A stretch of 64,000 nucleotides of DNA from Suillus spraguei (Eukaryota; Basidiomycota; Agaricomycetes; Boletales; Suillaceae), in the NCBI GenBank assembly GCA_016800925.1, contig JABCPU010000260.1:1-64000 (forward strand), written 5' to 3'. The notes under the pieces were generated by a model that made no database searches, had not been told where the DNA came from, and saw only the letters and a list, made by a program, of their open reading frames with translations. Made by a program: the position numbers and the translations under genes. Below, in pieces: positions 1-64,000 of the stretch. Each line of letters opens with the position of its first letter. Positions within the stretch are counted from its first letter, which is position 1.

Positions 1-960
1 CTTATTTCTCTTAAATTACCACCTGGTCCCAACTGAACTATCAGGATCTGTTAGCCATCATTATAAATGTGTGCTATAAAATTATTGGACTCTTAATTTG
101 CAAAATAGTACCTCAAGAGAATATTTGAGAAATAAAATCATCAGCATTAATGTGTCACTCGAGCTTCATACTAGTCACTAATTGTTGGTCTTATGCAATG
201 AAACTTGTCTCTCAGGCCCAACAAACATATTGGAATACTCAATTTTGAAGCAGTTGTCAAATTTCAGAAAAAAGTAGGTCCATTTGAAATAAGTGGGAAA
301 AGTTTGAAATAAGTAAGGAATAAGTAAACTCATGATTTCCTGATGTGGTTAAAGTACCTATATAACAGGTAACTAAAACGCTCGTTAGCCAGGGCAAAAA
401 CAGCGACTGGTGACTAGGTACTTACATCTCAGTCTCTTGAAAAGAACTGAGATGTTTTTGCGCTTGAGCGCCTACTATAAGGTGAGTGGAATAGCAACGA
501 TAATAAAACTAATCAAATGGCATATTGCACAGCGTAACGACGTCGTCACGCTGGCACACGCTATTGGCCATTCTGGCCTTGCGCTCGGACCACTCTTCTT
601 ATCTCTTCTCACTGGTACCTATCTCGGATCGTTCGGATTCCAACAGTCAGGTCGGAGAGTATTAATAATTATAGTACATAACGAAATGTCCTGGTGACTA
701 CATGTTGGCAGTTCTGCATGAAAGATTGATTACGAGGTGTGTCTTAAGCTTGCTGGTTCTTAGAATGCAATACAGTTTGTTTAGTACTACTAGTAATGCA
801 GCGTTACTCGTTGGAAGCTGAACAAGGCGATAGAATGTAATTTATATTAACTAGAGGTAAATTATCTTTCTGTTGTCCAGCTTATCGTTGTGATTCAAGC
901 TGAAGATTGGCACCGCATACGTACTAAATGTGTTCTGATGGACAAGCTTGAATCACTTGG
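1..960. other. Non-coding stretch left of the monooxygenase repeat
   Basis: AT-rich sequence with no recognisable protein, RNA or repeat signature. One open frame of 95 codons at 410-697 has no domain I recognise and no splice partners, so I do not call it a gene. The duplicated segment begins near 960, where the sequence starts to match that near 5400. Confidence 0.5.
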
Positions 961-1258
961 AGGATCACTTGGTTGCTTCAGATCCTTCCATTATAATCGT
1001 AGAGGACGGACGAAGTCAACCTAACTGCTTTGTTGTATTTGAATTCTAACGAGCGAGCTAAAAAAAACATGGTTCATAATGATCGGTACACATACTGAAG
1101 AAAAGTCTAACAGGTTGTCATGTTGTTCTTGATTACCGATCTTCGTCGTAAAGAAACAGGAGACAACCAGACAAGCCATCTAGTTTCTACTTTGCATAAC
1201 TTGTATGGTGTATATCGTAGACTATGGCATCTTGGTCACAGACTGAGGGTAAATTTAC

Positions 1259-3642
1259 TCAGGTAGCTACAAGTTGCGGTAGTGCTTGCCTAAAGATAGA
1301 GATCGTTCGATTGATGGGCATCGAGAATAGTAATTGTAATGGACTTACGTATAAAATCCGCTGAGCAGAGCCGCTGACATATGACCTCAATAGCGTTAAG
1401 ACTGCGGTGCATTTCAGAATATTCTTGATAGCCTTTCTTCGCCTCGCCCATACCCATTTTTCCGCGCCAACTGCCGTATAGTGATCCCAATTCGGTTTAC
1501 GAAGCCACCACCACAAAACTGTCACGGGCCAAGGAAATGGATGAAATAGCTTCCCTGTCCTATTAGTACGCATCCAAGAGAAGCAGTGTATGTACATCGA
1601 GCGAGACATCCGTTCTTGTAGCTTGGCATTATATGTATCTGTGGGTGCGGCTTTGACGGTGAGAGACGAGACAGGACCAGCAAGGGCCGGTTCTATCAGC
1701 TGAAGGATGTATGCAACCTTACGGCAAACTTGAGTAGAAGGATACAAAAATCAAGGTGTACTTACTTGTATTTCTGCAACAGATATCGACAATACTCCTG
1801 CTCCAGTATTTGGTCCTGTGATTATTATCTCAGACGACAGTGATGACAATATATATGCTCCCCACTGAACTCACCAAGTATCGAGTAAAAGTTTGGTATG
1901 TCTGGAATTGCAGTTCCGATGTATGCAGTAGGGCCACCATGCGCATCATAATACCCTTGGACAGTGGCTCCATTCAAACCTCGAACGTGTATTGAGTACC
2001 GCTCCTGTTTCTGCAGTCGGCATCCAATGGAATGATGGATCATGTATAGCAACTCACGCCGGTGAATCCAGTCGCGTATACAATAACATCAAATGGTAAC
2101 ATTTCACCTAAACTGGTGTGAGGAAAGTGATGACATCATTGACGGCTCCCACATACCAGTTTTTGTGATGATGCCATTCTCCACTATCTTGGAGATTTGT
2201 CGAATTTTAGTGTCACGTTAGAGCGAAAGAGACTTTTCAGGAAGCCTCTGTCCGCGACTGCATGCAATGAAATGAGCGAGAGAATAACAAATCAGTGCCG
2301 ACGAACCAGGCCGCTTGCAACCTGGTGCTGTGGAACATGTGAGCACAAACAAAACTCCTTGATCAGACACGTACGATGATCAGGTATCATATGAGAATGG
2401 TATCTATCCGGTGTATTATCAAGGATGTATTTGGACATCGCCTAAGTAGAAACGTTAGACTAAATACTCGTCGCGGGAGCCTTGCTCACGCTACGTCGTC
2501 TCTGGAGAGCATTGTCACCCATGGGTAAGTGATGGGGAACAACACGCTGTAACAATGTCAACAAGCCAAATTCTGTGATGCAAGAGGCCTGACCTGGAGC
2601 ATGTACCAAGCTCGGTGCAGTCGCATCACCAGAGGGACGTTAGCAAACATCCATTTTGCAGTATCCGAGTACGGAATATGTGGCTTAGATATTTTGTTTA
2701 GTTGTTGAATCATTGGATACATAAAGAATCCACTTGGTCATGAACCAGGTCGGGTGTGCGAATGAAGTGTACTACTTTAACTGACGCATCTTCAGATATA
2801 TATGGCACGAATTGTGCCTTGTCATATGTATCACTACATGATGAACGCGTAGAAGTCATATAACTCACCCGGAAGAGGAATTTCCGATCACTGCAACACG
2901 CTTATTCTGCAGATCTATCGAGCTTGGCCACCGTGCGGAGTGAAACCAAGTTCCCTGAAACTTCCGAACTCCAGGGATCTCGTATGGTATCTTTGAGGAC
3001 TCCAAAACACCACGTGCAGTCATTACAAGTGGGCCACACTCGTCGTCTTCTTGCCTGAAAAGACATCTTCCGCGATGATGGTGTACTGTTGTTTGGCATC
3101 ATCCACTCGGCAGACAAACTTTTGTATTGAACGCGATGTGTGGATATAGATCATATTTCTTGGAGAGCTTGATCCAGTAGGCTTGAATCTCCGGTTGAAG
3201 GCCATGCGACTTGTTCCAGTATGGGTGAAGGTCGGTGGATAAGCTATACCAATGAATTGAATATCTGACGAGCATCCCTGAAACAAGCTTTAGAGTGAGC
3301 AATGTGTTGCAGCTTAGTCATTGACAATATGTACAGGATATGTATTGGTCTATGCAAAAATGTGAGGAGAACGTTTGGTGCATGACAACAACGTAGTATA
3401 CGTGCGTTCCACACTCCACTTCAGACCTTTCTCATATACCTTGAACTACTCAGCGGCATACCACCCATTGCGTGAATGCACTCACTGTAAAATTGCGAAA
3501 TTTAAGTTTGGTTTTGAGAGCAATAGCTTGGGTTAATCCGGCAACACTGCGTGCGGTCCAATATTCAGCTGGTATAGAATCAAATCAAAAGGAATACTTA
3601 CCCAGCGCCAATGATGACGACTCTCCGCTAAGTCTCACTCAT
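1259..3642 (-). pseudogene. Flavin (Baeyer-Villiger type) monooxygenase, dead left copy
   Basis: This is a broken twin of the gene at 5739-8079, about 4.4 kb away and on the same strand. The family uses FAD and NADPH to oxidise ketones or related substrates. Start ATG is at 3640-3642, but codon 5 is TAG where the right copy has CAG. The dinucleotide-binding start (VVIIGAG) and the block around 2900-3290 (SSDIQF, WNKSHGLQPE, NKRVAV) remain recognisable. At least three single-base losses relative to the other copy shift the frame: near 3015 (VAHIVIS block), near 3105 (SAEWDD block) and near 2190 (FDGISE block). The C-terminal exon (WWWLRKPNWDHYTAVGAEKW, about 1400-1560) is intact but ends in a different tail from the right copy. 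The early stop plus frameshifts make a working enzyme very unlikely. Confidence 0.85.
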
Positions 3643-4184
3643 GTTAGAAACGATAAGTCTGCTGCAATCATGAGTCTTTAGCACTCTCTCACCTGGTACC
3701 AGTTAGGCGAGGTCATATGCCCTTTATCACGTGAAAGTTCCTTATCCCGATCATAATTGAGATATCTTGTGCCTCGAACTCTGGTGGTGCCCCTAGTTTA
3801 TTGACATGAGAAATTTATATGTAAAATTTGCTGGCGTCCGCAGGCTTAGGCGCCAGATGACTCCAGAGCCAAAGTCTAGTCTAGTCGTGACTCTAATGAT
3901 TTGGGGCTTTGTTCGAGCGGAGTTGTAAATTCCAATGATCACCATCGTGCCTCGTCGAGCTTTACTACATACTACATAGTACTTAGCTGACTTACTCCTG
4001 CCCTACCAACATTTTGTACCAATCACCTACCATTTATTTTTATTTTTATTCCTTCCGCTGTTTTGTTTTACTGATATTTGAGTGAACAGTACCTCCCTCC
4101 TACAGCTACTTTTCAACGCCTCTTGCTGACTCGACTTGTGTCTATTTCATGCTCTTCTTCAATGATATGCTGTCCTCACTCGCA

Positions 4185-5291
4185 TTACAGCTGCAATTCT
4201 ATTGAGATTTATGAAAATTTAGTGGCGCGTGTGACGAAAAAGGAAATCCCTTCCGCCATTTGATTCTCGAAAACGACACTTCGCCTTCTTCCCACCATCG
4301 CCTATATGCCATGGTCAACCGACGAGTAAGCGACAGTCTAAAAGAATGTGCACTCACACTCTGGGATCATGGTTGAGACGTCGCTTAAAGATATCTGCGC
4401 TTCTCGGGCCAGCTGCTTTTGTTAGCGAAACATGTTTGAAGAACTCGGTACTGTTGCTAGGCCCAGGGCCTTCTCCACTTGTCGGCCGCACAAGAATAAT
4501 CACGTGAGCGTTCATGACAGCAGTCGAAAACCTCTTTGCTCAAGAATCAGATTTGTTCCTCGATGGACTTTCCACCTGGCTTGCAGTTGAGCACAACAGC
4601 AACATCACCCCATCATCCTTATCTCGCAATTTCAAAGAAGTTGGCCTTTCTCGAAAAATAGTTCAGATTATTGTTGCGTGCGCATGCGACAATGACCGTC
4701 AAGGGAAGTTCAAATAGTCTTTGGAATGACTTCGTTGGCGATGGCTCAGAGTTTGTCGTCCTCCACGAAACTGGCAAGAACGAACGTACTTATGCATGCC
4801 ATTATGGACGATCGCACTATGGACAACGTATACAGCTTCATGACGTTTTGTTCTATGAGAGCATTACTCGCTATGCGCCTTTATGACCATAGATGGCTCC
4901 AACTGATCAACTTCTATCTTGTCGTCTTCTTCTACTGGATTTTTGGTCGACTAGTCAGCCTCGGAGAGGTATCCTATCCTCTCATTATCATTGAAATACG
5001 ACGCAGGTGAATCCGGGAACTTCAATGGTTCATTGCTGTGGTCCCTGATATTCGAGTTTGTAAGTACAGACTTGAGCTTAGGTCTGTTCAGATTGTTGGA
5101 TTTTTCGAGCTGGTTTTATTTCATTTTGCCATAGAGATGTGTATATATGACACGTAGTGGAAACAATATGAAGGGCTGATAGTGTCTGAAACTTCGTACA
5201 AGTCCCAGGACAGGTTGTTTTACTGGTTTCCTTCTTTGTCCCGCGCGCCACCAAAAGTTCATAAATCTCATTAGAATTGCACACAGCTGTA
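4185..5291 (+). mobile_element. Decayed Tc1/mariner-type transposon between the monooxygenase copies
   Basis: Two matching arms of about 65 bases face each other: 4185-4250 on the plus strand and 5225-5291 on the minus strand. Both carry the sequence TGAGATTTATGAA followed by GTGGCGCG. Between them lie remains of a DDE transposase. A reading starts at 4312 with KECALTLWDHG, a helix-turn-helix opening typical of these fungal elements, continues around 4515-4700 with LFLDGLSTWLAVEHNSNITP, and resumes at 4715-4880 with NDFVGDGSEFVVLHET and KNERTYACHYGR. The catalytic core block that normally begins with FVGDGSEFVV is present, but stops and frameshifts separate the blocks and the C-terminal half is lost. 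The element sits at or near the breakpoint of the monooxygenase duplication. Confidence 0.65.
4312..4890 (+). pseudogene. Mariner-type DDE transposase fragment
   Basis: Three collinear blocks in different frames match the N-terminal and central parts of the Tc1/mariner-like transposases common in Agaricomycetes: a helix-turn-helix start (KECALTLWDHG), a second DNA-binding segment (WLAVEHNSNITPSSLSRN) and the first DDE strand (FVGDGSEFVV). In-frame stops follow DHG and the segment before 4715. No later catalytic aspartates could be traced. It is dead and cannot encode a working enzyme. Confidence 0.6.
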
Positions 5292-5738
5292 AGTGTTCTT
5301 ACAACTAACACATTGCGGTTTGCAATATGGAAGACAAGTTTGAATGTTGCGCGAAATGTGAAGATAATATTTGTGTAAAATGTGTTTCTACTTGGAAGAC
5401 GAGTCGGTCGCTTCAGATCCTTCCATGATAACCGTAGAGAGCGGACGAGGCCAACCTAACCACTTTGTCAGATTTGACTTCCGGCGAGCGAGCTGAAAAA
5501 CATTTATGGTTTATAATGATTAGCAAAATAATAGTCTAACAGGTCGTCGTGTTGTTAACTGATTGCCAATTTTCATCGCGAAGACAAGTTGTCCACTTCG
5601 CATAAGTATGACGTATCTCGTAGACCATGGCACCTCAGACACTGAGGGCAAATTTACTCAAGTAACTACAAGTTCCGATAGTTGCTTGCCTAAAGATATA
5701 GTTCGTTCAATCGATAGGCATCGATAATAATAATGAAC

Positions 5739-8079
5739 TCACCACATGTCGTATAAAATCTGCTGAGCAGAGCCGTTGACATATGACCGCAATAGCGTCA
5801 AGACTGCAACGCATTTCAGAATATTCTTAACAGCCTTTCTTCGCCTTTCCCATACCCATTTCTCCGCGCCGACTGCCGTATAATGATCCCAATTCGGTTT
5901 ACGAAGCCACCACCACAAAAACGACACAGACCAAGGAAACGGATGGAATATCTTGCCTGTACCGTTCGTACGCATCCAAGAGAAGCAGTGCACGTACACA
6001 GAGCAAGAGATCCGTTCTTGTAGCTTGGCATTATATGTATCTGTAGGTGCGGCTTTGACAGTGAAAGACGAGACAGAACCGGCAAGGACCGGTTCTATGA
6101 GCTGAAGGTTGTATGCAACCTTATGGCAAACTTGAGTAGAAGGATACCAAAATCAAGGTGTGCTACTTACTTGCAATTCTGCAATCAATATCGCTGATGT
6201 TCCTGCTCCAGTATTTGGTCCTGTGATTATTACCTCAGGCGACAGTTGATAACGATATGCTCCCCACTGAGCTCACCAATTACCAAGTAAAAGTTTGGTG
6301 TGTCTGGAATTGCAGTCCCGATGTATGCAGTAGGGCCACCATGCGCATCATAATACCCTTGGACAGTGGCTCCATTCAACCCTCGAACGTGTATTGAGTA
6401 CCGCTCCTGTTTCTGCAGTTGGTATCCAATGCAATGATGGATCATGTATAGCAACTCACGCTGATGAATCCTGTCGCGTATACAATAACATCAAATGGTA
6501 ATATTTCACCTAAACTGGTGTGAGGAAAGTGATGACATCATTGACGGCTCACACACCAGTTTTTGTGATGATGCCATTCTCCACTATCTCGGAGATTCCG
6601 TCAAAGTTCAGTGTCACATTAGAACGATAGAGACTTTTCAGGAAACCTCTGTCTGCGACTGCATACAATTAAATGAGCGATAGAATAACGAATCAGTTTG
6701 ACTATTGCCAACGAACCAGACCGTTTGCAACCTGGAGCTGTGGAATATGTGAGCACAAACAAGACTCCTTGATCAGACACGTACGATGATCAGGTATCAT
6801 ATGAGAATGGTATCTATCCGGTGTATTATCGAGAATGTATTTGGACATCGCCTAAGTAGAAACGTTAGACTAAATACTCGATCGCGGGAGCCTTGCTCAC
6901 GTTACGTTGTCTCTGGAGAGCCTTATCGTCTACGGGTAAGTGAAGGAAAGCAATGTGCTATAACAAATGTCAACGAGCTAAAATTCTGTGATGCAGGAAG
7001 CCTGACCCAAAACGTGACCCAAGCTCGGTGCAGTCGCATCACCAGAGGGATGTTGGCAAACATCCATTTTGCAGTATCCGAGTACGGAATATGTGGCTTA
7101 GATATTTTTGTTTAGTTGTTGAATCATTGGATATGGCATAAAGAATCTCACTTGGGTCATGAACCAGGTCGGGGTGCGAATGAAGTGTACTACTTTAACT
7201 GACGCATCTTCAGATATATATGGCACGAACTGTGCCCTTGTCATATGTATCACCACATGATGAACGCGTAGAAGTCGTATAACTCACCCGGAAGAGGAAT
7301 TTCCAATCACTGCAACACGCTTATTCCGCAGATCTATTGAGCTTGGCCACCGCGCGGAGTGAAATGAAGTTCCCTGAAACTTTCGAACCCCAGGGATTTC
7401 GTATGGTATCTTTGGGGACTCCAGAATACCACGTGCAGATATTACAATGTGGGCCACACTCGTCGTCTTCTTGCCTGAAAAGACATCTTCCGCGATGATG
7501 GTGTACTGTTGTTTGGCATCATCCCACTCGGCAGATAAGACTTTTGTATTGAATGCGATGTGTGGATATAGATCGTATTTCTTGGAGAGCTTGATCCAGT
7601 AGGCTTGAATCTCCGGTTGAAGGCCATGCGACTTGTTCCAGTATGGGTAAAGGTCGGTTGATAAGCTATACCAATGGATATCGATATCCGACGAGCATCC
7701 CTGAAACAAGCTTTGAGGTGAGTAATGAGTTGCAGCTTAGTCGTTGACAATATGTACAGGATATATATTGGTCTATGCAAAAAATGTGAGGAGAACGAAC
7801 GTTTGGTGTATGACAACAACGTAGTACTACGTACGTTCCACACTCCACCGACCTCACACCCTTTCTCATATATCTATTAAATTACTCAGAGAGCATACCA
7901 CCCATTGCATGAATGCGCCCACTGTAAAATTGCGAAATTTAAGCTTGGTTTTGAGAGCAATAGCTTGGGTTAATCCGGCAACACTGCGTGCGGTGCAATA
8001 TTCAACTGGTATAGAATCAAATCAATAACGATACTTACCCGGCGCCAATGATGGCGACTCTCCGCTGAGTCTCACTCAT
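5739..8079 (-). CDS. FAD-dependent (Baeyer-Villiger type) monooxygenase, apparently intact
   Basis: A multi-exon gene read from ATG 8077-8079 (MSETQRRVAIIGAG) to a TGA at 5739-5741 (YDMW end). The first exon ends after GCC-GG at a GTAAGT donor and carries the FAD-binding GxGxxG opening. Next come the fingerprint-like region GCSSDIDIHWYSLS (about 7640-7700), the NADPH motif NKRVAVIGNSSSG near 7320, RTPTWF near 7160, an IPDH/PGCKRSGSL block near 6720-6790, and DVIVYATGF near 6490, followed by GPTAYIGTAIPD near 6330. The C-terminal block WWWLRKPNWDHYTAVGAEKW is typical of fungal enzymes of this group. The family inserts oxygen next to ketones or hydroxylates aromatic ketones; the substrate cannot be told. 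I found no stop or frameshift that introns do not explain, unlike its left twin. Some internal splice sites (6900-7150) remain uncertain. Confidence 0.8.
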
Positions 8080-8589
8080 GTAAGAAATGATAAGTCTGCT
8101 GCAATCAAGAGCTTTCAGTACTCTCTCACCTAGTACCAGTTAGGCGAGGTCATATGCCCCTTATCGCCTTATCCTGATCATAATTGAGATATCTTGTGCC
8201 TCGAACTCTGGTGGTGTCCCTAGCCGCGGGCTTGCTTATTCATGCGAGAAAGTTATAGAACTGGCCGGCGTCGCCAGCGATGCTTAGATGACTCTGCAAT
8301 GGGGCCAAAGTCTACATTGATCTTGTAATCTGCGCGTCGCAAAACCATTCATATCATGTGATATGAATATTTGGTTGACATCCTGATATAGCGCTGAATT
8401 TAGACTGAGCAATACAAAATGAAGTGTAGTCTAATGATTCGAGCGGAGTTATAAATTCCAAAGATCGAGCTTTACTAGTACTCCCGCCCTGGTGTATTTT
8501 TATTTTTATTTCTTCCGCTGCCTTGGACAGTACATTCCTATAGCTACTTCCCAACGCCTCGACTTCTTGTGCCTGTTCTTATAACTAAT

Positions 8590-9959
8590 GGAGCCACCCG
8601 CGTTCTCTCGTACCGTCTTACCTGAGCCCTCCCACAATGCTTTGTACCTGATCTCCACCCTTCTCATGTCTCGACTGCCTTGTGCCGACAACGCCCACCA
8701 CACTAATGTGAGTCCCCGGTGTTCCCGCTCCTGTCTCAGCTGTCATGACATTCATAATTTAAATTAGTTTATGCATGGAATAATTCAAATTCAACAATTT
8801 CTTCGTGCTAAGCAGGATATGATAGAACTATACTACTCCCCGTGACGAGCATGCACTGTGCATTTCGTTTCATTGCCATCGAGCAGTGTTTAAACCGTGC
8901 CCGAAGCTAACTGCCCCCCAGCAAAGTCACCATAATTCGTGTCTGCCATGGCTCCTTAAATGGCATCCCTCTTGTTCCATTAGGCCTTCATTATCGCTGG
9001 TTTTACTCCGTTTGGAAGGTGGGCACGACTTTCCACGGAATGACGAGCAGCATATGCCAGTGACAATCTTCCTTCTGGAGATAACCAGCAACTGCGTTCT
9101 TGTTGTCTGCCCTGGCGGTAGACGAGGAGTAGGTATTGTTATTCGAGCTTGGTGAAGGTCACAAATTACATACTGAAGAACCGCCGGGGCCAGTGGTACC
9201 TACGCACGTAAGTAATGTTTGATGATTACTCTTTGTTTGGTTAGCGTGTTACGTGAATATAATTGGGGGGAGAGGGGGGATCATGACTCATTATTGACTG
9301 ATTGAATGGCCAATTCACCATCAATGGCATCATCAGATACGTGCTATGTATCTTCTCGCGCTTTTCTCGGTAGCTTGGATTTCATTTCGGAGGAGCATTA
9401 GGCCATGCCTTGATCCACGAGGTACTGGTTGCTCACCGTGCGTTAGCTTAACATCGGTCGAAAGAAAAGTCAGGTGGGATGTTGACAAGGTAATGCCTGC
9501 GGTATCATGCCTACGTAGTTATGTATGTAATAGATATCTGTGGATACCCTCCGAGAGGTTCCGGTGAGGAAAAGTTTGGACTAGTAGGTCGCGTAATAAT
9601 CTTACGAGCCAGTTACAGCATGTTGCGCCCCATTGCCGCGGCATGCTCTTTTGCTTTCTGCGTAACTTTGCCGCAGCTGGTCTTGCGTTGGTCGCTCACC
9701 ATCCTCGTCCATAAAATATCTGTCATATCTTCTTCAAATATTGGTCAGTATTGACCGGACTGCTATATCTGTATAATCTAATTTCGAGTCGTTGTCTTCT
9801 TATAGTCACGGTCATTGCCATCTCCACAGCATAGCGCTCAAGAATACTTCGCTCAACCTCAACTCGAGACAGACCCTCTTTCTCTGTTCATTCACCATCC
9901 TGGCATTTCCTGCACTTCCAGTCACAACTACTGACGAGCATCCCCTGTGGCTGTTCTAG
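8590..9959. other. Intergenic region, no gene recognised
   Basis: This holds the promoters of the right monooxygenase copy and the Rsp5-like gene. The duplicated block ends near 8590. An open frame of 89 codons at 8886-9155 has no known domain. A G-rich run (GGGGGGAGAGGGGGG) lies near 9268. The last 150 bases are pyrimidine-rich, as in many fungal promoters. Confidence 0.5.
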
Positions 9960-12642
<2,683 letters not shown>

Positions 12643-13603
12643 GTTGTATTTCTTTCTTCTATTTTCTTCTCTTGTATATATAGATACCAAAATGTTGTAA
12701 TTCTTTATGCTGCACGAATACTGAATCATCCTTATTTTCCGCGCCCTCGTACCGGTACCAGACTGACTTGCGGTATTGATGCAGACGACGATTGGGTGTG
12801 TAGATGGCTATCTGCCTAACGGAACCAGCAATGACTGGGTTCGCCCTGATCTGATCTCTTCAACGTTGCTTGGATCGACATTGCTTATTCCGTAGATGGG
12901 CCATTTCGTAGGGATCGATGTGGCATGTAAGAAGCACATACGCCTGAACCAGTGGTCTGGTCTCTCCGAAAGGAAGGGTATGTCCATCCACAAGGATTCA
13001 AATATGGTGTTTTCTCCGAAGCTCATGAAATCTGTCCTGACGAACATAGTGATTACATTTCGCCCTCTTGTATGGTGCAGCATCACACCAGATGTTTTGA
13101 AAGAACTGCAACCGTAAACCCAAAGCAGTATTCAGTCGTTGAATAAGCCCAACGTTCCGCAGTACCTAGTCTCGTTCTGTTTGGTGTGGATTTAAATATA
13201 TATCGAAGTTATAACCCACCAATCCGAAAAAGCCATTTGCCAGCTGTGAAAAGCCATGACCAGTCGTGAATGCATGGGAATCGGGATACATCAATAAAGA
13301 AAGTAGGTACGGGAAGAGAACTTCACTTTGGCTGAACATCTCTTCCTATCCGCACTTTCTCTACCACCGATTGACTGGCGCGTGTCACAGATATTGATGA
13401 CGTGTTCCAGCATGCCATATGGACCTGGGATGTTCAACACTGGAAACTCGTACCGAGCCGTTGATCCCAGAACTGTATTCCGCAACGTGTCTGCATTTCC
13501 AAGGGCTCGAGCGTATGATCTTTGACAGTGCGTATAAGTATATATACAAAGCTGTGATGCAATGGAGAAAATCTGTGCCATCTCAAAAGAGCGTCGATAA
13601 CAG
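12643..13603. other. Intergenic region with a possible short gene remnant
   Basis: The 3' flanks of the Rsp5-like and Nas2 genes face each other here. On the plus strand at 12955-13140 an open stretch reads YVHPQGFKYGVFSEAHEI followed by a cysteine/histidine-rich tail (CPDEHSDYISPSC, QHHTRCFE). The VHPxG phrase resembles a motif in some mushroom proteins of unknown role. No start, stop or splice pattern gives a full gene, so it may be a relic. Confidence 0.3.
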
Positions 13604-14451
13604 CTAGGGATCATGAGGAACGATATGACACCTGTTGATGAGCATTATTGAGTATCGGGAAAGCGACCAAAGATATCGTACCCGAGCATGCCACGCCCGC
13701 CCCAGCCCTTACGCGGGATGAGTTTCAATGACATGGTTTCCTCAGACCTTGATATGATGACCTGCAGCTCGCGCTAAAGGATGTCAACAGACGGGCGGTG
13801 CGGGAAAAGTAGCCTGAACCAACATTTTCATTGACGGATACGAGATCGGCCAGTGGTTGCAAAGAATTTGCAGTAAATGATGATCGTGCGAGAGACCCAA
13901 ACTTCAATATCAGATCTTCTCGTCGAAGTCCCTGCAAGTAAAACTCTGTCGATATCATCCTTGAAGCGAGCTTCATACCGACGTACCGCTTCCGCTGCGG
14001 GGCTACTCGGGGCCACGCCATCTACTCTTGCAAAAGCAAGCAGCGACTCTGCGCTATCCGTTGAACTTGTGCGCTGCACGACCTCCCCAGATGCGGTGGG
14101 TGATGATCCAACTGTCGACGGATCATATACCGCTTGAAGAGCAGTCTCGATCTCACTCATGACAGCCTTGTAATCATTCCGCAGCTCGTTGATGCGTTTA
14201 CGGGCGTGCCGTATGGCATACAAGTCGACATCTGCCCGAGGAAACCCTTCCCGATCAACCAGGGGTGTGGTCATATCGATGTTATTGGTTTTAAGGATAG
14301 AGAACTGCGCATCGAGTTCGGCCTCGATGTTCTCTTTTTGAGACATGAGAGCACGAGCGTGCTCTCTTGGGTTGGTTGGGGACGGCAGCATGAATCCCAT
14401 TCTCGTATATCTGCTTGGAAGATGGGTTGGAGAAAGGTCTAACGTCATCAT
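13604..14451 (-). CDS. NAS2: 26S proteasome assembly chaperone Nas2/PSMD9 (p27)
   Basis: The chaperone binds the Rpt5 ATPase and helps build the 19S regulatory particle base. The N-terminal coiled domain is in the first exon: KENIEAELDAQFSILKTNNI and DREGFPRADVDLYAIRHAR (about 14200-14350), the family hallmark. The PDZ domain follows over several exons: FARVDGVAPSSPAAEA, GLRREDLILKFGSL, a block with LQPLADLVSVNENV, then LQVIISRSEETMSLKLIPRK and GWGGRGMLG. The last intron (about 13630-13680) joins LG to CHIVPHDP and the TAG at 13604-13606, giving the family end LGCHxVP. The start at 14451 is the first ATG in the frame; a second ATG nearer LPSP (about 14400) is also possible. Length and order fit the family and nothing is missing. 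Confidence 0.9.
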
Positions 14452-16598
14452 GTGATTCAGGCACGTTTACGTAACCTGCGTCCAAGCCTATTCAGCTTTT
14501 CCGAACATGATGTATACGCATACATGCACTTTCGAACAAAGTGTTATTCCTCGACATATCTATCCAATCCTGGCTGTACACTTTATAAACAGGACAGAAG
14601 ATCCAATTGCCGTCATAGCACTGAAGGTAGCCCAGGCTATCAAAAACTCAAAATGCTACTGAGATTACGACAAGAGCAGTAACGGCGTTACATGACTCCG
14701 TGCAAGACGAGAGTCAGTCCATCTGAGTCGACATCGGAGTCATTCTCAGATCTCGGAAATCCACGCGGATAATCTGATCTTACACCTACTAACCAAGATG
14801 GCAATTCTAAGATCCGGGCCATGTATCGTGACATGACTCTAAGCGCACTGGAAGAGGGACCAAAAAGTGTTGCTTCCCTCTCCTGCTATTACAGACCGGG
14901 CGTCCTTGGCGGAGCAGAGCGTCGATATATGAATATCAAAGCGCAGCTTGGGTTCCTACTCGATTTATGCCATCTTCCTAGGCAAGGAATGATTACATCG
15001 CTACATTGCAGTGAGTCGCTACTACTTACGTCCACGAATGAACTAGACGTCTGATGTATTTTGGTGGTGTCAATCGTAGCGGATCGATCTCCCCTTAACC
15101 TTCCCGCCACAATCACGAACCTTCTGGCTGTACGTTTCATACTTACTCCGTATGCTCCCCGCATCACTGAAATTCGCTTAACCTGATAGGCGGCCTATGG
15201 GGCTATGACTTTATTTATATTACCTTTTTAACCAGTTTTATTTTGCTGCGACATACCAGTGCATTTGTTTATCGAGTGCGCGATGATATCGCTCTTTGAC
15301 TATACTTATTCTCTCGTTTGCAAGGTCATTCCTTCCACCACAGAAGTCGGCAGTCACAACGTCACAATAAGTCACAGCATGTCACGTAGGCCGGTTTTAG
15401 ACAAAAGTATAAATTCGATTAGTATTTGACGTAAGCGAGCGAGTATTTACTATTTACTAGATGTCGAGGTTAACCATTAGTAAATTTCAAGGGGGTGAAA
15501 GTATTCAGACCATGTATGTATGGATGAGATTCGACCGTCTACTACCGGCCTCAGTGCAGTATTATATAAAACACCGGCAGATTTTCGTTTCAACCGACGT
15601 TCAAGCTCGCAAATATAATAAGTTTTGTATCAGAGAGAGGATTATGTCTATGTTAATAATTTAAGTCATGAAAGTGGGGTACCGATTGCAGTCGATTCAT
15701 CAACTGAAAGCTAAGCTTAAGCAATTCGGTTCTCTGTCCGTTCTTTTTTTTTAATTCAGGTTTCTTGTTGTCCGTAATTGCAGCTGTCACAGCCTTACAA
15801 TTACTCCTAAGTACTGCTACATTCCTAACTTTAATAATACAGTTCTTCCTATTCAGCTTCAAGTGAACGAGGTACGTGTCAGCAGACCTCAATCACCACT
15901 CACCAAGTATGATTTCTAGACGTTTATAGGCATAGCTTGTTACTCGCTACGTCTTTGCGCCCCAGTGAACTCTGCACCTACACAATCGCCTGCTTCTAGT
16001 ACCAGCTTATTAACACTACTTCGATTCCTGACAAGTCCCGGTCTAGAAAGGGGTTCACGTTTCCGTCGAAGTTCATTTGTCTGCGCAGTGCGGAACTTGG
16101 CTTTGAGATTATGGCTGTGGGCGATAACCCCCAGTCAAAACCCAACATGATGGGAACGGGCGCCAGCGGACGACATCTGAAAAATTCTTCTTGACTAGGC
16201 AATTTCCCGAGCTAAACAGAATCCACTCAAGTGCGTCCCATATATTACATGATGGGGCAGGGTTTTCCGTGATGATATCGGATTTTTATCGTAATTTACA
16301 TATCTCACCCGATTCAATCATATTTACTATAGTCAAGCACATGGGATGTACTGTGACAACAGCGGACAGGATCTGATTTTCACCGTAGTTTACATATTTC
16401 ACCCGATTCAAGCATATTTATGAGAGTCAAGCAAATGCAATGTATTGTGACGACATCAGACAGGATTGGATGACATGGGATGTTACAGTGCAGTCGCAAA
16501 TAGCAAACCGCAGGGTGGGGGCACAAAAGCAGGGTGAAAACATGCAGGCAGGACAGCAATAGGCAATGAAAAAGACATACAATGCAGGGGAAAACATA
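14452..16598. other. Gene-poor stretch
   Basis: No open frame here has a recognisable domain. The longest, 92 codons at 14889-15167 on the minus strand, lacks splice partners. The segment 15200-15900 is AT-rich. A two-copy tandem repeat near 16277-16470 is listed separately. Confidence 0.5.
16277..16470. repeat. Two-copy tandem repeat of about 97 bases
   Basis: The units share GTAxTTTACATAT, CACCCGATTCAAxCATATTTA, GTCAAGCA and GTGACxACA in the same order and spacing, one starting near 16277 and the next near 16374. They differ at roughly one base in six, so the duplication is not recent. They lie just beyond the 3' end of the hypothetical gene on the minus strand. Confidence 0.75.
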
Positions 16599-18679
16599 CT
16601 AGTATAGTGCGCCGTTGCAGACGGCACAATCAGAACCCTTTGTCCACGTCCCTGCGCTCTGCAACCGCTCTGCGTCGGCCTTGTACTCATCTTGCTGTGC
16701 GGGCGTGAGTGCCGCCCAATACATGCGGAATTCTTCGGTTGTTCCACTCGTCTCGTTCACCTGCTTCAGCCAACGCCATGCGCATAAGTTTCTGCATGAC
16801 AAAGGTTAGTGCAAAACATTAAGAGACAGGCATACTAATACTTACCGAGCGTTCTTCGCGGCACCTGGTCGCATCTTCTTCTTTCCATCCGCTTTTGCAG
16901 CTAACTTGTTGTTAGATGCACTTGGTCCATCGTCGTTTGTCTTCTTGATTGGGCTAAGTGCTGGGGCAGGGACTGTCTTGGCGATTCCGTTAGGTCCGAA
17001 AATATCAGCCCTTTCATAGCATTGGAGTTAGTAGCAAGGACGAGCATGCAGTATGAGGTACTTACAGTGGATCCTGCAATATAATCTCATTCTCTTTGTC
17101 GGCACATTCAAGTTGTATGTTCTGAGATGTTCCTGGTGTGTGACAAGTCGGCAAGGTCTTATTTTCAGAAGTAGACACGGTCGGACGTAAAGGCGATCTG
17201 GGAAGATATAAGCCTTGTGGAGTGGGCTGCGGTAAGTGGACTCCAAATGGTGGGGCAGATGCATCGCGTGGGTAGGTTGGCGTGATGCGAGTACTTTCGA
17301 GGGCAAGACAATCATCAATGGGCGAAGGAACACAGATGTTGGCGCTAGTGCCAGGCTCAGAATCTTGATCTGGATGCAGGGGCATAGCATCAGTCGAGAG
17401 TAAAGGTCGTGATATAGTACCAGGGTCGACTAGCAGTATTGATATTAGCAAGATAATGAAAGAAAGAACAATACATGCCTTTTTGTTCAATGGGAAGCAG
17501 GGGAGACAGTGCTGAGTCAACTAGTGGTAATGTGAGCATCGGAATTATGAGAAAAAAAATGCATACATTTAGGTTTCTTCAAACGGTCTTGTTGGACCAG
17601 GGTTTTGCTGTCGTCAGACAGGCGCCGCTTGCCATTTCCTTTAGCCCGGGCTTCAGTGCGTTTCAATTCCAACACCTCAAGTTCATCCAAGTCGTCGATA
17701 TGCTCTTCCTTGGCTGAGAGCTTCCCTGGTACGTCCTTCCAGTTTCTGTCAGTCCCAAGATTGTTCTTCCGCCAGGATGAGTAATCAGTGATGCAAAGCA
17801 GCTCGAGTTTCCAGCCGCAGTGGTCGAATAGGAATAGCGGGAACTGTTTCACCATGATATCGAATATGAGCTTCTTGCCAGTAGCACAGATCCTTGACCA
17901 GGTGGGTGGAGCCAATTTCTGAACAACCAATTCAGCCCAGGCTGCGCGCAGAACCTTACGAATTGCTTTGAGTTGCTCGATTGTGACAGGTCTACCATCC
18001 TCGAGCTCTAGCCAAGGGGCTTTACCCCGAGTCCCAGTCCCAGACTCAGCATTCTCGATGTATTTGTCATAATCTGCTCGACTCCAGAAACAGATTTTTG
18101 GGTGAGAGTCTTTCGAAGGACGGGCTTTGTTGTGTCCTGTTAATGTGTCGTCTGCGAGACTGAAACTCAGTGGGTCAGTGGAATCCGGAAGTCGCAGTAC
18201 ACTGATAAGTTCAGTAAAAGATGCCCTAGAACAAATAAGACACGGCTGTGATCTAAGTATCATCATGATAGGTGAACAAGACTGACTTGATAGTGTCGCG
18301 TTCGGTAATAGTCTTGCTTAACTCAAGTTGAGTCTCTGTGAGCTGTGCTTGGTATATAGAGAGCTGTTCTTGAAGGGCATGCACCTGCCGTGCTGTAATG
18401 AAATTTGGTGTGGCCTGCTGCATATATGCGCCCTAGAACATAATCTGGGAGCTGACAGTATCAAAAAATTAAGCAACTCACACCAGAGAATCCAGAAGGA
18501 GTAGAGCCTGCAAATGTGTGCGGATCATCGAATGAATCCGGTGAAGCTTGAGCTAGTGATGAAGATAGGGGCATGGGAGCCTGTGGTCTGAATCTACTCG
18601 AAGATTGTTCATTTGCACGAAGAGAAGGGATCGTGAAATCATGTGAGTATCGAGCAGTGGATCCACAAGAAAAATCCAT
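16599..18679 (-). CDS. Hypothetical protein of a mushroom-specific family
   Basis: Function unknown. The start at 18677-18679 opens a serine-rich segment (MDFSCGSTARYSHDF). After introns comes a coiled-coil-like stretch (QVHALQEQLSIYQAQLTETQ, about 18310-18400). The long central exon (17517-18200) carries KICFWSRADYDKYIENAE, GTRGKAPWLELEDG, QLKAIRKVLRAAWAELVVQ and PPTWSRICATGKKLIFD, then a basic segment (KRRLSDDSKTL). The last exon reads WRWLKQVNETSGTTEEF, YWAALTPAQQDEYKADAERL and ends CAVCNGALY with TAG at 16599-16601. I recognise this arrangement, with a YWSxxxYDKxIExxExGTGTRGKAP-type core, from multi-copy hypothetical genes in Agaricomycetes, but know no function. Intervening splice sites at 16850-17500 are not resolved. 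It could be a domesticated or repeat-borne gene. Confidence 0.6.
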
Positions 18680-20381
18680 GTTGCTGGTGGACTGTGAAGA
18701 ACACTACAGTTAATCAAGTAACTTGTAAAATGTATGAGCTTACCCTTGCATTGGGACAATGCCAACGAAAACGATATGATGCGCAACGAGAACGACACAG
18801 AACGATACGATAGACGACGACGACGACAGGAGTGATAACGATACCGTCCAGGTGCACGACAAAAACGATGTGATGCACGACGAAAACCACACGTGCAACG
18901 CATCTTCCTTGGAAATCTCAGATCTTATCATTTTTACTATTATGTAATTATAGAAATATCATATTTCCCCCGACCCCGTCATGTTGGATCTTTACTGGGG
19001 ATAACCCTTGATCGAACTATCGAACACGATCCTCTGCCGCCCTATCCCCTGCAAATCTTGCATATGAAATTGCTAGTGCCATGTTGAGATCGATCATTGT
19101 CACAACTACAGCCAACGGATCATAATGGTCATCGGTCATCGAGTATGTAGGTATATCTTTTGCTTCTAGTATATCAAATTGATGCCGGACGGGAGTCCGC
19201 TCGGGCTGTCTGAGTTTTGAGACCGTAAGCCTAGTTCCGCTAGTGCAAATTACTTCCTGGGGACTCCATCTCCATCCGGGGTTCAATACAACTTGAAGTA
19301 CTATTCGATGATCCGTTGAATCGCCTCCGTTCTAACTCCTCGAATCAATTGTCCTTGGCAGACTTATTAGTATAACATATCCCCAAGCTGTAAGCCATAG
19401 TACGTGGCAGAAGGTCCGAGGGCTTGGCGCCGAAGACGATGAGGTGGTTGTTGGTTGCAAGTACTATTAGTAGTAACGTTCACATAGCATACATAATCAT
19501 GGGAACAACCACAGTCTTCCTTCATCGAAGAAATATGCTATGCTGCAGGTATTGGGGTACCAGGTCTAGGGGTAGTAGATCGGCTGTCGAATATAACAAT
19601 CAAGTACTAGTACGACGGGGTAAGACTAATAGGTAATACGAAGAATGCGGGGTATATTAGCTCTACCGTAACTACTCATCGGCTAAGTAATTGTTAGTAA
19701 TAGCATGGGACAAGGATCTTGCTTGCACTGACCTGACTGCGGAAAATAACTTGAAGGCGTATCACAAGCTGGGTCTGTCTCATTCCAGAAGCTATGACTG
19801 AAAGACTCGATCCCATAGGATGAGTATGAAAATAACTATTTTCCTTTGATGGAAACTTTTCATATCGTAACCCTACTACTAGACCTCGGTCACATCGCCG
19901 CTTTCCGCACCCACGTACATTCAATCCACAGCCGGGTCGCACTGGCATCTCGTTATTCGGCCTCGGTTAGTGACACAGCTTGGCACAGTTAGAGCTTCAA
20001 GTTCTCAGAGATGTAACGAGCTCTGACGTTACTACCTCGGTCTATGGACATGGCGTGATCTCTGGAATTCAATACAATACTGCACCATCCATATTACGTT
20101 TAGTACCATAATGGTATATTTGGGACTGAAAATTTATTCAAGTTTGACATGACATTGCCATTTTCAATATAAGTAGACGTCGTAGACCACTTCTTACTAG
20201 ACCCTCTCAGTGCGCGTACCACGGTTGACTTGGCGCTCTGGCAACCAAATCTGTGTTCTTAGCGTGGAAGCAACCCCGTTACATCCATCCGAGTCATACT
20301 ACTTAAAACCGTACCACGTCTCGGCTGCCTCCCGTATCTGTCGCATTTTCAACCTCTTCTCCCGAATACCCGTTCCTCACC
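18680..20381. other. Intergenic region with repeat-rich promoter
   Basis: Between 18770 and 18900, upstream of the hypothetical gene, short imperfect repeats of the form ACGAxAAxxACGATxTGATGC occur at least twice, with a run of GAC triplets near 18815. The rest, to 20381, shows no gene with recognisable domains. TATA-like motifs (AATATAAGTAG near 20170) precede the chorismate mutase start. Confidence 0.45.
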
Positions 20382-21483
20382 ATGTTGTCCCAAAATTTCA
20401 TGCTAGAGAAAGACCCTCTGTCTCTCGAGCGAATCCGTCAAATCTTGGTCCGCCTAGAAGACACTATCATCTTTGACCTGATAGAGCGAGCGCAGTTCGC
20501 TCACAACCCCCGAATCTACATCCGGGGCTCCTTCCAAGAGCTGAGGGACCTAGAATTCGACGGAAGCTGGCTCGAGTGGTTTTTGAAAGAGATCGAAACC
20601 TTCCATGGTTCGTACCTTGACCAATGCTAAACATAGGTTGTGTGCTAACTCCCATCACGCAGCTAAAGCTCGTAGATATACAAGGTATAGCACTCTTACA
20701 ATCAGATTTGCTTCACGTTTTAACGTCATGATAGTCCCGATGAATACCCTTTCACGTCCAACCTTCCTGTCCCAGTGCTTTTACCCCTGGCTTTCCCAAA
20801 AATACTACACCCAAACACTATCAACGCAAATCCATCAATCCTCTCTTTTTACACTCGTTCTATCGTTCCGCGGATAACAAGACGGGCAACTCTCGCGCTA
20901 GCTGCGATCAAACGGTCAAATGGGATTATTGGAGATGAAGAATACGAGGACGATGGCAATTACGGCAGCGCAGCTACCATTGACGTTGAAGTTCTACAGG
21001 CGATTAGTAAACGCGTGCACTACGGTCGGTCACTTTCATCGACTCCGATATCCTTCTAATACGTCTAAATGCAGGGAAATTTGTTTCTGAATCAAAATTC
21101 CTTGAGAACCCCGCTGCCTTCATCCCCCATATTCTGACGCCCAATCCAGTCGCGCTCGAGGCCTTGGTTACGAAACCCGAGGTCGAGCGTAAACTACTTC
21201 AACGTTTACGCAAGAAAGCTGCTATATACGCCCAGGAATTTAGTGCTGATGGTGACGCCATCGTCAACTCTCATTTGAATGGAAGTGCGAAAATTGATGT
21301 TGATGGTGTGGTGGAGTTGTACGAGAGTTATATCATCCCTCTGACAAAAGAGGTCGAGGTATGCGTTTACTCCTTGTCATCCAAGTGCATCCTTAACTTT
21401 GTGTATTTTGCTAGGTCGATTATCTGTTGCACAGACTGGATGGCTTGTCGCAGGAAGAGATCGATACTCTCGCTGCACAGTAA
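20382..21483 (+). CDS. ARO7: Chorismate mutase (eukaryotic AroQ type)
   Basis: Converts chorismate to prephenate at the branch towards phenylalanine and tyrosine. ATG 20382 starts [20 protein letters not shown], then [21 protein letters not shown], the first helix of the all-helical fold with the active-site arginine region. Introns near 20610-20660 and 20690-20740 lead into [23 protein letters not shown] sequence, then [30 protein letters not shown] helix and [15 protein letters not shown] (split by an intron ending near 21074). The last exons carry [33 protein letters not shown] and [21 protein letters not shown], ending with TAA at 21481-21483. In yeast the homologue is inhibited by tyrosine and activated by tryptophan. 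Length and motifs are those of the family. Confidence 0.93.
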
Positions 21484-24128
21484 TGGACCATGTGATCGAC
21501 TTTTGAACTCTATTTGTGACGCTGCATAACTTGTTTCCATACCTCCATGTTCTACCATACATAATCACAATAGTTCCATTGGTTTTGTATATCTAGGGTT
21601 TTTTTCACGTATGTTATTTATCTTGCGGTGTTCCAGCACCTTTTGCATTCAATGGACTTGTCTGGACGTAGTTTTCTGGTAGATCTTCACTGGAGATTAT
21701 GAGGTGAAGATTCAGAGTTACTTTGGGAAGCGAAACTTGTTCATCCGTGCATGCCGCAGGAGAAAGTCAGGCTATGAGTACTAAGCCGGTACTACGGGGA
21801 GATCTTGGTACGCCGGCCTTGGTGACGGGCGTATGAAGACAACCACCACATTGCTACCTGACTAATATGCCATGACGCTGGGTGTCCGAATCTCGACGGA
21901 TCACTAGGCTCAATTCCTGATGCCATCTGCTCTGCTATTTACTATCTTTTCGTATTCGAGCGTCTGATCTGCACGATCCACATGATTGATTAGCCATAAG
22001 TTCCGCTTACACAGCACAAGGACGGTCCGAAAGCCTAGGGGGTTCTGTCAGTCGCACGGACATGGTCGCAGCATTCTTCGAATCCGCTGAGAAATTTCAT
22101 TAAACGTAGGCCATGCCGCAGAATGGGAAGCTATCAAACTGAGCCGGCACGGATGTTCTGGACTTGTAATATTCACTGTAATTTCGGGGCGTCCCGAAAT
22201 GCAATGGTCATCGGCATGAGGACAAGGCACCCAAATTGGCGTCACTGGAGCAGAGTGCGAGATCTCGTGACCTGATGTAGAACAATTGTTTGAACGCAGG
22301 CAGCTCAGCCGGCACAATGTTCTGGATCTATATTTACTGCAATTTCGGGACGTCCCGAAATGCAATAATGGCCAGAGGACAAAGGCACTGTGCACTAAAC
22401 TCGTTCTACATTAGTGCGGCAGTGAGACATATTTCTCCTTTCACAACAGAGCGTGGTCATGACACACGTATAACGAGCATCGAGGACAAGGGCACCCATG
22501 TTGGGTCACTGGAGCAAGGCGCGCGATTGCGTTGACACTCGTGACCTATGTAGAACAATTGTGTCTGATATCAGCTGTTCCACTAATAGTACTGATGGAC
22601 AGATAAGGAGGCGTAAAAACGTTGCACGACTCTTTTGAATCCAAAAAATAGTGGGAGCTGCGTGATCGTGACTTGTCTGACGACGAGATGTGCAGGCAAC
22701 GCTTATTAAGCGCATGCCTACACTTGGCGTCGACCCCAGCGCATGCTCGTCGTGGTCGGCGACGTGCGGAGATCTGTGGGCAGCGAGGGACACGGCGGGG
22801 AGGGAGATGAGGGCGGGAGTACCAAGAATAGACAGCCGAGCTATCATCGAGCCCACCGCGTGACACGGTGTGTACGCTGTCCTGCAGGACAAAACCGGGA
22901 TTCTGCAAAAAAAAAATTGTGCATCATGACTCATGATGGATGAGCTCGTGGGCACCGTACGCCGTACTCGAACAAATTTTTTCGGGCATTCGGTGTCGGC
23001 ATTGACGTGAACCAGCGCACGAAGACTCATCAAACATATTTTTGAGGTGGAAAAAATTGCGCAGAGGTGCAGGGTGGCATCTCACTATATCGAAAACGGC
23101 GCGAGAACAAGCGATCTCCTCCCGAACTTTACGGCAGGATCGGGGATGTCACAGCCACGACTGTGCGGCCGTCACCTCAATCTAAACGTTCCTTATGTGA
23201 GATGGGTTAATGACATTGTCCAAAAATGGTATGTAAGATGATCCTGGCGCAGTGGCAGGAGTCTTGGCTTGAAGTCGGTGCGCTTTTCGACAAGTCCTGC
23301 GCTGTGTCAAGTCCCAAAGTCTGTTAGATATAGCCGCAGCCTCTCGCCATCATGATAAGGTTTGGCCTTGGGGTTACAGTCCGGTCCAACGTGCGTGTTT
23401 TGCATGTATTATCACATGGTACTTACTAGTGGACATTGGGTCCTGTGGTAAGTTGTTTGCGGAGGCGCCGAAGGGTTGGAGAAAGGTCTATTTGTCACCT
23501 CGGATACTGCCGTTGCGCCAGCGCATTGGCACTTTTGCTTTGATACTTGCTTTGGAGTACTACTCCCGCAAATCCCGGTTTGATCGTCATGACAGAATTC
23601 AATTATTCAAGTCCAGTTTGCTCCTCTTCACTACCTTCGTAATGTTCTTTGTTGATGTATTGCGTTACGTCTCTCCCACAATCGAAATTCTAGTTATATT
23701 GTTGTTGCATACGAGCTCAGGTTGTCCCGCTGTATCATGATGCATACATGACACGATCTCACGGGGCTCTCTTCGAAGCTATTTTCGCCCGTGCTTCTAT
23801 CTTTCACTTAGTTTGAGCCTCAAAAGCCTTTGTGCCAGATTACAGTCAATTTCAATTTGAGGGGTTCAAAAGTAGTGTATTTCAAAGCGTACGAAATGAA
23901 TCCAAAAGTACGGGGGACGCAAGCCCAATGTGATGTTCCCAGCTGTGAGAGGGAATGCAAAAAAAAAAATCCAGGCAATAATATATCTACAACATACAAC
24001 TAGTCCAGAGGAAGTCATCAAGGACCAGTAAGTACAACAGAGAACCCAATGGAACTCATAAATAGGAATAAATCGACGGGATTATAAGCCAAGATCTAGG
24101 GAACACAGTGAGTCACAAAGACCGTAAT
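21484..24128. other. Long gene-free stretch with short repeats
   Basis: More than 2.6 kb without a recognisable gene. It contains the duplicated palindrome segment at 22130-22580 (listed separately) and a weak Pol III-like stretch near 23240-23320. The open frames at 22506-23033 and 22546-22908 overlap on one strand in different phases and show no domain. It may be old repeat debris. Confidence 0.5.
22135..22575. repeat. Imperfect repeat carrying a 20-base palindrome
   Basis: A segment beginning GCCGGCAC, with ATGTTCTGGA and then the palindrome, occurs at about 22143 and again at about 22310. The palindrome is perfect at 22342-22361 (ATTTCGGGAC followed by its reverse complement) and has one mismatch at 22181-22200. 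A second shared block (GGCACCC, then GTCACTGGAGCA, then CGTGACCT and TGTAGAACAATTG) lies near 22225-22290 and again near 22492-22562. Confidence 0.75.
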
Positions 24129-26214
24129 TCACAAATAGGTGGACGCCGTACCTTCCAACAGACGTTTCGCTTCCTCGGGGCCAATGTTCCTGGTTGCACG
24201 CCTAGCCAACAGTTTCTCCGTTCGGTATTTCTCGTACAGAACTTCGCGAGTATGTACCTTGAGAACCTGAGTGTTTCGTAGTTTCATCACTATATACAAT
24301 ATATCAACGGATTATTCACCTTCAAATGAGTCAACAGAATCGCTGTTCGGAAGGCGGCAAAGTCACAGTGGTCAGGGTTTAGTACGTCAATAGTCCCCCA
24401 TCTGAACTTTCTAGTGAACACGCCCCTGAGATCCTCTGGGGGACCTTGAAGAAAGACAGATTTGCGGACTACGGTGGGACTATCCGGGGAAATGGGCGTT
24501 TCTGCCTCAGGAGAAGAGGGCCCTGTCGCATCTCCCCGAGCGGAAAAGCTAGATTCAGGGCGAACCGGCTGTAGCCGTCTAATCCGCGGGGCACTTGCCT
24601 GTTCCGGAGCGATAAGCGCAAAGGGGAGTAACGCTGAGAGATCTGTTTTGGAGACAACATGAGCTGAGAAACGAATATTCGCTACGCTATCTTCTTCGGC
24701 GTCATCGGGATAACAGGGCTCTCTTTCATCCTGAACTACGGCGGACAGGTCACGACGAGAGCGGGAACGAGAACGGGAAGGCCGCGTCCCTTTCAGTGTG
24801 ATTACTGGACGTGAGGGGCGTCCCTTATTTTCATTATCATTTGCAACGTAAGAGCTCCCATTTTGGTGGCTGTCGCCGTTCCCACGATGACCATTTACTT
24901 CTCGTGGCAACGTCGTGGCGGCTTTATCGTCCGAGAGTGATTTGGGTGTGGGCGAGTCCGTCAGTTTGGGTGTGGAGAACACCCCAAAATCTAGTCCAGC
25001 TGACTTTAGGTCCCTGTGGACAGCTGCTTTCACCAATGACAACGTGTCATCCGTAAGTGAGTCCGCATGTGCAATAACAGGAAGCACGTTCACCCGTGCC
25101 GAAAGACGACGGATCACGCGAAGCTCAGCGGGGGACATTGCGAAGTCCCTGGAATATTCTTGATGGGGAATGGCTTCTGGGGTATCTCCGACGGTGGTAC
25201 GAGAAGCCGTGGTATTTGACCGGGCTCTGCCCGACATGGGGGACTGAACGGGAGGTGACGGTGACAATATAGACGATGGATCAACCATAAAGATACACCT
25301 AAGTCCAGAATTTTGAATCAATGGCTGTTAACATGACAAATTTCCTACAAGTGAACATGTTGATCCCCTTTAGTTTGACGGACGACTTTAGATTCCTATA
25401 TATCCATTCAGTAACGACTCTAAAAGAACAAGGTCGCGTGATATACCTCACTCATTGTATCTGCATATTGCGCGTCAAGATACTTGATCATCTCACTGAC
25501 CTGACGTTCGACCTGCAACTCGTGCCCGCCGCTGAAATCCAATCCGGGGGTGTCAATGACAGTCAGAAGCACTCGGTCATACCGCGACTCGCAAATCTCA
25601 ACACACGCCGTGTTAATTTGCTGTGTATGCTTCAGAGAACCATTTAAAAACCGGTCCAAGCCCACGCGCTGGTCTTCCGTCGCATTTGGTGACAAGTCTG
25701 CAGTTTCGAGAAGTAAACGCAACAACGAAGTTTTCCCCGTGCCTCTCGCTCCTACAACCTGATTGACGCGTCGTAGTTCAATCAGTTTTGGGATATCAAT
25801 GTGGTGACATACCATGAGGTTGAACGCAGGTGAAGCACGGTTTTTACGGTGGGATCGCCGTGATGATAATGCAGGAACGGTGCAAGATTTCCTATTACCG
25901 AACGCAGACGGGGGGTGAGACATATACATGGACGAAATCTTGCTGCCATTATCCGGCGGTTGTCCTGCAATTAACCGAAATGGTTTGTGGAATGGAATGG
26001 GGGCACGATCGGAGGAGGATATAGAGCTTTTGACCGCACCTTGCTTGGGATAATGTTCTAGCTCTGGACGGGGACTTTCGTGTATTACCGTGACATCTAC
26101 CAAGTTTTCCGGCCATGGAATGCCTTGAGAATGCAGTTCAGGCAAAGAGGGAGAGGTTTTTAGTGGTGACCCCGTGGAGTGTAGAGTTTGGGGTTTTCTG
26201 CGAAAAGAAAACAT
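24129..26214 (-). CDS. Septin-like P-loop GTPase
   Basis: A complete five-exon model keeps frame for 625 residues: exons 26214-25813, 25758-25447, 25395-25349, 25298-24320 and 24266-24129. The N-terminal 130 residues are low-complexity. The G domain opens FNLMVVGARGTGKTSLLRLL (Walker A GARGTGKT), a good match to septins (LMVVGxSGxGKS). G3 is DTPGLDF; G4 is AHAD in place of the septin AKAD. The short exon ESKVVRQTKGDQHVHL matches the septin ESKVRRN-type segment. A long insert with arginine/serine repeats separates G4 from the septin-like RWGTIDVLNPDHCDFAAFRT block. The tail lacks a long coiled coil. The intron 25759-25812 is 54 bases and stop-free, so it could be read through. It is a divergent relative, not one of the core septins. 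Likely binds GTP; role unknown. Confidence 0.8.
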
Positions 26215-26780
26215 GATAAGATACAAGAATAGTGAGAGTGTGACAGTGTAGGACGGGTATGGACACTGGTAGGATAAAGAACGTGCGGGATATAGGAATG
26301 TTAGTTTACAGCCAAAGAGACAGGTTTACAGGCAACGGTGCTGCCGCTTCAGTGGTAATTTTAGTATCAAGGAGAAGTCAAATCCATATTTCGACAGAAT
26401 CACAAGCTCATGGCAACCCAACGGTGGTTGATAGGTCATCCGGATTCCCACCAATGGCAATAGTACTACGACTTTCAACGTTTGTACAAACTTTAGCTTG
26501 ATTCCCCAACTTGAATTGACATACATACAATGGTCGACGATAGCAATACCGAAGAGAAAACATTGACGCCCGAAACGATAATAGCAAAAGAGAAAAATAC
26601 AGCGCAATCGTGGTCCATGCACCAAACAAGACAAGAACACCTGGAGATAACCCAAAAAACATAACGTTCAACGACAGTTTCCAAGCTTTCCAAGGGACAG
26701 TGCATATGCGAGTTAATTCTACAGTTTACACCTGATTTGGCCAGGGAGCAGGGGAGATGATGAAGGGTGATCAATGGTGC
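26215..26780. other. Intergenic spacer, no gene recognised
   Basis: Lies between the 3' end of the fusion gene and the start of the septin-like gene, both on the minus strand, so it should hold the promoter of the latter. No domain-bearing open frame was found; the minus-strand frames at 26326-26774 overlap one another in three phases. Confidence 0.5.
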
Positions 26781-29709
26781 TCAGGGTATAACATCCCCGG
26801 TGGTTTCGTCTACCCTCATTCTCTTTTGAATATGTGAAGGTTCCATGTCATCCATCTTTCTCTTCAGATCAACATCCATGGGCTCTCCTTGATTTTCCTC
26901 AGAGGATTTCCCAGCAGAATAACGAGAGTCGCCGACAACGGTCGACGAAGGAGGGGAATGGGATGGAGGTGACTGCACGGAGGGAAGATGTATTTGGGGG
27001 GCATTTGCCTTGGAGGTCGAGGCACGTCGAGTACCCTTTTTGTTCACGCCGTTCGTGCTGGAATCGTGGTTGTAGTTACATGGGAGGGATCTTCGCGCAC
27101 AGCTGGAGCAGGCTGGATGCGCTCCGTCGCACTTCGTCTTCCTCGCTAGATGGGATGGTTGAATGAGTCTAGCACAACATAATGCTTAAAAAACCAACCT
27201 CTGCAGAAGTTGCATGCCACTACTTTTGGACCGGTGCTGGCAGCGGGACGATTGCTTCTCCCAGGAACAGTGGACGCACGTTTTCGCTGAGCAGCCTGTT
27301 GCTCTGAGGCTGGTCTAATAGGCGGGAGCGGGGGGGCACTCATCGCAGCCGCAGGAGAGTTCTCGGGTAGCGACAGAGTCGCAATATGGGGTAACTCGTT
27401 GTCCTTGAACAACGTCCGTCCGTCGGAGACTCCTGAACTTCCTGTAGCTACGCCAGACTTAGGTCTAGGAGGCATATTGTGAAGACCTTCGCGGGGTTCT
27501 GATGGGCCAACGATGGCAGGAAAGCCATCCAGTATGGGCCGCTTATCGACAACGTTGGAGCTCCTGCGAGATAGTGGCTGGGAAACAATCTCGGGGGATA
27601 CCGAGGGATCGTTGTCTTCGGCGGATCGGTCTTCGCCACTCATCTCAGAGTCACTATCCTCTTTAGGTGGACGGTGAGGATTGCGCCGTTTGCTAGTCTG
27701 TGGCATATAATCGCAAACGTGGGACCGCTTGACACATTGGCTACAAGCAGGGCGTCCCCCATCGCATTTGAGTTTACGGGCTAGAGAGCGTCCTGAGTAT
27801 TGAATCCGCAAGGGAGGGCGGAGTCTACATACATCGACAGAAGTTGCATGCCACTGTGATCTTCTTAGTCCTCTGCTTGGAGGACCCTGTTGTTCAGGGT
27901 TAGCACAAATTTATCTGAGTGAGGACCCGACACTGGACTTACTCCCAGACGCTGTCTTGCCTTGAAGTTGTGAAGAAGCATCTGTCATCGGACGGGAAAG
28001 CGGTAGCCCGCGCAAATCCCCCCCAGGAGGAATGTCGCGGGCCATAGGAAGAGGGGGATGTCGGACAGAGCCATGACCTGGCTGAGTTTCAATAGTCAAA
28101 ACAGGGCGAGGAGCATGCGCTAGAGGTACAGAAGTACGCGGGACCGCTTGCTGTAGGGCATGGGGGTGAAGCTGGTGGTTACCAGAATGGTGCTGGATCA
28201 AGTATTCGTTTCTAAACTTTTCGAAAAGATATTCTCGAGTGTATTTCTGCAGCGTCTAGGGCGAGGGTCAGTTTTCATGGTGACATCAAAAGTCAGGCAA
28301 TTGGAGCACCTACCTCCATGTGATGAAATATAGCAGTGCGGAGCGGCACAAAGTCACTATGAACAGGATCTAGAACATCCATAGATCCCCACCGATAGCT
28401 TCTGATGAATTTGCCACGCGTCAGTTTAGAAGCGGTGTGACGAAGAATCACAGGAGTGTATTGCTGTACGAGTTCATGACGTGATAGGGGCACTCTCGCT
28501 ACGCCATCACTATGCGAGTAGATATCGGGCGAGATAAGAGCATATGGGAGTTTAAGAGGCGCCATTGCTGGAGAATTCGGAGGCGAAGGATGTCCATGCG
28601 GAGAAGTCTTATTCGCATGGCCGTTGTAACCATTCACCATTTCACTTTTTACAGGGTGCGCAGATTCGGCCGCGTCTTTACGGTGCGGGTACTGCGCATG
28701 GGAGTCCATATCGAAGATTCCGAAGCCAATGCCGGCTTCCGCAAGATCTCGGCGGACAGCCATTTTGACGGCTGCAAGGCGGTCGTTGGTAAGCGTGTCT
28801 GCGCGAGCTATTACAGGTAGCACATTGACTCTGGCAGAAAGCCGCCTGATGGTGTTAATTTCGCTAAGAGGAAGGGAAGGGCGGCATAGGAGTGGATTGT
28901 TGGTGACAGGGGGCTCGAGGATAACGGGCTCCGGCTCGGTGACGGAGAAGCTACTGCCCCGAGTACGAGTGACTAGAGGAGCAGGAGGACCTGGTACAGA
29001 AGGTGGAACAATTACGTCGGGATCCAAGAAGTATATACACCTGGTCCGTGGGTCAGTTCACAGTGACGCGGCGACTAAGCGCCCATGTCAGCAACGCACA
29101 AATGGATGTTGTTGTCACCAGCTGGGGATCTCCACTCCTGAACCGAAAGGACTGAGGTTGAATATGATGTAGGAAAGGAGTCTGCAAACTTACATCCTCG
29201 ATGCCATCGGCGAATCTGGATTCGACATGCCTGAGTATCTCATGAATAGCCCGCTCGGTGGAAGCTTCATCCTCGAACGTCAAAGAGGGTGTATCCACGA
29301 GCGTGAGAGTAAGGACCTGAGGTGTGCTATTTTGGTCAATATCATGTTCGATATTGATGGATGCGGTGCGTATGTGGGATGTATGACCACTGCAACCCTG
29401 TACGAACTTTGCGACGGAGGCGAGCTGGTCCTTGGTGGCTGTTGAGGAGATTTCACTGGTGTCCAAGAGAAGACGGAGAAATGAAGTCTTGCCGGTGCGC
29501 TGACCAGCAACCATGACTGTATAACCACTGAAGTTGTTTAAGCCATTGGGGTGAGGATCATGGCCGTTGCCAACTGTTCCGGGGACAAGACCGTTAGAGG
29601 AATATGAATGAGTGGCCCCTGGGACGGACTGAACGGAAGGAGGGATTGGGATACGGTCGTCGTCGTCCTTCATGATGCGTTGTTCGCCATTGTCGACGAC
29701 GAGCGGCAT
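26781..29709 (-). CDS. Septin-like G domain fused to a double Zn2Cys6 cluster protein
   Basis: Seven exons (29709-29194, 29137-29100, 29040-28314, 28255-27943, 27886-27833, 27780-27199, 27145-26781) form one frame of 864 residues, every junction with GT..AG and matching phase. Exons 1-3 and the start of 4 are homologous to the neighbouring septin-like gene: YTVMVAGQRTGKTS, VDTPSLTF, ARAD, RWGSMDVLDPVHSDFVPLRT, then KYTREYLFEKFRNEYL. Exon 4 runs on through 80 proline/histidine-rich residues into a GTAAGT donor. Exons 5-6 give the first zinc cluster (CNFCRSRKLKC, then CSQC and C), exons 6-7 the second (CNFCRARKTKC, then CSSC and C). Such clusters bind DNA. Walker A has Ala where Gly is usual and G3 is DTPS, so GTPase activity is doubtful. 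Alternative: two genes, with the G protein ending at 27911 by intron retention and the regulator starting inside exon 4 (ATG 28045). Confidence 0.65.
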
Positions 29710-30308
29710 CGTGAGTAAGACAGACGAATCGAATGTCCGTTCGGGGGAGACAGAGCGAGGGTTTGCCCGCGAGGTGAGGCAAGCGCGGGGATGATAAACA
29801 CCGAAATTCCAGAAAAGAGGGAAGCTAACGGAGCCGAGCCTGAAATCTACATGCACCGAACCAATCGGGTTCATTATACATAGATTTATTCCTCCGACTT
29901 GAATTGAATCCTTGTAAATTTCAATGATTTTATTACACAATATTCATTTATTATTTCAGAAGAGAGTTTGATAGAAATAAATCAAATGAGAGTACATAAC
30001 ATTATAATGTAGTAGACTATCACTTGGAGACTATATCTGCAGCTGAGAAAATTAAACCAGGTTATCAGGATTGAAACAAGGAAATAGGGTACGGCGGATA
30101 TGGCTCAGCCACGGAAAAGAGGGTGATTCCGAAACAACATTCGCATCTAGACTTCATTTCTCGTCAACAGAACGTGAGAGTCCATTCAAAAAAGACGCTC
30201 ACCAAGAAAAGAGCGTAGCAACGATAAAGAGTTATCCGATCTCCAGAATACGTAACAAGCAGTGCGCCGCCGGCTCCAACACCGTGGACAGTTGTGGGTG
30301 CCAATCCT
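29710..30308. other. Intergenic spacer, no gene recognised
   Basis: Upstream region of the fusion gene and 3' flank of the next zinc-cluster gene. A TATA-like string (CATTATACATAG) lies near 29872. Upstream ATG codons exist in frame with the G-domain protein near 29870, but the call at 29709 gives the cleaner start. Confidence 0.45.
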
Positions 30309-31720
30309 TTACTCCCCGCCTCCCTCGGTCACCTCGTGTTCAACGTCTGTATCTACCTCTGACCTGCTCTCTTCTGCCTGTGAACCTCCTTGATCAAATA
30401 CACCGCTCATAAACTGATAGTGTGGGATTGCTTCCCCTTCTCCGTGATCCACGTTCGAAGCGCTCGGGCGATCACTGTAGGGCAGTGGCGCATAAACGGC
30501 CACTAACTGAGGGTGACCGTGACCTGGTAACATCAGCGGTGGATCAAATACATGCCGATCTGGGAGTCCTCCAGTTGAAGGCTGTTCAGATGCTTCTCCA
30601 TCAACTTCACTCGTAGCTGCTTTAGAACTTTTCCTCCCCTTTCGACCCTTCCCTTCTGATTTCTTCGATCCTTTTGGTGCCTTTCCAGGTCCACGACGTC
30701 TGGGATGATCTTTGTATACACATTTCAATGTTCGGGTGGAGCAATTCGCGCAGGAAGGTTTGGTCCCATCACATCGGAGCTTCCGTCCTGTAAAGTTAAT
30801 ACCAATTGAGGTGAAGTTCTTGAACAATCCCCGCACTCACCTCGGCAAAAATCACACGCGACATAGATTTTGCGCGCAACTTTCGTCTTCCTTTCATCCT
30901 GAGTGTCTGATCGCTTTCTCTTGCCTCGCTTATACGTCGGTCTTTCGTTACTGGACTCTTTGTCCTCCGCTGATACTTCTGCAGGCAAAATTTCCCCTGT
31001 CTGGTCATGTGAGGACGATTGTGGCCCTCTGTCGGAGTGCTCTTCCCTGAGCGGCTGCATGAATGTTCTTATTGGAGGGAGAGAATACGAGGACGCCCTC
31101 TGACTCAGGTGTTCATCTACCAACGTTCCTGGTATATGCCGACTGTTAGACGACCCAGACCGACTACGCTCCTCCCATCGTTCAGAAGGAAGTGAGTGAT
31201 GCCGTGTGATATTTGACTCAAGGTGATGCGAAGGCGGTTGTAGGTGACCTGACATCACATGATATTGATTTGGAAGCGGTGGGGGGTACGTATAGGAATG
31301 AATTGGATCATGTTGGTAGAAGGATAGCTCGCTGCCTGGAATTCGATTACCATGGGGTATTAAAAAAGCCCTAGTTGGGTGCGCGAAGCCAGCGGTCGCA
31401 CCTTCCCTCCGGCCAGCCGAGGTGTTTTGAACGCGTTGCGAACTATATCCACTCTCTTCTATATCTGGCGAGACTAATCTGTCGTGCGAAGACTCCCCTC
31501 GTGAGCCATGGCTGATTGGAAAGGACGCGGGACCCAATGACGATATAGATTGGAAAGTGAGGCGGGAAGCCTGTCGCTGGACGAGATGTCTGTCTTGGGC
31601 ACTCCATAACGCCTCGTCAGAACGTCCATTTAAATCGTTGGGGCGTATTATGTGTGCGTGTAATGTCTCTGGAAGCGAACTTGATAGCTTATCCTTATCG
31701 TCGTCATCTCTGTCATCCAT
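30309..31720 (-). CDS. Zn2Cys6 transcription factor with C-terminal zinc cluster
   Basis: Two exons (31720-30841 and 30787-30309) encode 452 residues, joined in phase 1 so that CDFCRG and RKLRCDG form the cluster. The six cysteines read CDFCRGRKLRC, then after six residues CANC and six more to C (residues about 290-320). A basic stretch precedes it (KRGKRKRSD) and one follows (PRRRGPGKAPKGSKK, GRKGRKSSK), which should aid nuclear import and DNA contact. The first 280 residues are serine-, histidine- and proline-rich, without a domain. The fungal-specific transcription factor middle domain is absent. The acidic end (EVDTDVEHEVTEGGGE) may activate transcription. The cluster resembles the two in the upstream neighbour, and all three genes from 24.1 to 31.7 kb point the same way. 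Target genes unknown. Confidence 0.85.
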
Positions 31721-32449
31721 ACCTCTCCTCGCAATCTAGGCGGAACGTAAACTCGCGAAATTTTGAAGGAAGGGTTGACGCAACGATAGTGCAGTGGTCG
31801 CTTCTTTCTGCACACCCCAAGGAATCAATGGGTCCGTACGCCGCGTCCAACTCCGGAGTCAAACATACAAATTTGATTGAAGCGTTTTTGCTGATGATTT
31901 TTTGAAGGATTTCATTGACTTAAGAGCTTACAATTGACCCTAACACTATGATTTTTCAGTATCGAGGGGATGACAAAAGTGAAACATGATCGGCGAGGAG
32001 GGCTAGCCTTTCCGTATTTGTATAAAGCAGACCTGCTTATCGGTAGGCCACAAAGTCTAATATCACGACAATGTCTTCAAGGAGTACCTGGCATGAACTG
32101 TGTACTATATAGTTGGCATTTCCACAAAACTACACAGTCGTGAACCGCATCATGATGATTAGTTCACACTCACTGATTGAATTGCGCTCACATCCGAGAA
32201 TTCAAGTACCGTGGTCCGTGGAGACGGACGAAAAAAATTCTGTCAAGCGCATGCATAGTTTCTCCATGGAACTTATGGCTTAGAACACAGTAAAAAACAT
32301 CCGAGACACACTGCATGTGCCCCGAGTCAATTGGCATCGTCGTGAAAAGTGCGGCATGTTACGGCATTCACAGTCTGTAAGTTGCCAAATCGGGGATCGA
32401 TATTTTTTTATTTGAACCGTTTTGATTGGGTCTGGCAGCAGGTTAAACG
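31721..32449. promoter_or_regulatory. Divergent intergenic region between the zinc-cluster gene and ILV3
   Basis: These 730 bases hold both promoters. TATA-like TACTATATAG lies near 32103. I see no clear Gcn4-type or Leu3-type site that I would defend. No gene recognised. Confidence 0.4.
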
Positions 32450-34766
32450 ATGCATTCGAGACTCTCAGTTAGCAAGAACCTTGCAAGGCAAACCAGATCA
32501 CTATGGTCGTCTCCTGCAAGATGCGAAGACAAGCCCATCATGAACCGCTACAGCAGGACCGTCACGCAGCCCAAAGACCAAGGTGCAAGCCAAGTGAGTC
32601 ATTTGAGTCAGGCGAGGAATGTGGACTCTGGAGAAACTGATATTCGCAGGCTATGCTGTACGCTACTGAAGGTATCAAAGATGACGAGGATTTTCAAAAG
32701 GCCATGGTTGGCGTCGCTAGCGTATGGTGAGTGTCGAGGCAATCAAATTCCGCGGCCATTCCATTGACTACGATCAAGGTATGAGGGCAATCCGTAAGGA
32801 AGGACGTATGCCATAAATAGATTTGTTTTGACAAAGGTACTTTCAGATGCAATCGACACTTGCTTGGCTTGGGGCAGGAAATCAAGGGTTCCTTGGTCGA
32901 GTCTGGCCTCATTGGCTACCAGTTTGGTACAGTTGGTGTTAGCGATGGGATCAGCATGGGCACTGCGGGAATGTCTTATTCTCTGCAGTCGCGCGACCTT
33001 ATTGCAGATCAGGTAGAAACAGCTGCTGGCGGACACTGGTTGGATGGAATGGTTGTGGTACCAGGATGTGATAAGAATATGCCAGGTGTACTGATGGCTC
33101 GTGAGTGAGGAACTTGTTTAGATCCGCTATGCGCACTGATATGTTATAATGTTTGTATAGTTGGACGACTTAACCGTCCGGGTCTTATGGTGTACGGAGG
33201 CACGATTCGCGCAGGCTCATGCGCGGGCCAACCTCAGCTAGATCTTGTTTCCGCATTCCAGGCATATGGACAATACCTACAAGACGGAAAGACACCAGAA
33301 GCAGAAGCCCTCAGGTATGAGACAGTGCGACATGCATGCCCTGGGCCAGGTGCTTGTGGAGGCGTTAGTACCAATGTTCCCAATTCAGCGACAGTTTGTT
33401 CATATATTGATAGATGTATACGGCGAACACCATGGCCAGTGCAGCTGAAGCCCTTGGAATGACTCTGCCTGGTTCTTCATCATATCCAGCCGAATCTCAA
33501 GAAAAACACGATGAATGTAAGAGCGTTGGCGCCGCCATGCGAAATCTCATCGAGAAAAACATTCTGCCCCGCGACATCATGACGCCTTCGGCATTTGAGA
33601 ACGCTATGGTATGCCATGCCTTTTTTCAATTTTGACGGCTACTCATACCAAGTTTTAGGTTCTTACTATGATTTTAGGAGGTTCGACAAATGCCGTGCTC
33701 CATCTTATTGCTATGGCACACGCCGTAGGCATCAAGCTTACCATTGATGACTTCGCACGAGTGTCTGAGTCAACACCCTTCCTCGCTGACATCAAACCAA
33801 GTGGCAAGTATGTCATGGAAGACATCTACAAAATTGGTGGCATACCCAGTCAGTAATCCAATTACCGTGGTCATGCACATATTCACAGGTTTTTTTTAAC
33901 TACAGAGATACTTCATTTCTTGTTGAAAAATAATTTTATTGACGGCAACAACATGACTGTCACTGGCGCTACTGTAGGGGAGAACTTGGAACGTTGGGTA
34001 CATAAACATGGGGAACTTTCCGCTAGTCAGGACGTGATCCGTCCCCTTGACAAGCCAATTAAAGCTACTGGACACATCAGGTTCGTCGTTGCCATCTTTC
34101 AATAGCTCTTTTCTCAAATAACCCTAGAATTTTGCGTGGTAATTTGGCTCCTGGAGGTGCTGTTGCCAAGATTACTGGCAAGGAAGGTCTCGGGTTTACC
34201 GGAAAAGCTCGCACCTTCGACTCTGAAGAGGCTTTTGTTTCCGCCGTTGAGTCTGGCTCGATCAAAAAAGGTGAAAAAACAGTTGTCGTCATGCGTTATC
34301 TCGGCCCTAAGGGTGGCCCTGGTAAGTGAATATTATCTTTATGGTAATATTAATGTACGGACTATGCAGGTATGCGTGAGATGTTGAAACCCACTAGCTT
34401 AATCATGGGCGCTGGCCTTGGTCAGGATGTCGCGTGCCTCACAGACGGACGATTTAGTGGAGGGTTTGTGCCATTTCCTTTCACAGTAATTTGTATACTG
34501 ATGGGATTTCTAGATCTCATGGGTTTTGTATAGGCCACGTCGTCCCTGAAGCCCAGGTCGGTGGACCTATTGCGCTTGTGGAGGATGGTGACACCATTTC
34601 TGTCGATGCTGTGGCAAACACCATGGAATTGCATATCTCCTCTGAGGAGATGGAACGCCGTCGGAAAGCCTGGGTTGCCCCACCGATCAAGGTCACCCAA
34701 GGCACGCTGTACAAGTATGTTAAAATGGTCAAGGACGCCAGCCATGGATGTATCACAGATGGTTAA
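32450..34766 (+). CDS. ILV3: Dihydroxy-acid dehydratase, mitochondrial
   Basis: Third shared step of valine and isoleucine synthesis: removes water from 2,3-dihydroxy acids to give 2-keto acids, using an iron-sulfur cluster. The first 25 residues ([19 protein letters not shown]) are basic and hydroxylated, as in a mitochondrial targeting sequence. Then come [53 protein letters not shown] and cluster cysteines in [10 protein letters not shown] and CPGPGACGG. Later exons give [72 protein letters not shown] and [15 protein letters not shown], ending [16 protein letters not shown] at the TAA 34764-34766. About ten short introns. All conserved blocks are present. Ends only 83 bases from the end of the convergent RIO1 gene. 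Confidence 0.95.
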
Positions 34767-34849
34767 GATCGGCTGTATTCTATACCCGGTATTTAATGAA
34801 AATAAAATAAATCCGCCGAAGATCATGAAGGAACATAGACAAGGGACCT

Positions 34850-36878
34850 TTAGTGTCCTCGCGAGCTTTTTGTTTTGCGTTTCTTCTCTGCCTTTGGGAT
34901 TTTGGTTTTGCGTTTCTCACGTGCTTCGGTTTTGACAGCCTTTTTGCGTTCCTGAATGAAAATCAGCAATGGTTAGTTTCTGATAGAGCGATGCTCGCCT
35001 TCTTGGCCTCCCGATCTTCGTGCCTGTGGCCCCTAGGTTTGCGAGGGTCGAAGACATCCTTCTGGCCTGCCTCAGCTGCCCCAGGTTCTTCACTCCCTTC
35101 TTCCTCGCTATCGCTCGTGTACTCGCCTCCGTCATCGAGGTCCCCATCCTCCAAAGATCCCTCGCCCCTGAAGTGCACATGCGGCCTGACCTTGCCATCC
35201 TGGCTTACACCGGAGGTAGGATGCGTCAAACCTATTGTTTCTGCGTAGATCAGGTTTTTCCCATCACCTTTCGTCAAAACCTCCACGTCGCGTTCAGCGT
35301 CGTATACCTCATTCAGCGTGCGGGGGATGTATGACTGAAGGAAAATATTGTCTTCATGAGTACTTGATGTGTTCGATGAGGTGATCTTGTTATTGCTTCC
35401 GTCCATAGATGGGGAGCTTTGTTGTTCTTCTGTCAGCCAGTGCTTCAAAGCGGATCCTTCGTCCTGCCCCTCCTCGACCACATGCACTCTCGTAATGAAA
35501 TCGAAGCATCGCCTCAAACCTAGGCACTTTACCCCAAACCTCTCGAAAAAGTCCTCGATATTCTTGATATCACTCCTGAGGAAGTCGAATGCGCTGGGAT
35601 GATCGTGCTCTACGGACTGCGAGACGTCGATAATGCAGAGATGTCCACCGTGAAAGAGAATATTGTATTCGGAAAGATCCGCATGAACAAGTTTGCAAGT
35701 GTGATACATCTTCCGGACATTGAGAATGAGCTCTTCGTACAAGGCTGGGTATAATGCAGAGGGGATATCGGCGTCCTTTAAGCGAGGGGATGCCCTGGCG
35801 TGGATGAGCGATAGAAGGGACTTCAGTGTAACAAAAAATATTACCAGCCCTCCTCATCACCGAGAAAACTCATTACCAAGATATTTTCCCGAACCTCCAT
35901 AGGCTCGGGGCATGGTATCCCGGCAGACACAAGTCTCTTGAGATTCCGCATTTCCTTCTCCGCCCACAAACGTACCATTTTGCGTGGGTTGCGTCTACTA
36001 TAGCCACGTCTGAAGCGATACTCGCCAGTCACATAACGATCGCGGTCCTTGAACACAAGAATTGATGTCTTGTATATTTTGAGTGCAATATGCGTGGCGG
36101 TAGGGGTGAGAGCATGATAAACATTTGCCTAAACACTCTCAGGCTTGTATGTAAAAGTGTCAAGATAAACCCAGATGACCTCACCTCCTTTCCTGCACTA
36201 ACACATCCATTTACCTCCTGGATGAGTTCTCGTCCGATCATCTTGAAAAGGATAATCCGAGTGCGAGGATCAAGTACTTGCTCAGATGTGGCGCGATCTG
36301 ACTTGTCCTTCGCGTTTGCATATGAACTAGGGCCTTTTCTATTCACGCTGGCGCCCATGACATACGGTTGATCGATTTTAGCAATGCGAGACGAGTACTT
36401 GGAGAGAGCAGCAAGTTGATCGGCAGTTTTGTCTTTTGCATGCGCAGGAATCGCACTACGTGGCTTATTTACCGCAGGAAGAGGAGCGACGACAGCTGTG
36501 CGATTAATGGAGGATGTGATTCCCTGTACGTTGCCAGTGCGCACAGCGACATGCTGCCGAAGCCGGTTATATTGTTTAGTAAAATCTAGAATGATCAAAC
36601 AACGGTTGTCGTTGGAACGAATACAACTCACCCCGTTCTGCGACCTCCCAATCCTCATCATCTGCTCTGACATCCTCAAAGTCATCTTCGTTTAGCTCGT
36701 CTTTGTCATTATCATTTTCTTCCGAGCTTTCGTCAGACCATAGAGAAAGGTGTTCATCGTCAATGAAGTATCCGCCTATACGTGGATTTCGTTGGTCATC
36801 CACGACTTGGACAGTTGCATCCGAAGGAGCGTCGTCAAACTGCCCCTCCACGATAACTGACTGGTTTTCTGCAGACAT
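34850..36878 (-). CDS. RIO1: RIO1 atypical serine kinase/ATPase
   Basis: Acts late in cytoplasmic maturation of the small ribosomal subunit, including 20S pre-rRNA cleavage. The first exon (from 36878) is acidic ([21 protein letters not shown]). Next comes [22 protein letters not shown] sequence and [20 protein letters not shown], followed by the flexible-loop motif SAGKE-ANVYHA, split by the intron at about 36100-36185. The RIO core continues with [55 protein letters not shown] and [12 protein letters not shown]. The catalytic loop is [12 protein letters not shown] and the metal-binding [13 protein letters not shown], both intact (35590-35700). The tail is acidic, then lysine-rich ([19 protein letters not shown]), ending at the TAA 34850-34852. 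It is head to head with the membrane protein gene, 166 bases away. Confidence 0.95.
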
Positions 36879-37044
36879 ACCGTGGTTTGAATTAATCGAT
36901 AATTCACCACTTCAATAAAGTTTAGATAAGATATTAATAAAACACACGTGACCCATTTCATATGCCATGACTTTGTCCGCCTGTTGGCCTCCTGCGCAGG
37001 TATCCATTCGTCACAACCTGTCTCAAATCCAACGTTTCCTCGAC

Positions 37045-37731
37045 ATGGATGCTCTCCGACGAAGGAACCCATTCAAATACTCCTCTGAACCCTCTGAATC
37101 ACATGACACGCACATCCTGGATGACCAAGGTGACGTAGCCAAAGGTTTTCGTTGAGGTGCCAGAGATGTTGATTTAGTGGTTGCAGAACAAAGTGAACTT
37201 ATCGACAACATTAAGAGTCTGAATGCAACATCAAATAGCCAGAACCGCATGGCATTGCAAATTACGCTCGCGCTGTCTTTTCTACTGTGAGCACAACAAT
37301 ATGAATGCAACAGTGATACAGGTTCAACGTACATTATCAGGCACATCATATACATATTCTCCGGTTACAACAGTCCATTAATCGTTGTGTTTCCACCAGC
37401 CGGTAGACAGGAATCTCCACTCTATTCAAGTCCTGTCCTGACACTCCTTGCTATCATCCTCCATGCAAACGCTGCTCTCCTCACTCACCCCCGGAATTTG
37501 GTTCTTGCTAAACGGCGGGTAACGCCTCTTCCTTATAATGTCGCGTTCGGGCTATCAGCGATTCCACCTACAATCTCGATCCTGAGCGGGAAAGCGTGGC
37601 AGACCACAGGATGGTGGTGTACCACCGCTTTTTTGACCTGGATTGTACATACATCAAACAGGTGGATTATGCAGGAGCAAGAAAGTATATCCGAGTTGGA
37701 ACGAATGAAATATATATCTGCTGGGGCGTAG
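37045..37731 (+). CDS. Small multi-pass membrane protein, unknown function
   Basis: Unrecognised gene. It starts MDALRRRNPFKYSSEPSESH at 37045; an in-frame ATG also exists upstream at 36967. After an intron near 37131-37186 comes SELIDNIKSLNATSNSQNRM, then a first hydrophobic segment ALQITLALSFLL. Further exons give SSPVLTLLAIILHANAALL, PYNVAFGLSAIPPTISILSG and TTGWWCTTAFLTWIVH, three more likely membrane spans, and end EQESISELERMKYISAGA with TAG at 37729-37731. Two introns between 37280 and 37420 are not fully resolved. The N-terminal stretch superficially recalls small SNAREs, but the three later spans argue against that. Shares a 166-base divergent promoter with RIO1. Confidence 0.6.
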
Positions 37732-38064
37732 AAAACGCAAGTATGCTTGCTGACGTTGTTTACTTGTGCTCTAACTGACCATCGATTTCGCCAGCCTTAG
37801 TGTGCCTGCGCACCATTTACCTAGATGTCGTTGATCGTCCGAGGTCTTATTATATCAGCTGAGACTGTCCAGTAGCGATGTGAGTGCAAAAGCCTTTTTT
37901 GGATTGCATCCTGAACGAAGCCTAAATTCTTACTATGACCTTTAGTCGGTACAATATTGCTGGGGCTAGTTTGACGATATAATAGGATTCGCTACAACTG
38001 CAGCCCTTGGCGTCGTCTCAATGACCTCGAGCTGGTTTGATCCATGATACTATGTAGATACAAA
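37732..38064. other. Short convergent intergenic region
   Basis: Lies between the stop of the membrane protein gene and the stop of the F-box gene. Nothing recognisable; probably the two 3' untranslated regions. Confidence 0.5.
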
Positions 38065-39755
38065 TCAGTGAATCACACTTCTTGAAGAATTGGAAGAACC
38101 AACGAAATAAATTCTGTCCCTATCAATCCATATCCTTTCAAACCCGCGATATCCAAATGTTCTGTCCTGGTCCAACACAACCTCAACGTATGGCAGGGAT
38201 GTTGTTAAGCTCGCCCCGAGCCGGAAGTTCTCTGGCATTTGTGATTCTATGACGTGTATCGTGGATGGCTCTTTCACGACTCGCCCTAGACCTCTTCGAC
38301 GCTCAACAGCTAACGGGCTGAAGTCCATCACATGCAATCTATACTTTTGGGGGGAATACCAGAAGTTCGTATTATCTGCAGGAAATACCAGCAAAACTCG
38401 ATTTCCACTAACGGAAATGTTGCGACGGCTCGGTGTCTGGAATACACGAGCATGTAAAGGGCCCCAGTTTTTCCACGGTATTGCTTTGAACATTCCCTCG
38501 AACAGGTCGAGATTGAAAAAAATCCTGTGGAAATGATGAAGATGAGACTAGGGGAGAATGTGACAATTGATAATATTTGATGTTCAGGGTCCAGAGTCCA
38601 CATTGTTTGTTGGGCCAGCGTCTGGGGCCATGAGCTATGTGCAATATCATCTAGTGGGTATACACACTGTATCTTCGTCAGTGGTATAGGTAACAAGAAA
38701 CACGCCAGTAATTGCGGCGCCCGGGACGTGTCCTCGATCAAATAGAGTTTTATGACATCGCTGAAAACGAGCAACCTGTCGTTTCCGAGGAAGCAAAAAT
38801 CAATTGCTTCTTCACACGCTGGGTTTGTTGTGGCACTGAGGACGCTCTAAATCAAGTGTCAACAGGCCTTTCGACTCTTTCGAAGTCCGGACCAAGGCTC
38901 ACTTTGGACGTTGTTGAATGCTGCCAGTCCCAAATCTGCAACCCCCACAGCTTCTGGTCAGAATCTTCACGAATGATCTGTCGGGAGTGCCACAGAGCGA
39001 TATGTCTTCCGAAGCACTTGAGTTTTAATTTCCCTAAGTCTGTTGAAGTGCGATCACCGTTCTGGATTCCAGGTAGCTCTGACGGAAATAATGTTCGTCC
39101 AGCGGCTTGAGGGTGGATACCTCCTCCATCCAGGATTCCGAGGTCGATACAGATGTTTTCATCATCCCACTGGAATTGATCGTCGACGGTAGCGTACGCA
39201 ATGGCAATCAGATTTTGCGTTGGATCCATGAGCACATCGAAGCCATATGCACTGTGATCTGAACGTAATGATATCGGAGACCGATCACGCTCGATTGTGT
39301 ATTGGGAAGGTTTCGACAGTATGGGGAAAATTGTGGTCGAGTCTCCGTGTCGCTCCCACAGGCAAAGATGCCTGTTGACAACCCACATTTTGTAATGACT
39401 CATTGGTATGGAGACTGTTTCGAAAGAGTGGATATCAAAGTTGAACCATGCGTGAGCATTATCCCTCAGAAGTTGTAGGCGCTCAGGAATAGAAGTGTCA
39501 AAAGTGTTACGGACAGAGAGAAGTTGTTGACCGCCAAGCTCAACGATATACTGAAGCTCGGAGCACGATATATACGTCTGGCGAAGGGCCTTACACACCT
39601 GTAAGACAGAGTCTGTCAGCATCAAAGACGACAATATCGATTAGCAAATTATAGCTCACGGATGTACATCGAAGAATATCTTGGTAAGGAAGAAAACTCA
39701 GTATATAAGACTGGATTTCTTCAGCAAGAGACTGGAGGTCGGCTGTGGGCTTCAT
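38065..39755 (-). CDS. F-box protein
   Basis: Likely the substrate-binding part of an SCF ubiquitin ligase. ATG 39753-39755 starts MKPTADLQSLAEEIQSYILS, and FLPYQDILRCTSVCKALRQT completes the F-box across the first intron (about 39602-39655). The order LxxEIQSYILxxLPxxDILRCxxVCK is the classic F-box pattern. The body follows with LGGQQLLSVRNTFDTSIPER, LCLWERHGDSTTIF and IDLGILDGGGIHPQAAGR, resembling the beta-rich C-terminal halves of the many F-box proteins of mushrooms. A short intron near 38810-38860 restores the frame into FCFLGNDRLLVFSDVIKLYL, and one near 38520 leads into WYSPQKYRLHVMDFSPLAVE. Ends TGA 38065-38067. No specific target can be named. Divergent from the next gene, 145 bases between starts. 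Confidence 0.75.
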
Positions 39756-39900
39756 TTCCTATTGTAACATAATTGCTAACAACTTGATGCTGAACCGATC
39801 AGACGTAGTACGGAGGCACAAACACTTCCACACAAACATAACGTCAACTGCGCGGGTCCTATTACTCAGCCTTAGTACTAGTAGGTCACGGCTCAAGTCG

Positions 39901-40904
39901 ATGTCGAGCTCTTTTCTAGGGAACAAACGACTAGCTCACGAGGCATTATCTGCGCAGAGGATACTGCAAAAGGTTCGGCCTGGAAAAATAGAACAGTTCT
40001 CAATTGATTTGTGTCTGATCGCTCATGGCATCCGGTAAGATTTGGTAGTCGCAAAAAACACACTGGGGCCGCCGGTTGACATGACTCTGATGGGCTCTGC
40101 AGATCTGCTTGCTTAGTGGACACGTTCGCTATACAGGACCCCGTTAACCTGTTTTCACATGTACTAGCTGGCCTGCGGTTAAAGGTACGCTTTGATCACG
40201 GATATATAGCAACACAATTTATCGGAAGCGGATGAACAGAGTGCAGCTTTTGCTGATATTGTCCATTGGTACGATCCCTCGTCACTTCAATCTTTCATCG
40301 TAAATTCTCGCATCCTGCAAGCCTTCGCTCGGACATTGTTGGAGGACAATGCCGCGGTCACATACGTTCTTCTCAGTGAGTTCCCCACACTGGTGAGTAT
40401 GTAAACAGCGTGGAATACCTCAAACTTTTAGCCACATCTCAATGCCTCCTACCAGCTGAATAGCACGCCAAAGACGGTGCTGGACATTATACGCGCCATG
40501 AATACAAAAATGCTAGAATCTCAAGCCAAAGTCTCATTTTCCTTCGTCGATGGTTTGACACAAGACAATCTTGTTCCTCTGGCTGCCACCTTGATCGGCT
40601 ATCCGGTCGCATATACCCCCATCTCTACTGATCAGACTCATTCCTGAGCGGACAACCTTTGGACGTTTATGAAGCAACTGTTGTCCCCATGACACCATGC
40701 ACATCTTCACTGCAAAGCTCTAGTCAGCCGCATACTCTACTCAAGTTCTCCTGTCCGTGTTTACTTGCAGGGACGAACCGTGAGCTATTTCCGGAACGCA
40801 TTACAAAACGTCTCCAATCACAGTTCCGAGAAAGCCTTTCTTCTATTGGGTTGTTGCTGTTGGTTCGTCATCACGTAGAAGTTATGGACCGGGTTGCGCT
40901 TTAA
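39901..40904 (+). CDS. C1orf74 (UPF0739)-like protein with apparent frameshift
   Basis: Starts MSSSFLGNKRLAHEALSAQR at 39901, then DLCLIAHGIR and, after an intron near 40035-40102, ACLVDTFAIQDPVNLFSHVL. Further exons give DIVHWYDPSSLQSFIV, LLEDNAAVTYVLLSEFPTL, TPKTVLDIIRAMNTKMLES and GYPVAYTPISTDQT. At about 40640 the frame hits TGA after DQTHS, while the frame one base over continues FLSGQPLDVYEATVVPM to the end VEVMDRVAL (40904). No GT..AG pair explains the jump. One missing T in CTCATTCCTG would, so this is a recent mutation or a sequencing error. The GYPVAY block and VAL end suggest the C1orf74/UPF0739 family, of unknown function; that match is from memory and moderate. Confidence 0.5.
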
Positions 40905-40946
40905 ATATCTCTTTGAGAAAGATGATGCAAAGATGTGTAATTCAAA

Positions 40947-43429
40947 TTAATCGACATCAATATTGACAATCTTGATATCTTCAAATGGCTTGTCCGTCTT
41001 ACTCGTCTTCACGTTTTCGATATTATGGATGACCTCTAATCCAGAGAAAACGCGTCCGAAGATCGTGTGCTTCTTGTCTAACCATGGAGTGGCTGTAGTG
41101 GTAATGAAGAACTGCGAACCGTTTGTATTAGGACCTGCATTTGCCATGCTGACGGTATACGGACTGTAATGCAGTTAATCAGCCATGGAAACGTGACTTT
41201 GTGACAAACGTTGAATGATTACCGGTCATGTTTCAAATCTGGGGAGAACTCATCTTCAAATTCCCTGTCCCAAATGGACGTTCCTCCTGTGCCGTCGCCC
41301 AATGGGTCTCCAGTCTGAATCATGAACTTCGGAATGACCCGGTGGAAAATGACACCCTCGAAGTAACCGCTCCGAGCATGTCCCACAAAGTTCTCCACAG
41401 CCTTTGGAGACTGTTGGGGAAATAGACGCATATGTATGTCACCCATGGAAGTATGAATCACTGCAGATGAAGCCAAAGGTGATGGTCCTGATTTAGTAAG
41501 GGCAGTTGCAGAGGCAATAGACTGCTCTTCGCGTGTCGGTCGTTCATTAAAGACGTCTCGGTCGTGTATTTTGCTGTCTCTGTGATACAACTATGAAGAC
41601 GTAACGGTAGCACGATAATAAAGTGCTTACTCTGGTTCAGATCGGGTGAAGAGATAGAAGCGCTGGCGTTTATACCCCGTGCAAAAGAGGGTCGGGTCTC
41701 GAATACCCTTGTTGGCAAGCATAGGATTTGCAGACGCTGTCATTGCCTATAGAAGTTGCCTGTCAATGTCCATCAATCACGAATAGGCACATACAGGTGC
41801 TAGCCCTTTCTTTGCAGGCGCTCCCTGATACAATGCAAGGTTCATCCATCGAACAGATTCATCCTTTCCAAGTAACCGCGCAACACGGTTCGTCACCGTG
41901 TTGACCACTGAGAAATCGTAAGACTTCAGTTTTGAATTTGCCGAACAGAAGCTATTTCCAACCTTTGATTCCGAGCAAGGTCGGATACAAGACAAACGCC
42001 CCGCTTTCGTCCCACACTGCACTAGTCGACATTGCAGGAATTCGTCCATCAGGACCTGGCATCTCAAGCTCCCTTTCCACTGCAAGCCGCCTACCAAACT
42101 CCATGTCCTCCACACGATGGATCGAAGTGCTAGCCTGTTGCATTTCCTGGGTTGCTGTCAATGACTCGTCGTACTTTCGAGTAAGTTTGCCTTTCAAGAA
42201 AGAAAATATGCGGATTTGACGATCTGGAAGAGAAAATGTAACAAAGGAAGAGGAATCGGGTGAAAGCGTTATGCAAGCAGGGATTGATTTTGTCTAGAGA
42301 AACTCAGCGAAATGCTACAAGATGGAAAAGCCAATTTACCTTTTTGAACTCGTAAAGGTCCGTCGAAGACTTCAATGACCACATGCCAGGTATATTTTTC
42401 GGTGGTTCGAAAGGTTCAAACGGTTGCCAGTACTCAACGAAACCGTTTTCATCACCAGAGATTACGGTATCATAGCGGTCGCTGTACTAAAGCCATGACC
42501 GTCACATCTGGCACTTCGTTCAAATAGGGTAGACTCACCGCTATCAGATGCACAGGGAAACGATGAAGTTTTTCGATCGTTAGCATTGGGGTGTCATTAC
42601 CGCGACCATCATAAATTCGTATGACACCCGTCCCTTGCTCCGAGCTATAGACATTGTTAGAGGTTACTAGAAATTCGCACAAGACACTTACACAGCCAAC
42701 AATCCTTGTGCTTGCCCTCGTCTATGCACCCAACAACATGCGTGAGGGGTAAACCCGAGCTTTAACATGTTTATCATATCTGTTTACTAGTCAGCGCCAG
42801 GAATAAATAAGTGTGGACCACTTGCGCACCAAAGTTGAGCACATCAAACACTTTTGCAGTCCCATCCTCCGAGATGCTCGCAAAAAGCTGTCCATCCGCA
42901 CTTGCTGAGACTCCAGTTATAGGGCTCATGTGCGCACGAAAGTGTTTTACAAATTCGATGCCCTCGTCCTGCTTCTTCCAGAATTTTAGATGTCCGTCAA
43001 TCGATGTAGTAATGATAAAGCCTGTCCTGTTTCGAGTAAGATACTCGCTCTATATATGTTCTCCGGGACTCACTTCGTGACAATAACAAAGTTCAGGAAA
43101 TCGCGGTGCATGTAGCTTTTATAGTACTGTTCTGCATCTGGGAGATGGTCTAGGTACAGTTTCTCGTGAGGAACCACTAGCGTTTTGTAAGTTTTATAAT
43201 TCATGAACTGATGAACGTACGACCTACCTCTGCGTTTCCTTTTGGTTCCAACATTGGCGCCAGCAGGCAGAGGCATAGGACCAACATCATCATCGCTGTC
43301 ATCCTGGTTTACATCTGCGTCGACAGCTGGCACAGGACCATCTTCACCATACTGCACACGATCTATATCATCATCCGGGTTTCTACCACGCTTGCCGAGC
43401 ACGGTTGTGTCCTGCTCTGTGTCAGACAT
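40947..43429 (-). CDS. PPWD1: WD40-repeat peptidyl-prolyl isomerase (PPWD1/CYP15 type)
   Basis: A nuclear cyclophilin linked to the spliceosome, with N-terminal WD repeats. The start at 43427-43429 opens an acidic stretch ([13 protein letters not shown]), then KRKRR and the conserved [21 protein letters not shown] repeats span about 41950-43080 (for instance DGHLKFW-type, [18 protein letters not shown] and [16 protein letters not shown]). The cyclophilin domain is in the last exons: [56 protein letters not shown], then [16 protein letters not shown] and [18 protein letters not shown]. Residues matching the active site of cyclophilin A ([24 protein letters not shown]) are present, so isomerase activity is likely. 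Ends at TAA 40947-40949. Diverges from EAF7 with 136 bases between starts. Confidence 0.93.
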
Positions 43430-43564
43430 GAAATCTAGTGACCGTAAGTAAGAGAATGAGAGTGCCCCACGTGACTATTCTCAATCTGGACGCGTTTGTT
43501 TGGATTTAAAGCCTTTGCCAAACAACCGCTATCACACCCAGATCCACTACGTCTTGGCAATAAC

Positions 43565-44424
43565 ATGTCCGAGTCTGACAGCCCAGGTGACTTCCTCGAC
43601 AGCGTCGAAGGGGAGATTATTTTCTTCCGATCCGTAATGAAGGCTCGGCCTGTTGGCCTCCACAAACATTTCCACCTATTAGCCATTCGCAATGCAATAC
43701 ACAATGAAACTGGTCGTGTACTACCCGTCGAGAGTATTTGGGCAAAGTTGAAAACGTGTTATGATCTTGATGCACTGGAGACAGCGGTGAGCTGCACAGC
43801 GCTTTCAGTGTTGTTTTTACTTGTCTCAGTATGCGCCAGGAAATTGATGGTTTCGACACGCCAACCTCGAGCCAGAATTCAACACCACATTTCATACGAT
43901 CCCCTTCGCCTTCCCAGAACCTCTCACGACATCCTTTCTTTCGAGACGAATATTCTCTTCCTAATGAAGACACTTTCAATAATCTCGTCTCAGAGCGCCG
44001 GATACGTGCAACGGCCTCCCTTCCATCGTCAACACCCGCACCATCCCCGCGCCAACCCAGTAAACCGAAAAAGACGAAGACCACGAAACGTAGTAAGAGC
44101 AAGGCAGACATGGCCGGGCTTGTAGGAGGCGATAGCGACAGCAGTGCGCTCACGCAGGAGAGTGGAGACGAGGGTGCTGGAATCACCCCTAGCGTCATCA
44201 CAGGCACTGACGCAGGCACAGACTACGAAGAAGATAACCCTGACGTGCAAGAAACATCACCTGGTAAGTTGTTTTCGTTCTTGCATCATTCTCAGCTGAT
44301 GTATACAGGTCAATCAAAAGCGGGACGGGGACGTGTTAAGCAGCTTGCTCGAGGAGGGGCGGTGGGACGAGCCAGGGCAGGGTCAGCGAGCAATGCCCGT
44401 GGAACCAAGAAACGAAAGAAGTAG
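43565..44424 (+). CDS. EAF7: NuA4 histone acetyltransferase subunit Eaf7/MRGBP
   Basis: Part of the NuA4 complex that acetylates histone H4 and H2A. ATG 43565 starts MSESDSPGDFLDSVEGEIIF, then FRSVMKARPVGLHKHFHLLA, IRNAIHNETGRVLPVESIW and AKLKTCYDLDALETA, the complete CT20/EAF7 domain. An intron to 43845 joins this to EIDGFDTP, because the later AG keeps frame while the earlier one gives a stop. The rest is disordered: serine/proline-rich (SPSPSQNLSRHPFF), a basic patch (PSKPKKTKTTKRSKSK), an acidic patch (DAGTDYEEDNPD) and, after a second intron (about 44263-44309), GRGRVKQLARGGAVGRARAG and KKRKK. The basic tail should help nuclear import. Ends TAG at 44422-44424. Confidence 0.9.
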
Positions 44425-44824
44425 CATTTCATGTTTATTATCATATTTGCTTATCATGCCTCTACCTATTTGCTCTGACGATGACAGGCATACCCTTACT
44501 AGGGTTACAACGTTTTATTCAATTTTGTAAGTACCGTTGCTAATACCGACTGTAGCACTGCGAACACTGGTGCACTGGATTGAGGATGAGATACAGGCGA
44601 GTTCAATGTTGCCCACTTCAACCAGGCAGACCGGAATGGGCAGGTTTGTGAACATAGAGGGTGGGCCAAAGTCGTGCATACGTACTAGTAATGATGTTAT
44701 CTCTTACTATGTCTGCAACATACCTCAGTGACCCTGTTTCTAATCCTAATCTGAGGGAACTCTTGAAAAAGACGTCGCATTCGATTCAATTTGACGCAAA
44801 ATTAGCGATACAGCATTTATATGA

Positions 44825-47800
44825 TCAGTCCATCGAAACATCCATCTTCACAATCCCTTCCTCTATGGTCAATCGTTTGTTCTTTCTCTCAGTTATAAAC
44901 GCATCGATCTGTGCTTTAAGTTCCACATCTACCACATCACGTCAAACATGGCAGACGGGCATCACAAAAAACGACGTACTGGGGACAACGTCTTCTATCA
45001 CCATCGGCACTCGGTTAAAAGGATCTTTAGAATCAGAGAGCAGATGAGATTTTATAGTTGAGCGATCTACGATGGCGCGAGAAGATGGAAGCGTGACTGG
45101 ATCACGCATGATTGTGGCCATGAGAGGGTCTGATGAATTCGCCATGAGCCTTTTTCATGACGAGGCACGAGAAGAAAAAACCAACCCAAAAACTCCTCCG
45201 GTATCTCACCCAAATCTTCCTCTGCCTCGATCGTAGTCTTCATCTCTTCCACCCTGGACACAAAAGACCCCACAACCCTAATCTCAGCCTCAGTCTTCAA
45301 TGGCACCCGTCTAGCAGTCTCCATCGCCGCTTCAAACAGCTCCTTTTTATAACTTCTTCCGTCATTCGCAACAGCTCTCACAAACTCCTCTTGATCGCTG
45401 AGGTTGATATACACTTGCAGAATATCGCTCAGGAGCTGACGGGGACTGAACTTGTATTTCTCTGGGTCTTGTACCCTCAGCTCGCCGCACTTGGGTCCGA
45501 CGAGCGCATCGAGGTTGTAATCCAGCATGACCGCGAGTTTGTCCACAATTTCGGGCATCATGAATGGCCCCTTGGTTTCTGCCGTGAAATCCTTCAAAAG
45601 ACCGACGGTAGACCTGCCCAGCGTGGTATACCCAGATGCATGCCGCTCGAGGCCGCGGAGCGTGCCTTCGCGTTCACGTCGGTACTGCTGAGGGCGAGCG
45701 TTCCAAGCGTTCTGGTCACGCATCTCGACCTGGATGTTGTGGATCTGCGTGAGCTCGCTGAGAGATTCGTCCATGAGATAGGTGACGTCGTTGATCATGA
45801 GGTTGATGAACCGGATGAACTTGTCGACATTCCTGGAAGATAACATTGGTTTGCGTGAATATTATGAGGGAACATAACATACTGAGCTTCCTTATTCAAA
45901 GCATCTCTGTGAACGGGATTATCCCAAACTGCTTTCAAAATGTAAGCAATATTCCTCCTCGCATCTGAGATATCGATGTCCTCAAATTCTATCCATTCAT
46001 TGAAAAATCGCACGCACTGAATTTGTCATAAAACTGCGAACTAGCGCCTGTTTGCTCGACCTCTGAAGAAAACATCATGAGCGACCCTCATCCAGCTTTT
46101 GACACAAGACATACCAATGTAGAAATGGGTCAATGCCGGTATCAAGTTCTTGAGCGCGACGGGGTGCGTGTTCAGCGTGTGTCCCAAGATCCCATGTCTG
46201 TCGTTCCCGTACGGCAACACACCGTAAAATACTGCCTGTCTCACGTTCCCAACATCGGCGAATTTTCACGGTAGTAAACGAAACAGGAAAACGCACCTCG
46301 TTGATCTTAGCTTTCAAGAACGGGTTCTTGATGTACCATGTCGAAGTAAGGAATGTTAGCGCAAAGATCACAAGCTCATCCTTCCCAGACAAGTCAAGAC
46401 TCTCTGGTGAGTGCCTTCGAGCCCATCAGCTCCTATGCGCATTTTATAAAAGCAGCGAAAAACATACCGCACGACAAATAGAAAGAACTCTATCACATCC
46501 TCAATAATAAACTCTGGAAGGACTCGGAACGTCATCGGAACATCCTTTGGAAGGGGCAGCCTACCAGAGAACATCGCGCATCAGCCACAATGCCAAACAA
46601 AACCTCTCACTCGAAGCTGAGAAACTCACTCAACGACAGGATTTGGATGCGTCCCCCGCGGATCTACGCTCCTGATCAACCAAGTCGAAGCAAAGCTCGT
46701 GAACCCTATATACCGGAACACGAGCTCAGGATCGAGCAGCTGGACGCGGTACGCAAGTTGTTGAGATTGGATCTTTGACATTTCGTTCTATTTTTTTGTG
46801 GGAGATATTTTTATACTCAAATCATGGAATGGAGTGCATCAGAAAATACCTTGGCGTTGTCGATGGCGGCCTGCGCGTGCGCTTGTTGAGGTGTCTACAG
46901 ATATAACACGGCGCCATTAGGCATAAACGGTAGAAGGGAAGGAAGTGATCATCAAAGAAAAAATGCGCACCCCCATCCACGACCCATCCCCAGCAATCAT
47001 ATCATGGTGCCTCTGGTAATCATCGAGGGTCTTCCCTAAGTCCTCGTACACCTGGATCGTGCGTATGTATCCATAGTGTCCCAGAGCATTACAGAGATAG
47101 AAAATATCGGAGATGAAGTTGGGCGTTGCGGCTGACATGTTCAAGTCCATGAGATTTGGGTGCAAAGTGTGTGCAACCACATAGTTGGGTTGTGTCAAGT
47201 TTTTTTTTGTGCAGGATAGGCATCAATAGGGAGACGTGCGATAAGGTGAGGGAACACTCACCCTTTGACTTGCTCTCCTCGACCCATTGCGCAGCTTCAT
47301 CACTCGTAGCTTTGATCCTCGTCTCCTCCTTCAGATCAATTCGGGTAGACACTGAAAAATAATAGGGGTCTATGCGATCCATCTATGCCCACAGAACAGT
47401 ACCAAAAATGCGTCCGACAACACATGTTACAGGAATAGAGAGATAGTGGTAAGTCATGATGAGTCTTGAGTTCATTCAGGAACAAACAAACCTTTGTGTA
47501 TCTTGCGTCCATAAAGGGCTCCGCGAATCTCAGCAGCACGCTCTGTAGATTGACCATGAAGCTGTCCGACGCGACAGTATCAGGCTCAACCTGGGCATGT
47601 TTTCATTAGCATCTTACTACGCACGAGGAAAAAATCAACGCACCTGCATTCCTGCACGTTTAACGTTGAGACGCACAACCGCCGCAAAGTATTCTAATAC
47701 CCGATCACGCGCCTCGGGGATGTGCGCACGAGGGTGTTAAATATTTGAAAGAGAGAAGACTAAACCACAGGTGCGAATAAAAGGATGCAAAGATAAGAAA

Positions 47801-49613
47801 AACAATACAAGGCATGAGCCAAAATCACTCGCCTGCAGACTCTTCAACGTCCCTCTCAAACTTGCATTCGATGAGTCAACATCTGCACGACTGCGTTTCG
47901 TCGGGTCGCTAAAGTATGTCTGCGCAATACCTGGCTGTTGGCGCACGACGTATGTCAGACACATCCACACGTATCACAGCACAACACTCACCCACTCCCG
48001 ACTGAACGTCCCCAGCCTCAGCAGCGGGCCCATGAGAGACAATCTCTCAAAGTTCGCAGCCGTCACTTCTACCCCGTAACCCTCGCCAAGCCATTGGGGC
48101 ATTCTCGTGATCATTTCTGCTATGGGCTTTACTCCGACAAGAGCTTCCATGCCGCCGATGACGCCGCGCCATGCCGAGTCCCCGCCACTTCCGCCGATGC
48201 CCTCGGATGGCATGACAAGGGAGTGGGCGACGAGAGTGCGAACGAGGGTACTCAATGTGTTTAGAAGTTCATCCTATAGGGAAATATAAGTTTGAGCTTG
48301 AGGGGGGAATGTATGTATTCTACGATAGAATATTGCGAGGTAAAAGCACACGCACTGGGTCTGTGAAGCGAGCAGCAAGGTCCTGCAAGAACAGCTGAAC
48401 CTCTGTGGGAGCCAACGTGGTTTGAGGGCTTGTTGTGGATGCATACAGAGGCGTAGATAGGGCAGAAAGGGAGAGCAGAGGTGTAAGTAACTCGTGTGAC
48501 CCGAGGGTTGATAGTGAGCGACTATAAATTTAAAAGAACGCAAAGTTGGAACAGGCGGAAGAGAGGAAGGGCAACTATTCAGCGACACATTAATAAAATA
48601 TGGCGAGAACGTACTCGGCGGGTTGCGGAAACATCTCTGGCTCCTGGAGGTTAAGACCTGTGTAACTGATAATGAGGTCTCTGAGCTTGTCGAGGAGTGC
48701 GGTGGCTTGCTGAGTTTCAGAGACGGGGTTCTGGAATTTTGTGAGATAATTCATCAGGGTGTAAAAGAAGTGAGAGAACCTTCTTGAGCAAAATTGATTT
48801 GGCTGTGTTGATGCGCTTCCAGCAGCCTACGAGGTACTCAAAGACGGACTGAGGAGGGAGAGAGGCAAGTACTGAGACATATTCGAGGTCGTCGCTGCAT
48901 TTACGACATGGTCAGTGATGGTTTACAACTCAGGCAGTGATGGAACGCAAATTGATCGATGAATGTGATATGAATGTGAATGATAAGGGGCAACCAAAGG
49001 AAGAAACTTACGACATGGCCTGAGCATCAAGCTCGAGGCGAGTAATGAGGAGTCGATCAACGATATCGCTCGTAAGAGTCGTATAAGCTATTAAAATTAC
49101 ATCAGTGAAACAAGTGGATTATAGAAAAGACGTACAGTAACCCTCAGACTCGAGCTCGGCTTGAAGATGCTTGAGCCACACAAGATCATACTCGTTTGCC
49201 TCGGCGGTTGATTTCTATTCACCGATGAGGTAAAATTTCTACTCAAAAGAAAGAACATACACTAAGCGTAACCTTGAGGACTGTAGATATTGTATCGTTC
49301 TCCCATGTCTGGTAATCGACTTTGGGAGCAGGTGCAGCAGACTTCCTCTTCAAAGGGACATTACGTTGAAAAGGCGGTGTTGTTGATTGAGGTGGAATAG
49401 AAGGAAGTTTTTGTTTGGAGTGTGGAAGCTGGGCTACGGGGGCTGCAATTGAAGGCCCGGGAGAGGCAGGTGAAGGGGTTGGTGAATTTGATGTAGATCC
49501 TGCCTGCAACTTGGCAAGGCGCTTTGCTCGGATCTGGTGCAGAAATGATCAGTTATCTTCAGCGTAAATAAAATATATAACCATACACGATCAGCATCAG
49601 TGGGTTCACTCAT
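44825..49613 (-). CDS. UFD2: U-box ubiquitin chain elongation factor E4 (Ufd2)
   Basis: Extends ubiquitin chains on substrates of the ubiquitin-fusion degradation route, working with Cdc48. The start at 49611-49613 (MSEPTDADR) leads to [13 protein letters not shown] and a proline/serine-rich linker, then [19 protein letters not shown]. Some fifteen short exons cover the large armadillo-like Ufd2 core; good landmarks are [60 protein letters not shown] and [17 protein letters not shown] (45350-45840). The C-terminal U-box is [33 protein letters not shown] and DPFNRVPM, then [16 protein letters not shown], ending at the TGA 44825-44827. All parts are present. Exon limits in 46000-49000 were not all resolved, but frame-consistent blocks follow one another in the right order. 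Confidence 0.92.
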
Positions 49614-49824
49614 CGTCGGACCAGGTCGTTCAACCATAAACACTGCGCTTGATCATGCCCTTTATAATCTGAGCACGTGACTAATATTAGCCTTGAAGTA
49701 CTTACAGGAGCAAAAAAAGTTGTATCTAAGTCATATCACATTTTCAAGGGTAGTACCAATGCTCTTTTCAGTGCAAGTGTATCCTGAAAATTTTATGCTT
49801 TGTTTGCTGATGAGTCTATAAATA
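49614..49824. other. Spacer between UFD2 and the Helitron
   Basis: Promoter region of UFD2, with no open frame of note. It is the last host sequence before the mobile-element block. Confidence 0.45.
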
Positions 49825-49841
49825 CTAGACATGGTGTCTAG
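49825..49841 (-). other. Candidate 3' terminus of the Helitron
   Basis: CTAGACA, three bases, then TGTCTAG form a perfect 7-base hairpin. On the minus strand the sequence reads through this hairpin to CTAG and is followed by T, which matches the CTRR^T rule for Helitron 3' ends. Known elements usually place the hairpin a few bases before CTRR; here the arm itself contains it, so the call is tentative. Confidence 0.3.
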
Positions 49842-49896
49842 GCACAGTCTGAATAAGTAGAAGAACTCCCCCTCAGCTGTGACGAGTCCACCACCC

Positions 49897-50112
49897 GTTG
49901 TGCCTTCGGCACAGGAAGCAAAAGGAGTGCTTCGCACTCCTTTTGCTCCCTGGCCAAGGCTTCATCCTAATAATTCTGTTTGCCCAAGCACAGGAAGGCA
50001 AAAAGAGTGCTTCACACTCTTTTTGCCTTCCTGGCCTTGGCTTCATCCCAATAATTTTCTTTTGCCCAAGCACAGAAGCCAAAAGAGTGCTTCGCACTCT
50101 TTTTGACTTTCT
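49897..50112. repeat. Array of three 80-base units, each with a strong hairpin
   Basis: Three near-perfect hairpins with CTTCGC or CTTCAC in the loop and AAAAGAGTG/CACTCTTTT-type stems lie at about 49913-49947, 49991-50031 and 50072-50111. Between them the sequence CTTCATCC, AATAATT and GCCCAAGCACAG repeats. The spacing is about 80 bases. A smaller hairpin (TGTGCC, TTCG-type loop, GGCACA) precedes the first. The array lies just past the 3' end of the Helitron helicase frame (minus strand). Confidence 0.85.
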
Positions 50113-50227
50113 GGCCTTGGCTTCATCCTATAATCATAGTAAATCTTCAAACAAACATGTACATTTCACCACCATTTCAACAAAACTAAAAGTACACTAT
50201 ACAACACTTTACATAAAACTACAACAA

Positions 50228-53200
50228 TCAATTCTCAATCTGATCTCTAAGTCCTCTCAGCACTTCTGTATACACCACATTGGTCGTCTTTGACCCTTCT
50301 TCATGCTCTGGAAAGATAGCACACACACTCTCTGGGTGAGTGCACCTGGACAATGCCACATACAGCTGTCCATGACTGAACACAGGAGTTCTCAAATCCA
50401 GTCCAACCCACTTCACACTTTGACCTTGAGCCTTGTTGATTGTCATAGCAAATGCAAGACGGACAGGAAATTGTCGATGCTTTAGAGGAATTGGGTTGTC
50501 TTCAGTAGTGGCATCCAGAGTCATCCTGGGGATCAGCACTGTGTCCTGATTGTCTTGCTGGGCTTCATCAACTCCATCTTTGAGAATCCGACATTTGAGT
50601 ACATGTGTGGTCCAAGACAGAAGGATCATCCTGGTTCCATTGTAGAGGCCATTGGTGGGATCCAAGTTGCGCAACAGCATCAGAGGAACACCCACTTTGA
50701 GTTCCAATTTGTGCAAAGGGAACCCTGATGGTGTCAGAGTGTGAAGGAACTCATGAGGGATATAGTCATAGTCCCTCTCAGCAACTGAGTCTGCACTGGT
50801 GAACACTGCTTTTTCTCCAGAGAATAATTCAAGAATGTTGGCATTGATTTCATCCACATCAGTGTTCTTTGCAGAGAGGATGGTACGTTCCAGGAAGAAG
50901 GAATCATTCACAGGAGGATGGTCAGGAAGCAGGATAGGAGAGTAGAGGGCATTGATGAGAGACTGGACACTATTGTTGGCACAGCACATATGAATTGGAA
51001 GGACCACTGTTCCATCAGCATGTGTGTTCTTTCCAGCTCCAATCTCCAGAAGCCACTTGGCAAATTCATCAGAGGCAGGGTCTTGACCAAGGCGCATGTT
51101 TGTCTTGAGATGGAAGATCTGAAGCCTTGGCCAGATGCGAGATCTGCAGAAGGTAGCACCCACTATCTGCTCCCTGGATCCATGAGCCACCACTGGTAGA
51201 GTCTGTCTGAAGTCTCCTCCAAAATCAGCATCAACATTGAGAAGGTCGCGCAATGAGCGGTCAAGGCATTCCAGATTGTGACGGTGTAGCATTGGAATTT
51301 CATCACAGATGATAAGGGAGGTGGCCTTCAGAAGCTCATGCACAACATCTCCTTTCTTGATGTTGCAGGAGCTGTCTTCATTGATGGGGATTGGAATCTT
51401 GAATCGCGAATGAGCTGTATGTCCACCTGGCAGGAGGAGAGAAGCAATTCCAGAGGAAGCCACACATAGAACAATCTTGCCTTCAGCACGGAGTTTTGAG
51501 GCAATGAGCTTGCAGAGATATGTCTTGCCACATCCACCTGCACTGTGGACAAAGAATGCATGTCCAGGTGTCTGCTCATTTCTTTGCATGGCATCATTGA
51601 CCACTGCATCAAAGACTGTCCTCTGCTCCTGATTGAGAGAAAGCACTCCTGGATCCACCATCTGCTGGAGCTCCTCCTGGTTATACTGGAGCTGCTCAGC
51701 AATGAGCTGATTTCCCTGCATGACCCCCCATCTTGCTGCCATTTGAGGTATAGGCATCTGAGGAATCACTTGCAAAGACTTTCCATTTTTGTGAAGCTTT
51801 CCATCAATGAGATAGAGACCATAGTCATAGACCTCTTCATTTGTGGGGTTGGGAATGTTGAATGGGGCATGAGACAGGTGATGATGCAGATCATCACAGA
51901 GATTGTCCTTGAATTGGTTCCAAAGATCACTGGGGTCTGTAGGGTTGCAGTGGATGAGGATGATGGCAAAGAGATTGCGCATGCCATGTCCAGTGCTCAT
52001 GTGAGAGGCATCCTGCAAGCATTGGATCCATTCATTGTCATCCTCAAGCAGACCTCTACGTCGACATGCCTCCTTGAAAGTGTCATATAAAACATCATTA
52101 ACTGTTTGAAGGTTCTCATAGGAGGTGGCCCCTTGAATACATTGTGAGTTTGATTGATGAAAATTGACATGAGCATCATACCTTTTACTACAGTTAGAAG
52201 CAATCTCAGGTAGAAGCGCTCTCCAGATCCAGGTGCAGCAGAGTACATCCTTCCAATGGCCATTCCACGTTGTTGTACCTTTCATGCGGTCTTATTCCAT
52301 ACGAATTTTGAGGGGAAGTCCTGGTAGAGGTGGTCATGGGCTCCAGCTGCCACCAAGACATTGTTGGCATTGGCTTTGAACCATCCAGTAAGGCAAGTCT
52401 CCTTGGTTGCTGCATGCTCAAGAACATCCTGGGCATCATCCTCAGGATCATAAAACACCATGTGTTCATTTGGAAGGTGGACTGGCAGACGGTAGACAGA
52501 GGGCCATTCAAGGTGCATTCCAAACTCAAAGATGTGCCATGCAGCCTCAGTGGAGCTGATGTATCTGGAGTCAAGGTAGGTTTTGACCTCATCCACTGGT
52601 CCTGGCATCTCCAAAGTGGCATGGTCATTTCCCTTGTAGATGTACTTGTGGATGTATTTCACAGACTTGATGGAAGCGCAGACTTCAAGATTGATGTGGC
52701 AGTTGAACTCCACCAGGAGTTATGGAGGATGAGGAACAACATCCTTGTTGGTGAAGACAGTGTTATTCTTCTGGACAGTGCGACCATTGTCAGGTCTTGC
52801 ATACTCTGGATAGCCATCCTCCTTCATCAATGTCTGGGCACAGAAAGACTTTGGAAAGTGCTTTTTGCAATGTCCATTCTCCAAGCAACGTTCTGGAGAG
52901 CAGGGGCCATGAAGCATGTATTTCTCCACAGCCTCATAGAGTTGGGGATGGACATTTCTATCAGGGATCTGGGCAGAGATGAAGGAGTCTATCTGTTCCA
53001 CAGTGCGAATCTTGTGGTCTGGATCCAGGAAGATGAGAAGGTGCATGTGAGGCAGACCACACTTTTGATATTCAATGGTGTACACCAATCCTGCAACCTT
53101 GCCATAGTAGCCTTTGCGAACTTTCTTCAGCAGGCCTGCTGCTTTTGATAGAATACGCGAGCCACCAAGTCTGGAGGTCCACAGCAGTTTGACCTACATA

Positions 53201-54790
53201 AGAAAACTTTCAGAATCAAGTCATAATAATGCATCCATATGTCACTTTACCTGGAAGGAGATTCTCAGTAATCTCAGGCCAGCTTCCATTGGCAGTCATT
53301 GTCAGGAAGAGATCAGGTTTCTTGCAGGCACGGCAAATGGCCAAGGAGTTCTGCAGGAGCTGCTGCATATAGCGAGGGCTTCCAGAATGAGAGGAGGGAA
53401 GGATTATAGCACGACCTGTCTCAGCCAAATTGCCTACTCCATCATTGAGAATATTGTCTGTGAGGCCTTGGTAGCAGTCAGCCCTGATCTTCTTCTGGTT
53501 GTTTCTTATCCAGTTGAGTCTGCTCTGCTCAATGGATGCCAAGCATCAACAACATACTGCTGGAACAGCCTTCCACCATGAAAGATGTTGTTGTGGTCAA
53601 TGCGAGCTGGACGGGGATGAAGACGAAAGGCATAATACAGCAGCTGAGTCACTTTTTTGGCATGTGCATGTCCACCCTGAGGAATGATCATATCAATGTA
53701 GAGGTCCCAGCCATCCTCTCCATTGGGAAAGAGAAGGACATAATGGAGACAGGCATATGCATGGTTGAGTTGACTGATGCGCCTAAGTCGACCATTTTGA
53801 TAATATAAAATGATGTCGCGTTCATGAGACACCTCCTCAGATCCATCTCCAGGAAGAGCTGCAGCAATTTCATTGGCAGTGGGAAGGTTGTATCTTCGAC
53901 CATCTGTGCCTGGCAGGAAGTGAATACGCACAGAAACATCTGTCTGCTCCTCTGGAGGCTTCTCTTGCATGATTTGATAGGCTTGCTTGTAGACAGCAGC
54001 ATAGGGGTGTTTTCGACGCAACATGTCATGCAGATCTCTGAGAATCTGAGATCAAGACCTTCATTTCCAGGATGGGTGCGGATGTTGGTGGCTTCTTCAG
54101 AGTCATATATATAAAGTTGTGCATATGAAGGCTGGACACCCTCTGGAGGTAGAAGACTGCCCATGAGGTGATGGAGAGAGCCATGGATACGAAAAGCATT
54201 TGGGCCAGATCTTTGAACAGCACGATCTCAATGTTGACACCAACAGAGGTAAATGCAAGAGCACTGTTGTATTGGCGAATTTTTGACACAAATGTCCTGT
54301 CTCTATATGCCTGCTCCAGCTCAGGTGGCCATGCTGGAAATGGGGGAAGGCTGACTTGGCCCTGCAAGCAGCACATACCAAAGCGAGGGTTTTGCAAAGA
54401 GGAGTTGGAGAGTCTTTCACATGCAAAGTGAAGTGCATGACATTTGGGACACTCCACATCAAGGGGACCAAGAGTATGACAGTTGGCTGGTTCTGTATAT
54501 GGTTGAGCTCCATCAGGAATAGGAATGACCTGATTGATATGCTGGTTGTCCTCTTCATGCTCCTGGTGTTGTTCCTGCTGTTGAATTCTCCTTCTCTCTT
54601 CATCATCTGCATGTTGCTCTTGAGATATTGGGTCATTATATTCACATAGTGCCTCCTCAAGACGCTCCTGCTCCTCATGAACTCTCTGCTGTGCACGGTT
54701 GTGGCGGGCCTCCTCCTGTTGGCCTGCTTGTAGAACACCCTGAGCTTGTCTATTTTGCTGCTGCTGCAAGTAAGCATCTGCTCCCTGGGC
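50228..54790 (-). pseudogene. Helitron Rep-helicase protein, decayed
   Basis: The transposase of a rolling-circle transposon. The N-terminal zone has the Helitron-type CPKCHALHFACERLS (about 54400-54460). The Rep part has LFLTMTANGSWPEI, the HUH motif GLPHMHLLIFL (about 53030) and the two-tyrosine motif KYIHKYIYKG (about 52640). The PIF1-type helicase is a single 685-codon open stretch ending at 50228, with Walker A GGCGKTYL, Walker B IICDEIPM and the late motif INKAQGQSVKWVGLDLR. Introns are recognisable near 53163-53247 and 52140-52190. Lesions: stop TAA for a tyrosine codon near 52720, stop TGA near 52283, and single-base losses near 53540, 53177, 53138, about 54040 and about 54230. So the Rep half is dead, while the helicase half remains open. 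Not a host telomere PIF1. Confidence 0.88.
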
Positions 54791-55217
54791 TTGCTATAAT
54801 TCACTCAGCTTCCTGCTGGAATTGCTCTGAATCTGCTGTGTTGTGTGGCCTCCTGTGCTTGTCTATTAAGCAACTCATCTCTAATCTGTTCCTGCTGTAA
54901 ATCATGCTGAAACTGAACATTGAATTGTTGATAATCAGGTTGAGGTGGTGCAGGCCAAAGGTGGTGCAGGATGGTGTGCAAAGTATTGTTGGGGATTGTT
55001 GAAATTGTGAGGACCAACTGCACCCTCATAGTGAATAGGACCATGCATGTGTTCACCATAGTTCTGTCTATTCATCTGTTCAGCTTCCTCTTCCTGCTGC
55101 CGTTCATGGCGATAATCCTGAGCATGTCTAGCAATTATTTCAGCTAGCTGCTGCTGCTGTATATTATGTCCCTGTGCAGCTTGTTGCTGCAGCAACTGAA
55201 AGGCTGCTAAGTTATTC

Positions 55218-55375
55218 TGAGCAGGAGCAGGGGCAGGAGCAGGAGCAGGCGGAGCAGGGCAGGAGCAGGAGGGAGCAGGAGCAGGGCAGGGGCAGGAGGC
55301 AGGGGCAGGGGCAGGGGGGGCAGGGGCAGGGGCAGGGGCAGGGGCAGGGGCAGGGGCAGGGGCAGGAGGTGCAGG
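55218..55375. repeat. GC-rich minisatellite, unit GGGGCA and GGAGCA
   Basis: About 26 units of a hexamer, the right half (55305-55368) nearly pure GGGGCA. On the minus strand it encodes alternating proline and alanine. G-rich on the plus strand, so it could form quadruplex structures. Length is likely variable between strains. Confidence 0.9.
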
Positions 55376-55506
55376 TTGTTGTTGAGGATTATTACGCCTT
55401 CGCCTAGCAGCACGGCATGCTTCATGACTATTTACGTGGCTGCAGCAACATTTGCCATACAACGTTCATACTCATTCTGAAGTGCAGCAGGTGGAGGAAT
55501 ATAACA

Positions 55507-55620
55507 AAGGGAGGTCCTAAGGCTGGAGCAGGAAAAGGTTGACTAAAGGGAGGTCCTAAGGCTGGAGCAGCAACAGGTTGACCAAAGGGAGGCCCTAAGG
55601 CTGGAGCAGGAACAGGTGGC
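55507..55620. repeat. Three tandem 39-base units
   Basis: GGAGGTCCTAAGGCTGGAGC recurs three times (about 55510, 55549 and 55588) with unit length 39, so each unit encodes 13 residues on the minus strand. Units differ at a few positions. Part of the Helitron N-terminal extension. Confidence 0.85.
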
Positions 55621-55766
55621 CTAGGTAGTGGTGGTTGGTGTTGTAGACGCCACCTGTGTTGAGCCTCATGATGCTCGATAACATGACGTGGCATATTAGG
55701 AAACCTTTGCATGGAATAGGACCATGGTTCAAATTTCCCAAGATCTGAGGAATATTCTATGAACAC

Positions 55767-56701
55767 ATCAGAACATGTCTTATGAAAATTATAAAATTAA
55801 TTCCTACCATTTGAGCAGCATTTTCTAAAGGCTGAGCTATAGGAGCAGGATGGCGACGTGCAGGAGGGGAGCCAATATTTGCTGATTTCTCTCAGCCTGA
55901 TGTGCAGCAGCCTGTGCTGCTGAGGAGATGTAGGAGGAGTGGAGGGATTCCTATCAAGAATAAATATCAGTCAAAATAAATATATATGATGATAATGACA
56001 TACATTGGTGAAGATATTCAAAACAAAAGGAGAAGAAAGCTAAACTTCCAACAGTCATAGTTCCACTGTGTCAAAGATAAGCCATCATAATATATATATA
56101 TAGCAAAATATCACATACCAAAGATCCAAACAAATATCACTGAGAGTGACTGAAGAAGTACCAGCAGTTTCCAGGATGAGCTAATACCCTGGAAGTTCGA
56201 CATATGACAGTGCTAAGAACAGCTGAAAGCTGTCTGAGAAATTATCCCGAAGGATAGGATGACAACTGTAAGAAGGCTGCAAGCAGACAACTTAGCACAG
56301 AAAAGTGCCCCGCCAATCCAAAATCTCTACACTGTAGTATACCCAGAGGTCCAGAAACAACCAGTGAACACCTGCAAGAACAGATAGCCAGGGAAGTAGG
56401 ACTTGGTTACACATTTGTCTTGAATCAACAGGAGTTCGCGAGTCCAGATGGAATACAGGGCAAGTAACAAACAACAACCACACTCACTATGCTTTGAACT
56501 CCAAGATAAGGCCAGTCCAGGTCCAGGGGGGTCCAAAGGGTCCAAAAACACGTCAAAAAGCGAAAAAGCCTGATATCTGATTACATAATCATTAATTTTT
56601 ATCATAGTTTCAATATGTACACTATATAGGCTTACAGGAATCAAGAACAGTGAAAGATATATCTACCAAAGTAAAGCAGAAAAACAAACAGAAGTTGAGT
56701 A
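55767..56701. other. Region between the Helitron coding part and the copia LTR
   Basis: AT-rich with scattered short open frames and no protein I recognise. The Helitron 5' end (expected to begin TC on the minus strand) should lie here but cannot be pinned down from the sequence alone. Confidence 0.4.
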
Positions 56702-57125
56702 TGTTGAGAAAGTATTATTTTCTCAAGATGTGGCAGAGGGAGCAGTGGTGGGGGAAAAGAGGAAACAAAGATTGGAGCGTGAGGGTATATCTAGGAACTA
56801 CAACGCACCAGCTGCGCAGTCATGTGACCAAATCACGCAATCACACAATGGAGAACAGTGTATGGGAGAACAGTGTATTGAATCAGCACTCCAAAAAACC
56901 ACACAATATTTCCAAATAAAGGTTTAGCCGAGCTAAGCGTTCCCATGTGGCCTTTAGCGAAAGCCATGTGAGCTAGTGAGGACTCTCCCACCTTTCCCCC
57001 CTTACTTTATAGATGGAACATACTGAGGAGAGAGGATGGTACAAGATGATCTATATAATGGTTGGTTTGTATTCCAACCATTCAACTCCACTTATTACAT
57101 CAGTGTGCATGACACTAACACTCCT
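56702..57125 (-). mobile_element. Ty1/copia-type LTR, minus orientation
   Basis: Read on the minus strand, TGTTAGTGTCATGCAC begins at about 57120, directly after a purine tract (TTGAGGAGGAG) that looks like a polypurine tract. A TATA-like ATATAG follows near 57055. The other end may be CTCAACA at about 56702, giving about 420 bases with TG..CA ends. The short frame just before it (minus strand, ending HIEEEC-stop at about 57115) has the C-terminal signature of copia polyproteins. The remaining polyprotein is not recognisable in 57130-57400, so this is a 3' LTR fragment. Confidence 0.5.
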
Positions 57126-57399
57126 CCTCAATGTGATAAGCATTACACCCTTGGCAGCACTTTGAAGATGTTCTCACAGTATGTGAGACCCTATTTTTAT
57201 GTTGCGGGTAAAAGGTCTCAGAGACCACTTCATCAGGATGTCTCTCCCTAGTTTCATAGGGATGTCTGAGTCTCCCTCCATAGTTTACATGTGGATCCTC
57301 TTGCAAAGGATGAGTCCATCTAGGGTACTGCATGGGTATGGGTAACCTGCACAGGTCATGGGTATTGTTAAGACCATACTCAAGGGGTGAAAGATCTGA

Positions 57400-58388
57400 A
57401 GGGCTTTGGCCTCAGTTCGTGCACTGTGCCCCTTGTCTGAGTAATGCCCCTTATTTCAGAGAGGAGATATATGTCTGAAGATCCAGAAGGAGTTGTGTGG
57501 CGGATCCGGACATCCGAAGGTATCGGATATGGTACGTCCGAAGGTTATCCGGAGCATAGGGATGGAAAGAGGATTAAGGCTAGCTTCGGAACAGATTCCT
57601 AACTAGAAACTGACAGAGGTAGACTATCCGAAGATAGAGTCGGAGATATAGACTAAAGGAATCAATCCTAAGTCTCGGAAGATGACTTAGAGCGGAGAGT
57701 GTCTCAAGTCCGGAGGAAACAGAATGAGCAGAATCTAAGATGATATTCGAACTAAGGTTCTACGGAGATCTACAAGTGGTTTATATATGGTAAGTATCTA
57801 AGACAGATAATCAACAAGTCCGGGACCAAGGGCTATGTACGAAGTGTAATGGAAGTCTATTAGTTAATGCGCAGTGGATCAGTAAGCATGAATCGGAAAT
57901 AAAACACAGGTAATGGATCAGTGACACAGGATAAAACTATACACAGCCGGAGTACTGGAAACAGGATAAGTGATGAAAGGAGATAGATGCAGATATACAC
58001 AAGGGAGATAGAGTGCAAGAAGTGAGCACATTTGGATGAGCGATCCGGACAGGATCTGTGGACTGGATGGAAATAGAATCGATCGGATCTGATCGGATAT
58101 GGTCGGATCTGAGATCAGAAGTATGGTATATGACAGGTATGGGTATTGCTGGGGTATGGGTATGGGTCTGAGTTCATGGTACCCATACCCATACCCATAC
58201 CCCTGCCACAGGCATCAATAAAAATAGGTACTATCTGAATAAATTTCAACTACCTAAACAAATCAAAAACTGTCAAACTCTAAAGACAAATATAAACATA
58301 CTACATGACACTCACAAACCTTCATCACCTACTAGTACTGTCCATCATGCAGCTCACCTTTGCAGCCACAGCCAAATGAGTTATCAAA
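57400..58388. other. Repeat-rich sequence between copia and hAT remains
   Basis: No gene. TCCGAAG and TCGGAT occur again and again between 57490 and 58120 (for instance GATCGGATCTGATCGGATATGGTCGGATCT), as in subterminal binding-site regions of transposons. The CCCATA palindrome at 58151-58203 is listed separately. Confidence 0.45.
58151..58203. repeat. Long hairpin of GGGTAT / ATACCC units
   Basis: GGGGTATGGGTATGGGT (58151-58167) is exactly complementary in reverse to 58187-58203, separated by 19 bases. The outer end, read from either side, resembles CAGGGGTATGGGT, which is similar to the ends of hAT elements. It lies 190 bases upstream of the hAT coding remains. Confidence 0.8.
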
Positions 58389-61300
58389 ATGACCAGGAAA
58401 GCCAAAGCTGCCCTAGAAGAAAAGACTATCAGAACTTTGTCAAAGAAGCAGCAAGGTGATGGCAGTGGAGATAGTGCGAATACACACCTGAAGAAGGCAA
58501 AAAAAAACCCTGCTGCCTGGTAACACTCCCACTGACAGTGCAGGATCTACCGACAAAGACGAGCCAGTTGACAAAGATAGGCCTGTCATAGTTTCATTGA
58601 CAGCATCATTGTCTCCATGTCCAGAGTCAGTTTTGAGTTGGTGTGCTGTTGTGTGTACTGAGGAGGAAGAGAATGCATTGTATGAGGACAACAAGACCAT
58701 TGACCCAGTATCAGAACTGATGATGATGCTGAGATGGCAGAAGACAAGATCTGTATGTGGAATAACCTTGATATGAAAATTGTATTAATTGAGTACAAAA
58801 CAGAACACCTAATGAAAGATTGGAACTCACCAGTCTACGCATTTTTTAATCCGATGCCACATATTATTGAAATTGATGGCTGCTGCGCTCATGATTTCAA
58901 GTGCCAAGCCAAAGGTGCAAGACCAAAGTGCAACAGTACCTTGATAAAGGTGATGCCGCTTGACTGGTAACATGCGGAAGCATGTGCATTCGTGCTGGGG
59001 CAATGAAGTGTTGAAAGCTGCTGATCAGGCTAAGGATGCCAATGAGGTCCGCCAAAAGATTGTTGGTAGTTTCCTGCAAAACAGATCAATCACTGCGTCA
59101 TTTGAATGCAATGGCAAAGGGAAAGTTATGTACTTGCACTGTCAACATACATGTACAGAAATGAGGTATGAACAAAGTCTCATCAGAGTCTTGGGAATCT
59201 GAAAAAGCATCTGCCTTCAGGGCCGAAGTTGTGCGCTGGGTGTCTGAGAGCCTGCATCCATTTGACGTTGTCAAGGACCATGTGTTTCAGTCACTGATGA
59301 AGATGGGGAGGCCTGAATATCACATACCTTCTCCATCTACTGTTTCATATGATATGCAGCATGTCTTTGTGTGAACTCGACAGCGTATTGCTAAAATGCT
59401 ACAGGTAAGTGATTTTCATTAATTTAAAGACAGATAATGAAGACATACCAGGAATATGACAGCAAAATAAAATTCACCACCAATGGTTGGTCATTGCCCA
59501 ACCATCATGCATTGGTCACATTTTTGGTCCATTTTGAGCATGAGGGGGAGCCACTAAGCATACCATTAGATGTGGTTGAAGTTGGAAAGGTAAATACTTA
59601 CCTATCTAGTAGGCATGTGTGAGCTAAGAAGTTTGTAGTCTCACACTGGCGAAGAGCTTGCAGAGATGTTTGCAAAGATGCTAGAAGGATTCAGCATATC
59701 AGAAAAGGTATGGTTAACAAAAACAAAACACACTTACATGCAAGTAAATCCATGGTGCACAGATCCTGAGCATTACTTGTGATAATGCATCCAACAATGA
59801 TGCAATGATTTGCGAATTGAGTGGTAAAGTGCTGGAGTTTGGTGGAGCAGCAATGCACACAAGGTGCTTCCTCCACACAGTAAACCTGGTAGTGAAATCA
59901 TTGATCCAAGAGTTTGATATGAAGAAACAAGGAGCTGACCAGGTGGATAGTACTGACATGGAGCTGGAAGAACTCAATGCAGAGGTGGAAGAGGATCCAG
60001 GGATGATGGATGAGGTAGATAATGATGTCATATGATGAGGTTGAGTTGTTGGATGAGGGTGAGCAGGTCAAGCTGAACAAAGAGATTTGACCAGTCAAGT
60101 TAGCGCTTATCAAGGTAAGTGCATACAACAAAAGAAAACTCACCATTGAATTCAACTTATTCCCCAGGTGTGCAAGCTCGCATACAAGATCATACACTCG
60201 ACTACTATCATCCTTCCTGCATGGCATGGTATCCTGAGGGACTTGTTGGAACCCTAAACCCTCATGCCACACAATGGAATTTGACATTCAATATGTTGGA
60301 CTGTATGCTGGAGCATTGTGGGGCCGTGAATGCTGTTACACAATGGCGGGACTTAGGTTTACGGAAGTATGAGTGGGTGATACTAGGACAATTGCAGAAT
60401 ATACTTAAGGTGTGTGCTCATTTTCCAATATCACACATGCTTATGCTACATTATTTGCTCTTATTAGATTCTGAAGGACACCACACTTTACTTCTTATGC
60501 GCAACACCTAACCTTGCAACAGTGATCCCAGCAATGGATCACGTTGACAAGATGCTCACCTCCTATTTGCACAACAAGAAATATCTGCTCTCGATTCATT
60601 TGGCAGTTTGGCTCGCAAAAAAGACACTCAACTGGTACTACCAGCTCACAGACAGGTCTCACACATATCAAATCTCAATGGGTAAGTTCTATTCAATTTT
60701 TTTTCTATTTCTACTGACAGTTAATATTACTATACTAGTGTTACATCCCAAACATAAGCTATCATACTTCAAGGCAGCACAATGGGAAGACAACTGGATG
60801 AAACTGCGGAGCAACTTTGTGCAAAGAATTCAAATGTTCGTACTTGTCACTTGATGACAACTCTGATTTTGGGCATGAGGAGGACATCTTGGAGTCAAAT
60901 GGTGATATATTGATGGTGTGTTCTACTTACTTTTTACTTAGTGTTTGTACTGACTCAATCTTAGAGCGACAACATTTTTGATAATCTCCCAGTGCTTGCA
61001 GCTCCCAAACCTACTAACTCAGCCTCTGAACTCAACTGTTACCTTAGTACAAATGTGGAACATGTCACCAACCCTATCGCTTGGTGGTGTGAGTGTTGCA
61101 AATCATTCCCCCACCTGTCTTGCATGGCCATTGACTATCTAACTATCCCTGGTATGTGGCATTATTATTTTTAACACCTTGTAAGCTTACATTGCCTATA
61201 GCAACTTCTGTAGATGTTGAATGTCTCTTCAGTTGTGGGTGTCTTGTCCTTTCACATGTCAGAAATTGTTTATCAGCGCAGTCAACATGTGTGCTGCTTT

Positions 61301-61424
61301 GTGTTGGCTTATAGAGTGAGTTGAACCCGGTCAAATCTGAGGATATCAACTGCACCTCTAAGCTCCCAGATGTCATTGGTGAAGAGGAAGCAATTGAGGA
61401 GGGTTGGGACAGAATCCAGGTAGA
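58389..61424 (+). pseudogene. hAT-family transposase, decayed
   Basis: Collinear blocks of a hAT transposase: start MTRKAKAALEEKTIRTLSKK, WNSPVYAFFNPMPHI, a BED-finger-like HDFKCQAKGARPKC with GNMRKHVHSCW, then VVRWVSESLHPFDVVKDHVF and EYHIPSPSTVS. The DDE-type region follows: YDSKIKFTTNGWSLPNHHA, CDNASNNDAMICELSGK and HTRCFLHTVNLVVKSLIQEF. Then come IPAMDHVDKMLTSYLHNK, VLHPKHKLSYFKAAQWEDNW and the C-terminal dimerisation block NPIAWWC ... FPHLSCMAIDYLTIP, ATSVDVECLFSCG-like sequence and LNPVKSEDINCTSKLPDV. Introns with GTAAGTG and AG ends recur (for example 59405-59440). Many frame changes and stops, and one lost start block, mean it cannot work. Confidence 0.85.
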
Positions 61425-61472
61425 ATAGTATTACATTTGTTATTAGTATCCTAGTAGTAATTCATTACAATG

Positions 61473-61947
61473 TGTCACGAATTCCAAATACAAATCATTA
61501 CTCTTTCCTCAATTTCCCTAAAGCATCTAAACCCAACGCTAAGACAAACACAAACTCCATTGAAATCCCTATAAACGCTTCTATAACCGAACTTCCTGAT
61601 GAGGATGAAGAGATCTTTTATGATGCTATCGGATAAGATAAGATAAGATAGTGTCACATGATCTTAGAACCTTCTAGAATATGATGTCATAACAATGTCA
61701 CAATCATCACATCGTACGATTCTCATTTCTATTTTATGATTGGCTAGTAGTTTCAAACTCAGTTTATATCTCAGTTTCAATATGTGTATATAGTTAGCTA
61801 GTTTCGCTGTAGTAGTTCTCTAGTTCAAACCTCTTGTATCTACACTGTAGCAATCCAAGACGTCCTTGCTCTTCTCTTCCTCTGTGATAACCTTAGTTTG
61901 AGTCCTAGTCTCTGCCCTAGCGTTAATTCATTTTGTGGGTTGTGACA
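61473..61947 (+). mobile_element. 5' LTR of a Ty3/gypsy retrotransposon
   Basis: Begins TGTCAC at 61473 and ends GTGACA at 61947, short inverted ends that fit an LTR of 475 bases. A TATA-like TATATAG (about 61790) and initiator-like sequence are inside. A gag start lies 770 bases downstream. The window ends before the 3' LTR, so the limits rest on the inverted ends alone. The element could continue several kilobases past 64000. Confidence 0.6.
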
Positions 61948-62719
61948 TTAGGTTTGAACTTTAGGGGACTCCGACTCGCATACCGCTGCATACTTTTCTT
62001 TTGGATTCCTCTTCAACGATAGTACCGTTGTAGACAATTCTCAAAAGTCTCTTATCATCTTCTGTACGCGTCTGTAAAGGCACTCGCACTTGCAGTCAGT
62101 ACAAAATGTTTTGTCTTGCCCGACCCTAAAAAAGTCGCGATCTCTCTTCTCCCCTTTGCTCATTTGAGCGCATTTTCTACCAATAGTCTTTTGTAGTTAG
62201 TAGACCTCTACCAGGCCCAGCCTTATATTGCTGCTGCTAGTAGACGGTGGACGAGCAACATTAGGTGTTCGATCCGTGACCTCAGTGCTGGCCCAAGACC
62301 CTGCCTGCTGAGCTCTAGATAGTTTCCTTTTTACGATAGTTTTCTCTTCATACGATAGAAGGTCTAGTCTTCTTCAAAGTATTTAGTGGAATTGCCTCGT
62401 TGTTCAAGATAGACTGGTCGCTTGTAAGCTTGGCTGGAAGAGCACCGTGTCCCTCGAGTTTTTCCCACTTGGAAGATCACAAAAACCTTTACTATAGTTT
62501 TCCTAGTTAGTAAATAGGGAAGCATCTAGTAGGGTTGATTAAAGAACCCTTTAGACCTGAGTACGTGGTAGATCCGATCAGATATCGGGGACCGCTCAGT
62601 TTTCCATTTACGTACTTCTTTTCCCATCTCCTTTTCACCATCTTTCCTATTCGGGTTGACCGTTACGACTAGTCAACCACAGACATCAGTAAATCAGGTT
62701 CCAGAAAACAACTGGTACT
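61948..62719 (+). other. Gypsy leader region between LTR and gag
   Basis: No open frame of note. This should hold the tRNA primer-binding site directly after 61947 (TTAGGTTTGAAC...), although I cannot match it to a tRNA without a database, and the packaging signals. Confidence 0.4.
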
Positions 62720-63751
62720 ATGTCTGCTCCCGCCACTACCATTCACAATGAACAAGCCCTGGCTGAGTATATCGCAAATGCTATCAATGTTGCGATTGCT
62801 CCAGTCCAAGAGCAAGTTCAAAGGCTCAGGAATATGAACGATGTCTTACAAGACAGAACGAAAAACTCCACGAAGAACTTCGTCAATATAGGGAAAGAAT
62901 TGATGAACTGGAAGCAAAACCGACATCAACAGGAGGAACTCCCAAAATTGCGAAGCCAACAGAGTTCACTGGAGGAAAAGACTCCATCGACGTCGAAACA
63001 TTCCTGGCACAAGTATCCCTTTACCTCACACAATATCCAACGCAACGCAACAACAACATCTCAGCTTAATGTTGTCCTATCTCAAGGGAAATGCCGGAAA
63101 ATGGGCAGAACCTTACATTAAAAAACAAGCTGCAGGAGAATTAATCTTCAAGACTTCTTAGAGATTCTCACGCATGTTTAAAGATGAGAACAAAGAAGCG
63201 AAGGCCATTAGAGAATTAGAGACCCTTAGGCAAGGATCTAGTTCTGTTCCAGAATACATTGCATCCTTCAAACAAAAGTCGGTATTCACAAACTTCTCCG
63301 ACTACGACCTCTGCCTTAAACTCCGATCTGGTCTACAAACCCGGATCAAAGAACAACTCGCTCATGTTGCGCTCAAAGACAAGAATACTCTCAACAAACT
63401 GATTGAAAGAGCAGTAGAAATTGGGCAAAACTTTGAAGAGTTGGACGCAGAGAAGAAGCGAAACACCTGGTGGACTCCCAAGTCTAACAGTGGAGTTCCT
63501 TCTTCATCAAGGGCTGGACCCAGTAACAGTGACGCTATGGATGTCGACTCCGGAAGGCAAAAAACTGCCCCAAACCGCAAGGAAAGCCTGGTGCTTTCAA
63601 ATGTTACAGATGCGGTGGAGAAGGCCACATGGCTAGGAACTGTAAAGAAGCGCCGAAACCAGCGCAAGTGAAGGCATCGTCTGCCGAAGAAGAAACCGCG
63701 CCTAAATGGTTCAAGGACTGGTTATCCTCCAAAGAAGGCAAGGGTTTTTAG
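62720..63751 (+). pseudogene. Gypsy gag, with frameshifts
   Basis: Starts MSAPATTIHNEQALAEYIAN, continues in another frame with ERIDELEAKP, then PTEFTGGKDSIDVETFLAQ, LMLSYLKGNAGKWAEPYI and RFSRMFKDENKEAKAIRELE, the retrotransposon gag domain. The 3' part has TRIKEQLAHVAL and EELDAEKKRNTWW. The nucleic-acid-binding zinc knuckle is CYRCGGEGHMARNC (63610-63655). At least four small indels separate these blocks (near 62855, 63065, 63150 and 63580), so gag is dead in this copy. The last frame ends KEGKGF-stop at 63751. Confidence 0.8.
63738..63751 (+). promoter_or_regulatory. Canonical -1 frameshift site at the gag-pol junction
   Basis: The gag frame ends AAG GGT TTT TAG. The heptamer G GGT TTT is a standard X XXY YYZ slippery string and the stop codon follows at once. 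Moving back one base gives GGG TTT TTA GAA, which opens into the protease frame. This fits -1 programmed frameshifting of gag-pol in this element. Confidence 0.65.
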
Positions 63752-64000
63752 AAGGGTTGAAGTCAGAGTCTGCAGACCTAGACCCGAACAATCGATTCTC
63801 TATTCTTTCTAGTTTTTCAGATGTAACGGAAGTGTATATACGATCCAAATCAGAGCATTTTTATATTCCGATTACACTGAAAGGAAAGAACAGACAAGCA
63901 GACGTAAAAGCACTTGTGGACTGTGGTGCATCAACATTATTTATAAGTGAAAGATTTGTGAAGAACAATGATGTCCGGTGTCGTAAATTATTGCGTCCCA
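63752..64000 (+). CDS. Start of gypsy pol (retropepsin), cut by window end
   Basis: In the -1 frame relative to gag, LKSESADLDPNNRFSILSS leads to the aspartic protease core ALVDCGASTLFISERFV (about 63905-63960). Cys replaces the usual Ser or Thr after the catalytic Asp (DCGA instead of DSGA), which I know from other fungal gypsy elements. Open to the last base. Reverse transcriptase and integrase should follow outside the window. Confidence 0.7.

Follow-up and report, generated by a model that had tools for sequence, protein, structure and literature searches.

In a 64,000-nucleotide window of the Suillus spraguei genome (contig JABCPU010000260.1, positions 1 to 64,000), a gene on the minus strand appears to read from a septin-type G domain in frame into two Zn2Cys6 zinc clusters. 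The locus raises the question of whether one gene encodes both parts or whether two adjacent genes have been merged by the gene model, and, if the protein is real, what a G domain of this type does in front of a pair of zinc clusters.

Structure of the fusion gene

The coding span of the fusion gene extends over positions 26781..29709 of the minus strand and was delimited from the splice model and the Suillus paluster homologue. Its seven exons (29709-29194, 29137-29100, 29040-28314, 28255-27943, 27886-27833, 27780-27199, and 27145-26781) splice to 2595 nt, equal to 865 codons including the stop, and yield a protein of 864 residues. All six introns have GT..AG boundaries, measure 52-59 nt each, and have compatible phases. 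The coordinates, matching phases and codon count of the initial annotation are correct under this splice model.

Exons 1-3 (28314..29709, minus strand) encode a short non-basic N-terminus and the bulk of the septin-type G domain, including the motifs AGQRTGKT (G1), DTPS (G3), and ARAD (G4), and the WG of the septin unique element. Exon 4 (27943..28255, minus strand) carries the final G-domain helix, TLQKYTREYLFEKFRNEYL, which was located by alignment to the last exon of the neighbouring septin-like gene, and leads into a linker. This exon encodes 104 residues and continues past the helix as first described, although by about 85 residues rather than 80. Intron 4 (27887..27942, minus strand), which forms the disputed junction, is 56 nt long; its GTAAGT donor, the CTAAC element ahead of the CAG acceptor and the exon limits 27943|27886 are all as originally claimed. 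Zinc cluster 1 begins in exon 5 (27833..27886, minus strand) with VACNFCR. Exon 6 (27199..27780, minus strand) contributes the remainder of cluster 1, a second linker, linker B (NELPHIATLSLP...RPASEQQAAQRKRASTVPG), and the start of cluster 2, which is completed in exon 7 (26781..27145, minus strand) ahead of a C-terminal tail with a basic KRMR stretch.

A Pfam search of the 864-residue model returned Septin (PF00735, E 5.1e-33) in three stretches and Zn_clus (PF00172, E 2.1e-19) in two, with no other domain up to E 0.1. In the reading frame of exon 5 there are stop codons within intron 4 shortly upstream of the acceptor, and no ATG lies between these stops and cluster 1. A separate zinc-cluster gene would therefore need to start in exon 4 or further upstream.

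One gene encodes both domains

Searching with the whole 864-residue model returned 214 proteins at E <= 0.001, and both domains are present in each of the best 120 that were listed. The top homologue, P0001 of Suillus paluster, is 90% identical over 100% of the length. A second search used a long merged homologue from Panaeolus as the query and was limited to candidates of about 817 residues or longer; its complete list holds 79 proteins, and again all 79 have both domains. The two lists overlap and together comprise 143 distinct proteins. Because the homologues are co-linear over both halves, a chance juxtaposition is excluded. The proposal that a single gene joins a septin-type G domain to two Zn2Cys6 clusters is borne out by these proteins, which cover both halves in one chain and contradict the notion that the homologues are always two genes.

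The splice junctions were compared with 24 homologues, mainly from short contigs. Twelve of these are intron-free ORFs that span the exon 4|5 junction. Five (P0022, P0055, P0085, P0131, and P0140) run through all six junctions, nowhere with more than three residues inserted close to a junction. Junctions 3-6 are spanned by P0144, P0148, and P0150, and junctions 4-6 by P0145, P0146, P0149, and P0161; in the last of these ten additional residues lie near junction 4, and P0149 includes only the final residues of exon 4. Exon 4|5 lies outside the other 12 homologues, four of which contain 18-22 additional residues at junction 6. From the short contigs and the absence of introns we infer that the 12 spanning ORFs are probably cDNA contigs. 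Among a further 12 short proteins most end at the start of an intron, for example as ...VACNFCRG followed by translated intron.

We also searched for stand-alone zinc halves, using a length limit that barred full-length fusions. This returned 169 matches, 120 of which were listed; 26 of these were read and 11 more were aligned only. The 26 comprise fragments that cover exon 6 or read through an intron, incomplete ORFs free of introns, models that are split or shortened, and one degraded copy; no clear stand-alone double-cluster gene was seen among them. Two Termitomyces models and one Tricholoma model of 280-283 residues start downstream of cluster 1, a Grifola protein begins at the last G-domain helix, and an Artomyces protein is still fused. 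PF00735 is still present in 4 of the 120 listed matches. A zinc-only protein of 244 residues from Suillus lakei, P0224, starts at an exon 4 Met and has an intact cluster 1 and a broken cluster 2; it is perhaps a degrading second copy.

Pairwise distances in the septin half and the zinc half are highly correlated across 63 homologues (Mantel r 0.80, reached by 0 of 999 permutations). This shows vertical inheritance and does not bear on fusion, as two separate genes would share the species tree too.

Could the model nevertheless have merged a septin-like gene with an adjacent double-zinc-cluster gene? The exon 4 reading frame is open into intron 4, where it meets an in-frame stop, model merging does occur in these genomes (7 of 17 over-long homologues are joined to a true neighbour), and a few annotated proteins, for example those from Termitomyces, Tricholoma, and Grifola, contain the zinc half only. 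Against this stand the uniformly fused homologues and the ORFs that cross the junction. In addition, the Termitomyces and Tricholoma models begin after cluster 1, the other short proteins that were read are exon-6 fragments or intron read-through, and no internal Met is conserved: the two in-frame Met columns of exon 4 hold Met in 7/63 and 26/63 homologues. We regard the two-gene explanation as close to refuted and consider it almost certain that the locus contains one gene for one 864-residue protein, not a gene-model accident. A related alternative accepts one gene and supposes that initiation within exon 4 additionally yields a short isoform with the zinc part only, and that this short form controls genes. 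Exon 4 does have in-frame ATGs, some Met falls within 150 alignment columns of cluster 1 in 53/63 homologues, and P0224 starts at one such position. The low occupancy of the reference Met columns, the poor conservation of linker A (0.36), and the degraded appearance of P0224 all weigh against this isoform, and we consider it improbable.

The septin-type G domain has eroded nucleotide-binding motifs

Intact septin GTP-binding motifs have the form GxxxxGK[ST] (G1), DxxG (G3), and AKAD (G4). We counted these motifs in 63 proteins picked from the 120 listed homologues, excluding most merged or truncated models, and in all 143 proteins, of which 141 were readable for G3 and 141 for G4 (two unreadable in each case). 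The full set of intact G1, G3, and G4 motifs was not found in the fusion family. The P-loop is one residue short, and Ala replaces the usual first Gly in 62/63 sequences, while the P-loop Lys is kept in 63/63. The G3 Gly is absent throughout (0/63; 0/141 in the wider set). At G4, Lys occurs in 3/63 (13/141 in the wider set) and Arg in 55/63, and the Asp is invariant (63/63). A first pattern count had found DTPG in 6 of 121 sequences, a figure that fell to a G3 Gly in 0/141 once more context was used; the matches in P0015, P0040, and P0062 can be traced to an N-terminus that was modelled incorrectly or to a merged neighbour.

Some other septin hallmarks are retained. The predicted G-domain fold and the septin unique element are present, and the WG tryptophan is invariant. 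A polybasic stretch before the G domain is described as a septin feature in the part of the Auxier et al. survey available to us (PMC6323724). Inspection by eye found no basic run in the approximately 60 residues before the first strand of the fusion protein, and there is no long helix after its G domain. The fusion protein thus resembles septins (Cdc3/10/11/12, AspE, and animal SEPT proteins; PF00735) in predicted fold, septin unique element, WG, and C-terminal helix, but differs from them in its shortened P-loop, the missing G3 Gly, the mostly missing G4 Lys, two inserts within the G domain, the lack of a polybasic stretch, and the presence of zinc clusters rather than a long helix behind the G domain.

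A family-specific insert, PPAPLV.R.R..SFS..EPVILEPPVT.NPLL.RP (P0001 residues 201-243; exon 3 in the window), is conserved like the G core and has a serine downstream of basic residues. It is a possible docking or phosphorylation site.

The initial annotation had suggested a nucleotide-sensing domain. With G1, G3, and G4 eroded family-wide this is doubtful, and as these three motifs are altered the domain is probably a weak or one-state nucleotide binder that serves as a fixed scaffold and does not cycle as a switch. To judge from the retained P-loop Lys and the G4 Lys in 13 members, some proteins of the family may still bind nucleotide.

The zinc clusters are the most conserved part of the protein

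Both clusters have the arrangement C-X2-C-X6-C-X6-C-X2-C-X6-C, within the general Zn2Cys6 form C-X2-C-X6-C-X5-12-C-X2-C-X6-8-C, and both have R-x-R-K ahead of the third Cys. The Cys spacing and this basic stretch are invariant or nearly so, and the clusters are the top-scoring pieces of the protein for conservation (0.86 and 0.82). When the pattern was counted in 121 sequences (the 120 listed homologues and the model) with a middle spacer of 5-16 allowed, 106 sequences had two clusters, 12 had one, and three had three, the last owing to a merged neighbour. In P0008 and P0015, two of the sequences with one cluster, the count appears to reflect a local error in the gene model.

In a profile search of the PDB the zinc part paired with GAL4, HAP1, and PUT3. 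Like these Gal4-type regulators (PF00172), the fusion protein combines the same Cys spacing with a basic contact stretch. Unlike them, it has two clusters, about 190 residues apart and both at the C-terminus, with a septin-type G domain in front. Fungal_trans (PF04082), which is common but not universal in Zn2Cys6 regulators, was absent from the Pfam matches up to E 0.1.

The fusion gene lies between two related genes

Downstream of the fusion gene, at 24129..26214 of the minus strand, is a septin-like gene of five exons encoding 625 residues, a tandem paralogue of the G-domain half. The two align with 110/302 identical residues (36%) over the G half and 29/56 (52%) over the C-terminal helix region, which agrees with the homology of the helix to the neighbour's end that was noted at the outset. 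They have three intron positions in common (phases 0, 2, and 0), and among the septin loci of the genome that were compared the neighbour is nearest to the fusion gene, its best piece scoring 74 bits and those of the others <=46. Unlike the fusion protein, the neighbour has a regular P-loop (GARGTGKT) and an intact DTPG, ends within about 30 residues past the helix, and has no clusters; its G4 reads AHAD.

Upstream, at 30309..31720 of the minus strand, is a single-cluster Zn2Cys6 gene of two exons encoding 452 residues. Its intron occupies the same place within the cluster as those at exons 5|6 and 6|7 of the fusion gene. Clusters 1 and 2 match each other at 22/32 positions, and each matches the upstream cluster at 18/32. 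A zinc-cluster family search of the genome matched both fusion clusters and the upstream gene in the window, plus two places on a second contig, C133.

The neighbours are conserved in several species. Of 17 homologues longer than 895 residues, seven are merged with one or other neighbour, and in the other ten no joined neighbour is seen. A single-cluster-like protein is attached at the N-terminus of P0008 (Lanmaoa), P0021, P0039 (Amanita phalloides), and P0086 (Mycena kentingensis), and a septin-like protein at the C-terminus of P0015, P0017 (Tephrocybe), and P0056 (Panaeolus). The septin-like part of these last three is 50-54% identical to that of the window and has GHAD or AHAD at G4; the septin-like gene thus adjoins the fusion in three further species. 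We infer that the fusion originated within this locus, where, in the proposed direction of events, a tandem copy of the septin-like gene would have acquired exons for zinc clusters.

Contig C133 (15.8 kb) repeats the locus at 99.3%. Over the fusion gene it differs from the window by three substitutions (two synonymous and one intronic) and by eleven one-base gaps or insertions, which we read as assembly noise; C133 is probably an unpolished haplotig. With the indels taken as noise, C133 carries no weight for or against the reading frame. Elsewhere in the genome, a septin copy with in-frame stops (C1080:50068-50625) resembles the septin on C295 and C1194 and adjoins an ORF that, by eye, resembles a Tc1/mariner-type transposase. 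The window also contains a PIF1-like helicase ORF of 687 codons (50231-52291, minus strand), perhaps part of a Helitron-type element, and matches to WW and HECT (10425-12541, plus strand), RIO (34966-35853, minus strand), and an IlvD-type dehydratase (33414-33635, plus strand).

The family is spread through the Agaricomycetes

One species per order was looked up for order assignment, eight species in all, and on this basis the fusion is present in at least eight orders: Boletales, Agaricales, Atheliales, Jaapiales, Russulales, Polyporales, Gloeophyllales, and Corticiales. All named matches are, as we take it from the genus names, Agaricomycetes. The family is vertically inherited in this class, with members in Schizophyllum commune (P0138) and Coprinopsis cinerea (P0061). 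Two Marasmius proteins, P0142 and P0143, are strongly diverged (30-31% identity to the Panaeolus query), including in the G domain, and in P0142 the clusters are separated by a very long linker of low complexity.

Proposed function

Overall, we favour with moderate confidence a DNA-binding regulator in which a septin-derived, probably non-cycling G domain serves as a pairing module. Its role as a DNA-binding regulator is likely; pairing through the G domain is put forward tentatively. The single chain of 864 residues, with its septin-type G domain ahead of two Gal4-type Zn2Cys6 clusters, would be a nuclear regulator. The septin-derived domain would do the work of the coiled coil in ordinary zinc-cluster proteins, joining either two copies of the chain or the chain and the septin-like protein of the adjacent gene, and pairing would present several clusters to CGG-type half-sites. 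The G domain would probably hold nucleotide weakly or in one fixed state. The zinc clusters could also bind protein or RNA rather than DNA.

Two other functions were weighed against this regulator. The protein might be a nucleotide-switched or filament-tethered transcription factor: at the septum or cortex its G domain would dock on septin filaments, and release of the protein to the nucleus would follow the cell cycle. The septin fold, the septin unique element, and the invariant WG tryptophan are consistent with docking, and the P-loop Lys, invariant in 63 rows, suggests that nucleotide may still bind. Loss of the G3 Gly in 63/63 and of the G4 Lys in 60/63, the shortened P-loop, and the lack of both a polybasic stretch ahead of the G domain and a long helix behind it make such a factor unlikely. 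It is less likely still that the protein is structural or cytoskeletal, with clusters not used for DNA. Fungal_trans, which many Zn2Cys6 regulators carry (43/66 zinc-cluster members in Pleurotus ostreatus, according to the available part of Hou et al. 2020, PMC7295025), was not found here up to E 0.1, in keeping with a structural role, but both clusters retain their Cys spacing and basic R-x-R-K.

The regulator that we favour can be extended to a bolder and rather doubtful proposal, namely that mushrooms have an ancient class of regulators whose transcription-factor assembly domain was once a septin. The degenerate G domain would pair with the regular one of the neighbouring gene, and whether four or more clusters meet DNA would depend on the nucleotide or assembly state of this pair.

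Previous descriptions

The claim that no protein of this kind has been described is wrong. A single sentence in Hou et al. 2020 (PMC7295025), a genome-wide list in which gene structures were corrected with RNA-seq reads, notes septin domains and two C-terminal zinc clusters in PoZCP55 of P. ostreatus; PoZCP14 alone is named as unexpressed in the portion available. PoZCP55 has three PF00735 matches, as the fusion has three stretches, and the same two C-terminal clusters. To judge from this architecture, it is probably the orthologue. The passage on PoZCP55 does not treat eroded G motifs, family spread, or gene neighbourhood.

The septin survey of Auxier et al. 2019, which includes Schizophyllum among its taxa, kept candidates without conflicting domains such as 'DNA_binding' and concedes, in the part available to us, that novel diversity may have been overlooked (PMC6323724). 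Given that filter, the fusion family may have been dropped from the survey. The word 'zinc' does not occur in the searched text of Pan et al. 2007 (PMC1931588) or of Delic et al. 2024 (PMC11238149). We found no functional study of the fusion family in the open-access literature. The family is real, conserved, and barely described, and may have been overlooked through surveys sorted by domain.

Septins are usually regarded as cytoskeletal. Members in tractable mushrooms such as S. commune and C. cinerea open the role of the family to direct test. If the proposed regulator class is correct, septin biology (septation, and the growth of dikaryon or stipe cells) would be linked directly to gene control. 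The lasting place of a septin-derived domain within a zinc-cluster protein, in no fewer than eight agaricomycete orders, would give the septin fold a second career.
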